From NCBI GenBank assembly GCA_017534115.1, contig JAFWDD010000087.1:1-64000 (forward strand): a stretch of 64,000 nucleotides of DNA, read 5' to 3'. The notes beneath the pieces are model-generated. The model was not told the origin of the DNA. It made no database searches and saw nothing but the letters and a program-made list of their open reading frames with translations. How positions within the stretch are numbered: the first letter of the stretch is position 1; every line of letters starts with the position of its first letter. A program made the translations under genes and the position numbers. Positions 1 to 64,000 of this stretch are shown here, piece after piece. The stretch is from Bacillota bacterium (lineage in GTDB: Bacteria > Bacillota > Clostridia > Lachnospirales > Anaerotignaceae).

Positions 1-62
1 CCAAGCGGTAAGGCACAGGACTTTGACTCCTGCATTCGGTGGTTCGATCCCACTCAGCCCAG
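1..62 (+). tRNA. tRNA-Gln (anticodon TTG), 5' end cut by the window
   Basis: The anticodon stem CAGGA/TCCTG encloses the loop CTTTGAC, which gives anticodon TTG (reads CAA). The T arm with loop TTCGATC and the 3' acceptor strand CAGCCCA plus discriminator G are present. The 5' acceptor strand and part of the D arm lie before base 1. No CCA is encoded. It is first in a tRNA cluster. Confidence 0.93.
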
Positions 63-89
63 TTTTAGGGCAACATAATTTAATAATAT

Positions 90-161
90 TGGGGTATCGC
101 CAAGCGGTAAGGCAATGGACTCTGACTCCATCATTCGCAGGTTCGAATCCTGCTACCCTAG
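90..161 (+). tRNA. tRNA-Gln (anticodon CTG)
   Basis: This is a complete cloverleaf. Acceptor TGGGGTA pairs with TACCCTA (one G-T pair), the anticodon stem is ATGGA/TCCAT with loop CTCTGAC (anticodon CTG, reads CAG), and the T stem is GCAGG/CCTGC. Discriminator is G and no CCA is encoded. It is closely related to the preceding tRNA-Gln, so the pair probably arose by local duplication. Confidence 0.93.
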
Positions 162-220
162 TTTCAAAAAACTTAATACTTGACAATTACGTTAAAAAGT
201 AATATTGTAATTGTAAAGAT

Positions 221-292
221 GCGCGAATGGCTCAGTGGTAGAGCATCGCCTTGCCAAGGCGAGGGTCGCGAGTTCGAATCTCGTTTCGCGCT
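221..292 (+). tRNA. tRNA-Gly (anticodon GCC)
   Basis: Acceptor GCGCGAA pairs with TTCGCGC, the anticodon stem is TCGCC/GGCGA with loop TTGCCAA (anticodon GCC), and the T loop is TTCGAAT. Discriminator is T and no CCA is encoded. It is third in the cluster and is followed directly by an intrinsic terminator. Confidence 0.95.
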
Positions 293-294
293 TT

Positions 295-331
295 AAAAAC
301 CAATCTATGTAATTTAGGTTGGTTTTTGTTT
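295..331 (+). terminator. Intrinsic terminator of the tRNA cluster
   Basis: An 11-bp stem (295-305 with 317-327, one G-T pair) with an 11-nt loop runs into a T-rich tract. It starts three bases after tRNA-Gly and so should end the tRNA transcript. Confidence 0.75.
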
Positions 332-346
332 TTAGAGGTGTTTTTT

Positions 347-502
347 ATGTATAGCTTGAAAAAGATCATAACAACCATAGAACGAATAGAAAAGGGATAC
401 AATACATTTCTCAAAATTGTGAAATATGTTGATAAAGCCATGACTTTCTATCCAATTGTAGACGGCGTTCTTAAAAAGCTGAATGCATCTCATGATAATT
501 GA
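347..502 (+). CDS. Small basic protein of unknown function (51 aa)
   Basis: I do not recognise this protein. The start is ATG at 347, preceded by GAGGTG at 335-340. A longer frame runs back into the tRNA-Gly gene and is not credible. The product is lysine- and isoleucine-rich (begins MYSLKKIITTIERIEKGYN) and could form one amphipathic helix followed by a more hydrophobic segment; there is no signal peptide. It sits alone between the tRNA terminator and the comEA promoter. A weak hairpin with a T tract follows. The good ribosome binding site favours a real gene, but its small size keeps this uncertain. Confidence 0.5.
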   Translation: MYSLKKIITTIERIEKGYNTFLKIVKYVDKAMTFYPIVDGVLKKLNASHDN

Positions 503-514
503 TTATATTATATG

Positions 515-542
515 CCTTGCGATATATTTGCAGGGTTTTTTT
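515..542 (+). terminator. Weak candidate intrinsic terminator
   Basis: CCTTGC (515-520) can pair with GCAGG (530-534) through a bulge and is followed by seven T residues. It lies 12 bases after the small ORF. The stem is short, so this is only a candidate. Confidence 0.35.
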
Positions 543-623
543 ATTCTGTGTTTGTGAATTTACCGAAATATTTCTATCATGTTAAAAAAATTATCCAAGT
601 TTAAAGATTTTGTAAAATTTATC

Positions 624-652
624 TGGAAAAAATTATCTGCATTAGGTATAAT
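624..652 (+). promoter_or_regulatory. SigA-type promoter for comEA
   Basis: TGGAAA (624-629), a 17-bp spacer and a perfect TATAAT (647-652). The predicted start is about 659, giving a leader of about 30 nt. The same TGGAAA-N17-TATAAT combination precedes ftsZ in this window. Confidence 0.7.
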
Positions 653-688
653 ATTTGTTAAGAAATATATTTATGGGAGAGAATTCCT

Positions 689-1252
689 TTGAAATCCAAT
701 AAGGTATTAATACTTATTATAACTTTGTTTATTGTTATAAGCGGAATAGTTTATTCAAGTGCTCACGGCAAGCCCATTTCTTCAAATACTGTTGAAGAAA
801 AGGAGTTTGAAAGCATAAAAGTCGATGTTTCCGGTGCTGTCGAATCTCCGGGAGTTTATGCTCTGAGTTTCGATTCCAGGGTTGGTGACGCGGTTGAAGC
901 CGCAGGCGGATTTGCGAGTGATGCGGAGCCTGATTTCGTAAATAAAGCGGATTTTCTTAAAGATGGACAGTTCTTGTATATACCCCATAAGGATGAAAGT
1001 TTGGATGAAATATATCTTAAGATGAACGAAAACCCGGATTTAAATAAGAATCCGGATTATGTGATAAATATAAATGAAGATGGTGTGTATAAGCTTACAT
1101 TGCTTCCGGGAATCGGAGAAAAGACAGCGCAAAGCATAGTTGCTTACAGAGATGAGCACGGCGGATTTTCGACCGTAGAAGAGCTTTTGGAGGTTCCTGG
1201 CATAGGCGAGGCCACACTGGAAAAAATTCGGAATTACATCACATTGGGCTAA
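689..1252 (+). CDS. comEA: ComEA-type competence DNA-binding protein
   Basis: ComEA is the membrane-anchored receptor that binds double-stranded DNA at the cell surface and passes it to the ComEC channel. The 187-aa product has an N-terminal membrane segment (about 4-24), an SLBB domain (about 46-100, starting DVSGAVESPGVYAL) and two helix-hairpin-helix motifs near the C-terminus (PGIGEKTAQSI and PGIGEATLEKI). The start is TTG at 689 with GGGAGA at 674-679. It is the first gene of a collinear run to holA. Between it and comEC lie a two-component system and a GerMN protein, whereas comEA and comEC are usually close neighbours. Functional competence is not shown by the sequence. Confidence 0.88.
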   Translation: MKSNKVLILIITLFIVISGIVYSSAHGKPISSNTVEEKEFESIKVDVSGAVESPGVYALSFDSRVGDAVEAAGGFASDAEPDFVNKADFLKDGQFLYIPHKDESLDEIYLKMNENPDLNKNPDYVININEDGVYKLTLLPGIGEKTAQSIVAYRDEHGGFSTVEELLEVPGIGEATLEKIRNYITLG

Positions 1253-1267
1253 ATAGGAGGTTTTTAA

Positions 1268-1954
1268 ATGGCATATAATATACTTGTTGTTGATGACGAG
1301 AAGCTTATTGTAAAGGGAATAAAGTTTTCTCTGGAGCAGGAAGGCATGGAGGTTGAAGCCGCGTATGACGGCGAGGAAGCCCTTAACTTTATAAAAAACG
1401 GTAAATTCGACCTTGTTGTTTTAGACGTTATGCTGCCCAAAATGGATGGTCTTGAGGTTTGTCAGAGGGTAAGAGAAATTTCAGGTATACCTATAATAAT
1501 GCTTACCGCTAAAGGCGAGGATATGGACAAGATAATGGGTCTGGAATACGGCGCTGACGATTACCTCACAAAGCCTTTTAATATTCTTGAGCTTAAGGCA
1601 AGAATAAAGGCAATTCTCAGAAGGACTAAACAGAAAGGCGATTCAAAGGAAAAGAAGAATTCGCTTAAAGTGCGTGATTTAGAGCTGATTTTTGAAAGCA
1701 GAAGAGTATTCATAGGCGACAAAGAGGCAAATCTTACAGCGAAGGAATTTGACCTTCTTGAACTGCTTATGGAGAATCCCGGAAAGGTATACAGCAGAGA
1801 AAATCTTCTGGATACAGTATGGGGATACGATTATCCCGGTGATGTCAGAACAGTTGATGTTCATGTAAGAAGACTTAGAGAAAAAATAGAGGAAAATCCT
1901 AGCGAACCCAAGTATATATTCACAAAATGGGGAGTTGGTTATTATTTTAACTAA
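1268..1954 (+). CDS. OmpR/PhoB-family response regulator
   Basis: The 228-aa protein has a receiver domain (1-120) and a winged-helix DNA-binding domain (about 130-228). The receiver has the acidic pair D9/D10, phosphoacceptor D53 in VVLDVMLPKMDG, T80 and K102 in LTKPF. The C-terminal domain carries the family signature TVDVHVRRLREKI. A strong AGGAGG lies just before the ATG. The kinase gene overlaps its 3' end by 20 bases, so the two should be co-translated. The target genes cannot be read from sequence. Its place between comEA and comEC suggests, without proving, a link to DNA uptake or envelope state. Confidence 0.93.
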   Translation: MAYNILVVDDEKLIVKGIKFSLEQEGMEVEAAYDGEEALNFIKNGKFDLVVLDVMLPKMDGLEVCQRVREISGIPIIMLTAKGEDMDKIMGLEYGADDYLTKPFNILELKARIKAILRRTKQKGDSKEKKNSLKVRDLELIFESRRVFIGDKEANLTAKEFDLLELLMENPGKVYSRENLLDTVWGYDYPGDVRTVDVHVRRLREKIEENPSEPKYIFTKWGVGYYFN

Positions 1955-3389
1955 AAAGAATAAAAAGTTCTTTTTTGGAATGCGCTGGCTGCTTCTTATA
2001 CTTTGCTGCATAATAGGCTTCGGGCCGATTTTCATATTTTCGAGAGCCACTATGACCAGTGTAAATAACTATTTTACGGCAAACAGGCAGAAGGAGCTTA
2101 TGAGACAGGCTAATGTTATAGCCGACCAGGTTTCCGGTTCCGATTTTTTTACGAACGAGGACAATCTGGAATATTTTTCGGAATATTTACTGGATACAAG
2201 TATACAGGGCGGATACAGGATAATGATAACCGACCGGACAGGTATGGTTATCATGGACAGCAATAATTCGGAAAAAGGAAAGGTGTACGCGATACAGGAG
2301 GTAATTGAAGCCTTAAACAATAAAAGTGTCGCCAATGTTCAGAATAACGGAAATATTTACACGGCAGTACCCATAATGGATTATACAAGTTCGGAAATAA
2401 TAGGCTCTGTACTTATATTTTCCTCAGCCGCGGACATAACGGATACGGTTGAGGTTATAAGAGGGCTTTTTTCCTTTATTCTGCTGGGTATTTTGATATG
2501 TGTAGGCATAGCCATATTTTTCATTTCCAAAATATTTGTTAAACCCCTTAAAGAGCTTCAGGGTGTTATTAACCGTCTTACAGACGGTCATCTTGACAGC
2601 AGGGTAAAAGAGACAAAGGTTTTCAGAAATGAGATTACGGATATAGGTTCCGCCTTCAACGAAATGGCGGATAAGTTGGAGAAAATAGATGATTCCAGGC
2701 AGATATTCGTGTCCAATGTGTCCCATGAGCTGAAAACTCCGTTAAGCTCCATAAAGGTTCTTGCGGATTCCATATCTACGGCGGATGATCTGCCAAAGGA
2801 AATGTATATCGAGTTTTTGCAGGACATTACCAACGAAGTTGACAGAATGTCCAATATCATTACCGACCTGCTGAATCTGGTAAGGCTTGACCAGAAAGAG
2901 CTTCCTTTGAAGTTTGAGGCAACGGATCTCAATAAATTTATGTCGGATATTGTAAAGAGACTTACGCCTCTGGCAAATGCCAAGGATATTGATATAACAT
3001 ACGAAGGCAAAAATGTTATGGCAGAAATTGACAGTGTTAAGCTTTCTCTGGCTATATCAAACCTTGTGGAAAATGCAATTAAATATACTGATGAAGGCAA
3101 GGTAACGGTAACACTGGACAGCGATCATCAGAATGCGTTTATAACCGTAGCCGACACGGGAATAGGCATACCGGAGTCGGAGCAGAACAAGATATTCGAC
3201 CGTTTCTACCGGGTTGACAAGACTCGTGACAGACAGACGGGAGGCACAGGACTGGGTCTTTCCATAACCCATTCCACAGTCCTTATGCACAACGGAAGCA
3301 TAAAGGTTTTGAGCAAGGAAAATGAAGGAAGCACATTCCTTGTAAGAATTCCTTTGAAGCATCCGTATGTTCTGGAAAATGATAAATAA
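1935..3389 (+). CDS. Membrane sensor histidine kinase
   Basis: Cognate kinase of the preceding regulator. From the TTG at 1935 (484 aa) it has TM1 (about 17-37), an extracytoplasmic sensor region (38-172), TM2 (about 175-200), a HAMP linker, a HisKA domain with H264 in VSHELKTPL, and a HATPase domain with N box NLVENAIKYT, G1 DTGIGIPE and G2 GGTGLGLSI. All catalytic boxes are intact. The start is uncertain: GGAG touches the TTG at 1935, while ATG at 1980 has only a weak site; either start keeps TM1. The architecture resembles PhoR/WalK/ResE-type kinases, but the extracellular domain is not recognisable to me. Confidence 0.92.
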   Translation: MVIILTKKNKKFFFGMRWLLLILCCIIGFGPIFIFSRATMTSVNNYFTANRQKELMRQANVIADQVSGSDFFTNEDNLEYFSEYLLDTSIQGGYRIMITDRTGMVIMDSNNSEKGKVYAIQEVIEALNNKSVANVQNNGNIYTAVPIMDYTSSEIIGSVLIFSSAADITDTVEVIRGLFSFILLGILICVGIAIFFISKIFVKPLKELQGVINRLTDGHLDSRVKETKVFRNEITDIGSAFNEMADKLEKIDDSRQIFVSNVSHELKTPLSSIKVLADSISTADDLPKEMYIEFLQDITNEVDRMSNIITDLLNLVRLDQKELPLKFEATDLNKFMSDIVKRLTPLANAKDIDITYEGKNVMAEIDSVKLSLAISNLVENAIKYTDEGKVTVTLDSDHQNAFITVADTGIGIPESEQNKIFDRFYRVDKTRDRQTGGTGLGLSITHSTVLMHNGSIKVLSKENEGSTFLVRIPLKHPYVLENDK

Positions 3390-3411
3390 ACCGTTGGGAG
3401 GTGTCTGAATC

Positions 3412-4395
3412 TTGGAAAACGGTTTTAACAATAATAACAGAGAGGATTACATAGAGAGAAAAAACAAAGCAATATATATAATAGTTACGGCAATAGTTAT
3501 TGTATTGGCGTCATTTCTGATAAATAATTTTCAGGCAAGAAAAGAAGTGGAGAAGGATATATGCAATGTGTATTTTCTTGATGCCTCAGAGGAATTTCTG
3601 AAAAGCGAGGAAAGATATATCAGCGGAGATTCGGAAGAGGAAATAGTCGCCAATGTTCTTGAGATTTTGAAAAACAAGCCCATATCCGAGGTTTTGGTGC
3701 AGTCCATACCGGAGAATGTGGAGTTTAAGGATTACTGGATAGACAGCAAGGGAACAGTGTATATTGATTTGCACTTTACAGACGGCAAAAAGCCGAAAAA
3801 TGACGTGGCGCTTATGGCAAGAGCCGCTCTTGTATGGACTTTGACTGATCTGGAGTTTATCAACGGAGTATGTATAACTATTGACGGTGACCCGATAATT
3901 GCCGCCGGCGGAGAATATATAGGAATTCTTACGAGAGATGACCTTGTTATAGATGCGGCGGAGATAATAACTGAGCCTCTGGACGAAGTTACGGTTAAGC
4001 TGTATTTCTCCAATGGGGACTCAACGGGCTTGGATGTTGAGATAAGACGAATAATCGTAAATCCTAATCAGGAGCTGGGAGGTTATGTGCTGACTGAGCT
4101 CATAAAAGGTCCTGTTGACGAGAACCTGAAGCCTACGGTCCCTCCTGAGACAAAGGTTCTGGACCTTAAGGTTCTGGATGGAGTCTGCTATGTGGATTTA
4201 AGCTCTGATTTCGTGACAAAGCACAGCGGAGGCACATCTGAAGAGCTTCTTACCATATATTCTATTGTAAATTCCCTTACATCCATTGAGGGAATAGATA
4301 AGGTGCAGTTTTTGATTGAAGGCGAAAAACAGACGACCTTCAAGGGAGGCGTGGACTTTTCGATTCAGTTCACAGCAAAAGATCTTTACTTATAG
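3412..4395 (+). CDS. Membrane-anchored protein with two GerMN domains
   Basis: The 327-aa protein has one N-terminal membrane helix (about residues 20-40) and two tandem GerMN domains (about 48-165 and 195-325). Both share the pattern of a strand-rich start, an EEIVANVLEIL / GGYVLTELIKGP helix and a DSKGTVYIDL / LDGVCYVDLS strand. GerMN domains occur in spore germination protein GerM and in lipoproteins that bind envelope components. The start is TTG at 3412, with GGGAGGTG eight bases upstream. Its place directly after a kinase suggests it might modulate sensing or act in the envelope; this is inference. The exact role is unknown. Confidence 0.83.
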   Translation: MENGFNNNNREDYIERKNKAIYIIVTAIVIVLASFLINNFQARKEVEKDICNVYFLDASEEFLKSEERYISGDSEEEIVANVLEILKNKPISEVLVQSIPENVEFKDYWIDSKGTVYIDLHFTDGKKPKNDVALMARAALVWTLTDLEFINGVCITIDGDPIIAAGGEYIGILTRDDLVIDAAEIITEPLDEVTVKLYFSNGDSTGLDVEIRRIIVNPNQELGGYVLTELIKGPVDENLKPTVPPETKVLDLKVLDGVCYVDLSSDFVTKHSGGTSEELLTIYSIVNSLTSIEGIDKVQFLIEGEKQTTFKGGVDFSIQFTAKDLYL

Positions 4396-4416
4396 GCTGA
4401 AAAAGTTGGTGATAAT

Positions 4417-6765
4417 ATGAAACGTCCGGCGCTTTGGTCTGCATTGTTTTTGATACTTGGTATTTTACTGGGACGGTACGGATTTAAATTATCCGGTACT
4501 GTCCTTTTTTCTTTAGTGCTGGTAATTGCGGCGGTAAAATATGCGAAGGCGAAAAGCCTTATAATACTTGTTATATTTGCTGCGGCAGGCTTCGGTCTCA
4601 TGCGGAATGCAATGAATTTCGGCACCAATAATCTGGATGCGTCGGCAGGCATCAGGGAGGAAATATCTATCAAAGGCATAGTAAAAGATGTCAGCATAAC
4701 GCCGAAGGGATATAAAAAGCTGGATGTAAAGCTGATTACGGCTGAAAGCGAGACAGCCGGAAACATATTTGAAAATGACAAAAATGTGCATATTCAGTTA
4801 ATTACGGATTCTGACAAATTTATAGAATATAATTATGAGATAGAGGCGCATACGGTTATTGAGAAGCTGTCGCCTCCCGAAAATTACGGGGAATTCAATA
4901 GTATGGTGTATAACGGAGCCAGAGGTTTCGACTATACGGCTTTTGCGGAAGATTTGGAGGTTTCCGAAGGCGGAAGAGATTTCCTTTATTACATAAAATC
5001 CTTAAGGAACAATATGCTTAATGTGTATGACGAAATTCTTCCGGAGTCGGAAAGCGGCGTCCTGAAATCAGTAGTAACAGGATACAGGTCCGACCTTTCG
5101 GATGAGACAAAGGAAATATATAAAACTGCGGGCATATTCCATGTCCTTGCCATTTCCGGAATGCACGTGTCAATTCTGGCAGGCGGTATATTTGTTTTTT
5201 TAATGAAAGTATTCAGGTTTTCCAGAAGGAAATCGTCACTCATATCCATAGGCATAATAGCCCTTTACGCTGTATTTACAGGCGGAAATGTTCCCGTTGT
5301 AAGAGCGGTATTGATGTTTTCCATAGCTGCGGCAGGAAACATTTTGGGCAGGATCGAGGACAAATTCAACTCTTTGTCACTGGCGGCGATTGTAATTCTG
5401 CTTTTCAATCCGTGGTTTTTATTTGATTCGGCATTTTTGCTTTCATTGGGGGCAACAACAGGAGCATATACGGGTGCAGAAATTATATCCAATATCGAAA
5501 CCGGCGAAAAGCGTAAATACAATTCCGTATATCAGAGCATAATTGTCAGCCTGACTGTCTTGGGCTTCATTATTCCGATTTCCATGTGGTTTTTCGGCGA
5601 AATATCTTTTTACTCCGTAATTACCAATATTATAGTTGCCGTTACATTTCCGTTTGTAATGGTTTTGGGCTTTGTAGCGGGCGTTGTGGGTATGTTTTCT
5701 CTGCCTGTTGGAACTTTTTTCGGCGGAAGTGTATACTATATCCTGAAATTTATAGAATTCATCGCCAAAACAGTGGGAAGCTCAAAATACGGATTAGTAT
5801 ATTCGGGAAGATTTCCGTTTTGGGCAGCGGTTTTCTACTATGCGGGACTGGCATTTCTGATTCTGGGCTTTGTAAAACGTAAAAAATACAGATTTAATCC
5901 CGTGCTGCCTGTGGTTTTTGCGGCTCTGTTTTTTGTTTCTCTTAACGCCAACAGGATGTTTTTCAAAAATAACGAGATAAATTTCCTCAGCGTAGGAAAC
6001 GGAGACTGCGCTGTAATAAAAACCTTTGACAACCATGTATTTGTAATTGACGGCGGAGGAAACGTTTCCAAAAACTTAGGTGAAAATACGGGAAAGAACA
6101 TTGTCCTGCCATTCCTTACGGCCAAGGGCATAAATCACATTGACGGTATTTACATAAGTCATCTGGATTCGGACCATGCGCTTGGGGCAATAGAGCTTAT
6201 GGATCTGACAGGCGCAGACGCAGTATATATACCTGACATCGAAGCTGGTGAGGCGTATGTGTGGAACAGGCTTTACGATGCGGCTCAAAGGAATGGTATT
6301 CCTGTGTATAGGGTCAATTCCGGCGATAAATTTGAAATAAGCGAAAACGCGTTCATAGAATGCTTGTCTCCCGATGCGGATTCGGGAATCACGGACACAA
6401 ATCATGGTTCTATGGTGTTAAAATATACAGACGGAGATTTTTCCGCGCTGTTCACTGGAGATATAGATTTTCTGACGGAAGAGGAGCTGATCAAAAACGG
6501 AAAGGACCTTTCGGCGGATGTGCTGAAGGCTGCCCATCACGGATCAAAATACTCTACATCAGAGGAATTCGTAAATGCAGTCGGAAACAAAATCTCCGTA
6601 ATAAGCGCGGGTCAGAACAATGTGCACGGTCATCCTGCTCCCGAGACACTGGACAGGCTTTCAAATACTAAAATATTTGTTACATTTAAAGAAGGAACGG
6701 TAAAAATCACCACAAACGGGAAGAAATATAAAGCAGAAACCATGAAAGGAGGCGTTTTTAAGTGA
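4417..6765 (+). CDS. comEC: ComEC/Rec2 competence DNA channel
   Basis: ComEC forms the inner-membrane channel for single-stranded DNA during transformation. The 782-aa length is typical. It has N-terminal membrane helices, an OB-like extracellular segment, a polytopic competence domain (about 205-480, with HVLAISGMHVSILAGG) and a C-terminal metallo-beta-lactamase-like domain (about 515-740). The latter keeps the metal-ligand motif SHLDSDHALG and the later AAHHGSKYS, as in ComEC proteins with the proposed nuclease domain. The start is ATG after GGTGAT. It overlaps holA by 4 bases. With comEA it forms the core of a DNA-uptake apparatus; pilus genes are not in the window. Confidence 0.93.
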   Translation: MKRPALWSALFLILGILLGRYGFKLSGTVLFSLVLVIAAVKYAKAKSLIILVIFAAAGFGLMRNAMNFGTNNLDASAGIREEISIKGIVKDVSITPKGYKKLDVKLITAESETAGNIFENDKNVHIQLITDSDKFIEYNYEIEAHTVIEKLSPPENYGEFNSMVYNGARGFDYTAFAEDLEVSEGGRDFLYYIKSLRNNMLNVYDEILPESESGVLKSVVTGYRSDLSDETKEIYKTAGIFHVLAISGMHVSILAGGIFVFLMKVFRFSRRKSSLISIGIIALYAVFTGGNVPVVRAVLMFSIAAAGNILGRIEDKFNSLSLAAIVILLFNPWFLFDSAFLLSLGATTGAYTGAEIISNIETGEKRKYNSVYQSIIVSLTVLGFIIPISMWFFGEISFYSVITNIIVAVTFPFVMVLGFVAGVVGMFSLPVGTFFGGSVYYILKFIEFIAKTVGSSKYGLVYSGRFPFWAAVFYYAGLAFLILGFVKRKKYRFNPVLPVVFAALFFVSLNANRMFFKNNEINFLSVGNGDCAVIKTFDNHVFVIDGGGNVSKNLGENTGKNIVLPFLTAKGINHIDGIYISHLDSDHALGAIELMDLTGADAVYIPDIEAGEAYVWNRLYDAAQRNGIPVYRVNSGDKFEISENAFIECLSPDADSGITDTNHGSMVLKYTDGDFSALFTGDIDFLTEEELIKNGKDLSADVLKAAHHGSKYSTSEEFVNAVGNKISVISAGQNNVHGHPAPETLDRLSNTKIFVTFKEGTVKITTNGKKYKAETMKGGVFK

Positions 6766-7793
6766 AAAAGCTTAAGGAAGAACTGAAAAAGAAGGAATTT
6801 TCGAAGGTCTATCTGTTTTTCGGTCCGGAAGATTATCTTAAAAAGGTGTATCTGGAAAGGCTGAAACGCTTAAGGATAACTCCCGATGAGGAGCTTATGA
6901 ACCTGAAGATTATAGAGGGAAAATCCGTTTCCGCCGAGGCAATAGAGCAGTCCGTAATGACGCCGCCTTTTCTGGGCAGTTTCAGATTTACAATAGTGAA
7001 AGGAAGCGGTCTTTTCAAATCCGAAAAAAAAGGAGAGGCTTCCGAAGCCGCCGACTTGCCGTCATCCAACGATATTATAGATATAATTGACCATATCCCT
7101 GAGGACGCCTGTCTTGTGTTTGTGGAGGACGAAATCGATAAGAGCTCAAAGTTATATAAAAAGATTCAAAAGGACGGACGCGCCGTGGAATTTACTCCGC
7201 TCAGCGAAGCCGACACAATTAAGTGGATTACGGCGGAGTTTGCCAAACGGAAAATAAAGATAGACAAAGCAACGGCTCTCTATTTCCTCAGATATGTAAA
7301 CGGCGATATGGAGGCCGTGCAAATCGAAATTGAAAAACTTTCCTCGTATCTTGGGGACAGACAGCAGGTTGAAAAGGCTGATATCGATAAGATCTGTGTC
7401 AAGTCTTTCCAGACGAAAATATTTGATTTGGTCGAAAGTATGGGCAAAAAGGACGCTGACAGAGCCATTGAGATATACAGAAACATGATTATGACCAAAG
7501 AACCGCCAATGCGGATTTTTATAATGGTTGTCCGCCAGATTCGAATGATATTGCAGTCCAAAAACCTTGAAAAGCAGGGATATTCATCCGCGGAAATCGC
7601 CCAAAAGCTCAATCTTCATGAGTTTGCAGTGAAAGAAGCCCTCCGGGAGGCAAGGAATTTCTCTTCGGAGGAAATCAAGAACGCTATGGAGGACTGCCTG
7701 GAGACGGACAGGAAAATCAAAACCGGCCTCATGAATGACGAGCTTGCCGTTGAACTTCTTATAATAAAATACGGGACCCCGGGCGAGAACTAA
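6762..7793 (+). CDS. holA: DNA polymerase III delta subunit
   Basis: The delta subunit of the clamp loader opens the beta clamp. The 343-aa protein has the HolA fold: an N-terminal degenerate ATPase-like domain beginning VYLFFGPEDYLKKVYL, then the lid and C-terminal collar helices (EPPMRIFIMVVRQIRMILQ). The start is GTG at 6762, overlapping comEC as GTGA, with AAAGGAGG at 6745-6752. comEC followed by holA is a widespread arrangement in Bacillota. No clear terminator is visible between its end and the promoter at 7839. Confidence 0.93.
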   Translation: MKKLKEELKKKEFSKVYLFFGPEDYLKKVYLERLKRLRITPDEELMNLKIIEGKSVSAEAIEQSVMTPPFLGSFRFTIVKGSGLFKSEKKGEASEAADLPSSNDIIDIIDHIPEDACLVFVEDEIDKSSKLYKKIQKDGRAVEFTPLSEADTIKWITAEFAKRKIKIDKATALYFLRYVNGDMEAVQIEIEKLSSYLGDRQQVEKADIDKICVKSFQTKIFDLVESMGKKDADRAIEIYRNMIMTKEPPMRIFIMVVRQIRMILQSKNLEKQGYSSAEIAQKLNLHEFAVKEALREARNFSSEEIKNAMEDCLETDRKIKTGLMNDELAVELLIIKYGTPGEN

Positions 7794-7838
7794 TGTATTT
7801 GGCAATTATTTTGGCAACGACAACTTTGCGGCAATCTA

Positions 7839-7867
7839 TTGAAAAGTACTTTTTATTATGGTAAAGT
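7839..7867 (+). promoter_or_regulatory. Promoter of the secreted stalk-domain protein
   Basis: TTGAAA (7839-7844), a 17-bp spacer and TAAAGT (7862-7867). The predicted start of about 7874 gives a 40-nt leader before the ATG at 7914. An upstream in-frame TTG at 7839 is the -35 box itself and so cannot be the translation start. Confidence 0.6.
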
Positions 7868-7913
7868 AAAATCAGGTAAGTATATATATTTTTATAAAAA
7901 AGGAGTGACTAAT

Positions 7914-10301
7914 ATGAAATCTAATAAACTAAGACGTGCGCTTGGAATCGTCATAGCGGCCGTTATGGTATTCGCCATGGTGCCTGCGATGGCAATGGCG
8001 GATGAAAACGATCCTGTTGTTACATACGGTGACGACATTAGTTGTGTAATATTTACCAATGATGGAGAAGGAGATTCTGTTGCAAGCGGCGCCCACGTAG
8101 CAGCAGGGACAGGGCTGAAATTTACTTATACCGGAAACGGTATAAATCCGCAATGGACAATGAAGCCCGTACCTAGTAGTGGTTATAATATTACATTTGA
8201 TAAAAAAAGTATTTCGTTTCGTTTGCCCAATGAAAATATAAATGTAACGGTAAGCGCGGAAGTTGAACCTACTTTGGATGAGGCATTGAATGTTGAAGGT
8301 GGCAAGATTCAATTTACATCAGAGGAACCATATCCTTGGGATGTAGTTACTAAAGACGGCAGAATCTATGCGCAGTCCGGCAATGCAGGAAAACCTATGA
8401 CCATTTCGGAACTAACCGCAAATGTGAATTTGGCAGGAGCCGGTACATTAAGCTTTGACTATAAGGCTCGTGGTGAAGGTGCAGGTAACGGTACACCTTT
8501 TGACGAGTGTCTTTTTTCAGTCGATAACGTAGCGAAACTTTCTTATGGGCAACAAGGTGATGATTGGAAAACTTATTCCGAAGAGCTTTCTGCCGGAACC
8601 CATACGTTGTCATGGAAATATACTAAGGACAGCTCGGTTAATCCTACAGGTGATTATTTCGCAGTGGATAATGTAAGCATTACAGAAACTACACCTGCAG
8701 AATACAATATTAACGTTACAGGCGGAAAAGCGTACAGCGATGGAAATTGTACACAAGAAATAACAAAGGCTAAACAGGGAGATACGGTTTATATTTATCA
8801 GGATGTTGTTGAAGGGAAATATGCTAAAAGTATTACATTTGATCCTGACAGTATAGAGCCGTCGGAGTATAGCGAAAAAGCCATGGGCTTTAAAATGCCC
8901 GGACAGGATGTAACAATAACCATAACATTTGACGACCAGACACCATTAACAATAGACCTTTCAGAAGGCTCGGCGGTAGTTGACACTTATGAATTTGAGG
9001 CGGTTTACAGCGCTCTTTATCCTGATCAAATGATTATTACAAACGAAAATAGTGAATATACATTAGACCTTGACAAAAATGGCACAGATGACGTGAAAGT
9101 GACTGTCAAAACCTTTGGTCCGCCTGATCCTCCCACCTATGACATGGTAGTTCTGGAAGAAACAAACAGCGTTAAGGATGAAATTACCCTCAATGAGCCT
9201 AACATAAGTCCTTATTGGCCGGTAACGGTTAAGTTTGCGGAAACCCCTGTAGAAACCCTCAAAATAACCACAACAAAATTAGCCAATGGAACAGTTGGCA
9301 AAGAATACAGCCAGAAGCTTGAGGCAAACTATGATGATGTTACATGGAGAATAGAAGGCGAACTTCCCGAAGGACTTGAGCTTGACGGAAATACTATCAG
9401 CGGAACACCCGCTGAAAAAGGAAGTTTTCCGATTGCCGTGAAAGCTGAAAAAGGTTCAGAAACTGACACGAAGGAATTTACAATTACAATCACAGAGAAA
9501 GCATCTTCCGGCGGCGGCGCTTCCGGAACTGTAAGCTTTGTACTCACATACAACACAAACGGCGGCTCCGAGATCAAATCTGAAAGCCATAAAGCCGGTG
9601 ACGAGGTAACTCTTGACAAAACACCGACAAAAGAAGGATATACATTCACAGGCTGGTATGCGGACAAAGAATGCACACAGAAAATCGAAAGCGTAACAAT
9701 GAACAGCTCAAAAACTGTTTACGCAGGCTGGTCTGACGGCGAACAGCCCGTAAAACCCGATGAAAACGCGCCTTTAATGGTAATTAGAATCGGCGATACA
9801 AAATATCAGCTTAACGGCGTAGATATGGAAATGGATGCGGCGCCTTTCATTGATGAAAACGACAGAACAATGCTTCCCGTAAGGGTTGTAGCAAACGCTC
9901 TTGGAATTTTAGACGCTGACATCGCATGGGACAACAGCACAAAGACTGCGTCCTTCACAAGACCTGACGGAAAAGTCGTTTCCTGCACAGTCGGTTCAAA
10001 GATAATCAAGATCGGCGATGAAGAAGTTGAGGTCGACACAGCTCCCGTAATCAGAAACGACAGAATTTATCTTCCCATGAGAGCGTTATTCAACGCATTC
10101 AATGTTTCCGATGCCCACATCATCTGGGACGGACAGAAAAAGACAGTAACAGTCACAAAAGAGGCTCTTGACGACATAAAAGCTCTTGAAGCTGAACCTG
10201 TCGAAGAACCTGACGAGGAAGCGGAAGAAACAGCGGAAGAGACTGAAGAAACCGCTGAAAACGCTGAAACTCCCGAAGAGAACGCTGAAACAGCTGAATA
10301 A
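7914..10301 (+). CDS. Large secreted protein with InlB-type repeat and copper-amine-oxidase-type stalk domain
   Basis: The 795-aa product has a signal peptide (about 1-32, cleavage near AMAMADE). Next come several beta-rich modules, a putative Ig-like segment (about 445-530, with LPEGLELDGNTISGTP), one InlB/Listeria-type repeat (about 540-612, with EGYTFTGWYAD) and paired stalk domains (about 619-749, with TMLPVRVVANALGI and IYLPMRALFNAF). The C-terminal tail is very rich in Glu and Ala. No catalytic site is evident, so it is probably a surface or matrix protein. ATG at 7914 was chosen over the upstream frame because AGGAG sits at 7901-7905. It stands alone, with its own promoter and terminator. 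Confidence 0.85.
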   Translation: MKSNKLRRALGIVIAAVMVFAMVPAMAMADENDPVVTYGDDISCVIFTNDGEGDSVASGAHVAAGTGLKFTYTGNGINPQWTMKPVPSSGYNITFDKKSISFRLPNENINVTVSAEVEPTLDEALNVEGGKIQFTSEEPYPWDVVTKDGRIYAQSGNAGKPMTISELTANVNLAGAGTLSFDYKARGEGAGNGTPFDECLFSVDNVAKLSYGQQGDDWKTYSEELSAGTHTLSWKYTKDSSVNPTGDYFAVDNVSITETTPAEYNINVTGGKAYSDGNCTQEITKAKQGDTVYIYQDVVEGKYAKSITFDPDSIEPSEYSEKAMGFKMPGQDVTITITFDDQTPLTIDLSEGSAVVDTYEFEAVYSALYPDQMIITNENSEYTLDLDKNGTDDVKVTVKTFGPPDPPTYDMVVLEETNSVKDEITLNEPNISPYWPVTVKFAETPVETLKITTTKLANGTVGKEYSQKLEANYDDVTWRIEGELPEGLELDGNTISGTPAEKGSFPIAVKAEKGSETDTKEFTITITEKASSGGGASGTVSFVLTYNTNGGSEIKSESHKAGDEVTLDKTPTKEGYTFTGWYADKECTQKIESVTMNSSKTVYAGWSDGEQPVKPDENAPLMVIRIGDTKYQLNGVDMEMDAAPFIDENDRTMLPVRVVANALGILDADIAWDNSTKTASFTRPDGKVVSCTVGSKIIKIGDEEVEVDTAPVIRNDRIYLPMRALFNAFNVSDAHIIWDGQKKTVTVTKEALDDIKALEAEPVEEPDEEAEETAEETEETAENAETPEENAETAE

Positions 10302-10334
10302 ATTAACGTGAAATGAATATGAAATAAAAGAAAG

Positions 10335-10366
10335 GCAGACTACCTGAAAAGGCGGTCTGCTTTTTG
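10335..10366 (+). terminator. Intrinsic terminator after the stalk-domain gene
   Basis: GCAGAC (10335-10340) pairs with GTCTGC (10355-10360). An inner CCT/AGG pairing closes a GAAA tetraloop, and five T residues follow. It lies 33 bases after the stop codon. Confidence 0.85.
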
Positions 10367-10430
10367 AATTTGTAAATTTTGCATTTTCAACTATTTAAAT
10401 ATAGCCAATAACCTTCATATACTTATTATA

Positions 10431-10506
10431 TGGGGTCAAGGGGCGAAGTCCCTTGCGGGTTCTCAGGGCAGAGCCCTGAGCGGGTTTTTAGGGCAGATTC
10501 CCTGAT
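10431..10506. repeat. Array of three related GGGC-rich hairpins
   Basis: Three stem-loops follow each other: CAAGGG/CCCTTG (10437-10455), CTCAGGGC/GCCCTGAG (10462-10480) and AGGG/CCCT (10490-10503). The spacers between them are similar (GCGGGTT, GCGGGTTTTTA), and the second and third loops share GGGCAGA. The block looks like a diverging short tandem repeat. It sits between the terminator of one gene and the 3' end of the convergent DUF362 gene, so it may act as an extragenic palindrome or a minus-strand terminator. Confidence 0.6.
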
Positions 10507-10511
10507 CTCTT

Positions 10512-11618
10512 CTATTTAAGCCGCGCTTCGGCAAAAACAGCCGTTTCCGGGCAAAGCTCCTGACAACAGTAGCAGTGAATGCACTTCGTCTTGTCAACTT
10601 CCGGCCTGTGGTTTTCCATGTAAATTGCCTTGGGCGGACAATTGTCGAAGCAGACTCCGCAGCCTATGCACTTTTCTCTGTCAAAACAAACGTCTGTCGC
10701 CAGTTTCTCGGAATTTCCCTTTCCTCTGCGGAGAAACGGGTTCATTATAACAGTTTTGGGCAGTTTGTAATCCTCAATAATAAACTGGGAAATATCCTCG
10801 CCCACAAGCACAACGTCCGAAGGCTTAACTATGCCCCTTTTGATGGTCTGATTTATGGTAGGCACCATCTTGTACGGCATATTAATGATTTTCACTGCCG
10901 CCATATCCAGCGCGAATGGACTTTCCGAGGCAAGAATTACACCTATATCTCGCGGATTTCCGCCCGAAGGTCCATCGCCTTCCATACCAACGATTCCATC
11001 CATGAGCGTAAGGGCAGGATTGACACAGAGACATATGTCGATGAGGCCGTTTGCGAATGTGTTGTAGCTGGGCCACAGAAGATGGTATTCCGCCTTCATC
11101 GTACCGGGAATTACTCCGAAAAGATTCTTCACACCGCCTGTAAATGTTGCCAGAGAGTGGGTTTTCAGTTTGCAGACATCAATAACCTTGTCTGCGTTGT
11201 GAATCGCTTCTACCATGGTAACCTTTTTCAGCACTTTTCCTTCTTCAAAGGGCACCTGAACGGTATTTGTATTGAAATTCAGCTGGGCTCCGCTTTTTTC
11301 TGCGGCAAAGTCCATTCCGCAGGTTTTGTAAATTCCTTTCAACGCCGACTGTGTGAAAGGACCTCCGGGACTGTCACCTATGGTAACACTGCATCCGTAT
11401 TCCATCAGAATATGAGCCGCTGCCGCAACAAAAACAGGATGAGTTGTTACAGCTTTTTCAGGCAGTCTTTTTGCCAGCAGGTTTGTTTTCACGAACACAT
11501 TTTCGCTCGGGCTCACGAACTTTTCCAATCCTCCCAGAAGATTTATTGACTCGAGAATTTTCTCTCGTACAGTTTCAAATTCATAATTTTTGCATCCTAT
11601 AATAGATACTTTTTTCAT
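10512..11618 (-). CDS. DUF362 protein with C-terminal 2x[4Fe-4S] ferredoxin domain
   Basis: The 368-aa protein has an N-terminal DUF362 domain (about 1-290; motifs VFVKTNLL, GDSPGG, CKLKTH) and a C-terminal bis-[4Fe-4S] ferredoxin module. The module has two full Cys motifs, CIGCGVCFDNCPP and CIHCYCCQELCPE. DUF362 proteins are common in anaerobes and are thought to be redox or metal-dependent, but no defined reaction is established. The ATG has a moderate ribosome binding site. It is divergent from the M24 peptidase gene and convergent with the stalk-domain gene. No partner reductase is adjacent. Confidence 0.87.
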   Translation of the reverse strand: MKKVSIIGCKNYEFETVREKILESINLLGGLEKFVSPSENVFVKTNLLAKRLPEKAVTTHPVFVAAAAHILMEYGCSVTIGDSPGGPFTQSALKGIYKTCGMDFAAEKSGAQLNFNTNTVQVPFEEGKVLKKVTMVEAIHNADKVIDVCKLKTHSLATFTGGVKNLFGVIPGTMKAEYHLLWPSYNTFANGLIDICLCVNPALTLMDGIVGMEGDGPSGGNPRDIGVILASESPFALDMAAVKIINMPYKMVPTINQTIKRGIVKPSDVVLVGEDISQFIIEDYKLPKTVIMNPFLRRGKGNSEKLATDVCFDREKCIGCGVCFDNCPPKAIYMENHRPEVDKTKCIHCYCCQELCPETAVFAEARLK

Positions 11619-11708
11619 TCAAATCAGCCTTTCGCATATGATATATTCTTATTTTAACACAATTAAGCGGGCATATGAAGAAAATAACTATAAAATATCA
11701 TGGATTTG

Positions 11709-11717
11709 TGATATAAT
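11709..11717 (+). promoter_or_regulatory. Extended -10 promoter for the M24 peptidase operon
   Basis: TG (11709-11710), one base, then TATAAT (11712-11717). There is no good -35 box, as expected for an extended -10 promoter. The predicted start is about 11724, 28 nt before the ATG. Confidence 0.6.
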
Positions 11718-11751
11718 TTTTAAATTAAATACTATTTTCGGAGATGATGTA

Positions 11752-12987
11752 ATGGAAAACGGGAAATTTGCAATAAACAGGGATAAACTGAAAAAGCTTA
11801 TGGAGGACAATTCAGCGTGGGTATTTTTTGCCGGACACGCTCCCATGAAGGATTTAAGTTCTGTTTATCCTTTTAATGTAGATAAAAATTTTTACTATCT
11901 TACTGGCATTGAGGAGGAAGGATGTATTCTTCTGATTTACCGTTCAGGCGAGGAGTATCACGAAAAGCTCTTCATAAATGAAGATAACGGCGAAATGGGC
12001 AAGTGGATAGGCAAAAACCTTACACAAGGTGAGGCCTATGGTCTGTCCGGTGTGGAGGAGATAGATTTTAACACAGGTTTCCTCTGCCGTCTGAGGGAAA
12101 TAATTGCCGAGAAAAAGCTTACAAGGCTTTATGTCCAGGGCGGCAAGGAAGAACCTAAAAGACCTGAAAACGAGCAGTTTGTAAAAGAATTTCTGGATAT
12201 GGAGATTTTGGACAGTCTTCCGGCAATGGCAAAGCTTCGGGTTATTAAGGAGCCCTGGGAACTGGAAAGAATGGAGAAGGCGATTTCCATAACAAAGGAC
12301 GCTTTTGAGGCCATGATGAAAAATTCCAGTCCTGAAATGTATGAATATGAGGTAGAAGCGGAGTTTGATTATGTTCTGAAGAAAAACGGAGTATTTGACA
12401 AAGCGTTCGACACGATAGCGGCTTCGGGAAAGAATGCGGTAGTTCTTCATTATTCAAAAAACAATTGCAAAGCTGTCAAAGATGATATGATTCTTGTGGA
12501 TGCTGGAGCTTCGTGGAAAAATTACATGGCGGACATAACCAGAACGTTTCCTCTTTCGGGAAAATTTACAGATAAGCAGAAACAGGTTTATGAAATCGTT
12601 TTGGGCGGAAACAAGCTCATTGAGGATTATATAAGACCGGGAATCAAATACGAAACAATGAACGAAAAGCTCATAGACTACTATGAAGCTGAACTCAAGA
12701 AAATAGGACTTATAGAAACCCGTGATGAGATTTCGAAATATTATTATCACAAGGTAGGACATTTCCTTGGCCTTGAAACTCACGATGTTGGTCTTGTGGA
12801 AGGCATGGAGCTTGCTCCGGGAATGGTAGTGACCGTTGAGCCGGGCCTTTACATCGAAGAATGGGGCATAGGCGTAAGGATAGAGGACGACGTGCTCGTA
12901 ACTGAGGACGGCAGCGAGGTTTTATCAAAGGATATTATTAAAGAAATTGATGACATAGAGAGATTTATGGCGGAAAACAGGAGGTAA
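11752..12987 (+). CDS. M24 family Xaa-Pro aminopeptidase
   Basis: The 411-aa cytoplasmic metallopeptidase removes N-terminal residues before proline. It has an aminopeptidase-P-type N-terminal domain (about 1-150) and a pita-bread catalytic domain. The two-metal ligands are visible: Asp in LVDAGASWKNYMADITRTF (two Asp), His in HKVGHFLGLETHD, Glu in VEPGLYIEEW and Glu in VRIEDDVLV. The ATG at 11752 with GGAG nearby is preferred over an upstream in-frame start that lies before the promoter. It overlaps the ribosome binding site of the next gene, so it heads a peptide-utilisation operon ending with pepD and a permease. Confidence 0.92.
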   Translation: MENGKFAINRDKLKKLMEDNSAWVFFAGHAPMKDLSSVYPFNVDKNFYYLTGIEEEGCILLIYRSGEEYHEKLFINEDNGEMGKWIGKNLTQGEAYGLSGVEEIDFNTGFLCRLREIIAEKKLTRLYVQGGKEEPKRPENEQFVKEFLDMEILDSLPAMAKLRVIKEPWELERMEKAISITKDAFEAMMKNSSPEMYEYEVEAEFDYVLKKNGVFDKAFDTIAASGKNAVVLHYSKNNCKAVKDDMILVDAGASWKNYMADITRTFPLSGKFTDKQKQVYEIVLGGNKLIEDYIRPGIKYETMNEKLIDYYEAELKKIGLIETRDEISKYYYHKVGHFLGLETHDVGLVEGMELAPGMVVTVEPGLYIEEWGIGVRIEDDVLVTEDGSEVLSKDIIKEIDDIERFMAENRR

Positions 12988-12989
12988 AT

Positions 12990-13262
12990 ATGGAAAGAGC
13001 GGTAATTACAGTACTTGGAAACGACAAAGTTGGAATAATAGCAAATGTCTGCACCTATCTTGCGGATGCGAATATAAATATTCTGGATATATCCCAGACA
13101 ATTCTTCAGGGTTTTTTCAGCATGATGATGGTCGTTGACGTATCCGGCAGGAACAGATCCTTTGATGACCTTATAAATGAGCTGAACGAGCTGGGCGACA
13201 GAATCGAAATGCAGATAAAGATACAGCATGAGGAGATTTTCAATACAATGCATAGAATTTAA
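12990..13262 (+). CDS. ACT domain protein (UPF0237 family)
   Basis: The 90-aa protein is a single ACT domain (ERAVITVLGNDKVGIIANV...) matching the UPF0237 family in length and start. ACT domains bind amino acids or other small ligands. In many Gram-positive bacteria this gene lies directly before the DUF711/UPF0210 gene, as it does here (19 bases apart), which suggests that the two products work together. AGGAGG overlaps the end of the peptidase gene. The biochemical role is unknown. Confidence 0.9.
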   Translation: MERAVITVLGNDKVGIIANVCTYLADANINILDISQTILQGFFSMMMVVDVSGRNRSFDDLINELNELGDRIEMQIKIQHEEIFNTMHRI

Positions 13263-13281
13263 GCTGTGAGAGGTAGAAAGT

Positions 13282-14640
13282 ATGATAACAAGCAGAGAAG
13301 CGTTTGAAACAAACAGAATGATAGACGAGATGAATCTGGATGTAAGAACCATAACGATGGGCATCAGCCTTATGGACTGCGCGGATTCGGATATAGACAG
13401 ATTTAACGAGAAGATATATGAGAAAATAACCCGCTGTGCAAAAAACCTTGTGAAAGTGGGTGAAGAGATAGAAAGAGATTTCGGAATTCCCATTGTAAAT
13501 AAGAGGATTTCCGTAACGCCCATTGCCATTGCGGCGGCAGGCACTCATGCGGACAGTTATGTTTCCATAGCGAAGACCCTTGACAAGGCTGCGAAAGAGG
13601 TGGGAGTGAATTTCATAGGCGGATTTTCTGCCCTTGTGCAGAAGGGTTCAACTCCCAGCGATGATGTGCTCATAAATTCCATTCCCGAGGCTTTGGCCGT
13701 TACGGACAGGGTGTGTTCTTCCGTGAATGTGGGAACAACTCGAAACGGAATCAATATGGACGCAGTTAAAAAAATGGGCGAGATTATCAAAAGGACCGCG
13801 GAGCTCACAAAGGATAATGACTGTATGGGATGCGCAAAGCTGGTTGTATTTGCCAATGCGGTAGAGGATAATCCTTTTATGGCGGGAGCGTTCCACGGTC
13901 TTGGTGAAAAGGACTGTGTTATAAATGTAGGCGTAAGCGGTCCCGGAGTCGTTAAAAGCGCTCTTGAAAGCGTAAAAGGATCCGATTTTGAGACTCTTTG
14001 CGAAAAGATAAAAACAACAGCGTTTAAAATAACCCGTGTGGGTCAGCTTGTTGCTCAGGAGGCTTCGAAGAGACTGGGTGTACCCTTTGGAATTATCGAC
14101 CTTTCACTTGCTCCTACGCCTGCCGTTGGTGACAGTATCGCGGAGATTTTCCAGGTTATGGGTCTGGAGCACGCGGGAGCGCCCGGAACCACGGCGGCTC
14201 TTGCAATTTTGAATGACAATGTTAAAAAAGGCGGAGTAATGGCGTCCTCATATGTAGGCGGACTTAGCGGAGCCTTCATTCCCGTCAGCGAAGACGCAGG
14301 AATGATTGAAGCCAGCCGTATTGGCGCGCTCACACTGGAAAAATTAGAGGCTATGACCTGCGTATGCTCCGTAGGTTTGGATATGATCGCGATTCCCGGA
14401 GATGTTCCGGCAGCTACAATTTCCGGAATTATTGCCGACGAGGCAGCCATTGGAATGATAAACGCAAAAACCACGGCAGTCAGGATTATTCCCGTAGAGG
14501 GCAAAAAATCCGGGGATGTGGTTGAATTCGGCGGTCTTTTGGGTCACGCATATATTATGGAAACGAACAGATTCAGCTGTGAGGACTTTATAAACAGAGG
14601 CGGAAGAATTCCTTCGCCGATCCACAGCTTTAAGAACTAA
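13282..14640 (+). CDS. DUF711 / PFL-family protein (UPF0210)
   Basis: The 452-aa protein has the full length of the UPF0210 (DUF711) family, with Gly- and Ala-rich segments ([48 protein letters not shown]). It is named PFL family from distant similarity to the pyruvate formate-lyase fold, but there is no glycyl-radical motif, so PFL activity should not be inferred. The adjacent ACT protein is its usual partner. No experimentally defined function is known to me. It has a clear ATG and sits tightly between its neighbours. Confidence 0.9.
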
Positions 14641-14649
14641 GGTGAAAAT

Positions 14650-16086
14650 ATGATTATTCCCAATGAAAACAAGGTATTCGAATATTTTGAGGAAATAATA
14701 AAAATCCCCAGAGGCTCAGGGAACGAAAAGGAAATCAGCGATTACATAGCAAATTTTGCCCGCGAGAGGAATCTGGAGGCAGTTCAGGATTCGGAAAATA
14801 ATGTAATCGTTAAAAAGAACGCTTTTCCGGAATATGAGGACAAGGCTCCCGTAATCCTTCAGGGGCATATTGACATGGTCTGCGTTAAAAAAAGCGGTAT
14901 TGACCATGATTTTCTGAAAGACCCCATAAAGGCTGTAGTAAACGGAGATTTCATTTCCGCAGACGGAACCAGCCTTGGCGCGGACGACGGAATAGGCGTT
15001 GCCTATATGCTTGCTCTTCTGGATTCAGAGGATATTCCACATCCTCCTCTGGAATGTGTTTTTACGGCAGATGAAGAGGTAGGAATGGGCGGAGCGAAGA
15101 GCCTGGATATGAGCGGACTTAACGGCAGACGGCTCATAAACATAGATTCGGAGAACGAAGGTGTTTTCTGCGTGAGCTGTGCCGGAGGGGTTAGAGTGAA
15201 TCTTACGATACCTCTGGAATGGGATGCGGAAAAACCTTCTGATTTTAAAGGCTTTGATATTAAAATAACCGGTCTTTTAGGCGGACATTCGGGAAGCGAT
15301 ATACATCTTCAGAGGGCTTCCGCAATAAAGCTTATGGGAAGGATTCTGAACCGAATTTCCGGGGAAACCGAAATCAGAATCGCGGACATTTCGGGAGGCA
15401 GCGCGGACAATGCCATAGCGGCTTTCGCGCAGGCAGAAATTTTTGTGAACAAAGATTATCATCTGGAAGAAACATTGAATCAGCTGAAAAAAGAATTCAA
15501 CAGGGAGTATAAAAGCGCTGGCGAAAGCATATACTTAAGTATGGAAGAGGCTCGTCCCGAAAGGATTCTGACGACTGATGCCAGCGAGCGAATAATAAAA
15601 GCTCTTGTTCTTATACCTTACGGTGTGAATACTGTTAGTCTGGAAATGGAAAATCTTGTTGAAAGCTCCTGTAATCCGGGAGTTGTGTCCATGGACGGCA
15701 AAGAATTTCTCATAAAATGCGCCGTCCGCAGCAGCACTGACATAAGAAAAAGGGTTCAGGCAGAAAACATAAAGATTCTGGCATCTCTTGTGGGCGGAAG
15801 AACATGGGAGCAGGGTGATTATCCCTCGTGGGAATACAATCCCGATTCCAGGCTAATGGATTTCGTACCGAAGCTTTACGAGAAAATGTTCGGAAAGAAT
15901 GCGAAAATAGAATCCATTCACGCGGGTCTCGAGTGTGGAGTTTTCGCGGGTAAGATTCCCGGAATCGATATGATTTCCTTCGGTCCGGGCCTTTTCGAGG
16001 TTCACAGCGTAAACGAAAGGCTTTCCATTTCGTCTGCTGAAAGAATGTGGGATTTTCTGAAAGAGATCCTGAAAAATATTGACTAA
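14650..16086 (+). CDS. pepD: Aminoacyl-histidine dipeptidase (M20 family)
   Basis: PepD is a zinc dipeptidase of broad specificity that cleaves Xaa-His and other dipeptides in the cytoplasm. The 478-aa length fits. M20 metal and catalytic residues are visible: His and Asp in LQGHIDMV, Asp in SLGADDGIG, the Glu pair in FTADEEVGMGGA, Asp in NIDSE, and a C-terminal His in IHAGLECGVF. The lid domain (about 205-385) contains GGHSGSDIHLQRA. The start is ATG after AAGGTGA. It lies 9 bases after the DUF711 gene and 10 bases before the permease gene, consistent with one operon for peptide breakdown. Confidence 0.93.
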   Translation: MIIPNENKVFEYFEEIIKIPRGSGNEKEISDYIANFARERNLEAVQDSENNVIVKKNAFPEYEDKAPVILQGHIDMVCVKKSGIDHDFLKDPIKAVVNGDFISADGTSLGADDGIGVAYMLALLDSEDIPHPPLECVFTADEEVGMGGAKSLDMSGLNGRRLINIDSENEGVFCVSCAGGVRVNLTIPLEWDAEKPSDFKGFDIKITGLLGGHSGSDIHLQRASAIKLMGRILNRISGETEIRIADISGGSADNAIAAFAQAEIFVNKDYHLEETLNQLKKEFNREYKSAGESIYLSMEEARPERILTTDASERIIKALVLIPYGVNTVSLEMENLVESSCNPGVVSMDGKEFLIKCAVRSSTDIRKRVQAENIKILASLVGGRTWEQGDYPSWEYNPDSRLMDFVPKLYEKMFGKNAKIESIHAGLECGVFAGKIPGIDMISFGPGLFEVHSVNERLSISSAERMWDFLKEILKNID

Positions 16087-16096
16087 AGGTGATAAA

Positions 16097-17272
16097 ATGA
16101 AATTGCCGTGGGATAAAAGGTACCTGAAAATTTCTTTTCACGTGGTTTTCACCGCAGCAGTAATAATTCTGCTGTGGCTTATCATGAAAGATTTTTCCCG
16201 TACGGGCAGGGGCATTTATCTTTTTTTCGGCAGCATTTTGAGAGTTATGGCTCCTCTTATATGGGGAGCTTTTATTGCGTTCATACTTGATCCCGCAGTT
16301 GAGTTTTGCCAGAATTTATATGACGGCGGAAGAAAGAAAAACGGAGGCTTCAGAAACCGCAAAGCAGGAACCCTTATAACCTATGGGGTGCTGTTTTCTG
16401 TTTTGACTTTCGGCATATGGATGCTGGTTTCAAAAATCGGAAGTCTTGATATGGAGGCAGTTTCGGGACGCATAAATGAATCGCTGGAAGATTTGTCCGA
16501 TTTGCTGGTGCTTCTTCAGGTCCGTCTCGCGGAGATAGGTGTTCCGGGAAGTATGGATATATATTACAGACAGTTTCTCGCCAATATAACCGGAAACATA
16601 GAAAACGGAATATACACCATGTTTATGTCGTTGGGTAAGGCAGGTAGTTTTTTTATTAATCTTATTGTGGGATTTGCTGCCGCCTTTTATTTTCTTTCGG
16701 AAAAGGACAGGCTTTTCTCAAAGCTTCAGGACAGCTTCAGAGTATTTCTGCCGGAAAAAAGTTACAGGAGATTTTCATCTTTCTGCAGTGATTTGAATGA
16801 AGTTTTTTCCGGATATATAAGAGGACAGATAGCGGACGCCCTTATTATGGCAGTTCTTTTCAGTACAGCCTTTTACTTTGCGGGAATAAAATACGCTGTT
16901 TTAATAGGTATCATCTCAGGCATTCTGAATATCATACCCTATGCGGGAGCCATAGCGGCATTTTCCCTTTCCGTCAGCGTGGCGTTTTTGAGCGGAGAAC
17001 CGGTAAAGGCTCTGTACGCGGCAATCATAACCATAGTTCTTCAGCAGGTGGATTCCATATACATTTCTCCGAGAGTAATGGGCAGAACCGTAAGACTTCA
17101 TCCGGTGGCGGTTTTGCTTTCAATTGTGATTTTCGGAAAAATATTCGGAGTCTGGGGAATGATTTTTGCTGTACCGATAACAGCGGTTATAAAGATCATA
17201 TACGAAAGAATTTATGCAAAGAAAAAAGAAGAATATATAAAAAGACAAAAAAATAATCCCCGTAAAACCTGA
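16097..17272 (+). CDS. AI-2E family (YtvI/PerM-like) membrane permease
   Basis: The 391-aa polytopic protein has a pair of N-terminal helices, a soluble coiled segment, then a helix cluster with the family signature GIISGILNIIPYAGAIAA and later RLHPVAVLLSIVIFGKIFG. Members include the AI-2 exporter TqsA and sodium/proton antiporters, so the substrate is open. ATG at 16097 with AAAGGTGA was chosen over the upstream TTG, which overlaps pepD. The final codons overlap a minus-strand hairpin that probably terminates ftsZ. Confidence 0.87.
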   Translation: MKLPWDKRYLKISFHVVFTAAVIILLWLIMKDFSRTGRGIYLFFGSILRVMAPLIWGAFIAFILDPAVEFCQNLYDGGRKKNGGFRNRKAGTLITYGVLFSVLTFGIWMLVSKIGSLDMEAVSGRINESLEDLSDLLVLLQVRLAEIGVPGSMDIYYRQFLANITGNIENGIYTMFMSLGKAGSFFINLIVGFAAAFYFLSEKDRLFSKLQDSFRVFLPEKSYRRFSSFCSDLNEVFSGYIRGQIADALIMAVLFSTAFYFAGIKYAVLIGIISGILNIIPYAGAIAAFSLSVSVAFLSGEPVKALYAAIITIVLQQVDSIYISPRVMGRTVRLHPVAVLLSIVIFGKIFGVWGMIFAVPITAVIKIIYERIYAKKKEEYIKRQKNNPRKT

Positions 17273-17281
17273 ATTTACGGG
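17246..17281 (-). terminator. Terminator of ftsZ, inside the 3' end of the permease gene
   Basis: Read on the minus strand, CCCGTAAA (17281-17274) pairs with TTTACGGG (17266-17259). This is followed by GATTA and seven T residues. The convergent permease stop codon lies in the loop, so the two genes share this sequence. Confidence 0.65.
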
Positions 17282-17318
17282 ACTTATGAATTTCTTTGGG
17301 TTTTAATATCAGCAAAAA

Positions 17319-18407
17319 TTAGTGTTGTCTTCTTCTGCTTGGTGTATAGATGAAATCAGGGATACTGATACCGCCGTTTTCGTCATCCACGAAAGAGAAG
17401 CTCTTTTTCTTTTCTGTTTCCGTGGGTGCTGAAACTGTAGAAACGAGTTTTGAATCGCTTATATCAAGACCTGTAGCGATTACAGTAACGATAACTTCAT
17501 CATTGAGGTTTTCATTAATGGATGTACCGAAGATAATGTCTGCATCGGGGTCGATTGAAGCCTGAATAAGATCTGCGGCTTCGCTTGCTTCCAGAAGACC
17601 TAAATCGCTGTCTCCGCAAACATTGATAAGTACGCTTCTTGCACCTTCAATAGTGGTTTCAAGAAGAGGACTTTCGATAGCGGCTTTAGCAGCCATTTCA
17701 GCTTTGTTTTCGCCTGAACCGTAACCGATACCCATATGAGCGATGCCCTGGTTTTCCATAATTGTGCGGACATCGGCAAAGTCAAGGTTGATTACGCCGG
17801 GTTTGGAAATAAGATCTGAAATACCCTGAACGCCTTGTCTTAAAATTTCATCTGCTTTTTTGAAAGCGTCATTTATAGATGTCTTTTTGTCGATAACGCT
17901 TAAAAGTTTCTGATTGGGAATTATAATAAGTGTATCAACATTTTTTCTGAGCTCAATAATACCTTTTTCCGCTGCAGCCATACGTTTTTTACCTTCGAAG
18001 TTGAAGGGTTTTGTAACAACGCCTACAGTAAGTATTCCAAGGTTTTTGGAAATAGCGGCAATTTTGGGAGCAGCGCCAGTACCTGTTCCGCCGCCCATAC
18101 CGGCTGTAACGAATACCATATCAGCATCCTCAAGAACTCCTGTGATTGCTTCCTGAGATTCGTCAACAGAACGTTCTCCGATTTCGGGATTTCCGCCTGC
18201 ACCCAAGCCTTTTGTAAGCTTTTCACCAATTTGTATTCTTAAGGGAGAATGGGATTGTTCAAGAACCTGAGCATCAGTATTTACTGCAATAAATTCTACG
18301 CCTTCTACCTTATCATCAATCATTCTTTCGACAGCATTGTTTCCGCCGCCGCCAACACCAATAACTTTAATTTTTGCAACTGTATTTTGTCTTTCAAACT
18401 CGAGCAA
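17319..18407 (-). CDS. ftsZ: Cell division protein FtsZ
   Basis: FtsZ is the tubulin-like GTPase that forms the division ring. The 362-aa protein has the nucleotide-binding start [18 protein letters not shown], the tubulin signature [10 protein letters not shown], and the T7 synergy-loop Asp in [13 protein letters not shown] short variable linker is followed by the C-terminal tail [14 protein letters not shown], which replaces the usual IPxFLRRR-like peptide. The start is TTG at 18407, preceded by AGGAGGGG. A promoter at 18449-18477 separates it from ftsQ. Its membrane anchor SepF is encoded at 42 kb. Confidence 0.97.
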
Positions 18408-18448
18408 AGAAATCCCCTCCTACTAATGACGTATATAATATTTTTTTA

Positions 18449-18477
18449 ATTATACATTATTATTAACAATATTTCCA
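18449..18477 (-). promoter_or_regulatory. SigA-type promoter of ftsZ
   Basis: On the minus strand, TGGAAA (18477-18472), a 17-bp spacer and TATAAT (18454-18449). The predicted start is near 18442, giving a leader of about 35 nt. It allows ftsZ to be expressed apart from murA-ftsQ. Confidence 0.75.
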
Positions 18478-18572
18478 TAGGAAATTTCGCAAAAAACGAA
18501 AAAATTTTTATAAATTTAAATTTTTTTGCGGAATAATCCGATTTTTCAGCGTAAAGGATTAAGAATAATCAA

Positions 18573-19469
18573 TTATGTCATGTATTTAAAAACTATCTGT
18601 GAGTCTATATCGCTTAAATCCAGAGTACCGATCGCCTCAGGGCTTATATTCGGAATAATAGCCGTAAGGGTACGGATTTTTTCGTCCATCCTCAATGTGG
18701 AGCCAAGAGTTATCTCCGCATTGTTTATCTTCGCGGTAATGTTGTCTATGTCCGAAACATTCAGATTAATGGTATATCCCGACAGGTTATATTTTTCCAT
18801 AAGCTGAGAAATACTTACAGCCGCCGCAAGGGAAGAAGTGTTCTCAACGGAAATAACATTTCCCAGGCTGTACTCGGAAAACTCCAGCCCTTCAATAATG
18901 GGCGATGCTGTGTTGGGAGTTTCCTCAATATCAAGTACACGGCCGTGCTGGTCTATATAGAGATAGGAGCCGTCTTTCAGTATGTTTCCTCTTACCTTTC
19001 TTTCCTCTACGGTTATTATTACCGTGCCGGGAAGAGAGATGCTTATTTTTCCGTGTTCGATATAAGGGTTTGCCTTCAGCTTTTTATTTCCGGACATGAG
19101 TTTGGCTCTGAATATGTTCATGCCTTCCTTAAATCCCAGGACATTCAGAAGCTCTTCCTTGGTATAGTTTTCAGAAACATTGGATTTGAATTCTCTTACG
19201 GCGAAAATGGGCGAGGCCATAATGGCTGCGATAATGCACACCAATATAAATATGCCGAAAGGACGAATCCTTTTTCTCTTTCTGCGGAGACGCCGTTTTC
19301 TCTGTACTTCATCCAGCGGAGCGGATTCCTCCGGCTCTGCCTTCAGTTCTTCCGGCATTCTGGAAAGAACGTCTTCCTGCTCATTTTCGGTATATCCGCT
19401 TTCATCAGAGTCATTTTTTTCATCATTTAAATGTTTTTCCAAAATATCATTAATATAATCATCATTCAT
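18573..19469 (-). CDS. ftsQ: Cell division protein FtsQ/DivIB
   Basis: Septal membrane protein linking FtsL/FtsB (DivIC) to the divisome. The 298-aa protein has an acidic cytoplasmic tail (1-75), a basic RRLRRKRKRIR stretch, one membrane helix (about 90-112), a POTRA domain (about 113-185, SPIFAVREFKSNVSENYTKEE) and the FtsQ beta domain. ATG at 19469 has AGAGGAA upstream and lies 10 bases after the murA stop. A longer frame reads back into murA and is rejected. The order murA-ftsQ-ftsZ is a remnant of the division and cell-wall cluster. Confidence 0.9.
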   Translation of the reverse strand: MNDDYINDILEKHLNDEKNDSDESGYTENEQEDVLSRMPEELKAEPEESAPLDEVQRKRRLRRKRKRIRPFGIFILVCIIAAIMASPIFAVREFKSNVSENYTKEELLNVLGFKEGMNIFRAKLMSGNKKLKANPYIEHGKISISLPGTVIITVEERKVRGNILKDGSYLYIDQHGRVLDIEETPNTASPIIEGLEFSEYSLGNVISVENTSSLAAAVSISQLMEKYNLSGYTINLNVSDIDNITAKINNAEITLGSTLRMDEKIRTLTAIIPNISPEAIGTLDLSDIDSQIVFKYMT

Positions 19470-19479
19470 TATTATTCCT

Positions 19480-20733
19480 CTAATCTGTAAGACGAATTGC
19501 GGCACCTGCGAGACGGAGCTTTCTTTCAATATTCTGGTATCCTCGTTCCACAAATTCGCTGCCTTCCACAACAGACATGCCTTTTGCCGAAAGAGCGGCT
19601 ATTATTAGTGCGGCTCCGCACCTGAGATCCGAAGCCCGGACATTTCCTGCCTTAAGGTATGGAACGCCTTTAATTGTAAATCGGTTTTCATCCAGAGTTA
19701 TGTCCGCTCCCAGTTTTTTTAATTCCTCAGCGTGCAAAAACCTCGATTCAAATACCGTTTCAATAATAATACTTAATCCCGGGGCAGTTGTCAATAAGGA
19801 CATCATTTGCGGCTGTAAATCTGTGGGGAAAGCGGGATACGCTCCCGTAGAGATGACATGAGGCGAAAGACGGATTTTCTTTGCGTTGATATATATGCCT
19901 GATTTGTCATGAATAATCACGGCTCCGCATTTCTCAAGGATACGGCAGAGCTGTCTTGTGTGGTCATATCTTGCGTTTTTCAGAAAGACTTCGCCTTTTG
20001 TGGCTGCCGCGGCAATGAGAAATGTTCCTGCCTCTATCCTGTCCGGAATGATTTTATACTCCGTCCCGTGGAGAGATGCGACTCCTTTGGAAATGATTTT
20101 TGACGTTCCGGCGCCTGTAATCTTTGCTCCCATGGAGTTAAGAAAATCCTGAAGGTCTACAATTTCCGGCTCTCTGGCGGCATTTTGTATGACCGTTTCG
20201 CCTTTGGCAAGGACCGACGCTATCATTATGTTTTCCGTAGCTCCCACGCTGGGGAATTTCAGGACTATCTCCTCTCCGGAAAGATTTTTGGCCGATGCGC
20301 TGATAATTCCGTGGGTTGTGGAAAACGCGGTGTTCATCATGGAAAGTGCGTCAATATGGAAATCTATGGGTCTTCTGCCTATCCGGCATCCTCCGGGAGC
20401 GGAGATTTTCGCCTTGCCGAAAGTTCCCAGCAAAGCGCCCAGAAATATTATGGAGCCTCTGTATTTATCTGCCGGACCGTCGGTTAAATTGTAGTTATTT
20501 ATATTAGATGAATCAACGGTCAAAGCATTTCCTTTCCATTTGATTTCGGCGCCGATTTTTTGCAGAAGAAGAGCCGCGTTTTCAACGTCTTTTATCCGAG
20601 GGCAGTTTTTAACAGTACATTTGTCTCTGCAGAGAATGCAGGCGGCAAGAATCGGCAGAGCGGCGTTTTTGCTTCCGCTTACGGATATCTTACCTGTAAG
20701 TGTTCTTCCGCCTTCTATGATGAACTTTCCCAT
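19480..20733 (-). CDS. murA: UDP-N-acetylglucosamine 1-carboxyvinyltransferase
   Basis: MurA transfers enolpyruvate from PEP to UDP-GlcNAc, the first committed step of peptidoglycan synthesis. The 417-aa length is typical. The start GKFIIEGGRTLTGKISVSGSKNAALP carries the conserved Lys/Asn pair, and the active-site loop APGGCRIGRRPID contains the catalytic Cys (fosfomycin target). An FPTDLQPQ motif with the conserved Asp is present. The ATG follows AAGGCGG. It is transcribed with ftsQ. murB, the next enzyme in the pathway, begins at 63.3 kb. Confidence 0.96.
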   Translation of the reverse strand: MGKFIIEGGRTLTGKISVSGSKNAALPILAACILCRDKCTVKNCPRIKDVENAALLLQKIGAEIKWKGNALTVDSSNINNYNLTDGPADKYRGSIIFLGALLGTFGKAKISAPGGCRIGRRPIDFHIDALSMMNTAFSTTHGIISASAKNLSGEEIVLKFPSVGATENIMIASVLAKGETVIQNAAREPEIVDLQDFLNSMGAKITGAGTSKIISKGVASLHGTEYKIIPDRIEAGTFLIAAAATKGEVFLKNARYDHTRQLCRILEKCGAVIIHDKSGIYINAKKIRLSPHVISTGAYPAFPTDLQPQMMSLLTTAPGLSIIIETVFESRFLHAEELKKLGADITLDENRFTIKGVPYLKAGNVRASDLRCGAALIIAALSAKGMSVVEGSEFVERGYQNIERKLRLAGAAIRLTD

Positions 20734-20904
20734 ATCAAAACCGCCTTTTTACATAAATATCCTTCATATTATGCGGGTTTTGAGATAAGGTTACTTTTCC
20801 GGAAATTAATAATAAATTTCCAGAATATTTATTTTTTGTTCACACTGCGTTCAAAAAAGGGTTGTAAAATAAAATCATCCAGGGAACAAAGGAGGTACAT
20901 ACAG

Positions 20905-22503
20905 ATGGATAATGGATTTGACGAAAGAAATAATGAATTCGGGGAAAATGAAAATACAGAAAATAACTCCGGCGCGGAAAATGTGTCGGGAAACAGTTTT
21001 GAAAACCAATATTCTAATGCGAACGGAAATGAGGAAACGTCCTATAACGGAGAAAATTCCGAACCGGTAAAGGATGCGGAGCACGCAGATGATTCCTTTG
21101 TATTTGATGAAGATATTATAGACGGCACCGTGGACGAAGAGCCTTTTGAGCCGGAATCCTATGAAGATATGGAGGATGAGGGAACCAAGGCGGCATATAA
21201 CAAAACGGAAGAATTTGCCCGCAGAAGAAATGCCGAAAGATCCAATGCGGAAAGATATAACTCAAACAGATACGAAGAAGAAATAAAGGAGCCCAAGCCT
21301 AAGAAGAATTCCGGCAGCGGATGGAAGAAAGCGATTGCTGTTGCGGTCATCATAGGTATTCTGGGAGGACTTTTTTCCGGCATAGGTTACGGACTGGCCA
21401 CAAGAAATAAAAAGAACAAAGAAAAAGAAATTGTTCTTCAAGAGAATGCGCAGGAGTCTTCGGGGGATAATATTGAATCAAAGGAAACTCCAAGGCTTAT
21501 AATGCCTAAAGACGGCAATGTCGGTTCAAGTACTTCAAAGGAAATAATCAGAAATGTAGCTCCCGCAGTAGTAAATATAAATGTTGAGGCTCAGGGAACA
21601 ACAACATACTGGGGAATGTATGAGGTGCCTTACAGTTATCAGGGAGCCGGTTCAGGGGTTATTTTCAGCGAAAGCGAAGACGAGGTATATATTATAACAA
21701 ACAGCCATGTTATTGCCGGAATGAACAAGATTTATATAACTCTTGACGAGGCGGAAAATATTCCCGCGGTAATCATAGGCAACAACAGCGAATCAGAGAT
21801 TGCTGTTCTGTCCATGTCAAAAGCGGATCTTAAGGAGCAGGGCGTTGAAAACGTAACCATCGCGACACTTGGCGATTCTGATGCCCTTGAAGTAGGGGAT
21901 CCTGTTATTGCTATCGGCAACGCGCTTGGTTTAGGAAAAGTAAGCACAGGAGGAATGGTCAGCGCCATAAGCAAAACAATAGATATAGAAGGCAAAACTC
22001 TTGAAGTGATTCAGACAGACGCGGCCATCAACGAAGGCAACAGTGGCGGCGCTCTTGTAAATGAATACGGCGAGGTAATAGGAATAAATACAGCGAAATC
22101 CATGAATTATTCCTACCAGACAAGCACAGAAGGCATGGGATACGCAATTCCCATAAACACAGCAAAACCTATTATTGAAAATCTTCTTGAAGAAGGAACA
22201 GGAGAAAAGCCTTACCTCGGTATAGTAGGTCAGAGTGTAACAGATGATCTTGCAAAGCTTTACGGCCTTCCCATCGGAGTTTACATCGCTCAGGTTCTTG
22301 AAGGCGGAGCGGCTGACAATGGCGGAATAGAAGAAGGAGACGTAATCATCGAATTCAACGGGGAAAAGATCGCGGACATGGAAGCTCTTGTATCGGAGCT
22401 TAAGGAAACCAATGTAGGCGACAAGGTTAAGGTAAAATTAATAAGAGACGGTGAAACCGTGGATATCAAAGTAACAATCGCCGATGCGAACGCAAGACAA
22501 TAA
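20905..22503 (+). CDS. Membrane-anchored HtrA-like serine protease with Glu at the catalytic Asp position
   Basis: HtrA/DegP-family protease for envelope protein quality control. The 532-aa protein has a long acidic cytoplasmic region (1-140), one membrane helix (about 142-168), a trypsin-like domain (about 210-420) and one PDZ domain (about 425-525). His268 (TNSHVI) and Ser380 (GNSGGAL) are present. The residue 30 positions after the His, where the family has Asp in a DxAVL motif, is Glu298 (ESEIAVL). The ATG at 20905 is set by GGAGG at 20891-20895; a longer frame runs back into murA and is rejected. Confidence 0.9.
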   Translation: MDNGFDERNNEFGENENTENNSGAENVSGNSFENQYSNANGNEETSYNGENSEPVKDAEHADDSFVFDEDIIDGTVDEEPFEPESYEDMEDEGTKAAYNKTEEFARRRNAERSNAERYNSNRYEEEIKEPKPKKNSGSGWKKAIAVAVIIGILGGLFSGIGYGLATRNKKNKEKEIVLQENAQESSGDNIESKETPRLIMPKDGNVGSSTSKEIIRNVAPAVVNINVEAQGTTTYWGMYEVPYSYQGAGSGVIFSESEDEVYIITNSHVIAGMNKIYITLDEAENIPAVIIGNNSESEIAVLSMSKADLKEQGVENVTIATLGDSDALEVGDPVIAIGNALGLGKVSTGGMVSAISKTIDIEGKTLEVIQTDAAINEGNSGGALVNEYGEVIGINTAKSMNYSYQTSTEGMGYAIPINTAKPIIENLLEEGTGEKPYLGIVGQSVTDDLAKLYGLPIGVYIAQVLEGGAADNGGIEEGDVIIEFNGEKIADMEALVSELKETNVGDKVKVKLIRDGETVDIKVTIADANARQ

Positions 22504-22544
22504 TTGTTTGAAATCATTCAAGCTCACCTATAAAATACAAAAAA

Positions 22545-22584
22545 CCTCGGGCAGAGGAATAAGACCCAAATGCCCGGGGTTTTA
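22545..22584. terminator. Bidirectional intrinsic terminator (htrA / sigK 3' half)
   Basis: CCTCGGGCA (22545-22553) pairs with TGCCCGGGG (22571-22579), with one G-T pair. A T-rich tract follows on the plus strand and a run of A precedes it. It can therefore stop transcripts from both convergent genes. Confidence 0.8.
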
Positions 22585-22589
22585 TGTTT

Positions 22590-22949
22590 TTACTCAATAA
22601 ATACCTTTTGTAGCTTCTGCACAGACTTTTTCTCTATTCTGGATATATATGAGCGGGAAACTCCCAAAATCTCCGCAATACTTTTCTGGGTCATTTCCTT
22701 TGAGTTATAAAGTCCGTATCTCAGGCAGATAACGGTTTTTTCTCTGGGAGTCAGGACCTCGTCGATTTTATCGTAAAGCTTCCGGCTCTGGATTTTTTTG
22801 TCCACAAAATCTATGACGGAATCGGCGTCGGTGCAGTAAACATCCAGAAGAGTCAGCTCGTTTCCTTCTCCGTCGGAGCCTATGGCTTCCTGAAAATAAA
22901 CCTGATTTGCAGTTTTTTTGGCTGCTCTCAATGTCATGAGTATTTCATT
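22590..22949 (-). CDS. sigK: sigK 3' half (regions 3-4), separated from its 5' half by an element
   Basis: C-terminal half of the late mother-cell sigma factor. From the junction codon AAT (22949-22947) it reads NEILMTLRAAKKTANQVYF, the expected continuation of region 2. It ends with a region-4 helix-turn-helix (TQKSIAEILGVSRSYISRIEKK). There is no start codon or ribosome binding site at the junction. The longer open frame that runs on to 23036 only reads through the recombinase gene in another frame. It supplies 118 residues beyond the shared Asn. Joined to the half at 25.5-25.8 kb it gives 223 aa. The frame is intact, so it appears to be functional once rearranged. Confidence 0.9.
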   Translation of the reverse strand, partial: NEILMTLRAAKKTANQVYFQEAIGSDGEGNELTLLDVYCTDADSVIDFVDKKIQSRKLYDKIDEVLTPREKTVICLRYGLYNSKEMTQKSIAEILGVSRSYISRIEKKSVQKLQKVFIE

Positions 22950-22958
22950 TGCTATTCT
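22946..22958. other. Left attachment site of the sigK element
   Basis: Core CATT (22946-22949) lies next to GCTATTCT (22951-22958), which is inverted at the other end. The recombinase stop codon begins 2 bases inside the core. Outside the core lies sigK codon sequence GAAATACTC (minus strand). Confidence 0.75.
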
Positions 22959-24385
22959 CTCCAAAAGTCCGGTTTTTCCCTGAAGACAACGCAAGCTCTG
23001 TTTCCGTAAAATGTCACTTTCTTTATAACAGACCACAGAATATTTCTTTTCTCTCTTAGGGTAAGATTTTCGAACATATATTCAAATGAAATAAGGCGGT
23101 TAATGTTTTTTTCAGCAAATTCCATATTTTTCTCATGTGTTTCAAAGGATTTTGATTTCGTCAAAGACTTCTTATATGCCTGTATTTTCCTTACCAGCAG
23201 ATTTGCGTCCTCAGGAATTCTGAAAACTTCCGAAAGCACGGATTCATCCAAATCTCTTCCCTTGGCGTTTGATGCCGAGCAAAGAGTTTTACGGCTTTTT
23301 TCCTTTTGGGTACATATATATGAAAATCCGTATTTCCCATTTGTTTTCGGACGCATTTTGCTTCCGCATTCTCCGCAGAATAAAATTCCGGAAAGAAGAG
23401 CTCTGCTTTCAGAAGGCGTTTTCGAATGTGTTTTCTGTTCGAGAATTCTGTTTGCCTTAATCCAGACTTTTCCGGAAATTATACCCTTGTGATTTCCGAC
23501 GGCAACTATCCATAAATCGGGCGGATTCTGCTTATTTGCCTTGCCGTGACGCTGAATCGTCCTGTTATATACGGATAAACCTTTTGACCCGTCAAATTGT
23601 GGTTTTTCAGAAAAAATATTTGCCCCGATTCCTGATAAAAAATCCCATGCGTCGGCATCCGCTGTCATATAAACCGGATTTGAAAGAATATTTTTGATTG
23701 TAAAGGCGGAAAAATGCTTTCCGTTTCTTGTTGAATATCCTTTTTGCAAAAGATATTCTCTTACAGAGGAAACGGACTTGCTTTCTATAAATTTGCGAAA
23801 AATCAATTCAACAGTTTCCGTTTCTTCCGGAACATTTTTCAATACAAAAAGCCTTTTGGATTTCCCGCTGTTTGAATGGTAATCTATTTTCTGGGATACA
23901 AATCCGAAGGGTGTCACTCCGCCCAGCCAGCGGCCGGTTTTTGCCAGCTCTTTCATGTTATCTTTTATCCTTTCGGAAATGGTTTCTCTTTCCAGTTGTG
24001 AAAACACGGAAGAAATGTACATCATGGCTCTTCCGGCAGGCGAGGAAGTGTCGAAATTTTCCTTTATGGAGATGAATTTTATGCCCAGAGAATCGAATTT
24101 TTCCGTAAGCACAGCGAAATCGCGGATATTACGGCTTATTCTGTCCAAACGGTATACGATTATATACGAAAAAATTCCTTTTTCTGCCTGACGCATCATT
24201 TCTGAAAATCCCGGACGGTCCAGGGATTTGCCTGAAAATCCCTCATCCTCATATATAAATATGTCTCCATCCTTTCCGTCCAATACGTTTTTTATGTAAT
24301 CAATGCAGAGAGAAATCTGGCTTTTGATACTTTCTCCTTTTTGAGTATATTTTGATTTTCGGGAGTAGACAGCAAATTTTGCCAT
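22952..24385 (-). CDS. Large serine recombinase (SpoIVCA-like) of the sigK element
   Basis: The 477-aa enzyme should excise the element and rebuild sigK. The resolvase domain (1-150) has nucleophile Ser11 in YSRKS, the EDEGFSGKSLDRPGF segment, the YRLDRISRN arginines and the SVFSQLERETISERI helix. A recombinase domain and a zinc ribbon follow (FCGECGSKM ... CTQKEKSRKTLC), then a coiled region. The ATG at 24385 has GAGGAA upstream; an upstream frame is rejected. The gene ends 2 bases inside the attachment core. CATAGAAT (24419-24412, minus) resembles a SigE -10 element but lacks a convincing -35. The mother-cell role is inferred from location. Confidence 0.92.
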   Translation of the reverse strand: MAKFAVYSRKSKYTQKGESIKSQISLCIDYIKNVLDGKDGDIFIYEDEGFSGKSLDRPGFSEMMRQAEKGIFSYIIVYRLDRISRNIRDFAVLTEKFDSLGIKFISIKENFDTSSPAGRAMMYISSVFSQLERETISERIKDNMKELAKTGRWLGGVTPFGFVSQKIDYHSNSGKSKRLFVLKNVPEETETVELIFRKFIESKSVSSVREYLLQKGYSTRNGKHFSAFTIKNILSNPVYMTADADAWDFLSGIGANIFSEKPQFDGSKGLSVYNRTIQRHGKANKQNPPDLWIVAVGNHKGIISGKVWIKANRILEQKTHSKTPSESRALLSGILFCGECGSKMRPKTNGKYGFSYICTQKEKSRKTLCSASNAKGRDLDESVLSEVFRIPEDANLLVRKIQAYKKSLTKSKSFETHEKNMEFAEKNINRLISFEYMFENLTLREKRNILWSVIKKVTFYGNRACVVFREKPDFWRE

Positions 24386-24490
24386 GGGATTTCCTCGAAA
24401 GACATTTTTATATTCTATGAAAGTCTGTTTTTCGGGATACATTAAAATCAGCAGGAATATAAATATGTAAATTTGAGGAAAGGTGATCTT

Positions 24491-24673
24491 ATGGAAATCA
24501 GAATTGAGGTATATGGAGGATCTAATAAAAATATAAAAAAGACGAAAACTCTCATACACTGGGAGCTTATAAAAGATTATGCGGAGACGGCCAATCTGAA
24601 TACAAAAGAGAAAATACTGCTTAGCGAAAGCCTTATAGACGCGCTTAATAAAGGCCGGCCTGATTCTCCATAG
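24491..24673 (+). CDS. 60-aa protein of unknown function inside the sigK element
   Basis: I do not recognise this protein. The start is ATG at 24491 with AAAGGTGA just upstream. It is divergent from the recombinase. The product has a short beta-like start (MEIRIEVYGG) followed by a charged helical part (LNTKEKILLSESLIDALNKG). The latter faintly recalls the Ser-x-x-Leu-Asp helix of Spo0E-type phosphatases, but the Asp is one position off, so no function is assigned. The good ribosome binding site and sense strand shared with the MgtC gene suggest a real cargo gene. Confidence 0.6.
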   Translation: MEIRIEVYGGSNKNIKKTKTLIHWELIKDYAETANLNTKEKILLSESLIDALNKGRPDSP

Positions 24674-24694
24674 CGCATATACAGAAACTTAACT

Positions 24695-24703
24695 TGATAT
24701 AAT
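24695..24703 (+). promoter_or_regulatory. Extended -10 promoter of the MgtC-family gene
   Basis: TG (24695-24696), one base, then TATAAT (24698-24703); the -35 region is weak. The predicted start is near 24710, 48 nt before the ATG. It would let this cargo gene be expressed in vegetative cells. Confidence 0.55.
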
Positions 24704-24757
24704 GAGATTTTTATTGTATAAATGAATTAAGGATATTTTATGAAGGGAGCGGTAATT

Positions 24758-25456
24758 ATGTTGGATGTATCACCTGTGCTTACATATAAAGAAATAATAA
24801 TAAGAATAGTCTGCTCCCTTATTGTGGGCATAATAATCGGAGTGGAAAGGGAAAACAAGCACCACGCTGCGGGAACCAGAACACATATGCTGGTTTCCAT
24901 GGGTTCCTGTATTGCAATGCTCACCAATATAGTACTTATCAATACATACAGCTCCGCTGTTGATCCGGGAAGATTCGGCGCGGCGGTTATTTCGGGCATA
25001 GGTTTTATCGGCGCGGGAACGATTGTCCATGATAAGTTTTCCGCAAAAGGTCTTACTACTGCCGCTGGTGTTTGGGCCGCTGCCTGTCTGGGTATTGCAT
25101 CCGGCGCGGGCTTCTGGCAGATCGCCATTGCCGGAGCAGTTGTGGTATTTATCATACTTTCAGTTATTTACAGTATCCAAAAAAAAGTTTTCGGAATGAG
25201 ATCCTCTCAGGTGACTCTTTATCTGAAGTGCGGCAACGCTGTGGAAGCCATGAGCTTTTTGAACGATGTTTTCGCAAAGAACAAGATCAATATATCCAAT
25301 ATAAAAGTCTCAGATGACGGCGAATCTAAAAGCATGGAGATAGACTTTAAATTCGGCGGCGTTCACCAGAAGGAAAGCATGAGCGATATTCTTGTGAGTT
25401 TAAGCGAAAATGACAACATAAAAGAAGTATATATTAATTACGGAGATGAAATTTAA
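24758..25456 (+). CDS. MgtC/SapB family membrane protein, cargo of the sigK element
   Basis: The 232-aa protein has the MgtC membrane domain of about five helices (1-140) with the signatures [19 protein letters not shown] and [12 protein letters not shown], and a C-terminal ACT-like soluble domain (about 150-232). MgtC proteins are linked to growth in low magnesium and to control of membrane energetics. The ATG at 24758 has AAGGGAG upstream; an ATG 18 bases earlier lacks a site. It lies between the recombinase and the sigK 5' half, so excision would remove it from the mother-cell chromosome. Such cargo is unexpected in a skin element. Confidence 0.9.
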
Positions 25457-25846
25457 AATAAATCCTCTTGCATCTGATTTGTGAGAGGATTTTAGTTTGA
25501 AATAATTCGGAGGACATTTAATCAGAATAGCATTCTCTATGCACCGAGCCGTGTATGTGGCAAGACGGGTGCCCTTTTGTGGATTGTACGAGGAAAGCCC
25601 TTTTATAAGTCCGATTGTGCCGATGGAAATAAGATCCTCGTTATCCATTCCGGAAGAGGAATACTTTTTGCATATATGTGCCACCAGACGCAGATTATGT
25701 TCAATGAGCTTGTTTTTGGCATCCATATCCCCTGCGGAATATTTTTCAATCAGTTCTTTTTCTTTTGCTGAAGAGAGCTTTTCGGGAAATGACGCGCCGA
25801 GAATGGAAAGGGCCGGAAACAGTGAAATAAAGATAATGTTTTTCAA
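25400..25846 (-). CDS. sigK: sigK 5' half (pro-region and region 2), interrupted after codon 105
   Basis: N-terminal half of the mother-cell sigma factor. True SigK coding runs from TTG at 25846 to codon 105 (AAT, 25534-25532). Beyond that the frame reads 43 unrelated codons of the element to a stop at 25400. It contains region 2 ([38 protein letters not shown]). A hydrophobic start ([18 protein letters not shown]) before [12 protein letters not shown] looks like a short pro-sequence, so membrane-linked activation is likely. GGAGGT precedes the TTG. CATAAATT (25877-25870, minus) is a possible SigE -10. Unrearranged, the product would be an inactive 148-aa fragment. Confidence 0.9.
25461..25497 (+). 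terminator. Intrinsic terminator of the MgtC-family gene
   Basis: AATCCTCT (25461-25468) pairs with AGAGGATT (25484-25491), followed by TTAGTTT. It lies 4 bases after the stop codon, within the element. It protects sigK from antisense read-through. Confidence 0.75.
25524..25534. other. Right attachment site of the sigK element
   Basis: AGAATAGC (25524-25531) is the inverted partner of the left-end repeat and overlaps core CATT (25531-25534). Outside the core the minus strand reads sigK codons for R-C-I-E. Confidence 0.75.
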
Positions 25847-25966
25847 AATATTACCTCCACTTTATAAAAAATTTATGTAAAACCATTAAATGAGGAGGTA
25901 ATTTGGACAAAAAATCTGTAAAAATTATATAAAATAGTTGATTTTAAACTTTTTTTAATTTTTTAG

Positions 25967-25995
25967 TAGACAAAAAAAAGATTACGTGTTATAAT
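25967..25995 (+). promoter_or_regulatory. Strong SigA-type promoter upstream of a candidate small RNA
   Basis: TAGACA (25967-25972, 5 of 6 match), a 17-bp spacer and TATAAT (25990-25995) with an added TG at 25987-25988. It is among the best promoters in the window. The predicted start is near 26002. Confidence 0.8.
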
Positions 25996-26001
25996 CATAT
26001 T

Positions 26002-26113
26002 ACATAACTCCCCAATTTATTTACGGTTAACGTTTAGCCGTAAAAAACCCCATTAGGAATTATTTCTTAATTTATTATGCGAAAAGACGGTCATTCGGCA
26101 GACTGTCTTTTTT
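26002..26113 (+). ncRNA. Candidate ~112-nt small RNA or terminated leader
   Basis: The segment runs from a strong promoter to a strong intrinsic terminator with no convincing ORF between. A hairpin TTACGG/CCGTAA (26031-26053) lies in its middle, followed by CCCCATTAGG. It could be an independent small RNA or the attenuated leader of the amylase gene 130 bases downstream. It matches no RNA family that I recognise. Both ends are predictions. Confidence 0.5.
26084..26113 (+). terminator. Intrinsic terminator of the candidate small RNA
   Basis: AAGACGGTC (26084-26092) pairs with GACTGTCTT (26101-26109), with one G-T pair and an 8-nt loop, and runs into six T residues. Confidence 0.85.
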
Positions 26114-26164
26114 CATTTATGGGAGAAAATTTATGGGAACCATGATTTTTTTGATGAAATGGTA

Positions 26165-26193
26165 TTTTAAAAATTGAAAATATCTAATATAAT
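26165..26193 (+). promoter_or_regulatory. Weak candidate promoter for the amylase gene
   Basis: TATAAT (26188-26193) with a poor -35 (TTTTAA at 26165-26170). Just upstream, ACCAT/ATGGT arms (26139-26163) could be an operator, but no known repressor motif is recognised. Confidence 0.35.
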
Positions 26194-26243
26194 ATTCTTA
26201 AGATTATTTTTATAATCATTAAAACTTGATTGGAGCCATTAAT

Positions 26244-28292
26244 ATGTTGGAAAATGACAGAACATATAAATATGCGATTTACTCCGATGAAACGGAAAGC
26301 TTCAGAATCCCGTGGCAGCCTTCTGCAAAAGACTGGGTTAAAATAAGAATACGTGTGTACAGAGGCTCTGTTTCCGAAATAAACCTTGTGATTTATAAAG
26401 GCAAAAAGATTCCCATGGAATATGAGTTTTCAAAGGGTGTCTTTGATTATTATTTTGCAATGCTCGAGCCTGCGGAAGAAACGATAAAATACTACTTTGA
26501 ACTGAAAAAGGACGATAAAAAGGTATACTATGCCAAGACGGGCGTTTTTCTGAAGAGTACAAGCGAAAACTCGCTGTTTTCCGTTATAAGGGATTTTTAT
26601 GTACCGGACTGGTTCATAGGAACGGTTATGTATCAGATATTTACAGACAGATTCAACAGGGGCAATTTTAATAACGATGTACGCGATAATGAATATGTAT
26701 ATCTTGGAAGCCCTGTTAAATATATAGAAGACTGGAACGAAAATCCCAAACCCGTAGATATATGGAATTTTTATGGAGGAGACATTCAGGGAATTCTGGA
26801 TAAACTTGATTATTTAAGCGATCTCGGAGTGGAGGTCATCTATCTCAATCCCGTTTTTGTGTCTCCCAGCAACCATAAATACGATGTTCAGGATTACGAT
26901 TATATAGATCCCCATTTCGGAGCAATAGTCGAGGATGGGGGAAAGACTCTTAAATTTGAGAGATTTAATAATAATTATGCTACAAAGTATATAAAAAGAA
27001 CTACAAGCAAAAAAAACCTTGAGGCCAGCAATAAGCTTTTTTCCCAATTTGTATATGTAGCTCATGAAAGAGGAATCAAAATTATTATAGACGGAGTGTT
27101 CAATCACTGCGGAGCCTCAAACAAATGGCTGGATAAGGACAGGTTTTACGAGCAGTCCGGCAAGTATCCTCTGGGAGCGTATAAGCATCCGGAAAGCATT
27201 TATTCCGATTATTTTTACTTTTATGACGATAAAAATGAAGTTTATGACGGCTGGTGGAGATATGCTAATCATCCCAAGCTGAATTTTGAAAAATCCGAAA
27301 AATTGTATAATTATTTCATGGTTTTGGGCCGCAAATGGGTAACGAAACCTCTTGATGTAGACGGCTGGCGACTGGATGTTGCCGCGGATCTGGGAACATC
27401 GGAGGAGTTCAATCATAAATTCTGGAAGGACTTCAGAAGATCCGTTAAATCCACAAAAAAGGATGCTGTTATTTTAGCGGAGCATTACGGCGATCCTTCT
27501 AACTGGCTTAAAGGCGGAGAATGGGATACGGTCATGAACTATGACGCGTTCATGGAGCCTTTGACCAGATTTCTTACAGGCATGGAAAAGCACAGCAACG
27601 ACTATTCCGATTATCTTTACTGCAACGGAAAAGCCTTCAAATGGACCATGCTGGAAAAGATGTCCGTTCTTCCGGTGCAGTCTCTTTACTGCGCCATGAA
27701 CCAGCTTTCCAATCATGACCATTCCAGATTCCTTACAAGGACAAACCGCAGGGTGGGAAGACTTGGCTCTGAAGGAGCTGAAGCCGCAAGCGAAGGCATA
27801 AACAAAGGCATAATGCGAGAGGCTGTTACATTCCAGATGACATGGATCGGCTCTCCTACGGTTTACTACGGAGACGAAGCAGGCCTTGCGGGCTGGACTG
27901 ACCCGGACAACAGAAGAACATACCCTTGGGGAAGAGAAGACCATGGGCTTATTGAATTCCATAAACAGCTCATTAGAATAAGAAAGGAAAATCCTGTTCT
28001 GAGAAGAGGCGGAATGATTATACTTAATGCCGGACAGGGAATTTTCGCATACGGAAGACTGGACTTTGATACTCAGATTATAGTTGTTTTGAATAACAGG
28101 GAAGAAGAAGCCGAAATTATAGTTCCTGTATGGGAAACAGGCGCGGAGTTGGATTCGGTTTTTGAAAAGCTCATTTCTTCCGGCGAGGATGGTTTTGATA
28201 CAAAAAGAGATATTTTCTGGGCTTCGGATGGGGACATTACAGTAACACTTCCGGCCAGAGGAAGCATTGTGCTTAGAAAAACATGGATATAA
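26244..28292 (+). CDS. GH13 alpha-amylase-family enzyme (neopullulanase/cyclomaltodextrinase type)
   Basis: The 682-aa glycoside hydrolase acts on alpha-glucans or maltodextrins. It has an N-terminal beta-sandwich like CBM34 (about 1-120), a TIM-barrel domain and a C-terminal beta domain. The conserved GH13 regions are intact: DGVFNHCG, DGWRLDVA (nucleophile Asp), ILAEHYG (acid Glu) and SNHDHSRF (transition-state Asp). There is no signal peptide, so it acts in the cytoplasm on imported oligosaccharides. The N-terminal domain and length favour the neopullulanase group over plain alpha-amylase. The ATG at 26244 follows TGGAG; an upstream TTG is less likely. It overlaps the next gene by 10 bases. 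Confidence 0.9.
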   Translation: MLENDRTYKYAIYSDETESFRIPWQPSAKDWVKIRIRVYRGSVSEINLVIYKGKKIPMEYEFSKGVFDYYFAMLEPAEETIKYYFELKKDDKKVYYAKTGVFLKSTSENSLFSVIRDFYVPDWFIGTVMYQIFTDRFNRGNFNNDVRDNEYVYLGSPVKYIEDWNENPKPVDIWNFYGGDIQGILDKLDYLSDLGVEVIYLNPVFVSPSNHKYDVQDYDYIDPHFGAIVEDGGKTLKFERFNNNYATKYIKRTTSKKNLEASNKLFSQFVYVAHERGIKIIIDGVFNHCGASNKWLDKDRFYEQSGKYPLGAYKHPESIYSDYFYFYDDKNEVYDGWWRYANHPKLNFEKSEKLYNYFMVLGRKWVTKPLDVDGWRLDVAADLGTSEEFNHKFWKDFRRSVKSTKKDAVILAEHYGDPSNWLKGGEWDTVMNYDAFMEPLTRFLTGMEKHSNDYSDYLYCNGKAFKWTMLEKMSVLPVQSLYCAMNQLSNHDHSRFLTRTNRRVGRLGSEGAEAASEGINKGIMREAVTFQMTWIGSPTVYYGDEAGLAGWTDPDNRRTYPWGREDHGLIEFHKQLIRIRKENPVLRRGGMIILNAGQGIFAYGRLDFDTQIIVVLNNREEEAEIIVPVWETGAELDSVFEKLISSGEDGFDTKRDIFWASDGDITVTLPARGSIVLRKTWI

Positions 28293-28975
28293 ACATTAAA
28301 ATCATATACGAGGATAAAAATATAATTGTTTTGGAAAAACCGGCGGGAATGCCTTCTCAGCCGGATAAAACGGGAGACACAAGCGTTATGGATGAACTCA
28401 GCGCCTATTTCGGGCGCGAGTATAAAACCATAATTCACAGACTGGACAGACCTGTAGGAGGACTGATGGTTTTCGGCAAAACAGCAGAATCCGTAAAAAA
28501 ATTATCGGAAGCCGTTAAAAACAAAATCTTCAATAAAAACTACTATGCGGTATGTCTGGGAGCTTTACCAAGGGGGAAAATCATTCTTAAGGATTATATT
28601 GCGAAGGATAATAGAAAAAATCTTTCCTTTATATCTTCTGAAGAGGATAAAAACGCCAGGGATGCTGTTCTTGAAATGGAATGTATGGAAACTATGACAG
28701 ATGAAAAGCTTGGTGAAATAAGTCTTGTCAGCATAAATCTCATAACTGGAAGACATCACCAGATAAGGCTTCAGCTTTCCAACGCGGGATATCCTGTTTT
28801 AGGTGACAGAAAATACGGGAGGCGCACAAGGGGAGTGGAATTTCCCGCTCTTTATTCCGGAAGCATAGGCTTCAGGCATCCCGTATCGGGGAAAGAAATG
28901 CGCTTTGAGAAAACACCGGAATATTATCCCTTTACGCTTTTTGATTTCGAAAGTATTAATGAAAAAAATGTGTAA
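28283..28975 (+). CDS. RluA-family pseudouridine synthase
   Basis: The 230-aa enzyme converts uridine to pseudouridine in rRNA or tRNA. It has the RluA catalytic motif HRLDRPVGGLMV (catalytic Asp) and the later GRHHQIRLQLSNAGYPVLGD. There is no N-terminal S4 domain, unlike the RluD-type protein at 44.5 kb. The ATG lies inside the 3' end of the amylase gene, so the two are translationally coupled. The exact RNA target cannot be read from sequence. Confidence 0.9.
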   Translation: MDINIKIIYEDKNIIVLEKPAGMPSQPDKTGDTSVMDELSAYFGREYKTIIHRLDRPVGGLMVFGKTAESVKKLSEAVKNKIFNKNYYAVCLGALPRGKIILKDYIAKDNRKNLSFISSEEDKNARDAVLEMECMETMTDEKLGEISLVSINLITGRHHQIRLQLSNAGYPVLGDRKYGRRTRGVEFPALYSGSIGFRHPVSGKEMRFEKTPEYYPFTLFDFESINEKNV

Positions 28976-29023
28976 AGACTATATAAATAAGAAATAAGAT
29001 ATGTTAAACAGGGAGGTTTGCAT

Positions 29024-31468
29024 ATGGAATATACAAAGAAGGCAAAAGACGTTCTCGATATGTCCAAAAAGACGGCTGCAGATTTCGGGCATAAATTTGT
29101 GGGGACTGAACATATACTTCTTGCGATGCTGAGAATAAAATACTGCGTTGCGGCAAAGGTTATGGAAAACCAGGATATAACTGAAGAGAAATTTTACGAG
29201 GCCATCAGCGAGTTTGCCGGCAGCGATATTTTTTATGGAGCCGACGCGGTGGATTTTACGCCAAAATCCAAAGAGGTTCTTGAGGCGGCAGGAAGAATCG
29301 CCTCACGCAGAGGCGCGGAAAAAATAGGAACAGAACATATGCTTCTTGCTATTGTGGACGACCACGAATGCATTGGAGCGAAAATTCTTTATAAAACAGG
29401 CGCAAATTTCCAGAGGCTTTATGAAGACATAACTGCCATGCTGGGAGACGGTGAAAAGGGAGAGAATGAGCCCTGGGGTATGGAAGAGAGTCCTTTCCAT
29501 ACAGAGGAGAAGACTACAACGGAAACCCTTGAAAAATACAGCAGAGACCTGACCCAAATGGCTCTGGAGAACAAATTTGACCCTATTATCGGCAGAGAAA
29601 AGGAAATTGACCGTATAATACAGATTCTTTCCAGAAGGACAAAAAACAACCCCTGTCTCGTAGGTGACCCGGGTGTAGGCAAAACGGCTATTGCCGAAGG
29701 GCTTGCAGGCAAAATCGCAATAGGAGATATTCCGGATACATTGAAGGGGAAGAGAGTTATATCCCTTGATCTTTCCGCAATGGTTGCCGGCTCAAAATAC
29801 AGAGGTGAGTTTGAGGACAGAATCAAAAAGGTTATTGCTGAGGTAAAAGCCTGCGGGAATATAATTCTTTTTATAGATGAGATTCATACAATAGTGGGAG
29901 CGGGAGCCGCGGAAGGCGCCATAGACGCTTCCAATATAATGAAGCCTTCTCTTTCCAGAGGCGAGATTCAGCTCATAGGAGCCACAACTCTTGAGGAATA
30001 CAGAAAATATATTGAGAAGGATGCCGCTCTTGAAAGAAGATTCCAGCCTGTTGACGTAGAGGAGCCTACGGAAGGCGAGGCCATAGATATGCTCATGGGT
30101 CTCCGAGGCAAATACGAGGAACACCATAAGGTTAAAATAACGGATAAGGCTATCCGTGCGGCGGTAAATCTTTCCGCAAGATATATAACGGACAGATTCC
30201 TTCCCGACAAAGCCATAGACCTGATTGACGAGGCGTCATCAAGGACTCGTCTTGATGCCTATACTCCTCCTGATGAAATCAAGGCTTTGGAAAGCGAAAT
30301 CATGAAAATGAACGAGGAGAAGGAAGCATGCATCAAGGAAGAAAACTTTGCGAAGGCATCCGAGATAAAGAAACGCCAGGTGGAAATCAGCAAAGAGCTT
30401 GAAGAAAAAAGAAGCAAATGGGAAGCAGAAAACGAGGAGAAAGAGCATATTGTAGATGAGGACGATATCGCTTATGTTGTTGCCAAGTGGACCGGTGTTC
30501 CCGTACAGAACGTAAAAGAGGACGAAACAGAAAAACTGCTCAGACTTGAGGAAATGCTCCATCAGAGAGTTATAGGCCAGGAAGAGGCCGTAAACGCTGT
30601 TTCAAGGGCTATCAGAAGAGGCAGAGTAGGACTTAAGGATCCTAAGAGGCCCATAGGCTCATTCCTGTTTCTGGGGCCTACAGGAGTAGGAAAAACAGAG
30701 CTTTCAAAGGCTCTGGCTGAGGTTCTTTTCGGAGACGAGGATTCAATGATTAGGCTGGATATGTCAGAATATATGGAGAAACACACCGTATCCAAAATGA
30801 TCGGTTCTCCTCCAGGGTATGTTGGCTACGATGAAGGCGGACAGCTCAGCGAAAAAATCAGAAGAAAACCTTATTCGGTTGTGCTCTTCGATGAAATTGA
30901 AAAGGCAGCTTCCGATGTATTCAATATTCTGCTTCAGATTCTGGACGACGGCCGTATGACGGACGCCCACGGAAGGAAGATCGATTTCAAAAATACGGTT
31001 ATAATCATGACCAGCAATGCCGGAGCGAGAAATATAATCGAGCCGAAAAAGCTGGGATTTTCCGCGAATGAGTCTTCTGCGAAATCCTATGAGGATATGA
31101 AAAGGAATGTAATGGCGGAGCTTAAAAATCTTTTCCGTCCCGAATTCCTGAACAGAATTGACGATATAATTGTTTTCCATACTTTGGATAAAGAAAATAT
31201 AAAGGACATTGTAAAGCTTTTGGCTAAAGATATTTATAAGCGTGCCAAAGAAAATATGAATATAGATCTTACATTTGACGAGAGCCTTATCGACTATATC
31301 GCCAAGGAAGGTTTTGACCCGGCTTATGGCGCCAGACCGCTTAAAAGAGCGTTGCAGACATCCGTGGAGGATAAATTTGCGGAAGATTTCCTGAGAGGAA
31401 TTTTCGGAAGAGGCGATAAAGTTATTGCAAGGGTCGAAGCCGGAGAGGTGATTTTTGAGAAAATTTGA
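29024..31468 (+). CDS. clpC: ClpC-type AAA+ unfoldase of the Clp protease
   Basis: ClpC unfolds proteins and feeds them to ClpP. The 814-aa protein has two Clp_N repeats (1-145), AAA-1 (Walker A GDPGVGKTAIAEG, about residue 213), a UVR/coiled middle domain (EEKEACIKEENFAKASEIKKRQ), AAA-2 (GPTGVGKTELSKAL, about residue 550) and a C-terminal D2-small domain (FDPAYGARPLKRALQ). The ATG follows GGGAGG. Its usual partners ctsR, mcsA and mcsB are not next to it, and no CtsR operator is visible upstream. Regulation therefore probably differs from the Bacillus subtilis pattern. Confidence 0.95.
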   Translation: MEYTKKAKDVLDMSKKTAADFGHKFVGTEHILLAMLRIKYCVAAKVMENQDITEEKFYEAISEFAGSDIFYGADAVDFTPKSKEVLEAAGRIASRRGAEKIGTEHMLLAIVDDHECIGAKILYKTGANFQRLYEDITAMLGDGEKGENEPWGMEESPFHTEEKTTTETLEKYSRDLTQMALENKFDPIIGREKEIDRIIQILSRRTKNNPCLVGDPGVGKTAIAEGLAGKIAIGDIPDTLKGKRVISLDLSAMVAGSKYRGEFEDRIKKVIAEVKACGNIILFIDEIHTIVGAGAAEGAIDASNIMKPSLSRGEIQLIGATTLEEYRKYIEKDAALERRFQPVDVEEPTEGEAIDMLMGLRGKYEEHHKVKITDKAIRAAVNLSARYITDRFLPDKAIDLIDEASSRTRLDAYTPPDEIKALESEIMKMNEEKEACIKEENFAKASEIKKRQVEISKELEEKRSKWEAENEEKEHIVDEDDIAYVVAKWTGVPVQNVKEDETEKLLRLEEMLHQRVIGQEEAVNAVSRAIRRGRVGLKDPKRPIGSFLFLGPTGVGKTELSKALAEVLFGDEDSMIRLDMSEYMEKHTVSKMIGSPPGYVGYDEGGQLSEKIRRKPYSVVLFDEIEKAASDVFNILLQILDDGRMTDAHGRKIDFKNTVIIMTSNAGARNIIEPKKLGFSANESSAKSYEDMKRNVMAELKNLFRPEFLNRIDDIIVFHTLDKENIKDIVKLLAKDIYKRAKENMNIDLTFDESLIDYIAKEGFDPAYGARPLKRALQTSVEDKFAEDFLRGIFGRGDKVIARVEAGEVIFEKI

Positions 31469-31520
31469 TAAAAAATTTATGAAATTTTTACTATTAAAAA
31501 AATTTTTTTTAAAATTGTTT

Positions 31521-31550
31521 TTGACGGATTAATAGAGTGATGTTTATATT
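31521..31550 (+). promoter_or_regulatory. SigA-type promoter in a gene-free region
   Basis: TTGACG (31521-31526), an 18-bp spacer and TATATT (31545-31550). The predicted start is near 31557. The next protein gene lies 450 bases away and has its own closer promoter, which suggests a non-coding transcript. Confidence 0.55.
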
Positions 31551-31572
31551 TGGCAGTCTTCGGGGTGCATAA

Positions 31573-31625
31573 TTAATCATTTGAAAGTATTTTTTAAAAT
31601 ACATCCTGTGGGCAGGTTTGATTAA
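31573..31625 (+). ncRNA. Candidate structured RNA with a three-way junction
   Basis: TTAATCA (31573-31579) can pair with TGATTAA (31619-31625) and encloses two hairpins: GTATTT/AAATAC (31587-31602) and CCTG/CAGG (31605-31616). It starts about 16 nt after a predicted transcription start. I compared it by eye with purine, ZTP and hammerhead motifs, and it lacks their conserved cores. No terminator is obvious. The remaining gene-free sequence to 31825 is AT-rich with nothing else recognisable. Confidence 0.35.
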
Positions 31626-31825
31626 AGAAATCTACATTTTTATCAATTTTTAGTGCATTTTTTTAGCGTATTTAACATGATTTCTGCCCAAATAAAAAAT
31701 TTTTATAATAAGTTATGCATTTTTCCTGAATTTTGCGCCAAAAATAACAATTGCTTATATTAATCTGCCGATTAACGTATAAGTAAATTTTTTTAAGAAA
31801 AATAATTCAATAAAATAAAAACTTA

Positions 31826-31854
31826 TTTACTTAATCCCATTGTTGTGTTATTAT
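31826..31854 (+). promoter_or_regulatory. Promoter of the leader peptide and BspA-like lipoprotein
   Basis: TTTACT (31826-31831), a 17-bp spacer and TATTAT (31849-31854) with an added TG (31846-31847). The predicted leader of about 148 nt contains hairpins CTACAAT/ATTGTAG and GTGC/GCAC, the latter with a T run, which could act as an attenuator. Confidence 0.55.
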
Positions 31855-31945
31855 ATATATCAAGAAATCAAAAAATCTACAATGTTATGTCCTATTGTAG
31901 TTTAAAAATGTGCATCAAACGCACTTTTTACTAGGAGAGGGGGAT

Positions 31946-31984
31946 GTGAAAGGGTATATTATAAGATTAAAAAATAATTTCTAA
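31946..31984 (+). CDS. Possible 12-aa leader peptide
   Basis: A GTG-started ORF of 12 codons (MKGYIIRLKNNF) has a strong AGGAG at 31933-31937, eight bases upstream. It ends 25 bases before the lipoprotein ATG, inside that gene's leader. It may couple translation or form part of attenuation control. Short ORFs occur by chance, but the ribosome binding site is as good as those of real genes here. Confidence 0.35.
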   Translation: MKGYIIRLKNNF

Positions 31985-32008
31985 TAAAAAAGGAGGCAAA
32001 ACAAGAAG

Positions 32009-32455
32009 ATGAAAAAGAAAGTATTAGGAAAGAAGCTTTTTGCAGTGCTTTTAGTTCTTGCAATTTTAATTGGAGGCTTAACAGCATGTAGAGCAGGTAA
32101 CAAATACAAAGTTGACGGCGGAAACATCATGTACAACGACAAAGGTAAAATTTTCTGGTGCGACAGAAGCGTAACAAACGCTGAGATCCCCGAAGAATTA
32201 CCCGACAAGAATGGTAACAACATTCCTATCGTAGGCATCGGCGCAAATGCATTCAACCGTTGCACAGCTCTTGAAAGCATCACAATTCCTGGAACAGTTA
32301 CAAGTATTGAGGATAAAGCTTTCCATGGCTGCAGCGCTTTAACAGAAGTAAACTTCGAAGGTTCAGAGGCTGATTGGACAGCAATGACTGGCGAAATGAC
32401 AGACGAGAATGACAATGCTCCTTTACTTGCCGCTACAATTAATTTCGGCAAATAA
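32009..32455 (+). CDS. Small lipoprotein with BspA-like leucine-rich repeat
   Basis: The 148-aa secreted lipoprotein has a basic start, a hydrophobic signal and lipobox LTAC (Cys about 27). The mature part holds about one and a half BspA-type LRR units (IGANAFNRCTALESITIPG, SIEDKAFHGCSALTEVNF), far fewer than in typical BspA proteins. It has a strong AAGGAGG. LRR_5 proteins often mediate surface binding, but a single repeat may only form a small module. Codon use differs from many neighbours (many GAA, ACA and GGC codons and few rare ones), which suggests high expression. Confidence 0.78.
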   Translation: MKKKVLGKKLFAVLLVLAILIGGLTACRAGNKYKVDGGNIMYNDKGKIFWCDRSVTNAEIPEELPDKNGNNIPIVGIGANAFNRCTALESITIPGTVTSIEDKAFHGCSALTEVNFEGSEADWTAMTGEMTDENDNAPLLAATINFGK

Positions 32456-32722
32456 TAGTTCGAAAGCTTTATAGATAATAGATATAAAGAATTGCGGAGT
32501 ATATTTAAAACCTTATTTTTATAATAATCTTATAATATTACGCGTGACAAATTTATAATTATATGTCATACGCAAAGGATTTTTTGAAAAGAGTTTTACA
32601 TATTTCTGCGATATTAAATTCACAGAAGTATTCCTTATAAACTTTTGGCCTGAATTATATATTTTGGCAAAAGCAGAGGAAGGATAAGTTAATTTAAAAT
32701 TTAATAAGGGTTTTAGAAGTTT
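32456..32722. other. Gene-free 267-bp stretch with inverted repeats
   Basis: There is no credible ORF. An AT-rich inverted repeat (about 32541-32573, arms GCGTGACA and TGTCATACGC) and a small hairpin TTCTG/CAGAA (about 32604-32628) are present. It is probably the 3' untranslated region of the lipoprotein mRNA up to the terminator at 32723. Confidence 0.4.
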
Positions 32723-32757
32723 AAGAGCGCTGTTCTTTTAGAACGGCGCTCTTTTTT
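32723..32757 (+). terminator. Strong intrinsic terminator
   Basis: AAGAGCGCTGTTC pairs with GAACGGCGCTCTT through a TTTTA loop, with one mismatch, and is followed by a T run. It ends the lipoprotein transcript. Confidence 0.9.
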
Positions 32758-32776
32758 GTGCCTTTGGAAACAACAC

Positions 32777-32805
32777 AAAAAACCCATCCTTTAGGATGGG
32801 TTTTT
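32777..32805. terminator. Bidirectional terminator facing vanW
   Basis: AAAACCCATCCT pairs with AGGATGGGTTTT around a two-base loop, with A and T runs on both sides. It lies 23 bases after the vanW stop and should serve that minus-strand gene. Confidence 0.85.
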
Positions 32806-32828
32806 AAAATACTTAAATTTCTCATTTA

Positions 32829-33749
32829 TCAACCATATCTGGAATAGGATACATAGTCGCAGTATCCGTCCACATATCTGTAAATAGCATAGCTGTTACC
32901 GGTATATTTAACGTTTACTTCTATGTTGTTAAAGCTCGGTGGCTTCTCCTGAGACCAGAATCTTACAAGAACTTCGCCCTGATAAGCGTATGCCTGGATC
33001 TTTACGGGGATTGAAAGGTCGTTTCTGAAACAGAAGTCAACGCTTCCCCATGAAACAGTTGCGTCTCTGCCGGCAGGAAGGTATCCCACTTTTGAAGAAT
33101 GACTCGCGCGGGATGTGATTGTCATGCCTGAATATAAAGCTGCCTGGAATAATGTTGATGAAACCTGGCATATTCCGCCGCCTCTGCCGGTTCCGGCCTG
33201 TCCGTTTACAAGAATTCCAGCGGAAAGATATCCTTCTCCGCCGTTGCTCTTGCTAAGAAGAGTGTTGTTGTATGAGAACGAGTCTCCCGGCTGTAAAATG
33301 GTTCCGTTTATAGCCTCAGCAGCCAGCTGCATGTTGTAGTTTCTATTATACTGCGCGGATGAAGTGCTGAATTTGGTTGAGTATGACGCTATGTCATAAT
33401 CGTATTCATTATTCTGAACAGGAGCGGGTTTGGGAGGCTCAACGTAAAAAGGATCTCTGAGAAGAACGGTTTTGCTCTGAGCTATTTCATCGGGAGACAA
33501 AGCTCCGTATATGATCGTAGTCTCTGCTTCGGGAGCGGTCTCTTCCGCCGTGATTTCTTCCGTGGGCTGAGCGTATTCTTCCGGGATTGCGATATTTTCT
33601 TCTTCCGGATATGTATCTTCAAGAGGTTCTGCTTCATTTTCAACAGTAGTCTCGGTGTTTTGAGGTGCCTCCGTTTCGGCCGCAAATGCAGCGGAGCACA
33701 TCATGCTCGTTGCCAAAACTATAGATAATGGTTTTAAAAACTTTTTCAA
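32829..33749 (-). CDS. Secreted VanW-family protein
   Basis: The 306-aa exported protein has a signal peptide (1-23, cleavage near AFAAE), a Glu- and Pro-rich linker (about 24-115) and a VanW domain (about 125-255) with LQPGDSFSYNNTL, GGGICQVSSTLFQAAL and GYLPAGRDATVSWG. The C-terminus ends in a short beta-rich tail. VanW proteins are widespread in Clostridia, have a conserved GGGICQ(V/P)STL motif and no proven reaction; the name comes from vancomycin-resistance clusters, which are absent here. It has its own promoter and lies downstream of sigE on the same strand. Confidence 0.9.
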   Translation of the reverse strand: MKKFLKPLSIVLATSMMCSAAFAAETEAPQNTETTVENEAEPLEDTYPEEENIAIPEEYAQPTEEITAEETAPEAETTIIYGALSPDEIAQSKTVLLRDPFYVEPPKPAPVQNNEYDYDIASYSTKFSTSSAQYNRNYNMQLAAEAINGTILQPGDSFSYNNTLLSKSNGGEGYLSAGILVNGQAGTGRGGGICQVSSTLFQAALYSGMTITSRASHSSKVGYLPAGRDATVSWGSVDFCFRNDLSIPVKIQAYAYQGEVLVRFWSQEKPPSFNNIEVNVKYTGNSYAIYRYVDGYCDYVSYSRYG

Positions 33750-33787
33750 AGGTCTTTAACCTCCTTATGTGTAGTTTGCTATAAAAT

Positions 33788-33816
33788 AGTTTAAGTCTTT
33801 TTTTGATATATTGCAA
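33788..33816 (-). promoter_or_regulatory. Candidate promoter of vanW
   Basis: On the minus strand, TTGCAA (33816-33811), a 17-bp spacer and TAAACT (33793-33788); each box matches 4 of 6. The predicted leader is about 32 nt. Confidence 0.45.
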
Positions 33817-33885
33817 TAGGTTTTTGAAGATATTTCCTTATAAAATCAAATTTTGTAAAAATTTATCATTTTATGGTGAAAATGG

Positions 33886-34620
33886 TCACAGCATTTTGCC
33901 TATTTCTTTTTTCAGCCGGAGTATTATTTTCTTTTCAAGACGTGATATGTACGACTGGGATATGCCCAAAATATCCGCCACTTCTTTCTGTGTTTTTTCT
34001 TCCTCTTCATCCTTCAGGCCAAATCTCAGCTTAACGATCTCCTTCTCTCTGCTGCCCAGTTTTTCTATTGCTGAATGGAGAAGCTGACGGTCCACATCCT
34101 CCTCTATGTCTTTATAAATAATGTCGGGATCAGTACCCAGAATATCAGAAAGCAGAAGCTCATTTCCTTCCCAGTCTATGTTAAGGGGTTCGTCTATTGA
34201 AACTTCTGTTTTTGTCTTGCTGTTGCGTCTCAAAAACATGAGTATTTCATTTTCGATGCATCGGGAAGCATAAGTAGCCAGCTTTATTTTTTTGTCCGGC
34301 TTAAATGTGTTTATTGCCTTTATAAGGCCTATTGTGCCTATAGATATAAGGTCCTCCACATTTATTCCCGTGTTTTCAAATTTACGGGCTATGTACACCA
34401 CAAGACGCAGATTCCGCTCTATGAGGATGTTTTTGATAATCGTATCATCATCGGAGCCCAGCCGGAGAATCAAAGCCGCTTCTTCTTCAGGCTTCAGAGG
34501 CGGCGGAAATATGTCAGTGCCGCCTATATAAAGAAAATTGCCGTTGACCCTTGAGAAAAAATTTTTGAAAACATATTCCGTTTCGTATTTAAGCCGTACC
34601 CATATATAATTAATATCCAT
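33886..34620 (-). CDS. sigE: Pro-sigma-E, early mother-cell sigma factor
   Basis: SigE directs early mother-cell transcription after processing by SpoIIGA. The 244-aa protein has an N-terminal pro-region (about 1-30), the FLYIGG cleavage-site motif, region 2 ([49 protein letters not shown]), the [15 protein letters not shown] linker and region 4 ([22 protein letters not shown]). The ATG has AAAGGAG and lies 21 bases after spoIIGA. The forespore sigma gene sigG, which usually follows, is not present here. Its intact RCIENEILM is a useful template for the sigK junction. Confidence 0.96.
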
Positions 34621-34641
34621 CCTGTGAAGCTCCTTTCGGTT

Positions 34642-35520
34642 TTATTTGAATATTTCGGGGTTGAGGATAAACCCGCTTCCTGTGGAAAGATTAAATTTTT
34701 CTTGAGTGATGCCGATGGTAAGATCCTGAATGACTATTGTTTTTCCTTTTGCGGGAACTATTTCCGTGAAGTCGGAAACAAATCCGGCCATGTATTTTGT
34801 TTTTTCTCCGAATGCTATGTATGGAATAATCCGGAATTTATGCTCAAGATTAAAGTGTGAAAACGCTTTTTCCGTATCCGCCGGAGATTTTGAATTTATG
34901 AGGTCATTAAACATTTGTTCAGGGAAAAGTCCAAGCACGCTATGAACATTTGCCGCAATAACGGGTTTTCCGGTAAGAGGATCTTTAAGAGAATTGCCGG
35001 TATCTATAAATCCTGTGCCGTATGCGGTCTTTCCCATGAAATGAACTTTCACCTCACAGCAGAGATTCCTGTCGGAAATATATGCGGTGAGAAGCTTTCT
35101 CGCCGAAAAAACTAATGCTGAAAAAATAAAAGCAAAAATCAAAATCGGCTTTATGCTGTAAACTTCTGACTGCGGGAAAGTATAAAAGTCTCTCGAAAGC
35201 ATGAGGTAATATATAAATCCGCCCAGCAGAAATGATGTCAGATATAAAAAGAAAAACTGTTTCAGGAAGCTGTAAATGTCAGAAGGTCTGAATGAAATAA
35301 AAACTGCGGGAAGAAGCGATGCAATGGAGTAAATATAGGAATTGATGCCGGTATCCGGAGCGGATATTATAAAAATCACAGCGGCGAGTGAGGATATTGC
35401 CGAGCCGGCCAAGAGTCTTTTGGGCGGTATGCTTTTTTTAAGAATCATTCCGGTCAGCGCAGTAATAAGCGCGTCCATACCAAAATTTACCGCCCAGAGA
35501 AGGTCTATGTAACAGGTCAT
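34642..35520 (-). CDS. spoIIGA: Sigma-E processing peptidase SpoIIGA
   Basis: SpoIIGA is the septal membrane aspartic protease that removes the pro-sequence of SigE in response to SpoIIR. The 292-aa protein has five or so N-terminal membrane helices (1-150) and a cytoplasmic protease domain with the catalytic motif GTGFIDTGNSLKDPLTGKPV and the later IPYIAFGEK segment. It ends with the usual short tail GSGFILNPEIF. The gene is directly upstream of sigE and is preceded by a Spo0A-type promoter, as in the spoIIG operon of Bacillus subtilis. Confidence 0.95.
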   Translation of the reverse strand: MTCYIDLLWAVNFGMDALITALTGMILKKSIPPKRLLAGSAISSLAAVIFIISAPDTGINSYIYSIASLLPAVFISFRPSDIYSFLKQFFFLYLTSFLLGGFIYYLMLSRDFYTFPQSEVYSIKPILIFAFIFSALVFSARKLLTAYISDRNLCCEVKVHFMGKTAYGTGFIDTGNSLKDPLTGKPVIAANVHSVLGLFPEQMFNDLINSKSPADTEKAFSHFNLEHKFRIIPYIAFGEKTKYMAGFVSDFTEIVPAKGKTIVIQDLTIGITQEKFNLSTGSGFILNPEIFK

Positions 35521-35545
35521 TTAAAATCACCTTTTCTTTGGGGAA

Positions 35546-35611
35546 ATTATAAGTTTTTTGGGACTTCATTTTTTGTAAATTACGCTGAATTGCGGACAAA
35601 AAACCTCGACA
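35546..35611 (-). promoter_or_regulatory. spoIIG-type promoter: 22-bp spacer and Spo0A box
   Basis: On the minus strand, a Spo0A-box match TGTCGAG (35611-35605; consensus TGTCGAA), then TTTACA (35579-35574), a 22-bp spacer and TATAAT (35551-35546). The unusually long spacer with upstream 0A boxes is the known layout of the B. subtilis spoIIG promoter, which needs phosphorylated Spo0A. A weaker second box (TGTCCGC) lies at about 35599-35593. Confidence 0.75.
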
Positions 35612-35655
35612 AAATAATATGGCGGAATATAAGAGAATTATTGGATGGTTTATCT

Positions 35656-35684
35656 TTGAACCTGCCGCAAACCTGATTTAAAAT
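35656..35684 (+). promoter_or_regulatory. Candidate promoter of the unknown gene before addA
   Basis: TTGAAC (35656-35661), a 17-bp spacer and TAAAAT (35679-35684). The predicted start falls at the ribosome binding site, so the leader would be very short; this lowers confidence. Confidence 0.4.
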
Positions 35685-35705
35685 TAACGTAAGGAGGTTT
35701 TGAAA

Positions 35706-36269
35706 ATGATTTTCACGAAAAGAGCGAAAAAAGAAGCCAAAATGGCGTATGAGAAAATATATGGAAGGCTCCGGCAGAGAGAAAATTCTTTTTACAGGGA
35801 TTTTTACGAATGCGCCGCCGATGAGCTATATGCGGATATATCCGATTATTTTTTTGATTTGCGGTTTTACAATAATGTGTTCAAAAGAGGGACATTCAGG
35901 CCTAACAGAATTATTTTCGAAAGGTTTTTTAAAATTATGGCGGGATTTTATACAATAAATTTCCTTAGTGTAAAAATTGATACTGTGGATCCGTATAAGA
36001 TGGAAGAAATGCTTTTCTGGGCATACGATATGGACGAAGTCGAACGCAGGCTTTATGAAATAATGAAACAAATGGCGGAAAGCTATAAACACGAGTTTAT
36101 GAACGCTTTTGTATATTCTCTGAAGAGGTATGTGCTTTTTATGGAGGACAGTAACTATTTTTATTTGGCATTTTCCGCGAATTTTTGCTATAATTCATAT
36201 AGGATGTTTTGTGAGTTTTTTACAAAATATGAAAGCATAGAATACCGCATGAATAAGTACGTATCTTAA
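35706..36269 (+). CDS. Unknown protein rich in Phe and Tyr, upstream of addA
   Basis: I do not recognise this 187-aa protein. It is basic at the start (MIFTKRAKKEAKMAYEKIYG), probably all-helical and rich in Phe and Tyr, without a signal peptide or clear membrane segment. AAGGAGG at 35691-35697 places the start at ATG 35706 rather than at the TTG three bases after it. It lies 19 bases before addA, in the place where addB is usually found, but its size and sequence do not resemble AddB. It may be co-transcribed with addA. Confidence 0.65.
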   Translation: MIFTKRAKKEAKMAYEKIYGRLRQRENSFYRDFYECAADELYADISDYFFDLRFYNNVFKRGTFRPNRIIFERFFKIMAGFYTINFLSVKIDTVDPYKMEEMLFWAYDMDEVERRLYEIMKQMAESYKHEFMNAFVYSLKRYVLFMEDSNYFYLAFSANFCYNSYRMFCEFFTKYESIEYRMNKYVS

Positions 36270-36288
36270 ATTTGAGGGGAATGATTGT

Positions 36289-39200
36289 ATGGCAGGGGAA
36301 GCATGGACAGACAGACAGCTTAAGGCAATAGAGATAAGAGGCTCGGATGTTCTTGTGGCGGCAGCGGCAGGAAGCGGAAAAACAGCTGTTTTAACCGAGC
36401 GGATCTTAAGAATGATAACTGAAGAAAATATTGATATAGATAAGCTTCTTGTGCTTACGTTTACATCTTCCGCGGCTTCGGAAATGCGAGACAGAATAAG
36501 TCAGGCCATTATGAAGAAGCTGGAGGAGGATCTTTCCAACGAGCGTCTTCAAAAGCAGCTTATACTTATAAACCGGGCTGATATTACGACAATACATGCT
36601 TTCTGCATGAGGATAGTTAAAAATAATTTCGCTGCTGCTGGAATAGACCCTAATTTCAGAATAATCAACGAGTCGGAATCATCCATACTTAAGGCCGAGG
36701 TTTTGGAAAACATATTCGAGACTCTTTATGAAAGCGAGGATAACGAGTGGTTTCTTAATTTAGTGGAAAGCTTCGGCTCAGCCATAGATGACATCGAATT
36801 AAGGCAGCTTATCCTGGAATTATATAAATTTGCGTATGCGGGACCGTTTCCCGAAAAATGGCTGGATGAAAGCGCGGAAAAATACAGTCTTTCGGAGAAT
36901 ACGGATTTTGATGACACTGTGTGGGCCCGGTACATTAAGGCGGAGATACCCGACAGAGTAAAATACATGAAAAACTGTATGAGGGAAATGGAGATTCTTC
37001 TTAATATGGAAGGAGCTCCGGATTTGTATAATAAGGTTATTGATAGCGACAAAGCCATAATTGAAGGTTTAGGGGCTTTGACCGCTGGCAGATATGATGA
37101 AATAGTCGATTTTCTTCATACTGTGCAGTTTGTAGCTCTCCCGAAAAAAAACAAAGGCTCGGATGATGAGATAGCTAATAGATTCCAGGATTTGCGGAAG
37201 ATAATAAAGAAAGAGATAAGTGGTCTTAAGGAAGGATATTTTTCTGTTAAATCCGAAAGAATAAAAGAAAGTCTCTCTAAAATATACCCTATGGTCACAA
37301 ATCTCTGCAATCTTACAAAAATATTTATGAAATACTATATGGTGGTAAAAAAAGAGCGCAGAGCAGCGGAGTTTACGGATGTGGAGCATATGTGCCTCAA
37401 GGTTTTGATGGATGAAAACGGAGGTCCTTCCAAAACCGCAAGGGAGCTCAGCGACAAGTATGAGGAGATACTTACGGACGAATATCAGGATACCAATCTT
37501 ATTCAGGAATATATTCTCAGTCTGGTCTCAAAGAAAAATTCGGGAGTTTATAACCGGTTTATGGTTGGAGACATCAAACAGAGCATATACCGCTTCAGAC
37601 TTGCCAGTCCAGAGATATTTATAGATAAGTATAATAAATTTTCGGACAGCGGAGACAGAGTTAAAATAGACCTTTATTCCAATTTCAGAAGCAGGCAGCA
37701 AATACTGGACTCGATTAATTATATGTTTTTCCGGCTTATGACCAAGGATTTCGGAGAAATAGACTATGACGAAAACGCTGCTCTGCACATGGGCAATCCT
37801 TATGAGGATTATAATGGAAACGGAATCTTCGGAGGAAATACCGAAATGAATATTGTATATGGAGAGGAAAGGGTTTCAGAGGAAAATGCCGAAAATACGG
37901 AAGATGACGAGGAAGATCTGACTCTTCTCCAGTGCGAAGCGCGGCTTGTGGCAAGACGTATAAAAAAGCTGATTGATGACAGATTTGAAGTTTATGACAA
38001 TAAAATCAAATCATATAGGAGAATGAAGCTGGGCGATGTTGTAATACTTATGAGGTCAGTTTCCGGCACCGCGGGCATATTCGCCAAGGAGCTTCTTAAT
38101 GAAGGCCTGGATTCCTACATACAGAAATCGGAAAGCTTTTTTGATTCAACGGAAATCGTTACGATTATGGAGTTTTTGCGAGCCGTGGACAATCCTTATC
38201 AGGATCTGCCCATACTGGCTGTTTTGAAATCTCCTGTTTACAGACTGGATGGAAACAGTCTTTTTGAGATTGCGGTAGAAGGCGAAGGAGACTGCTTTTA
38301 CGAAAAAATTCTTAACTTTTCCGAGACGGAAAAAGGGTCATATTTGAAAAAATTCGTTTCCGATATTGCCGTATGGAAAGAAGCTTCCAAATTTATGGCA
38401 TCAGATATGCTTTTATGGAAGATTTACAGGGATACGGGATATTTCGATTATGCGGGAGCAGGAAGAAACGGAAATATCAGACAGGGAAAGTTGAAAAAGC
38501 TCATAGAAATGGCGTCCGAATTTGAGAAAAACTCCTTTAAAGGACTTTTTAAGTTTTTAAAATATATAGAAAGAATAAAGGGTGCGGGATTTTCGGAAGA
38601 AGGACAAAGCCTTGCGGAAGAAAGCGACAATATTGTGCGCATAATGAGCATTCATAAAAGCAAGGGACTTGAGTTTCCCGTTGTGTTTGTGTCCAATTTG
38701 GGGAAAAAGTTTAATACAACGGATATAGTAGGAAAACTTCTTGTCCACAGCTCCATAGGCATTGGAGTGCCTTATATAGACGCGGAAAACCATATTTCGT
38801 ATTCATCTGCGGCACGGGCTGTTATAAAGCAAAAGCTTATTGCGGAAAAAATGGCGGAAGAGCTGAGGATTCTTTATGTTGCCATGACGAGAGCGAAAGA
38901 GAAACTTATACTGACAGGATATGTTAAAAACATTGAGAAGTCCGCGGAAAAATGGGGAGCTGTCGGCGGAAACAAGAATGAAATCTCCGCATACAGCCTC
39001 AGGAAATGTTTTTCATTTATGGATTGGGTAATGCCTGCGCTTATAGTTCATAAAAGCGCTGACAAAATACGAAATTTCTGTATTTCGGAAGATTTGATCG
39101 ATGTATCAGAGGACAAATCTCCCTGGGAGATCAACCTTTTTTCGGAAAGGGAATTTTTGTCAGATTATAAGGGAAAAATAAAAAGTGGGGCCGAAACACA

Positions 39201-39933
39201 AGAAGCTGATTATCCTTTTGATTCAGAAGAGGCAAGAAATGCCTTTTTCTGGGAATATCCCTTTGAAAAGGACAGCCATATCCCGTCCTGCCTTTCCATT
39301 TCCGATATAAAGAAAAAATATATCGAATACTCGGGAGAGGAAAATGAGGAAACAGTATATAAATCGGATAAAGCGGATAAGAAAAACGGTGAAAAATCCG
39401 GCTTGAGCGCGGCAGAAAAAGGAACCGTAATGCACTGCGTTATGGAGCATCTGGATTTTAAAAAGGATTATGACTTAAACCAGCTGGAAACGTTCATGGA
39501 AAAAATGGTCTGTGACGGAATTCTGACACAGGAGGAAGCTGATTCCGTAAACAGGAATAAAGTTTTAAACTTTTTTGCTTCCGACCTTGGAAAGCGCGCA
39601 AAAAAATCAAAAATGCTCTTCAAGGAAGAGTCCTTTGCCATGGAATTTCCGCCTTCGGAAATATATATGGGCGATAAATACGGGGATACAAAAGAAGGAA
39701 TCATTGTTCACGGAATAATCGACTGCTATTTTTATGAAGACGATGAAATAGTGCTTTATGATTATAAAACCGACTATGTGGAAAAGGGCAGAGAGGCCGA
39801 AATTGCAGATAAATACAAGGTTCAGCTTTCCGTTTATAAGCGGGCTATAGAAGCCGCTACGGGAAAGGTTGTAAAAGACGCTTATATTTATTTCTTTTTT
39901 ATAGATAAAGAATTGAAATTGTCGTTAAAATAG
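36289..39933 (+). CDS. addA: AddA helicase-nuclease subunit
   Basis: AddA is the UvrD-like helicase and nuclease of the AddAB complex, which processes double-strand breaks for recombination. The 1,214-aa protein has Walker A VAAAAGSGKTAVLTERI (about 23-40), the helicase motifs LTFTSSAASEMRDRI, DEYQDTNLIQEYIL, GDIKQSIYRFR, SIHKSKGLEFPVVF and YVAMTRAKEKLIL, and a C-terminal RecB-type nuclease domain with GIIDCYFYEDD and LYDYKTDYV. The start is ATG with GAGGGG upstream. addB is not adjacent and must lie elsewhere if the complex is made. Confidence 0.95.
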   Translation: MAGEAWTDRQLKAIEIRGSDVLVAAAAGSGKTAVLTERILRMITEENIDIDKLLVLTFTSSAASEMRDRISQAIMKKLEEDLSNERLQKQLILINRADITTIHAFCMRIVKNNFAAAGIDPNFRIINESESSILKAEVLENIFETLYESEDNEWFLNLVESFGSAIDDIELRQLILELYKFAYAGPFPEKWLDESAEKYSLSENTDFDDTVWARYIKAEIPDRVKYMKNCMREMEILLNMEGAPDLYNKVIDSDKAIIEGLGALTAGRYDEIVDFLHTVQFVALPKKNKGSDDEIANRFQDLRKIIKKEISGLKEGYFSVKSERIKESLSKIYPMVTNLCNLTKIFMKYYMVVKKERRAAEFTDVEHMCLKVLMDENGGPSKTARELSDKYEEILTDEYQDTNLIQEYILSLVSKKNSGVYNRFMVGDIKQSIYRFRLASPEIFIDKYNKFSDSGDRVKIDLYSNFRSRQQILDSINYMFFRLMTKDFGEIDYDENAALHMGNPYEDYNGNGIFGGNTEMNIVYGEERVSEENAENTEDDEEDLTLLQCEARLVARRIKKLIDDRFEVYDNKIKSYRRMKLGDVVILMRSVSGTAGIFAKELLNEGLDSYIQKSESFFDSTEIVTIMEFLRAVDNPYQDLPILAVLKSPVYRLDGNSLFEIAVEGEGDCFYEKILNFSETEKGSYLKKFVSDIAVWKEASKFMASDMLLWKIYRDTGYFDYAGAGRNGNIRQGKLKKLIEMASEFEKNSFKGLFKFLKYIERIKGAGFSEEGQSLAEESDNIVRIMSIHKSKGLEFPVVFVSNLGKKFNTTDIVGKLLVHSSIGIGVPYIDAENHISYSSAARAVIKQKLIAEKMAEELRILYVAMTRAKEKLILTGYVKNIEKSAEKWGAVGGNKNEISAYSLRKCFSFMDWVMPALIVHKSADKIRNFCISEDLIDVSEDKSPWEINLFSEREFLSDYKGKIKSGAETQEADYPFDSEEARNAFFWEYPFEKDSHIPSCLSISDIKKKYIEYSGEENEETVYKSDKADKKNGEKSGLSAAEKGTVMHCVMEHLDFKKDYDLNQLETFMEKMVCDGILTQEEADSVNRNKVLNFFASDLGKRAKKSKMLFKEESFAMEFPPSEIYMGDKYGDTKEGIIVHGIIDCYFYEDDEIVLYDYKTDYVEKGREAEIADKYKVQLSVYKRAIEAATGKVVKDAYIYFFFIDKELKLSLK

Positions 39934-39941
39934 AGTATAAT
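39913..39941 (+). promoter_or_regulatory. SigA-type promoter of the HlyD-yggS-sepF operon
   Basis: TTGAAA (39913-39918, in the end of addA), a 17-bp spacer and perfect TATAAT (39936-39941). The predicted start is near 39948, leaving a leader of about 84 nt. Confidence 0.8.
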
Positions 39942-40031
39942 ATTTTGAGCTAATTTTATGATATAGTTTTTTAGGAAAAGTATTTTTCGGAAAAACTGAC
40001 TGTGCAAACCCTAAAAGGAGCAAAAATAAAA

Positions 40032-41495
40032 ATGTCATATAAAAATGAAAACAAACCTAAAACCAGGCATTATGGTCTCATGACGGTAGTTATTTTTTGC
40101 TGTCTTTTGATATATATTTTGGGATACCTTGCTGTGTTTGTCTCCAAACCTTCAATCGGCGTTGAGACAGTTGAATACGGAAGTATCCAGGTGCCTCATG
40201 TTTATAACGGGGTAGTTGTAAGATCCGAAACTGCTTACAAAAGCGACAGAGAAGGAATTCCTCTTTATAATGTTTCGGACAAGACAAGAGTTAAGAAAAA
40301 TGCTTTGGTATGTACTATAAGCGATTCTTATGAAACTCAGGAAATAGAAAACCAGATTGAAAAAATAGACAGAGACAGGCTCAGGACTATAAAGGCCCAG
40401 ACTGACGCTTCAGCTTACAGGACCGACCTGGACCAGATAGATAAAAATATAACCGGAATTGTTGATTCCTATGCGTATACATTTTTAAACGGAGATGTTT
40501 CTTCCGTGTATAATCTCAGGGCTCAGGTGGATTCCCAGATAGAAAGCAGAAATGCCATATGGCTTACTGCAGGCGGTCAGATTGACGCGGATGAGCTGCA
40601 GGCAAGACAGGAATATGAGGAGCAGTTTTCTCAGGGCACCTCAACTTACTATTCCGACCAGAGCGGACTTGTATCCTATAAGAATGACGGTCTGGAGGCC
40701 ATATTCACACCCGATACCATGGAAGACGTTACCCTTGACGATGTATATAATTATGTGGCAATAAATCAGAATTCCCAGAATATGAAGGTTAATAAAGACG
40801 ATACCATATATAAAATAGTATCTTCAAATACATGGTATATAGTTACATATATTCAGAATTCTGTTCTGGAGCCTTGGGAAGAAGGACTTCTTGTAAGTAT
40901 GTACGCTGAAAGCGACGCGGGCGAGGAAACTACTTTTATTGCCGAAGTTTATAAAATGAACGTAGATCCTATGTATACAAGAGTTGTTCTCAGAAGTGAC
41001 CAGAAAATAACCGAATTTCTCGGTATGAGAAATATAGAGTTTTCCACAAAAGATACCATATACGCGGGAATAAAAATACCTGTTTCCGCAATAGTTGAGA
41101 AAACTCTTCTCAAAGTACCGAAAAAATATACTCTGGAGCGTGAAGGCGTGAACGGAGTTCTCCGCAGGACCAGTATGGGTGCATCCTTTACATCTCTGGA
41201 TGAGGTTATGAGCGATGACGATTATGTATACTTCCTGCAGGATTTCGAGAATGTAAAAATCGGTACCGTTATAGTTGATCCAGATACAAAGGAAGACTAT
41301 GAGATTACGGAGACATATACCTGCAGCGGTGTATATCTTGCCAATACGTCAATCGCCCAGTTTACAATAACAAATGTTCTGGGTAAAAATAATGAATACG
41401 CTATTGTAGAGGCTAATACGACTTATGGTCTTAAAATTTATGACAGCATAGTTTCGGACGCTTCAGCCATAAGCGAATCTCAGTCTCTTTCATAG
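40032..41495 (+). CDS. HlyD-like membrane protein upstream of yggS-sepF
   Basis: The 487-aa protein has one N-terminal membrane helix (about 16-40), a biotinyl-lipoyl-like segment (VEYGSIQVPHVYNGVVVRSE), a coiled-coil region (about 100-170) and beta-barrel-like parts resembling HlyD-family adaptors. No ABC or RND transporter is adjacent. Proteins of this type are often found directly before yggS and sepF in Clostridia, so a division or envelope role is more likely than export; this is inference. The ATG at 40032 follows AAAGGAG by 11 bases; an upstream GTG lies before that site. Confidence 0.75.
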   Translation: MSYKNENKPKTRHYGLMTVVIFCCLLIYILGYLAVFVSKPSIGVETVEYGSIQVPHVYNGVVVRSETAYKSDREGIPLYNVSDKTRVKKNALVCTISDSYETQEIENQIEKIDRDRLRTIKAQTDASAYRTDLDQIDKNITGIVDSYAYTFLNGDVSSVYNLRAQVDSQIESRNAIWLTAGGQIDADELQARQEYEEQFSQGTSTYYSDQSGLVSYKNDGLEAIFTPDTMEDVTLDDVYNYVAINQNSQNMKVNKDDTIYKIVSSNTWYIVTYIQNSVLEPWEEGLLVSMYAESDAGEETTFIAEVYKMNVDPMYTRVVLRSDQKITEFLGMRNIEFSTKDTIYAGIKIPVSAIVEKTLLKVPKKYTLEREGVNGVLRRTSMGASFTSLDEVMSDDDYVYFLQDFENVKIGTVIVDPDTKEDYEITETYTCSGVYLANTSIAQFTITNVLGKNNEYAIVEANTTYGLKIYDSIVSDASAISESQSLS

Positions 41496-41504
41496 GAGGT
41501 TTTT

Positions 41505-42197
41505 ATGGGTATTAAGGAAAATCTTGAAACCGTTAGAAAAAATATAAAAGCGGCAGCTCAAAGAGCGGGAAGAAATCCGGAAGATATTCTTCTTCTTGCC
41601 GTCAGCAAAACCATAGATGCCGAAACGATAAAGGAAGCTCTTGCCTGCGATGTTTCGGATCTGGGCGAAAACCGGGTTCAGGAGATTATGGAGAAATACG
41701 ATGTGCTTGGCGGAAATATCCGCTGGCATTTAATCGGACACTTGCAGACTAACAAGGTTAAATATATAATAGATAAGGTGTGCCTTATCCATTCTGTTGA
41801 AAGTAAAAAACTGGCGGAAGAAATTAATAAAAAAGCTGCCGAAAAAGGTATAGTCTGTGATATACTTGTGGAGGTCAACATGAGTCATGAAGCTTCTAAA
41901 TTCGGCGTTTCACCGGAAGAAGCGGAATCCTTCATAAGAGATATTTCAAAACTTCCCAATATAAGAGTAAAAGGGCTTATGACTGTTGCGCCTTTTACAG
42001 ATAATCCGGAAGACAACAGAATATATTTTAGAAAAATGAAGAATTTATTAGTTGACATTAATGCAAAAAATATTGATAATATAAATATGGATATTTTGTC
42101 AATGGGAATGACCGGAGACTATGAAGTAGCCATAGAAGAAGGCGCTACAATAGTACGTGTAGGCACTGGAATTTTTGGAGAAAGAAACTATAATTAA
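41505..42197 (+). CDS. yggS: YggS-family PLP-binding protein
   Basis: Cytoplasmic PLP homeostasis protein (PROSC/YggS), a single-domain TIM barrel. The 230-aa protein has the PLP Lys in LLAVSKTIDAETI, GENRVQEIMEKY, WHLIGHLQTNKVKYI and a C-terminal phosphate-binding segment (SMGMTGDYEVAIEEGATIVRVG). AGGAGG precedes the ATG. yggS-sepF-yggT-ylmH is a conserved order in Gram-positive division clusters and is seen here in full. Confidence 0.95.
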   Translation: MGIKENLETVRKNIKAAAQRAGRNPEDILLLAVSKTIDAETIKEALACDVSDLGENRVQEIMEKYDVLGGNIRWHLIGHLQTNKVKYIIDKVCLIHSVESKKLAEEINKKAAEKGIVCDILVEVNMSHEASKFGVSPEEAESFIRDISKLPNIRVKGLMTVAPFTDNPEDNRIYFRKMKNLLVDINAKNIDNINMDILSMGMTGDYEVAIEEGATIVRVGTGIFGERNYN

Positions 42198-42243
42198 GTA
42201 ATTTATATTAAATATATATATACAGAAACAGGAGGACGTTATA

Positions 42244-42759
42244 GTGGGTATTTTTAGCAAATTCAAAGATATGGTTGTAGGCGAGTATGATGATGACGAA
42301 GAAAGAGAGATGGAGGAAGACGTTGTTGAAATAGGCGAAGAATCCGGCAGACGTATGAGCCAGAGAGATTATGAGCCTGATTATCAGCAGGAACAAGCAG
42401 CTCCCAAGCCTTTTGGCGTTATCCGTAAAAGAGCAGCTATAAAAAATAACGGACAACTTCAGGTTTTCATCGCTTCACCCGATGATTATGACAAATCTCA
42501 GGAAATCAGCGATTATCTCAAAGCAAGAAGACCGGTTGTTGTAAATCTTGAAAAAGTTGAGTATCCCGTTGCACAGAGAATTATGGACTTTTTAAGCGGC
42601 ACAATCTATGCTCTTGAAGGCTCCATTCAAAGAGTAACAAACAATATTTTTGTTCTTGCACCCGATAATATTGAGATTTCAGGAGATCTGCTCAGCGAAA
42701 TGAAATCCGGCGGAATCGAAATGACATCATGGGATTACGAAAGAAGAGCAAGCAGATAA
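42244..42759 (+). CDS. sepF: Cell division protein SepF
   Basis: SepF tethers FtsZ to the membrane. The 171-aa protein has an N-terminal amphipathic helix (MGIFSKFKDMVVGEY), an acidic linker, and a C-terminal SepF domain (about 75-160) with VVVNLEKVEYPVAQRIMDFLSG and the Gly-rich TIYALEGSIQRVTNNIFVLAP. The start is GTG at 42244 after AGGAGG. It is expected to pair with the FtsZ encoded at 17-18 kb. Confidence 0.95.
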   Translation: MGIFSKFKDMVVGEYDDDEEREMEEDVVEIGEESGRRMSQRDYEPDYQQEQAAPKPFGVIRKRAAIKNNGQLQVFIASPDDYDKSQEISDYLKARRPVVVNLEKVEYPVAQRIMDFLSGTIYALEGSIQRVTNNIFVLAPDNIEISGDLLSEMKSGGIEMTSWDYERRASR

Positions 42760-42806
42760 AAATTTGAATAACACCCTTTTTAAAATATTATTAAAGGGGA
42801 GATTTT

Positions 42807-43088
42807 ATGCAGGTACTTTTATCTAATGCGTTGAATATATTTTTTCAGGTATTGTATATAATTATTTTTATCAGGATAATTTTATCATGGGTAAGTATGG
42901 GCAGGGAAATACCGGGAGTTTCCGAGGCTATATACGGATTGACGGATCCCTTCCTTGTGCCTGTAAGAAAGATGATACAGGCATCCCCTATAAACGGCGG
43001 ATATATGTTTGATTTTACGGCAATTATCGTGCTTTTTATATTAAATATACTCAATACCGCTCTGCAGGGGCTTATCTGGCTTTTCTGA
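42807..43088 (+). CDS. yggT: YggT-family membrane protein
   Basis: The 93-aa protein has two hydrophobic segments (about 8-30 and 68-90) and the YggT core RIILSWVSMGREIPGVSEAIYGLTDPFLVPVRK. The family sits in division clusters and has been linked to envelope and ion homeostasis, but its function is not settled. A good AAGGGGAG precedes the ATG. It lies 47 bases after sepF and 9 bases before ylmH. Confidence 0.9.
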   Translation: MQVLLSNALNIFFQVLYIIIFIRIILSWVSMGREIPGVSEAIYGLTDPFLVPVRKMIQASPINGGYMFDFTAIIVLFILNILNTALQGLIWLF

Positions 43089-43097
43089 TTGATTTTT

Positions 43098-43889
43098 ATG
43101 TATTCTGAGAATGATTTAAAAAAATACTTTCCGGATCGGGAAGAGCGGATGGCTTTTTCCAAGGCATTGGACTTGGCCAGAAGGACTTCAAGGTATTACG
43201 AGGCTTCTTTCACGGATTTTCTCGATATGGAAAAAATAACAGAATTTACGGAAAGACTCGCCTATATTGACGGAGTGGAAATATATGCTTTCGGCGGCAA
43301 GCCTGAAAGCGAGAGACGCATTATAGGTTTTTTTCCTGACTTCGCAGAAATTAAAGAAGAGGATTTTCCCATAACTCCTGTCATCATAAGCCATGGCAGC
43401 AAATTCAGCCGGAAGCTGAGCCACAGAGATTATCTTGGCTCTCTTACGGGCCTCGGTATAGACAGGAGGAAACTGGGAGACATAGTTGTTTTTGATGATT
43501 TTGCCATTGCTTTTGTCCACAGGGATATAGCGGACTATATTACCGCTAATCTGGAATTTGTGGGCAGAACAAAGGTTTCTTGTGATGTTTATAAAGGGGA
43601 TATGGATATAGTGTCTCCCAAAGACGGTGTCACAAGATTTATAACAGCGCCATCTTTGAGGCTGGACGCCGTATTGTCGGCATCTTTCAATGTCTCAAGA
43701 GGAAAGGCATCGGAGCTAATAAAGGCTGAAATTGTCAAAGTCAACTGGAAGACCATAACAAACACATCTTTCGGCTTGAAAGAAAATGATATGATTTCCG
43801 CAAAAGGTTTCGGCAGAGTCAAAATTTCCGAAATCAAAGGCACAACCAAAAAGAACAGAATAAGCATTATTATAGAAAAATTTGCTTAA
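43098..43889 (+). CDS. ylmH: YlmH-family S4 RNA-binding protein
   Basis: The 263-aa protein has an N-terminal YlmH domain (about 1-170; NLEFVGRTKVSCDVY) and a C-terminal S4 domain (about 178-260) with RLDAVLSASFNVSRGKASELIKAEIVKVNWK. YlmH of Bacillus subtilis belongs to the sepF cluster and has been linked to ribosome rescue. No strong ribosome binding site is visible. ATG at 43098 is chosen; a TTG at 43089, directly after the yggT stop, would add three residues. Translational coupling to yggT is likely. Confidence 0.88.
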   Translation: MYSENDLKKYFPDREERMAFSKALDLARRTSRYYEASFTDFLDMEKITEFTERLAYIDGVEIYAFGGKPESERRIIGFFPDFAEIKEEDFPITPVIISHGSKFSRKLSHRDYLGSLTGLGIDRRKLGDIVVFDDFAIAFVHRDIADYITANLEFVGRTKVSCDVYKGDMDIVSPKDGVTRFITAPSLRLDAVLSASFNVSRGKASELIKAEIVKVNWKTITNTSFGLKENDMISAKGFGRVKISEIKGTTKKNRISIIIEKFA

Positions 43890-43904
43890 AAAGTTAAATT
43901 AAAA

Positions 43905-43996
43905 AGGGTCGGGGTTTAATTGATCCGCTCCGAGATAAGGGAATAAAAAGAATAATTCTTTTATCTCAGCGCGGAAAACAGCTTTGACCCTGTTTT
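43905..43996 (+). promoter_or_regulatory. Long structured hairpin with T tract between ylmH and lspA
   Basis: Outer helix AGGGTC/GACCCT (43905-43910 with 43986-43991), middle helix TCCGC/GCGGA (43924-43928 with 43971-43975) and inner helix GAGATAA/TTATCTC (43932-43938 with 43961-43967), then TGTTTTT. It is much longer than a simple terminator and may be an attenuator or RNA element controlling lspA. I recognise no riboswitch class. Confidence 0.5.
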
Positions 43997-44043
43997 TGCG
44001 CATCCTAATTTTGGATTATTATAAAGGAATTAAGGTAAAAAAT

Positions 44044-44532
44044 ATGGCGGATAAAATTAGTAAAAAGAAAACAGGCTTCCTTTGGGGACTTTTCTGTCTC
44101 GGCCTTTTTCTCGCGGACAGATTTACAAAATTATATATGCTCAAAAATCTTGAGCCAATTGGGAGCAAGCCTGTTATAGACAGATTTCTGCAGTTCACTT
44201 TCGTTGAGAACAGAGGAGCGGCATTCGGCATCCTTCAGGGAAAAACATGGGTTTTTGTTTTGCTCACAATCGTTATTGGCGCGGCTATAATATATTTCAT
44301 GAGAAAGCTTATTATAAAATCCAAATATCCCGAGATCGTTTTTGCGCTCTGCCTTATTCTGGCGGGAGCGATAGGCAATTTCTACGACAGAATCGCATAT
44401 GGATATGTGGTGGACTTTTTCGACCTTCTCTTTGTGAATTTTGCCATATTTAACGTAGCCGATATATTTGTTGTATGCGGCGCGGTAATTCTTGTGCTTC
44501 TCATACTGTTTGACGTTAAGGAGGATTTTTGA
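44044..44532 (+). CDS. lspA: Lipoprotein signal peptidase II
   Basis: LspA is the membrane aspartic protease that removes signal peptides from prolipoproteins. The 162-aa protein has four membrane helices and conserved boxes FVENRGAAFGIL, GAIGNFYDRIAYGYVVDFF (Asp pair) and FNVADIFVVCG (catalytic Asp). ATG at 44044 follows AAGG within the leader; an upstream frame would include the structured hairpin and is rejected. The stop overlaps the next start as TGATG. Substrates in this window include the proteins at 32.0 and 52.7 kb. Confidence 0.94.
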   Translation: MADKISKKKTGFLWGLFCLGLFLADRFTKLYMLKNLEPIGSKPVIDRFLQFTFVENRGAAFGILQGKTWVFVLLTIVIGAAIIYFMRKLIIKSKYPEIVFALCLILAGAIGNFYDRIAYGYVVDFFDLLFVNFAIFNVADIFVVCGAVILVLLILFDVKEDF

Positions 44533-45449
44533 TGGAAGAAATCTTTTTAACGGCTGAGGAAAAAGACGAAGGCAGAAGAGTGGATGTTTTTGTGGCCGAA
44601 TGTTTGGAGGAAATTTCCAGAAGCAGGGTACAATCCCTCTTGGAGTCCGAAAACATTCTTGTAAACGGAAAAAAGGTAAAATCCAATTATAAACTGAAAA
44701 TTAATGATATGGTCAGCGTTTCCATGCCGCCTCTTTATGAAGCGGAAATTGTGCCTGAAGACATACCTCTGGATATTCTCTATGAGGATGAGCATATAAT
44801 AGTTGTGAACAAACCAAAGGGTATGGTAGTCCATCCTGCTCCGGGACATTTTTCCGGAACCCTTGTGAATGCCCTTATGTATCACTGCAGGGATAACCTT
44901 TCAGGCATAAACGGTGTTCTCCGGCCGGGAATAGTCCACAGAATAGATAAGGATACTTCCGGAATACTTGTGGCGGCAAAAACGGATACAGCCCATAAGG
45001 GCCTTGCGGAGGCTTTGTCAGTCCATGACATAAAGCGTATATATTACGCCATCGTCATGAACAAGGTGAAGGAAGAGGAAGGCACCATAGATAAGCCCAT
45101 AGGAAGGCATAAAACAGACAGAAAGAAAATGGCAGTAGTCCCAAATGGCAGGAATGCCGTAACTCACTACAAGGTTATTGAGTATCTGGGGAAATATACA
45201 TTTATCGAAGCAAGACTTGAGACTGGACGGACCCATCAGATAAGAGTTCATATGGCAAGCATAGGAAATCCTCTTTTGGGTGATGAGGTCTACGGCTCAA
45301 AAAAACAGCCTTTTAACACTGACGGGCAGGTTCTCCATGCGGGAGTTTTGGGATTCATCCATCCCGTAACAGGTGAGTACATGGAGTTCAGCGCGCCGCT
45401 TCCGGAATATTTCCAGAAGGTTTTAAGGATTATAAGAGACAGGATGTAA
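44532..45449 (+). CDS. rluD: RluD-type 23S rRNA pseudouridine synthase
   Basis: The 305-aa protein has an N-terminal S4 domain (about 12-75; GRRVDVFVAECLEEISRSRVQ) and an RluA-type catalytic domain with HRIDKDTSGILVAAK (catalytic Asp) and GRTHQIRVHMASIGNPLLGD. It resembles RluD/YlyB. The ATG at 44532 overlaps the lspA stop, with AAGGAGG at 44518-44524. lspA-rluD followed by pyr genes is the usual Bacillota order. Confidence 0.92.
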   Translation: MEEIFLTAEEKDEGRRVDVFVAECLEEISRSRVQSLLESENILVNGKKVKSNYKLKINDMVSVSMPPLYEAEIVPEDIPLDILYEDEHIIVVNKPKGMVVHPAPGHFSGTLVNALMYHCRDNLSGINGVLRPGIVHRIDKDTSGILVAAKTDTAHKGLAEALSVHDIKRIYYAIVMNKVKEEEGTIDKPIGRHKTDRKKMAVVPNGRNAVTHYKVIEYLGKYTFIEARLETGRTHQIRVHMASIGNPLLGDEVYGSKKQPFNTDGQVLHAGVLGFIHPVTGEYMEFSAPLPEYFQKVLRIIRDRM

Positions 45450-45462
45450 AGGAGGAATAAAC

Positions 45463-46383
45463 TTGATTATAGACAGAAAAGATTTTCTGGAATTGAAGGA
45501 TCTTTCGGCGGAAGAAATTATTTATATATTGAAAACAGCGGAAACAATGAAGTTTGTTCTTTCTCAGAAAGGCAGAAATTCGCCAATGCTAAGAGGCAAA
45601 TCCGTAATCAGTCTTTTTTATGAGACATCGGACAGAGCCCGTCTTGCGTACGAGCTTGCGGCTCAGCATTTAAGCGCCGCGTTCGCGGACATCAACCTTT
45701 CATCCTCAAATGGAAGAGAAACTCTTAAGGATATGGGCATAATGCTTGACCAGATGGGAGCGGACTTTATTATAATCAGGCATTCTCAGGCCGGAGCGGC
45801 AAATATTCTTGCCAAAAACGTAAAGGCTTCCGTAATAAATGCCGGAGACGGATATAATGAGAATCCTGGCCAGACACTTCTTGACCTTATGACTATAAAG
45901 GAGTATAAAAAGGATTTTAAAGGTCTCAAAGTTGCCATAATTGGCGATTTGCTCCACAGCAGGGTAAACAAGGGCAATATCTGGGCGCTTACTAAATTAG
46001 GCTCAGAGGTTGTGATTTCCGGTCCTCCGGCTCTTGTGCCCGAAGAGATAGAAAATTTCGGTGTAAAGGTATATTATAATGCCTGCGATGCCGTAAAAGA
46101 TGCCGACGTTATACTTTCCGGCAGAATAAATGTTGATGATTTGGAAGAAAACGCTCTTCCGTCCATGGAAGAATACAAAAACTTCTTCATGATAGATAAA
46201 GAGCTTTTAAGCTATGCCAAGGAAGATGCCATCGTAATGCATCCCGGACCTATTAAAAGAGGAATCGAGATCTCCTCGGAGGTTATGGACAGTCCGCAAT
46301 GTATTGTAAGCGACCAGCTTTCAAACTCAATTTCCGTGCGGATGGCAATGCTTTATATATTGGCCCAAGGGAGGAAATCCTGA
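45463..46383 (+). CDS. PyrB-like aspartate carbamoyltransferase homolog with altered carbamoyl-phosphate site
   Basis: The 306-aa length and fold match aspartate carbamoyltransferase. Kept motifs are Arg106 (IRHS), LLHSRV, Arg221 and HPGPIKRGIEI. The phosphate-binding signature S-T-R-T-R reads S56-D-R-A-R60, the catalytic HPxQ reads N134-P-G-Q, the 80s-loop Lys segment reads SSSNGRET, and RIQ is RIN. Asp57 would face the phosphate. Normal pyrimidine activity is therefore doubtful, although the frame is intact. TTG at 45463 has AAAGGAGG upstream. It overlaps the pyrC-like gene by one base. No pyrR or other pyr genes are adjacent. Confidence 0.85.
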   Translation: MIIDRKDFLELKDLSAEEIIYILKTAETMKFVLSQKGRNSPMLRGKSVISLFYETSDRARLAYELAAQHLSAAFADINLSSSNGRETLKDMGIMLDQMGADFIIIRHSQAGAANILAKNVKASVINAGDGYNENPGQTLLDLMTIKEYKKDFKGLKVAIIGDLLHSRVNKGNIWALTKLGSEVVISGPPALVPEEIENFGVKVYYNACDAVKDADVILSGRINVDDLEENALPSMEEYKNFFMIDKELLSYAKEDAIVMHPGPIKRGIEISSEVMDSPQCIVSDQLSNSISVRMAMLYILAQGRKS

Positions 46384-47663
46384 TGAAAACACTAATTAAA
46401 AACGGGTACATAGTTTCCGAATACGCGGATATGACTACTTTAATGGACATTCTGTGTGAAGACGGGAAAATAGTAAAAATAGAAAAGGATATAGAGGATC
46501 CCGAAGCTAAAATAATCGACGCCCAGGGAAGATATGTATTTCCGGGATTCATAGATATGCACTGCAGTATGAGCAACCCTGCGGGCAATTATATAGAGAG
46601 CTTCGAAAGCCTTACAAAAGCTGCGGCTAAAGGCGGCTTTTCGACGATTACTCTTCTTCCGTCAACAAATCCTCCTGTGGATAACGACGCTATAGTTGAT
46701 TACATTGTTTCAAAAGGCAAAAGCTATTCCAATATAGGAATTTACCCTTATGGAAGCATGACGGTAGGCTGTGAGGGTAAAGTCCTTGCAAATATCGGAC
46801 ATATGGTTAAAGCGGGAATAGTTGCTCTTTCCGATGGAGACAGAGCCATAGACAAGGCTCAGCTTCTTATGCGCATAATGCAGTATTCCAGGATGTTTGA
46901 TATATGCCTTATAACTCACTGCGAGGAACAGTCTCTTGCCTGTGGCGGAGATATGAACGAAGGAACAATTTCGATCGAGCTTGGATTAAGAGGTATTCCC
47001 GAGGAGGCGGAAACCATTCATGTTTCCAGAAACATACTTCTTGCGGAAGGCACAAAGGCGAAGCTTCATATCTGCCATGTAAGCACCAAAAAAACAGTTG
47101 ACCTTATACGGCAGGCTAAAAAGCGAGGAGTTCAGATAACGGCGGAAACCTGTCCACAGTATTTTTCATTAACGGAAGACGCTGTATTGGGATATAACAC
47201 TTACGCTAAGCTTAATCCTCCTCTCAGAACAAAAGAGGATGTGGACGCGGTCATAGAAGGCCTCTGTGATGGAACAATAGATGTTATTTCATCGGGACAT
47301 TCGCCGGTAAGCGGAGAGGAAAAACGAGTTGAATTCGGAAACGCTTCATTTGGCGTATCTTCTTTAGAGACAGCGGTATCCGTAGTAATAACCGAGCTTT
47401 TACAGAAGCGGAAAATACTAAATCCTATGGAGCTTGCGGAAAAAATGTCCGGAATGCCTGCGAAAATCCTGAAAATAAAATCAAAAGGCAAAATAAAAGT
47501 TGGCTATGACGCGGATTTCACTATTGTTAACTTAAAGGAACAGGTTGTTGTGGACACCAAGAATTTCCGTTCAAAATCCAGGGTAACCCCTTATGCGGAT
47601 ATGTTTTTGAACGGATGTGTGGTCTACACCATTTCAGCCGGCGAGCCGGCGTATAAAAGATAA
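46383..47663 (+). CDS. Dihydroorotase-like protein lacking key zinc and catalytic residues
   Basis: The 426-aa amidohydrolase aligns end to end with class I dihydroorotase. Kept residues are His60, Asp151, His179 (THCEE), His232 (HICHVST) and LNPPLR. The HxH zinc motif is H60-C-S62, the substrate RxPG is SNPAG, and the catalytic DHAPH is G305-H-S-P-V309. Loss of one metal His and of the catalytic Asp predicts no dihydroorotase activity. Inactive PyrC-like subunits that support PyrB are known in Pseudomonas, but there PyrB is normal. ATG at 46383 overlaps the upstream stop; a longer frame inside pyrB is rejected. Confidence 0.85.
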   Translation: MKTLIKNGYIVSEYADMTTLMDILCEDGKIVKIEKDIEDPEAKIIDAQGRYVFPGFIDMHCSMSNPAGNYIESFESLTKAAAKGGFSTITLLPSTNPPVDNDAIVDYIVSKGKSYSNIGIYPYGSMTVGCEGKVLANIGHMVKAGIVALSDGDRAIDKAQLLMRIMQYSRMFDICLITHCEEQSLACGGDMNEGTISIELGLRGIPEEAETIHVSRNILLAEGTKAKLHICHVSTKKTVDLIRQAKKRGVQITAETCPQYFSLTEDAVLGYNTYAKLNPPLRTKEDVDAVIEGLCDGTIDVISSGHSPVSGEEKRVEFGNASFGVSSLETAVSVVITELLQKRKILNPMELAEKMSGMPAKILKIKSKGKIKVGYDADFTIVNLKEQVVVDTKNFRSKSRVTPYADMFLNGCVVYTISAGEPAYKR

Positions 47664-47666
47664 ATT

Positions 47667-47673
47667 TGTCGAA
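47667..47673. promoter_or_regulatory. Perfect Spo0A box after the pyrC-like gene
   Basis: TGTCGAA, the full 0A-box consensus, lies 4 bases after the pyrC-like stop and just before a terminator. It is about 110 bases upstream of the ftsY start site. It may regulate ftsY or be a chance match. Confidence 0.35.
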
Positions 47674-47678
47674 CAAAG

Positions 47679-47710
47679 TAAGACGGTGTAAAAACTCGTC
47701 TTATTTTTTT
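47679..47710 (+). terminator. Intrinsic terminator of the lspA-pyrC-like operon
   Basis: TAAGACG (47679-47685) pairs with CGTCTTA (47697-47703), followed by seven T residues. Confidence 0.85.
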
Positions 47711-47750
47711 AAAAAATTGGGTACCACGTGGGATTTGAATAAAAAATATC

Positions 47751-47779
47751 TTTATTTTTTGAACGTGTTGTGGTATTAT
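47751..47779 (+). promoter_or_regulatory. Extended -10 promoter of ftsY
   Basis: TATTAT (47774-47779) with TG at 47771-47772; the -35 (TTTATT) is weak. The predicted start is near 47786, 64 nt before the ATG. Confidence 0.5.
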
Positions 47780-47849
47780 ACAAAAAGTGTATTGTTTTTT
47801 TCAGGAAATATCTGGAAATAACAATTATGCAGATGAAAGGATAATTCAA

Positions 47850-49109
47850 ATGGGAATTTTTAAATTTTTCAAAAATAAAAAAGATGATGAGACTGTAAAT
47901 ATACCGGAAACTGCGGAAGAAGCTGTAGAAGCCGAAGCAGAGGAAGATATTATTTCAGAGGAAGAGCCTGCGAAGGCGGAGGATGTCCAGGAAGAACCTG
48001 ATGCGGAATCAGAGCCTGCTGTTCAGGAAGAGCCTGAATCCGAGCCGGAAACGGAAACAGAGGAAGAACCTGAAGTTTCTGATGAACCTGAAATAATCCC
48101 CAATGAAGCAGAAGGAACAGAAGAATTCGGCATAGAGGAGCCTTTTGATGAAGAACCCGATTTTGAGGAGCCTCAGGAAGAGACTAAGAAAAAAGGCTTT
48201 TTTGCGAGACTTTTTTCAGGACTTGGAAAAACCAGAAACAACATAATGGGTAATCTGGATTCGGTATTTAAAGGCTTTACAAAAATTGACGAGGATCTTT
48301 ATGAGGAGCTGGAAGAGGCTCTTATAATGGCCGATTTAGGTGTGGAAACAACTCTCAGAATAATAGAAAATCTCAGAAAACGAGTGAAGAAGGAACATAT
48401 CAAAGACGAGCATGGTCTGAAAACCGCTCTTATGGAAGAGATCGCCAATATCCTCAAGGAAGGCGAGGATGAGGAGGATAGCTTCTCAACTCCGGCGGTT
48501 ATACTTATTATAGGCGTGAACGGTGTAGGAAAGACCACAACAATAGGAAAACTGGCTCTCAGGTATAAAAAAGAAGGAAAAACGGTGCTGCTCGCGGCAG
48601 CCGATACATTCAGGGCAGCGGCAATCGACCAGCTGGGCATCTGGGCCGAGAGAGCCGGAATCGATATGATAAAGAAGGATGAGGGCTCAGATCCTGCGTC
48701 CGTAGTATTTGACGCTTTGGGCGAAGCAAGAAAGAGAAATACGGATATATTAATCTGCGATACAGCGGGAAGGCTCCACAATAAGAAAAATCTTATGGAA
48801 GAGCTGAAAAAAATATCCAAGGTTATAGACAGAGAGTATCCCAAAGCACATAAGGAAACATACCTTGTTCTGGATGCCACAACGGGACAGAATGCTGTGT
48901 CCCAGGCAAAAATTTTCAAAGAAGCCGCCGATATTACAGGAATTATACTTACCAAACTTGACGGAACAGCAAAAGGCGGAATCGTAATAGCAATAAAATC
49001 CCAGCTTAACATACCTGTTAAATATATAGGTGTGGGCGAACAGATAGATGATTTACAAAAATTTGACGCAGAGGCTTTTTCAAAAGCTCTTTTGGGCGTG
49101 GAGGAATAG
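47850..49109 (+). CDS. ftsY: Signal recognition particle receptor FtsY
   Basis: FtsY is the membrane-associated SRP receptor GTPase. The 419-aa protein has a long Glu-rich N-terminal domain (about 1-120), then the N domain and the G domain with VNGVGKTTTIGKLA (G1), AADTFRAAAIDQL, CDTAGRLHNKKNL (G3), TKLDGTAKGG (G4) and the closing GVGEQIDDLQKFDAEAF. The ATG at 47850 has AAAGGA upstream; the upstream frame starts at the transcription start and is rejected. ffh, which often follows, is not here; a surface protein gene follows instead. Confidence 0.95.
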   Translation: MGIFKFFKNKKDDETVNIPETAEEAVEAEAEEDIISEEEPAKAEDVQEEPDAESEPAVQEEPESEPETETEEEPEVSDEPEIIPNEAEGTEEFGIEEPFDEEPDFEEPQEETKKKGFFARLFSGLGKTRNNIMGNLDSVFKGFTKIDEDLYEELEEALIMADLGVETTLRIIENLRKRVKKEHIKDEHGLKTALMEEIANILKEGEDEEDSFSTPAVILIIGVNGVGKTTTIGKLALRYKKEGKTVLLAAADTFRAAAIDQLGIWAERAGIDMIKKDEGSDPASVVFDALGEARKRNTDILICDTAGRLHNKKNLMEELKKISKVIDREYPKAHKETYLVLDATTGQNAVSQAKIFKEAADITGIILTKLDGTAKGGIVIAIKSQLNIPVKYIGVGEQIDDLQKFDAEAFSKALLGVEE

Positions 49110-49145
49110 GCCTCAAAGCGGACTGTTTTAGAAAGGGGGATTTAT

Positions 49146-50540
49146 ATGGGTGGATTTTTGAAACGCATATTATCCTGTCTTATAGTAATTCTGATGTTTT
49201 ATGTTTGCCCTGTTTGCGCGGAAAGCAAGGGCGGAGAATTTTATTTGCACGGAGAGGAAAAAATCGAGACATCAAAAGAATTAGGCATAATAACAAAGGA
49301 TATGTATAAAAGAAGGGAAGATAATCTCAACAGAGAAGAGGCAAGCGTAATTCTCTGCAACCTTTATACACATCTTACAGGTAAGAAACCGGGAAAAGCG
49401 GAAATCGTTTTTCGGGATACGGACAAAAAAGAGCCCAGACTGGCTTACAGTCTTGAGCTTATGGACGGACCCAGCGAAACCATATTCGGGCCCAATTCGC
49501 CTGTCACAAAGGAGGAGTTTGCCTGGTATATATTGAAAACCATGAAAGCTTCCGGAATGTATGACGAAAATGTAAAGTCTTATTATGACGGCTTTGCCGA
49601 TAAGGACAGTATATCAGCCGGTTATAATGAAGCTGTTTTCTATCTGGCGGGATATGATATCATAGACAGGTACGAAACCAATTTTGAACCGAAAAAGGCT
49701 GTTACCATAGGCGAAGCGGCTTATATAGCAGTTAAAACCAGTGAATTTTTCTCTCCCAAACCCATCGAGATTAACAAAAAGGAAATCGGCATAGGCACGG
49801 AAAAAGATGTGCTTTTGTCAAAATTCGGCAAACCGGACAAAATCAGCCAGTCTGTGTACGGTTCCGAAAAATATGTTTATTTTCTTGATACGGGATATTT
49901 TTCGGCAAGCTTGGATTCCGAAGATAAAATAGAAGAAATATTTACAAACAGTTCCGATTTTAAATATTATGCTGTGGATTCGGAAACAGATATTTCTGAT
50001 TTCAAATATATGAATTCGGATATAACCTATAAATATACAATGAAGGATAATTATACGTTTACCAATCTGTATTTCGATTCTGTTGACCTGAAGGTTGACG
50101 GGATATATATAAAATCAAATGATATGAAAAACTATGTGCTGAGGATGGACGAGTCCTACAGTCCTATAATAAAAGACGAGCTTACGGACATAATTAACTG
50201 TTCCAGACGCAAATACGGCCTTGCGGATTATGTGCTCAGCCCTCAGGCATCCGGCCTTGAAGACAAGCAGTGCGGATATATGTCCATGAAGGCAATGCTC
50301 ACTCATAATTATGTGGCTAATACGTCTCTTGCAAGAAGGTTTTCCGAAAACGGAATAAACTTCGTGAAGATTTCCCAGAACATAGCCTGCAGTACAGCCG
50401 GAGCGGCGGATATATTTTATTACTGGTCCGGCGTTCCGGGCATGAGAGGAAATATTTATTCTGATGAATACATAAATATGGGAGCAGGGTGCGTAATAAA
50501 TAAGAACCTTATATACTGCGCATATGTTTTCTATTCGTAA
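49146..50540 (+). CDS. Secreted protein with SLH-like region and CAP (SCP/PR1) domain
   Basis: The 464-aa exported protein has a signal peptide (1-25, ending CPVCAES). Next come three SLH-like stretches (about 40-200), a CAP-associated segment (about 205-290, GIGTEKDVLLSKFGKPDKI, GSEKYVYFLDTGYF) and a C-terminal CAP domain (about 340-464). The CAP domain has HNYVANTSLARRF and SQNIACSTAGAADIFYYW, where the usual G-E-N is S-Q-N. The layout resembles YkwD/YtxC-type envelope proteins of spore-formers. No catalytic activity can be assigned. The ATG follows AAGGGGGA. It lies 36 bases after ftsY without a visible terminator, so read-through is possible. Confidence 0.8.
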   Translation: MGGFLKRILSCLIVILMFYVCPVCAESKGGEFYLHGEEKIETSKELGIITKDMYKRREDNLNREEASVILCNLYTHLTGKKPGKAEIVFRDTDKKEPRLAYSLELMDGPSETIFGPNSPVTKEEFAWYILKTMKASGMYDENVKSYYDGFADKDSISAGYNEAVFYLAGYDIIDRYETNFEPKKAVTIGEAAYIAVKTSEFFSPKPIEINKKEIGIGTEKDVLLSKFGKPDKISQSVYGSEKYVYFLDTGYFSASLDSEDKIEEIFTNSSDFKYYAVDSETDISDFKYMNSDITYKYTMKDNYTFTNLYFDSVDLKVDGIYIKSNDMKNYVLRMDESYSPIIKDELTDIINCSRRKYGLADYVLSPQASGLEDKQCGYMSMKAMLTHNYVANTSLARRFSENGINFVKISQNIACSTAGAADIFYYWSGVPGMRGNIYSDEYINMGAGCVINKNLIYCAYVFYS

Positions 50541-50556
50541 TTTATAAAATGCTAAA

Positions 50557-50608
50557 GCGGAATGCATATTATGAAAAAATTTTTTTCGGTATTGCGTTCC
50601 GTTTTTTT
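50557..50608 (+). terminator. Intrinsic terminator after the CAP-domain gene
   Basis: CGGAATGC (50558-50565) pairs with GCGTTCCG (50594-50601), with one G-T pair. The loop can pair internally through A/T runs. Seven T residues follow. Confidence 0.75.
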
Positions 50609-50747
50609 AATTTAACCTGCTAAATAAAAATATTGATTGCAAAATATACTGAAATATGGTAACTTTTATTCTATAAGAGATTTAATTTGATTAACAGATA
50701 TATGAATATATATTCGTTTTGATTGAACTCGAAAAGGAGTGATATAA

Positions 50748-51677
50748 ATGCCGATTAAAGTCAAGGACAATCTGCCGGCTATAGATATTTTAAGAAATGA
50801 ACATATTTTCGTTATGGGCTACAGCAGAGCTTTTACACAGGATATCCGTCCTCTGAAAATAGCTATACTGAATTTAATGCCCTTCAAGGAAGAAACGGAA
50901 GTTCAGCTTTTAAGGCTCATAGGAAATACACCCCTTCAGCTGGATATAACCCTTCTTCGTCCGGAAACATATAATTCCAAACATACTCCACCCGAGCATC
51001 TTCAGGAATTTTACTATGTGTTCAAGGATGTGAGGAATCAGAAATTCGATGGTCTCATCATAACGGGAGCGCCTGTTGAAAACATGGAGTATGAAGAGGT
51101 TTCCTACTGGGATGAGCTGAAAGAGATTATGGAATGGTCCAAAAAGAATGTTACATCCACTCTCCATATCTGCTGGGGAGCTCAGGCAGGGCTTTATTAT
51201 CATTACGGAATAAAGAAATACAAACTCAATGAAAAAATGTTCGGCGTTTTCGAGCATTATAAAAATAACGCGGAGTTCGATCTCATGCGCGGATTTGACG
51301 ATATTTTCTATGTGCCACACTCAAGGCATACGGAAGTGCGCAAGGAGGACATCGAAAAGGTTGACGAGCTCATGATCCTTTCCGAGTCTGAGGAATCGGG
51401 AGTATATATCGCCGCCAATAAGAGCGGCAGCCGTATTTTCGTGATGGGTCATTCTGAATATGACCCTGACACTCTGAAAAATGAGTACCTCAGGGATGTA
51501 AACAAGGGGCTTAAGATAAAAATGCCCAACCATTATTTCAGGAATGACAATCCTTACGGCGAGCCCATCGTAAGATGGCGGTCCCACGCCAATCTCCTGT
51601 ATCTCAACTGGCTCAACTACTACGTATATCAGGAGACTCCTTATGATATTGAAACTATTAACGGAGAAAACAGATAA
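50748..51677 (+). CDS. metA: Homoserine O-acyltransferase (MetA)
   Basis: MetA acylates homoserine in methionine synthesis. The 309-aa protein has the MetA fold with [23 protein letters not shown], the nucleophile Cys in [26 protein letters not shown] and the catalytic [10 protein letters not shown] region. Whether acetyl- or succinyl-CoA is used cannot be decided safely by eye; Bacillota enzymes usually use acetyl-CoA. The ATG follows AAAGGAG. No SAM riboswitch or T-box is visible in the 140 bases between the preceding terminator and the start codon. It has its own terminator and is monocistronic. Confidence 0.93.
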
Positions 51678-51694
51678 AAAAGAGAAAAAAGAAA

Positions 51695-51732
51695 GCCTTG
51701 GTTCGGGGAATGACCGTTCCGAGGCTTTTTTT
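51695..51732 (+). terminator. Intrinsic terminator of metA
   Basis: GCCTTGG (51695-51701) pairs with CCGAGGC (51719-51725), with one G-T pair, followed by seven T residues. Confidence 0.85.
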
Positions 51733-51735
51733 GCG

Positions 51736-51767
51736 CAAAAAAATAACAGCCGCTTTTCGCGGCTGTC
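51736..51767 (-). terminator. Intrinsic terminator of the TetR-type gene
   Basis: ACAGCCGC/GCGGCTGT (51746-51766) with a TTTTC loop. On the minus strand it is followed by TATTTTTTT. It lies 14 bases after the regulator stop. Confidence 0.85.
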
Positions 51768-51780
51768 AGTATTTTGGGTT

Positions 51781-52398
51781 TTATTCAGCTTTAAGCTCCT
51801 TATAGGATTTTTTGTCAGTGGGAAGTTTCTTTATGAAATCCTCTGTCGCCTGCAAAAGAAGCTGCAGAGTTTTGTCGGCTGCATCAGAAAATCCAATATT
51901 AGTTTTTAAATTAACCAGTTTTGAAAAATGAATATCTAAAACCATATTGGCTAATATATGCGCGTTTTCTAGAGAAGAATCCTTCTCAAAGATCATAAGA
52001 AGCTTCCGGTAATAATCTTCCCTGGGTTTCATAAAATCCTTTAAAAGCTTGGGATCGATTTTCTGATATACAGTTACATAATCGGTGATTCTTGCGTAAG
52101 GGGCATTTGCTGTATCTTCAAGATAAATCTTTATCAGCTCGGAAGTTTTGGTTCCGTTTTCCTTAAGTTCATAAAGCTTTTTGTAATTATTATTCATATG
52201 CCAAAGGAGCGCGCCTAAAAAGAATTCCTCTTTCGAATCGAAAAGCAGATAAAAATATCCCTTTGATACTCCGATTAAGCCTACCATTTTGTCGATATTT
52301 ATGTTTTTATATCCCTGTTCGTAGAAAAAAGCCAATCCCTTTTCATACAATATATTCTTATGTTCCTGTTTTTCTGCTTCTGTATAAATTTTCGGCAT
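51781..52398 (-). CDS. TetR/AcrR-family transcriptional regulator
   Basis: The 205-aa protein has an N-terminal TetR helix-turn-helix (about 8-55; GLAFFYEQGYKNINIDKMVGLIGVSKGYFYLLFDSKEEFF) and an all-helical ligand domain of unknown specificity. ATG at 52398 lies nine bases after AAGGAG; upstream ATG codons overlap the site. It stands alone with its own promoter and terminator. A dyad next to the -10 box suggests self-repression. No efflux pump is adjacent, so the regulated target is unclear. Confidence 0.88.
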   Translation of the reverse strand: MPKIYTEAEKQEHKNILYEKGLAFFYEQGYKNINIDKMVGLIGVSKGYFYLLFDSKEEFFLGALLWHMNNNYKKLYELKENGTKTSELIKIYLEDTANAPYARITDYVTVYQKIDPKLLKDFMKPREDYYRKLLMIFEKDSSLENAHILANMVLDIHFSKLVNLKTNIGFSDAADKTLQLLLQATEDFIKKLPTDKKSYKELKAE

Positions 52399-52460
52399 TG
52401 TCATCATCTCCTTTGAGGAAAAACGCATTTACAAGGCATCAAGCCTCTCAAATGCTGAAT

Positions 52461-52510
52461 TATTAGTGTATCTATACTATAATTATATTTGAAAAAGGCA
52501 GATAAATCAA
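52461..52510 (-). promoter_or_regulatory. Promoter and possible operator of the TetR-type gene
   Basis: On the minus strand, TTGATT (52510-52505), a 17-bp spacer and TATAAT (52487-52482). An imperfect dyad, AGTGTA/TATACT (52465-52478), lies just downstream of the -10 box and could be the autoregulatory operator. Confidence 0.65.
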
Positions 52511-52609
52511 CAATTATTTTGAAAAATGGAAATAAAATTGATTAAAAATTAAAAAGATTTCGATTCCGCAACATATTGCCTGACAAAATGAACGATTATG
52601 TGTGTAAGT

Positions 52610-52649
52610 CATAAAATAATGTCCCGCCAGACGGACAGCAGGACATTAT
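52610..52649 (-). terminator. Terminator of the orphan binding-protein gene
   Basis: ATAATGTCC (52616-52624) pairs with GGACATTAT (52641-52649). On the minus strand the 3' side runs into TTTTATGAC, a modest T tract. It lies 31 bases after the stop codon. Confidence 0.55.
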
Positions 52650-52680
52650 GGAATACATATGAAATTAAAGCATTTTAGTC

Positions 52681-53682
52681 TTATTTTATATTTGAGACAG
52701 CTTCTTCGGCAAACACATTGGATATGAATTTGTCATAATCCACTCGTTTTTCAAGCTCTCCGGCTTCTTCCATTATATCTTCCATGTGCTCCAGGCTTTC
52801 TTTTTCAAAAATCGGATTTTTCTTCCATGTATCCTGAGATTTGTACCTTTCTATGATTTTCGTCAGGGTTTCAACGGAGTTTTCGGAGAAATGGGGCTGG
52901 ATTATCTCGGCGATTTCTTCCGCGGAATGGGTGTCTACCCATATCTGTCCCCTGTAAATTGCGTTTGTAAATTTCTGGATTGTATCGGGATTAAGTGCGA
53001 TATAATTCTTTGTCGCCATATATACGGTGTATGGTACAAATCCGCTTTCCGTACCCAATGACGCTACAACATAGCCTGTGCCGGCCTCTTCCAAAGCTGT
53101 AGCTGAAGGCTCGAATTCCACTGTGTAATCCCCAATACCGCCCGCAAATGCTCCTGATGTGGACGTAAATGCGATATTCGTTGTTAGCGTAAGGTCTTTC
53201 TCCGGGTCGATGCCGTTATTTTTGAGAATATATTCCAGTATCATCTGGGGCATACCTCCGTTTCTACCGCCTATAAGTTCTTTTCCTTTCAGATTTTCCC
53301 ATTTGAAATCTTTTTCGTTTGTCCTTGATACAAGGAAGTTTCCTGCTCTTTGGGTGAGTTGGGCAAAGGCCACACAGTAATCCTCTCGGCCTTCATTGTA
53401 TACATATATTCCCGCTTCTGTGCCTAAAAGAGCAATGTCCGCCGAATCGGAAATAAGAGCAGTCATGGATTTATCAGCTCCCTGACCGACTGAAAGCTCA
53501 ATATCAAGTCCTTCCTCCTCAAAATATCCCAGCTCCATTGCGGCGTACTGCGGAGCGTAGAAAACGGAATGTACGACCTCGTTAAGTCTTACTTTGGTAA
53601 GCTTATCTTTTTTGGCGCAGCCCGTAAATATTCCAGAAATGAGAAAAACTCCTGCGGCCGCAAGCGCTAACCCTTTTTTCAT
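52681..53682 (-). CDS. NMT1/THI5-like ABC substrate-binding lipoprotein, orphan
   Basis: The 333-aa lipoprotein has a signal with lipobox FTGC (Cys about 22) and a periplasmic-binding fold of the SsuA/THI5 type (VRLNEVVHSVFYAPQYAAMELGYFEEEGLDIEL). Such proteins bind sulfonates, nitrate, pyrimidine precursors of thiamine and similar small molecules; the ligand is not determined by sequence. Permease and ATPase genes are absent on both sides, and the preceding gene is divergent polA. It probably works with a transporter encoded elsewhere. The ATG has GGAGG upstream. Confidence 0.88.
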   Translation of the reverse strand: MKKGLALAAAGVFLISGIFTGCAKKDKLTKVRLNEVVHSVFYAPQYAAMELGYFEEEGLDIELSVGQGADKSMTALISDSADIALLGTEAGIYVYNEGREDYCVAFAQLTQRAGNFLVSRTNEKDFKWENLKGKELIGGRNGGMPQMILEYILKNNGIDPEKDLTLTTNIAFTSTSGAFAGGIGDYTVEFEPSATALEEAGTGYVVASLGTESGFVPYTVYMATKNYIALNPDTIQKFTNAIYRGQIWVDTHSAEEIAEIIQPHFSENSVETLTKIIERYKSQDTWKKNPIFEKESLEHMEDIMEEAGELEKRVDYDKFISNVFAEEAVSNIK

Positions 53683-53786
53683 TTATTACCTCCGGTTTGT
53701 TTTTTATATTTATATTCACAGAAAGCCGCCAGTGTGATTTTTTTGAAAATATTAAATATTTTGTAGTAGTATTAATCAGGAATAAA

Positions 53787-53795
53787 TGATAAAAT
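53787..53795 (+). promoter_or_regulatory. Extended -10 promoter of polA
   Basis: TG (53787-53788), one base and TAAAAT (53790-53795). The -35 region is poor. The predicted start is near 53802, 33 nt before the ATG. Confidence 0.5.
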
Positions 53796-53834
53796 ATTTT
53801 TAGATGAAATATTTTTGGGAGCAGGTGAAAATGT

Positions 53835-56492
53835 ATGGAAAAGATAATGCTCATAGACGGAAACAGCATCATGAACAGAGCTTTTTACGGCATACCGCCT
53901 TTAAGCAACAAAGCGGGAGTGCCTACAAATGCTATATATGGTTTTTTGAATATAATGTTTAAGTTTATGGACGAGGAAAAGCCAACACATATGGCGGTGG
54001 CTTTCGACCTTCCTGCGCCTACTTTCCGTCATCTTGAATATGAGGGCTACAAAGGCAAGAGAAAGGAAATGCCCGACGAGCTTAAAACACAGATGCCTCT
54101 TATTAAAGAACTTCTTAAAAAGATGAATATAAAGACTTACGAAAAAGAAGGCATAGAGGCGGACGATATAATCGGAACGATTTCCAAAGTGAGCGAGGAA
54201 ATGGGCATAACGCCTGTAATTGTGTCCGGGGACAAGGACCTGCTTCAGCTTGCTTCCGACAGCGTGAAAATAATGATTCCCAAGACAAAAATCGGAGGAA
54301 CGGAAGTAGAGAACTATTACAGCAGGGATGTAGTGGAAAAATACGGAGTGACTCCGTTGGAATTCATAGATATGAAAGCCCTTATGGGAGACCCTTCGGA
54401 CAACATTCCCGGGGTACCCGGAATCGGTGAAAAAACAGCGGCAAAAATCATTGCGGAGTATAAATCAGTAGAAAACGCAATCGAAAATGCTGATAAAATA
54501 AAGCCCAAAAGGGCATCCGAGAATCTGTCGGCGTACAAGGAAGACGCTTTGAAAAGCAAATATCTGGTTACAATAGTCAGGGATGCGGAATTGGATTTTT
54601 CTCTCGAGGAGACAGAAATCAGAGATATGTTCAATGCGGAAGCCTACGACAGCTTCAAGACATATGAATTTAATTCGATGCTTTCAAAATTCGGAGATAT
54701 TTCCGATTCAAAGACAGAAAAAGATGAAATCGAATTTTTAAATGTTGAGGATAAAAATCTTCTTGACGAGTGCTTTAAAAAGCTTCCCAAAGACGCAGAT
54801 ATTGCATACACCCTTATGAAAGAGGGCAAAAACATAAATTCTATATCTGTATTTTCTTCGGAGACAGAGCCTTTTTACGCGGAAGTTTCTCTCAGTCTTT
54901 CAACAGAGGACATAGCAAACGCGGCAAAAGAGTTTTTCGAAGATCCCCGGTATAAGAAAATATCCAGAGATTTCAAGAGTGATATAAAGCTTTTGCGTGA
55001 CTATGGAATAAATATATCGGAAGGTGTATTTGACACGGCTATCTGCGGATATATACTTAATGCCACACTGGGCAGTTATGAATATGATAAGCTGGCATAT
55101 GAATTTTTGGGAGAGACCTATCCTTCAAACGAGGAGATTTTCGGCAAGGGAAAATCCAGGAAATCATATTTTGATGTGGATTTTGACAAAAGAATGAAGC
55201 TTTCCGCCTGCGAGTCCAAAACAGCTTATTTCGAGAAACAGAAAATGGCGGAAAAGCTTGCTGAAAACGAGCAGGAATACCTTTTTTACGGTATAGAAAT
55301 ACCTCTTGTATATGTTCTTGCGGACATGGAGGAAGCTGGAATAAAGGTAGACAGAGACGGTCTTTGGGCATACGGAGAGAATCTTAAGAAAAACATAGAT
55401 ATCCTCACGGAAGAGATTTACGAGCTTGCCGGAGAGGAGTTCAATATAAATTCGCCCAAACAGCTGGGTGTGATTCTGTTTGAAAAATTAGGGCTTAAAG
55501 GCGGCAAAAAGACAAAGACGGGATATTCCACTGCGGCGGATGTTCTGGAAAAGCTTAAGGGTGAAAGCGAGCTGGTAGAAAGGATTCTCCATTACAGACA
55601 GCTTACGAAGCTTTACAGCACATATGTTGTGGGTATGCTCAATGTAATTGACGAAAAGACTCAGAGAATATATTCCACATTTAACCAGACAATAGCCGCA
55701 ACGGGAAGACTTAGCTCCACAGAGCCTAATCTGCAGAATATTCCCATTCGTCTTGAGCTGGGAAGAGAGCTCAGGAAGGTTTTCATTCCCGAAGAAGGAT
55801 ATGTGTTTGTGGACGCGGACTATTCACAGATAGAACTGAGGGTACTTGCCCATATGTCCGGCGACGAGACCCTTATAAACGCTTATAAAACGAATCAGGA
55901 TATTCACGCCCTTACGGCTTCTCAGGTTTTCAACGTACCTTATGAAGAGGTAACTCCCTTGATGAGGACCAGCGCAAAAGCGGTCAATTTCGGCATATTC
56001 TACGGAATAGGAGCTTTCAGCCTGAGCCAGGATATAGGAGTAACCGTAAAGGAAGCCGAAAGATATATAAGAGGATTTTTCGAAAAGTATCCGAAGATAA
56101 AGCCTTTCATGGATGATACGATCCGTTTCGGAGAGGAAAAAGGTTACGTTCATACAATGTTCGGCAGAAGAAGAAATATGCCTGAGCTTATGTCAGGAAA
56201 CAGAAATGTACGTCAGTTTGGCGAGCGTGTTTCCATGAATATGCCCATACAGGGTTCCGCAGCTGATATAATAAAAATAGCCATGGTGAATGTTCACAAG
56301 GCTTTAAAGGAAGAAGGATTGAGATCCAGACTCATTTTGCAGGTTCACGACGAGCTTCTTATTGAAGCATATGAGCCTGAAGCGGAAAGAGTAAAGGAAA
56401 TATTGAAAGAAAAGATGGAAAATGCCTGTCAGATGAAATGTCCTCTTGTTGTGGACGTTCACTGGGGAGGCTCATGGTTCGAGGCAAAATAA
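53835..56492 (+). CDS. polA: DNA polymerase I
   Basis: PolA fills repair gaps and removes primers. The 885-aa protein has an N-terminal 5' nuclease domain (about 1-290; GDKDLLQLAS, PSDNIPGVPGIGEKTA), a degenerate 3'-5' exonuclease-like domain (about 310-470) and the family A polymerase domain with motif A DADYSQIELRVLAH, motif B RTSAKAVNFGIFYGIG and motif C QVHDELLIE. The exonuclease motif DxE is missing (YTLMKEGKNINSI), as in Bacillus PolI, so proofreading is not expected. It starts a collinear group with coaE and the transglycosylase gene. Confidence 0.96.
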   Translation: MEKIMLIDGNSIMNRAFYGIPPLSNKAGVPTNAIYGFLNIMFKFMDEEKPTHMAVAFDLPAPTFRHLEYEGYKGKRKEMPDELKTQMPLIKELLKKMNIKTYEKEGIEADDIIGTISKVSEEMGITPVIVSGDKDLLQLASDSVKIMIPKTKIGGTEVENYYSRDVVEKYGVTPLEFIDMKALMGDPSDNIPGVPGIGEKTAAKIIAEYKSVENAIENADKIKPKRASENLSAYKEDALKSKYLVTIVRDAELDFSLEETEIRDMFNAEAYDSFKTYEFNSMLSKFGDISDSKTEKDEIEFLNVEDKNLLDECFKKLPKDADIAYTLMKEGKNINSISVFSSETEPFYAEVSLSLSTEDIANAAKEFFEDPRYKKISRDFKSDIKLLRDYGINISEGVFDTAICGYILNATLGSYEYDKLAYEFLGETYPSNEEIFGKGKSRKSYFDVDFDKRMKLSACESKTAYFEKQKMAEKLAENEQEYLFYGIEIPLVYVLADMEEAGIKVDRDGLWAYGENLKKNIDILTEEIYELAGEEFNINSPKQLGVILFEKLGLKGGKKTKTGYSTAADVLEKLKGESELVERILHYRQLTKLYSTYVVGMLNVIDEKTQRIYSTFNQTIAATGRLSSTEPNLQNIPIRLELGRELRKVFIPEEGYVFVDADYSQIELRVLAHMSGDETLINAYKTNQDIHALTASQVFNVPYEEVTPLMRTSAKAVNFGIFYGIGAFSLSQDIGVTVKEAERYIRGFFEKYPKIKPFMDDTIRFGEEKGYVHTMFGRRRNMPELMSGNRNVRQFGERVSMNMPIQGSAADIIKIAMVNVHKALKEEGLRSRLILQVHDELLIEAYEPEAERVKEILKEKMENACQMKCPLVVDVHWGGSWFEAK

Positions 56493-56506
56493 AGGGGAGA
56501 ATTAGT

Positions 56507-57100
56507 ATGATTCTTATTGGACTTACAGGAGGAACCGGAGGAGGAAAAAGCGCGGTATCAGAGATACTTGAGCAAAACGGAGGACTTATACTTGATGCAG
56601 ACAAGCTTGCCAGAAAAGTTGTGGAAAAAGGCGAACCTGCTTATCTGGAGATAAAAGAGCATTTCGGAGAAGGTATATTTGATGCAAACGGCGATTTAAT
56701 CAGAAAAAAGCTTGGGGATATCGTTTTTAACGATCCCAAAGAGCTGGAATTTTTAAATAAGTGCACACATAAATATATAGCCGAGCTTACAAAAAAGGAG
56801 CTTGCAGAGGCAGATCCGGATAAATACAGATTTGTGGTATTTGACGCGCCTCAGCTCATAGAGTCCGGAATGGACAAAATGTGCGATAAAATCTGGGTAG
56901 TTACGGCTGATGAGGAAGTACGCATAAAGCGTATTATGGAAAGAGACTCAATTACGAGACAGCAGGCCCAGAGCCGCATAGATTCCCAGCTTAAGCTGGA
57001 GGATTTCGAGAAGGTGGCTGACCGTATAATTTTCAACAACGGGTCTCTTGAGGAATTGAAAGAACAAGTTGAGGATGTATTAAGCGATATTAAGGATTGA
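56507..57100 (+). CDS. coaE: Dephospho-CoA kinase
   Basis: CoaE carries out the last step of coenzyme A synthesis. The 197-aa protein has a P-loop GLTGGTGGGKSAVSEIL, the DADKLARKVVEKG substrate motif and the IKRIMERDSITRQQAQSRIDSQ lid. ATG at 56507 has AAGGGGAG upstream; the longer frame lies within polA. polA-coaE adjacency is common in Bacillota (often with mutM between, which is absent here). Its stop overlaps the region before the next start. Confidence 0.94.
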   Translation: MILIGLTGGTGGGKSAVSEILEQNGGLILDADKLARKVVEKGEPAYLEIKEHFGEGIFDANGDLIRKKLGDIVFNDPKELEFLNKCTHKYIAELTKKELAEADPDKYRFVVFDAPQLIESGMDKMCDKIWVVTADEEVRIKRIMERDSITRQQAQSRIDSQLKLEDFEKVADRIIFNNGSLEELKEQVEDVLSDIKD

Positions 57101-57102
57101 TT

Positions 57103-57663
57103 ATGACAAAGAAAAAAAGCAGGAAAGGGATTTGCATTACATTGGCCTGCATAGCCGCATTTCTGGTTATATGCGGCAGATATGTGGTTCCGTCTGTGCT
57201 GTATCCGCTGAAATATAGGGAGTATGTGGAAAAATACAGCGCAGAGTACAATCTGGACAAGGAACTGGTATTTGCCATAATAAAAACAGAAAGCAGCTTT
57301 AAGACCGAGGCTGTTTCCGGCAAAGGCGCAATAGGCCTGATGCAGATAATGGAGCCTACAGCCGAATGGATTGTGGACCATTCTCATATTGAGGCCGAAA
57401 AGTGGGAATATGCCGAGCCTGATGTGAATATTCACATGGGTTGCTGGTATCTGAATTATCTCATAAACTATTTTCATGACGAGGATCTGGCTTTGGCGGC
57501 ATATAACGCGGGAATGGGTAATGTAGAAAACTGGCTTAAGGATGAAAACTATTCTGCCGACGGACTTTCCCTTGAAGAAATTCCCTTTAAGGAAACGAGG
57601 GAATATGTTAAAAAGGTTGAATCGGCGGAAAGAATATATGAAGTTTTATACTTTACGGAATAA
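57103..57663 (+). CDS. Soluble-lytic-transglycosylase-type (SLT) murein hydrolase
   Basis: The 186-aa protein has an N-terminal membrane or signal segment (about 8-30) and an SLT domain (about 45-186) with catalytic Glu in IIKTESSFKTEAVSGKGAIGLMQIM and the later LNYLINYFHDEDLALAAYNAGMGNV. It cleaves glycan strands of peptidoglycan at the outer face of the membrane. ATG at 57103 follows AAGGA; a TTG 6 bases upstream overlaps the coaE stop. polA-coaE-SLT is a known Clostridial order. Confidence 0.92.
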   Translation: MTKKKSRKGICITLACIAAFLVICGRYVVPSVLYPLKYREYVEKYSAEYNLDKELVFAIIKTESSFKTEAVSGKGAIGLMQIMEPTAEWIVDHSHIEAEKWEYAEPDVNIHMGCWYLNYLINYFHDEDLALAAYNAGMGNVENWLKDENYSADGLSLEEIPFKETREYVKKVESAERIYEVLYFTE

Positions 57664-57687
57664 ATTACTGAAAAGGACGGATTCAGA

Positions 57688-58683
57688 ATGCCTGAAATAA
57701 GAAGAGATATTCTTACGGGACAATGGATAATACTGGCGGACAACAGAATGGGCAAGCCCTATGATTTTGAGTTTATGAAACCTCAGAAGGAAATTGTGAA
57801 AGTATGCTCCTTCTGTCCCGGAAATGAACATATGACAACTGAAACTATATATGAGGAAAAGGATGATAGCGGCTGGATAATTCGTGTTTTCGCAAATAAA
57901 TACCCTGCGGTTGAGTGGGAAAGGGAAGAGGAGTACAGTTTTTCCGAAGATGATGTTAATGTTTTCGGAAAAGCCGCCGGACGCCATGAAATTATTGTGG
58001 ATACACCTGAGCATGCAGGAAAAATACAGGATTTTTCAATAGAGCGTTATGATCTGCTTTTAAAAGCTCTTCGTGAAAGATACAGAGATATGAGCAAGGA
58101 GAAAATTATAAAGTATATCCACATTTTCAAGAATTGCGGAGCCGGCGCAGGCGCTTCTATAAGCCATTCTCACTGGCAGATGATAGGTATTCCGTTTATC
58201 CCCAAGGAAAATGAGGAGGTTATGAAAGCCTCTGAAAAATATTTTAGGGAAAACGGAAAAAGCATTTTCGAAAGCATTATAGAATCTGAAAAGAAATGCG
58301 GAAAAAGGGTGGTCAGCGAAAACGATAGATTCATCGCCTTTGCGCCTTTTGCTTCCAGATTCGCATTTGAGCTTACCGTTATGGATAAGGAAGGCGGACA
58401 GAATTTCGGGCAGTTTTCCGATGAGAAAATAGACGCGTTATGCGGTATATTCAAGGATTCTGTTGTAAGAGTAAGCCGGGTCATGAGGGATGTGTGCTTT
58501 AACATTTCGTTTAACGACGCTCCGCTGAGGCAGGAAAGCTCCTCATACAATCACTGGTGCGTCAGAATAATCCCCAGAATCGGCAATCTTGCCGGCTTCG
58601 AGCTGGGAACAGGCGGCTACATAAATCCCGTATTCCCGGAGACGGCGGCGGAGTTTTACAGATCGTTAAAAATAGAAGAATAA
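57688..58683 (+). CDS. galT: Galactose-1-phosphate uridylyltransferase-like protein
   Basis: GalT exchanges galactose-1-phosphate with UDP-glucose in the Leloir pathway. The 331-aa protein has the zinc Cys pair CSFC (40-43), a long N-terminal HIT domain with the active-site triad SISHSHWQM (usual HPHxQ, here HSHWQ) and a C-terminal HIT-like domain. Substitution of Pro by Ser keeps both His residues. Other HIT-family uridylyltransferases or adenylyltransferases are possible, because no galK or galE is adjacent. The ATG follows AAAAGGACGGA. Confidence 0.85.
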   Translation: MPEIRRDILTGQWIILADNRMGKPYDFEFMKPQKEIVKVCSFCPGNEHMTTETIYEEKDDSGWIIRVFANKYPAVEWEREEEYSFSEDDVNVFGKAAGRHEIIVDTPEHAGKIQDFSIERYDLLLKALRERYRDMSKEKIIKYIHIFKNCGAGAGASISHSHWQMIGIPFIPKENEEVMKASEKYFRENGKSIFESIIESEKKCGKRVVSENDRFIAFAPFASRFAFELTVMDKEGGQNFGQFSDEKIDALCGIFKDSVVRVSRVMRDVCFNISFNDAPLRQESSSYNHWCVRIIPRIGNLAGFELGTGGYINPVFPETAAEFYRSLKIEE

Positions 58684-58696
58684 ATCTTTTGTAATG

Positions 58697-58755
58697 CGGA
58701 TAATTTCCAAAATTTCTTTGAAAACAGGGGATTTTGGAAATTTTCATATATCCGC
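58697..58755. terminator. Long inverted repeat between galT and spoVB
   Basis: GCGGATA (58697-58703) pairs with TATCCGC (58749-58755), and inside it AATTTCCAAAAT pairs with ATTTTGGAAATT. The right arm lies within the spoVB 3' end. It probably terminates both convergent genes. Confidence 0.65.
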
Positions 58756-60288
58756 GGATGACGCAGGGTTCTTTTTTTGTGAGAAGAATATGAATTTTAT
58801 GTCTTTGAAGGAGAAAACTCCCAGAGCCATAAGAAATCCAAAGTAAGAAATGATTAAAAATATAATAAGTCCGAAAAAAGCAAATCTCGATGCGGGAATT
58901 ATGTTCTGAACGCATTTTGTCACAAGTGATGACGCAGCCGCGCAAAGCAAAGGTTTCGCGATGTTTTTCGGCAGAGAAAACTTCAGCTGGGTCTGCGAAT
59001 TCAGCTTTCCGAGGCTTAAGCCGGAGCAAATGCAAAGACTTACAAGGACACCGGCAATGAATGCATTCACACCGAACTGAGGTACAAGAAAATATATGAA
59101 AAATACATTTATGACAGAGGAAATTACGCTTAATTTAAATAAAAACAGCTGATTTCCCAATCCATTCAATATACCCGAAAGGGTTATCTGCAGATATATA
59201 AAGGGAGCGCAGAATGCCAGCTTCATTACCAGAGCTCCAAGGTCGCGCTGGTTGTATATTACAACGCATATTTCCTTCGGGAATACGGCGAAAACAGCCG
59301 CGGCGCCTATTCCGGTAATGATGGTGAAAATCAATGCTCTTGAAATGGTTTTTGATATATTTTTCTGTACGGCTTTTGCTTTTGAAACGGCAGGAACAAG
59401 ACTTATTGCCAATGCAGTCAGAAAGGACGAAGGCAGCTGGATTAAGGGCATTGCCATTCCCGTAAGCCTTCCGTATGACGCAAGAGGATCTGTTTCTCCT
59501 GAATAAAGAGAAAGCCTCTGAGGAATAAGTATGTTTTCAGCTGCGGCAAGAGAAGACGCGGTAATCCTTGTAAGAGTAAGAGGAAAGGCCATTTTCCTAA
59601 TTTCCGAAGATATTTTTGAGGGCTTTCTGGTGATTTTTGAACCGGGAAAATGCTTTTTTGAGAATTTTATATAATAAAAAAATACATATATAAAAGAAAT
59701 GGTTTCTCCGGCCACAATGCCGATTACAGCGCATAAAGCGGCGTATGTGAGTCCTTTTTCAACGAGTATGGGAGCGAAAACAAATAAAGCCGAAAGCCGT
59801 ACGATTTGTTCTATAATTTGAGATATTGCGGGGATCCTGCTTTCCTGCATTCCGAAAAAACAGCCTCTTATACATGAGCCGGCGGACATGAAAGGTATGG
59901 CGAATGCAAGAGCTTTCAGCGGTATTTCCGTTCTTGCATCTTTCAGGACATTCACGGATAAAAAGCCGGAGAGCAAAAACAGAATGAGAGCGGAAATAAT
60001 GCTGATAACGAGACACATTTCGAGAGATTTTCTCATTATAACGCGAATGTTTCCCCAGGTTTGCCGCGCGTTTTCCTGAGATGTCATTTTGGAAATGGTT
60101 GTGGTAAATCCGGAGGCTGTAATGCTCCACATAAGCATATAAACGGGCATTATTAGCTGGAAAAGCCCCATGCCTTCGTCTCCGATGGCATTTACCATAT
60201 AAATTCTGTAAAAGAATCCGAGAATTCTTACGGCGATTCCGGAAGCTGTCAGGGTCAAAGCTCCGGCAATTACGGATGTTTTCTGCAA
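58744..60288 (-). CDS. spoVB: SpoVB-like lipid-linked oligosaccharide flippase
   Basis: The 514-aa protein is a MOP/MATE-superfamily flippase with about 14 membrane helices. It begins QKTSVIAGALTLTASGIAVRILGFFYRIYMVNAIGDEGMGLFQLIMPVYM, typical of SpoVB and its homologs, in which the family transports lipid-linked precursors for spore cortex. The size equals SpoVB (about 518 aa). The start is TTG at 60288 with AAGGTGG upstream; longer frames start in the divergent uvrC region and are rejected. Not every SpoVB homolog acts only in sporulation, and MurJ-like roles are possible. Confidence 0.87.
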   Translation of the reverse strand: MQKTSVIAGALTLTASGIAVRILGFFYRIYMVNAIGDEGMGLFQLIMPVYMLMWSITASGFTTTISKMTSQENARQTWGNIRVIMRKSLEMCLVISIISALILFLLSGFLSVNVLKDARTEIPLKALAFAIPFMSAGSCIRGCFFGMQESRIPAISQIIEQIVRLSALFVFAPILVEKGLTYAALCAVIGIVAGETISFIYVFFYYIKFSKKHFPGSKITRKPSKISSEIRKMAFPLTLTRITASSLAAAENILIPQRLSLYSGETDPLASYGRLTGMAMPLIQLPSSFLTALAISLVPAVSKAKAVQKNISKTISRALIFTIITGIGAAAVFAVFPKEICVVIYNQRDLGALVMKLAFCAPFIYLQITLSGILNGLGNQLFLFKLSVISSVINVFFIYFLVPQFGVNAFIAGVLVSLCICSGLSLGKLNSQTQLKFSLPKNIAKPLLCAAASSLVTKCVQNIIPASRFAFFGLIIFLIISYFGFLMALGVFSFKDIKFIFFSQKKNPASSADI

Positions 60289-60373
60289 GGCTACCACCTT
60301 AAGGATATGCTTATTTATATTATGCTTAATTGAGTATGTCCTATGTTTATGCTGATTTGTCAGGGTGATAAAA

Positions 60374-62224
60374 ATGTTTGATATAAAAGAAGAACTGAAA
60401 AAACTGCCTTCCACACCGGGAGTCTATATAATGAAATCCGAAAATGACGAGATAATTTATATAGGCAAGGCGATAAATCTCAAAAATCGTGTAAAACAGT
60501 ATTTTACGGGAACAAAAAGCCGAGGCGCAAAAACCATCGCGCTTGTTTCCCATATAAAGGAATTTGAGTATATAATTACGGACTCCGAAATGGAAGCCCT
60601 TATTTTGGAGTGCAATCTTATAAAGAAGCATAAACCCAAATATAATATAATGCTGAAGGACGACAAAAAGTATCCTTACATAAAAGTAACTGTAAATGAG
60701 GATTTTCCGGTGATTTACAAAACAAGGAGACGACTTGATGACGGAGCTCTTTATATAGGGCCCATAACCGACGCCACTGCCGTAAACGAGACCATAGATA
60801 TGATTCACAAAATATGGCCGATCCGAAAATGCAGGAAAAAGCTTCCCAGGGATATAGGCAGGGAAAGACCATGCCTGAATTACCATATTGGCGAGTGCGA
60901 GGCGCCCTGCGCCGGACTTATTTCCAAGGAAGAATATGGGGAATATGTGAAGGAAGCGGTAAGGCTCCTGAGCGGACATCCTGATGAGCTTGTGAAAAAG
61001 CTTAAAGCGGAGATGGCTGAAGCATCAAAAAATCTTGAGTTTGAGAAAGCGGCTTCACTCAGAGATAAAATCAAATGGATAAATAGAATCGGAGAGAAGC
61101 AGAAAATGGAAAACACCTCAGTAGGCGACGCCGACGTAATAGCGATGAAGCTTGCGGAAGGAGAAGGCCTTTTCCAGATTTTCTTTATGCGAGGTGGAAA
61201 GCTTGTAGGCAGGGAGCATTTTTTTGCAGAAAATATAATTGAAGAAACAAAAGGTGAAGCCATTGCGGAGTTTATAAAAAGGTTTTATTCCGGGACAGCT
61301 TTTGTGCCTAAGGAAATTGTAGTGGAAGACATTCCCGATTCGGAGCATGAACTTTTAGAAGACTGGCTCAGCGGTCTCAAAGGTGTTAAAGTAAAGGTAA
61401 TCAAGCCTGTGAAGGGCGAAAAGGAAGGTCTTCTTAAGCTGGCGGCTACCAATGCGGAAATCGTATTCAATCAGTTCGGCGAAAAGCTTAAAAAAGACGA
61501 AGCCCGTACGATTGGAGCTGTTAAGGAGCTTTGCGATATATTAGGACTTGAAAAGCCTGTTTCAAGAATAGAAGCCTATGATATTTCCAATATAATGGGC
61601 ACCAATTCCGTAGGTTCCATGGTGGTTTTTGAGGACGGCAGCGCAAAAAGAAGCGATTACCGTAAATTCAAAATAAAAAGCGTAAATGGCGCCAATGATT
61701 ACGCTTCCATGCAGGAGGTCCTTGTAAGACGATTTAATCACGCTATAAAGGAAGGCATGACAAGCGAGCTGAATAAGGCTAAATTTTCCAAACTTCCCGA
61801 CCTAATGCTCATGGACGGAGGAAAGATTCAGGTCAATGCCGCCAAGGAAGTTCTCATGGAATTCGGACTGGATATACCCGTATGCGGAATGGTAAAAGAT
61901 GACAGGCACAGAACCAGAGCTTTTTATTACGAAGATAAGGAAATAAATGTAGATAAAAGCTCCCAGAGCTTCAGGCTTGTTACTCGAATTCAGGACGAAG
62001 CCCACAGATTCGCAATAGAATACCACAGAAGACTGAGGGAGAAAAACGAGGTGCATTCCATATTGGACGATATACCGAAAATAGGCGAAAAACGTCGGAA
62101 AGCGCTGCTTTATAAATTCGGCGATGTGGAAAGTATAAGGGAAGCCTCTCTGGAGGAGTTGGAGTCGGCGGAAAACATGACAAAAGATTCCGCGATGGAA
62201 GTATATAAATTTTTTCACGAGTAA
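60374..62224 (+). CDS. uvrC: Excinuclease ABC subunit C
   Basis: UvrC makes both incisions in nucleotide excision repair. The 616-aa protein has the GIY-YIG domain (about 10-95; PGVYIMKSENDEIIYIGKAINLKNRVKQYF), a UVR motif (EASKNLEFEKAASLRDKI), the C-terminal RNase H-like nuclease domain (AYDISNIMGTNSVGSMVVFEDG) and a terminal helix-hairpin-helix (DIPKIGEKRRKALLYKFGD). ATG at 60374 is preceded by GGGTGA; the GTG within that site is rejected. uvrC-hprK-murB is a known order in Clostridia. Confidence 0.96.
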   Translation: MFDIKEELKKLPSTPGVYIMKSENDEIIYIGKAINLKNRVKQYFTGTKSRGAKTIALVSHIKEFEYIITDSEMEALILECNLIKKHKPKYNIMLKDDKKYPYIKVTVNEDFPVIYKTRRRLDDGALYIGPITDATAVNETIDMIHKIWPIRKCRKKLPRDIGRERPCLNYHIGECEAPCAGLISKEEYGEYVKEAVRLLSGHPDELVKKLKAEMAEASKNLEFEKAASLRDKIKWINRIGEKQKMENTSVGDADVIAMKLAEGEGLFQIFFMRGGKLVGREHFFAENIIEETKGEAIAEFIKRFYSGTAFVPKEIVVEDIPDSEHELLEDWLSGLKGVKVKVIKPVKGEKEGLLKLAATNAEIVFNQFGEKLKKDEARTIGAVKELCDILGLEKPVSRIEAYDISNIMGTNSVGSMVVFEDGSAKRSDYRKFKIKSVNGANDYASMQEVLVRRFNHAIKEGMTSELNKAKFSKLPDLMLMDGGKIQVNAAKEVLMEFGLDIPVCGMVKDDRHRTRAFYYEDKEINVDKSSQSFRLVTRIQDEAHRFAIEYHRRLREKNEVHSILDDIPKIGEKRRKALLYKFGDVESIREASLEELESAENMTKDSAMEVYKFFHE

Positions 62225-62288
62225 TTGAAAAAAATGATATTTTAGGATATATTTATAATAGGAAGATATGGCCCCAAGGGGTATTTTG

Positions 62289-62326
62289 TTCCGGTAAGGC
62301 TCAAATTGCTGCAATCCGGAATTTTT
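62289..62326 (+). terminator. Terminator or attenuator between uvrC and hprK
   Basis: TTCCGG (62289-62294) pairs with CCGGAA (62316-62321) across a 21-nt loop and is followed by five T residues. It lies 18 bases before the hprK ATG, so read-through would decide hprK-murB expression. Confidence 0.6.
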
Positions 62327-62343
62327 GAGAGGAAGTATTGAAT

Positions 62344-63261
62344 ATGTATTCGGTATCTTTGGAAAGAATGGTAAAAGAAAATGAACTTCGTGTTCTGGTT
62401 CCCGAAATTGACATGACGGGAAGAATGATAACCAGAACGGAGGTCAGCAGACCGGCTCTTCAGCTTGCCGGATTTTATGAATATTTTGATAATGAAAGAG
62501 TCCAGATACTGGGCAAAATGGAATTTTCGTTCCTCAGGCAGATGGAGGAACAGGTAAGAAGAGACACTATCGAGAAAATATTCGAAAGGCGCGTTCCATG
62601 CGTTATAGTATGCAAAAAGCTTGAACCTTTTCCGGAAATGTTCGAGTTTGCGAAAAAATATGATGTTCCTCTTCTGGGTTCGGATTTCGGTACATCCGAA
62701 TCCCTGGGAGAAATAATCCGCTGGCTTAAGTCTGAACTTGCGGAAAGAATAACCCTTCACGGGGTTTTAGTCGATGTATACGGCGAAGGCGTACTTATAA
62801 TGGGCGAAAGCGGAATTGGAAAAAGTGAAGCCGCTCTGGAGCTTATAAAAAGAGGACACCGTCTTGTGGCGGATGATGCCGTAATAATCAGAAGAATATC
62901 CCACAGAAAGCTCATAGGGACCTGCCCTGAAATAATAAGGCATTTCATAGAGCTCAGAGGTATAGGTATAATAAATGTAAGACAGCTTTTCGGTGTGGGT
63001 GCTGTTAAGCTCAGCCACGCAATAGACCTTATTGTCCGTCTTGAGGCCGACGACCCTAAAAGAACATATGACAGACTTGGAATTGACGAGGAATACATGG
63101 ATATTCTTGGAAACAAGGTCGTTTGCATGAGAATCCCCGTAAGACCGGGTCGAAACTTAGCTGTTATCTGCGAAACGGCGGCAATTAATCACAGACAGAA
63201 GAGATTCGGATACAACGCTGCAGAGGATATAAGCTATAAGATTAATAATAGTATGTATTGA
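62344..63261 (+). CDS. hprK: HPr kinase/phosphorylase
   Basis: HprK phosphorylates Ser46 of HPr and so controls carbon catabolite repression in Bacillota. The 305-aa protein has an N-terminal MurF-like domain (about 1-130) and a C-terminal kinase domain with P-loop GESGIGKSEAALELI, the RGHRLVADDAV Asp pair and the HPrK signature ELRGIGIINVRQLFGVGAV. ATG at 62344 has GAGGAA 9 bases upstream. It lies 19 bases before murB. lgt, often next to hprK, is absent. Confidence 0.96.
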   Translation: MYSVSLERMVKENELRVLVPEIDMTGRMITRTEVSRPALQLAGFYEYFDNERVQILGKMEFSFLRQMEEQVRRDTIEKIFERRVPCVIVCKKLEPFPEMFEFAKKYDVPLLGSDFGTSESLGEIIRWLKSELAERITLHGVLVDVYGEGVLIMGESGIGKSEAALELIKRGHRLVADDAVIIRRISHRKLIGTCPEIIRHFIELRGIGIINVRQLFGVGAVKLSHAIDLIVRLEADDPKRTYDRLGIDEEYMDILGNKVVCMRIPVRPGRNLAVICETAAINHRQKRFGYNAAEDISYKINNSMY

Positions 63262-63280
63262 TTGTTGGAGGATGAACATA

Positions 63281-64000
63281 TTGAGTAATTTTTCGTATAT
63301 TTTTGATATTCTGAAATCGGAAAATATATCAGGCGGGGTTTTAAAGGATGAACCCATGAGCCTGCACACATCTTTCAAAACAGGAGGACCTGCGGATGTA
63401 TTTGTGAGTCCTGCCGATGAAAATGAACTGAAAAAAGTAATAGAAATTCTGAAAAAAGAAAATGCGCCTGCATTTGTAATAGGCAACGGAACCAATCTTC
63501 TTGTGAAGGATAATGGCATAAGAGGAGTAGTTGTGCACATAGGCAAAGGGTTTTCTTATATAAACACAAAGAATGAAGAAATAACTGCGGGAGCAGGATG
63601 CCTCATGTCGGAAATCGCCCAGAACGCGTTGGATAATTCTCTGACAGGATTTGAATTCGCGTCGGGAATACCCGGTTCTTTCGGAGGTGGAATGTTCATG
63701 AACGCGGGAGCCTATGACGGAGAGATGAAAAATGTGCTTAAAGCTGCAAAGGTTTTGGACAGGAACACTCTGGAGATATTTGAGATTTCCGCAGAGGAGC
63801 TTGATCTGGGATACAGAAAAAGTTCCGTTGAAGCAAAAGGGTATATTGTCCTTGAAGGCACTATTAAGCTGGGAAAAGGGGATTATGACAAAATAAAAGA
63901 CAAAATGAACGACCTGAATTCCCAGAGGAGAGAAAAACAGCCGCTTACATTCCCCAGCGCGGGAAGCACATTCAAAAGACCGGAAGGCTATTTTGCCGGA
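63281..64000 (+). CDS. murB: UDP-N-acetylmuramate dehydrogenase, 3' end beyond the window
   Basis: MurB reduces UDP-GlcNAc-enolpyruvate to UDP-MurNAc, following MurA. The visible 240 codons have the FAD-binding start LHTSFKTGGPADVFV, VIGNGTNLLVKDNGIRGVVV, GFEFASGIPGSFGGGMFMNAGAYDGEM and the later PSAGSTFKRPEGYFAG, which fits the type IIb enzyme with an active-site Ser. The start is TTG at 63281 with GGAGG nine bases upstream; an in-frame ATG at 63272 touches that site. The frame is open at base 64000. Confidence 0.93.
   Translation, partial: MSNFSYIFDILKSENISGGVLKDEPMSLHTSFKTGGPADVFVSPADENELKKVIEILKKENAPAFVIGNGTNLLVKDNGIRGVVVHIGKGFSYINTKNEEITAGAGCLMSEIAQNALDNSLTGFEFASGIPGSFGGGMFMNAGAYDGEMKNVLKAAKVLDRNTLEIFEISAEELDLGYRKSSVEAKGYIVLEGTIKLGKGDYDKIKDKMNDLNSQRREKQPLTFPSAGSTFKRPEGYFAG

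Follow-up and report, generated by a model that had tools for sequence, protein, structure and literature searches.

A conserved pair of ATCase-like and DHOase-like genes with lost catalytic residues behind lspA-rluD in an order of Clostridia

The stretch of DNA analysed here (the window, 64,000 nucleotides) carries two overlapping genes on its forward strand. The first, at 45463..46383 (+), starts with TTG and encodes PsiPyrB, a putative ATCase-like pseudoenzyme of 306 aa; the second, at 46383..47663 (+), encodes PsiPyrC, a putative DHOase-like pseudoenzyme of 426 aa, and both assignments draw on the ORF call, profile matches and predicted fold. The two genes share one base (TGATG), the final base of the PsiPyrB stop codon being also the first of the PsiPyrC start codon. 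This overlap, mostly in the form ATGA, is kept in most relatives and fits coupled translation of the two proteins, while it is no proof of a product ratio. Upstream lie two conserved neighbours, lspA for signal peptidase II (43984..44532, +) and, immediately before the pair, rluD for a pseudouridine synthase (44529..45449, +); an AGGAGG Shine-Dalgarno sequence for PsiPyrB (45450..45455, +) stands right behind the rluD stop codon. On the other side, ahead of ftsY, the operon ends in a terminator-like hairpin with a U run behind it (47675..47707, +; -13 kcal/mol, z -3.5). Elsewhere in the window we observed genes for tRNA-Gln and tRNA-Gly at its start (89-292) and, downstream of ftsY (49146-50540), a gene for a secreted-looking protein in which SLH-like repeats and a C-terminal CAP/SCP-like region were recognised by eye.

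An earlier note on this DNA had described both genes as full length and placed behind lspA-rluD, and the open reading frames and profile matches bear this out. PsiPyrB is a full-length ATCase match (NF002032, E 1e-93, and TIGR00670, both above cut-off) and PsiPyrC a full-length DHOase match (TIGR00857 above cut-off). PsiPyrB reached only 25-27 bits against the NCBIfam YgeW profile, for which the cut-off is 453-500, indicating no close relationship. AlphaFold monomer models of moderate confidence (pLDDT 78 for PsiPyrB and 80 for PsiPyrC) gave B. subtilis ATCase (3r7l, E 5e-25) as the best Foldseek match of the former and B. anthracis DHOase (4yiw, E 2e-47) as that of the latter, with Aquifex DHOase also among the best. 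Profiles and models agree that PsiPyrB retains the overall fold and length of ATCase and that PsiPyrC retains the overall DHOase fold.

To describe the PsiPyrB active site we used E. coli ATCase numbering and tabulated 30 relatives from the same family as the window. The active-site residues of the E. coli reference sequence fell at the expected numbers; the numbering is also consistent with how the model matches 3r7l, and with entry 1acm, whose title names the critical role of Arg54. In the loop that holds the phosphate of carbamoyl phosphate, SDRAR replaces STRTR (45628..45642, +), with T53 and T55 lost and S52 and R54 kept. The 80s loop (45700..45726, +) is without S80 and K84, residues that reach into the adjoining active site. 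NPGQ replaces HPTQ (45862..45873, +; H134N and T136G), and RIN replaces RxQ (46123..46131, +; Q231 lost, R229 kept). These losses are shared by the family: T53 is gone from all 30 proteins (Ala in 29, Asp in the window), T55 and K84 are each kept in 2/30, and the change of H134 to Asn, the change of T136 to Gly and the loss of Q231 are each found in 30/30. The SxRT motif is broken in the window, which reads SDRA. All 30 proteins retain S52, R54, R105, Q137 and R167, and 29/30 retain R229; the HP[LG]P motif is present, as HPGP in the window, with P266 kept in 30/30. Across a wider set H134 is lost in 66/66 PsiPyrB proteins (Asn in 58/66, Asp in 8/66) and HPxQ does not occur; T53, T55 and K84 are lost in most of the PsiPyrB proteins checked. 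Transcarbamylases as a whole are defined by two carbamoyl-phosphate motifs, SxRT and HPxQ (PMC4581275), and every known transcarbamylase, including those that have acquired a new substrate, retains them (PMC4581275, PMC4016543). Their loss here, together with the retention in most proteins of Arg167 and Arg229 on the aspartate side, lends no support to a new substrate in the usual sense, which the earlier note had raised.

PsiPyrC was examined in the same way, using B. anthracis DHOase numbering and 28 relatives from the window's family. HCSMS replaces HVHLR of the HxHxR motif (46560..46574, +), so that the second metal His and the Arg are lost; most relatives carry CxxC at this place. SDGD replaces TDDG of xDDG (46830..46841, +), turning the metal ligand D151 into Gly, and GHSPV replaces DHAPH (47295..47309, +), removing the catalytic D304 and H308. 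For comparison, the zinc ligands of Aquifex DHOase are His61, His63 and Asp153 (PMC3880350). All 28 family proteins have lost H61, R63 (Cys in 26), D304 (Gly in 27) and H308, and have Gly for D151 (28/28); H59 is retained, and most of the proteins have H178 and H231 as well. In the wider set D151 is lost in 62/62 (Gly in 93%) and the second metal His of HxH in all but one protein (L296). D304 survives only in PsiPyrC of families f21, f22 and f4, so the losses accumulated stepwise. The SDRAR, NPGQ, RIN, HCS and GHSPV changes listed in the earlier note are therefore real by the residue tables; its list was incomplete, omitting K84 in PsiPyrB and both D151 and R63 in PsiPyrC.

The residue tables also indicate that the pair carries fixed residues of its own, beyond mere erosion. 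V60 has become Cys in 96% of PsiPyrC proteins and R63 in 52/62, and CxxC stands in place of HxHxR in 49/61 (for example L038, L264 and L304), with the first Cys present in 59/61. It is possible that the CxxC of most PsiPyrC proteins forms a new metal or redox site. CxxC is missing from 12/61, among them the window protein, which has the first Cys alone (CxxS), so that it can be no universal function of PsiPyrC, and we rejected it as a universal new site.

The earlier note had advised a search of the remaining genome for canonical pyrB and pyrC. The window genome (95% complete) has an intact pyrC-pyrK-pyrD-pyrF-pyrE-pyrB-pyrI operon with canonical motifs on a separate contig (C36), and argF on a third contig; the idea that the pair is the sole pyrB and pyrC of the genome was accordingly rejected. 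In the same family, 46 canonical PyrB proteins keep S52, T53, R54, T55, K84, R105, H134, T136, Q137, R167, R229 and Q231, and 46 canonical PyrC proteins keep H59, H61, R63, D151, H178, H231, D304 and H308, the only gaps in these tables coming from a single PyrB and a single PyrC that are cut off where their contigs stop. H134N, D151G and the loss of H61 are thus fixed in the family (30/30 PsiPyrB, 28/28 PsiPyrC) and occur in 0 of the 46+46 canonical proteins, which rules out chance or assembly error. An intact PyrB, of pyrBC or pyrBI type, was found together with the broken one in 13/14 genomes from eight other families, the 14th genome, where none was detected, being 74% complete. Within the window's family (f1) we observed that two canonical ATCases alternate by genus, encoded either by a pyrB-pyrC adjoining pyrK-pyrD or by a pyrB-pyrI in the pyr operon. 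The change in both proteins is coordinated, as the earlier note proposed, and conserved, and the canonical copies of both genes make the pair redundant. Of the two observations that the note named as speaking against its reading, orthologues with proven activity and a genome with no other pyrB or pyrC, we made neither. On the residues present, neither PsiPyrB nor PsiPyrC would be able to run its textbook reaction.

To examine whether the genes are under selection, a comparison that the earlier note had also proposed, we calculated dN/dS by Nei-Gojobori between related genomes, many of the dS values lying near saturation. PsiPyrB gave 0.00-0.07 in all pairs except the two most distant, and PsiPyrC mostly 0.03-0.11. 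The working paralogues of the same genomes gave 0.015-0.14 (pyrB) and 0.04-0.16 (pyrC), and rluD mostly 0.01-0.13. Pairs with dS <1 agree: G001/G005 gave 0.022 and 0.041 for the pseudo pair versus 0.027 and 0.045 for the working one. Mean identity over 20 shared genomes was likewise 79% and 68% for the dead pair and 81% and 71% for the live pair. These values cover other genera of the family, the window's genus being represented by a single genome whose branch is long for rluD too. In these other genera the pair is under strong purifying selection, about that on the working paralogues, and so is no pseudogene; this and the conservation of the changes led us to reject a recent decay specific to the window genome.

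Using a codon pattern, we found the PsiPyrB gene in 37/58 genomes of the window's family, and in all 20 loci read from this family PsiPyrB follows lspA-rluD with PsiPyrC behind it. A first, too narrow pattern suggested a restriction to the window's family; a wider one, directed at the altered HPTQ region, added eight families, and the restriction was rejected. At least 93/392 sampled genomes of the order, which is probably Lachnospirales, have the pair; they come from nine families and carry it almost always just behind lspA-rluD. With the wider pattern the pair was not detected in family f6 (~130 genomes, counted by hand from the listing). We read 16 loci of a second family (assigned to f12 by coordinates) and 20 of seven further families, and in all of these H134 is Asn or Asp and D151 is lost. 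Wherever a locus was complete, the two genes lay side by side, and the carriers include single-contig genomes (G022, G027, G029, G101, G205 and G279). A class-wide pattern, blind to the EDP variant, gave three matches outside the family, all unrelated proteins. Among named genomes the pair has few relatives: a single-sequence scan of the named-genome collection gave no match, and an alignment scan of it gave, among the matches listed, mostly canonical pyrB. A plasmid search returned only relatives below 60% identity (among the matches listed, <=47%).

In quick trees without bootstrap, the pseudo forms make up one clade of the PyrB tree (37 rows; SH-aLRT 100) and one clade of the PyrC tree (34 rows; SH-aLRT 100), and nearly all families form their own clades in both, f5 being split in the PyrC tree. 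Separate losses family by family were rejected on the ground of this one pseudo clade in each tree. The trees fit a single origin followed by vertical descent with some losses, which would make the pair ancient and order-wide. It is missing from several genera of the window's family, lost in G021 and undetected in f6, and is therefore dispensable. Genus g6 offers a natural deletion: G021 (L288), assembled as a single contig, reads lspA-rluD-ftsY, whereas its congeners keep the pair. In G004 (C8:50801-52065) PsiPyrC is split into two overlapping frames by a recent frameshift or an assembly error.

Gene order in other families points to where the pair came from. The classical Firmicutes pyr locus, in the B. 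subtilis arrangement, reads lspA-rluD-pyrR-pyrP-pyrB-pyrC. Of three loci of families f21/f22, two (L297 and L306) read lspA-rluD-pyrR-uraA-pair, and the third (L308) reads pyrR-uraA-pair with its upstream end beyond the covered sequence; L304 has pyrR alone between rluD and the pair, and L309 a uraA-like permease upstream. RNAs resembling PyrR attenuators stand ahead of pyrR or behind rluD in two f21/f22 loci, L298 and L306, at 48 bits where the gathering score is 54 (E 0.001). Since the lspA-rluD-pyrR-uraA-pair order matches the ancestral Firmicutes locus, the pair would be the original pyrBC decayed in place, and our best reading is that it was broken after other copies took over. The genes that the earlier note described stood up; their order-wide spread, their age and the original pyrR-uraA-pyrB-pyrC locus were missed there. 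In f1, the window's own family, pyrR and uraA do not adjoin the pair, and a search of the window for a PyrR element found none, so that a link to pyrimidines there would come only through ancestry. Further genes were observed near the pair: one between uraA and the pair in L306 (3840-4352) that weakly resembles the C-terminal domain of pyruvate kinase, and dihydroxyacetone-kinase-like genes, recognised by eye, downstream of the pair in the L308 locus of one f22 genome (5739-7394).

The reading that we favour, with a probability of roughly 60%, is that the pair encodes a retained non-catalytic ATCase-DHOase-like complex derived from the original pyrBC, with a regulatory or scaffolding role. The two genes would be the pyrB and pyrC that stood from the start in the lspA-rluD-pyrR-uraA-pyrB-pyrC operon of Firmicutes; their ATCase and DHOase catalysis was presumably lost once, at an early point in the evolution of this order of Clostridia. 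Other pyrB and pyrC copies would have assumed the chemistry while the dead pair stayed under strong purifying selection. In its working form the pair would most likely be a 1:1 assembly without catalysis, on the plan of the class A ATCase-DHOase dodecamer, and its role, regulatory or scaffolding, would be tied to pyrimidine metabolism. One possibility is that the anion pocket of PsiPyrB (S52, R54, R105, Q137, R167 and R229) binds a pathway metabolite without turnover. Class A dodecamers in which dead DHOase subunits act only in assembly do exist (PMC7053772). The CxxC seen in the majority of PsiPyrC proteins counts against the scaffold part of the reading, as it hints at a more specific function. 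A more definite version, which we put forward tentatively, is an all-pseudoenzyme complex serving as a metabolite sensor, through the arginine pocket, or as a metal/redox module, through CxxC, that may control pyrimidine or carbamoyl-phosphate metabolism.

Comparison with known systems places the pair outside each of them. The class A1 ATCase-DHOase dodecamer of Aquifex aeolicus (3d6n/4bjh; PMC3880350) has the same two subunits and a 1:1 gene pair, and both models count its structures among their closest fold matches. The two Aquifex subunits work and have complete SxRT/HPxQ and Zn ligands, whereas in the pair each of these sets is broken and there are canonical copies as well. In class A2, from Pseudomonas (PMC7053772), a DHOase homologue without Zn ligands likewise stands beside an ATCase, but there the ATCase chain is the cell's working enzyme; the pair shares the dead DHOase and falls outside class A2 because its ATCase half is broken as well. 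The pseudo-DHO domain of fungal Ura2 is also a DHOase homologue without Zn ligands kept by an ATCase, one that works. Pseudo-ATCase/ureidoglycine transcarbamylase (UGTCase) resembles PsiPyrB in being a misannotated ATCase paralogue beside a genuine ATCase. Such proteins keep STRT and HPTQ, change RxQ to AIA/GxS/VxP, have an altered HPLP and use a new second substrate (PMC4016543). PsiPyrB is the reverse, with STRT and HPTQ changed and R229 and HPGP in place, and is therefore no pseudo-ATCase of that type; a second-substrate change of the UGTCase kind was rejected, the wrong motifs being altered. The 'knotted' transcarbamylase YgeW, like PsiPyrB, is an ATCase/OTCase relative of unknown role, but it keeps SxRT and HPxQ. 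CRMPs (dihydropyrimidinase-related proteins), an amidohydrolase fold made non-enzymatic and a weaker fold match, offer a conceptual parallel to PsiPyrC, from which they differ in being eukaryotic, derived from dihydropyrimidinase and without an ATCase partner. The canonical Firmicutes lspA-rluD-pyrR-pyrP-pyrB-pyrC operon has the gene order of f21 and f22; its pyrB and pyrC are active, whereas those of the pair appear catalytically broken by their residues, and pyrR and uraA are gone from the f1 locus.

Among the other explanations, the one that survives best, although we think it rather unlikely, is a neofunctionalised enzyme or metal/redox protein whose old sites were rebuilt for another chemistry, the arginine pocket of PsiPyrB taking another anionic substrate, PsiPyrC using CxxC, or both. 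Fixed replacements in place of random decay (at H134, V60, R63 and D151, with more pair-specific residues), CxxC in 49 of the 61 PsiPyrC proteins and the retention of R54, R105, Q137 and R167 are what such rebuilding would leave. However, CxxC is not essential, given CxxS in the window and the 12 proteins that lack it; the carbamoyl-phosphate residues, which all known transcarbamylases have, are gone; most families have lost the amidohydrolase Asp; and the neighbouring genes point to no substrate pathway. Less probable still is a role as assembly or allosteric partner, in which dead subunits would mix with working PyrB or PyrC and tune them, as in Pseudomonas, whose ATCase is stabilised and activated by a dead DHOase subunit (PMC7053772). 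An intact PyrB accompanies the pair in every genome examined in detail, one incomplete genome excepted, but this working partner varies between the pyrBC type and the pyrBI type with a regulatory chain of its own, and related genera with the same canonical genes lack the pair. It is very improbable that the two are a weak ATCase and DHOase with altered yet working active sites: the fold, some substrate residues and D304 in PsiPyrC of three families are intact, but H134, T55 and mostly K84 are lost jointly in PsiPyrB, as are HxH, D151, R63 and H308 in PsiPyrC, and canonical copies are present. Decaying pseudogenes or an assembly artefact, to which the long branch of the window genome with its few extra changes and the split PsiPyrC of G004 might point, have next to no probability and are already refuted for the clade as a whole, given dN/dS mostly of 0.01-0.1, frames open in dozens of genomes, constant lengths (~309 and ~423 aa) and an overlap and position conserved over nine families.

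The favoured reading, a retained non-catalytic complex, adds a paired case to pseudoenzymes that are well known singly, with a dead ATCase and a dead DHOase kept together across nine families. In the open-access papers searched we found no description of a two-gene operon in which both pathway enzymes are dead. Automatic annotation is wrong for the pair, PsiPyrB passing the ATCase equivalog cut-offs and PsiPyrC the pyrC_multi cut-off, and for this reason models of metabolism in gut and environmental Clostridia may include dead genes among the working enzymes. The pair also makes non-catalytic functions of ATCase-DHOase complexes directly testable. Overall, sequences guarded as strictly as those of the working copies point to a non-catalytic job for these two proteins.
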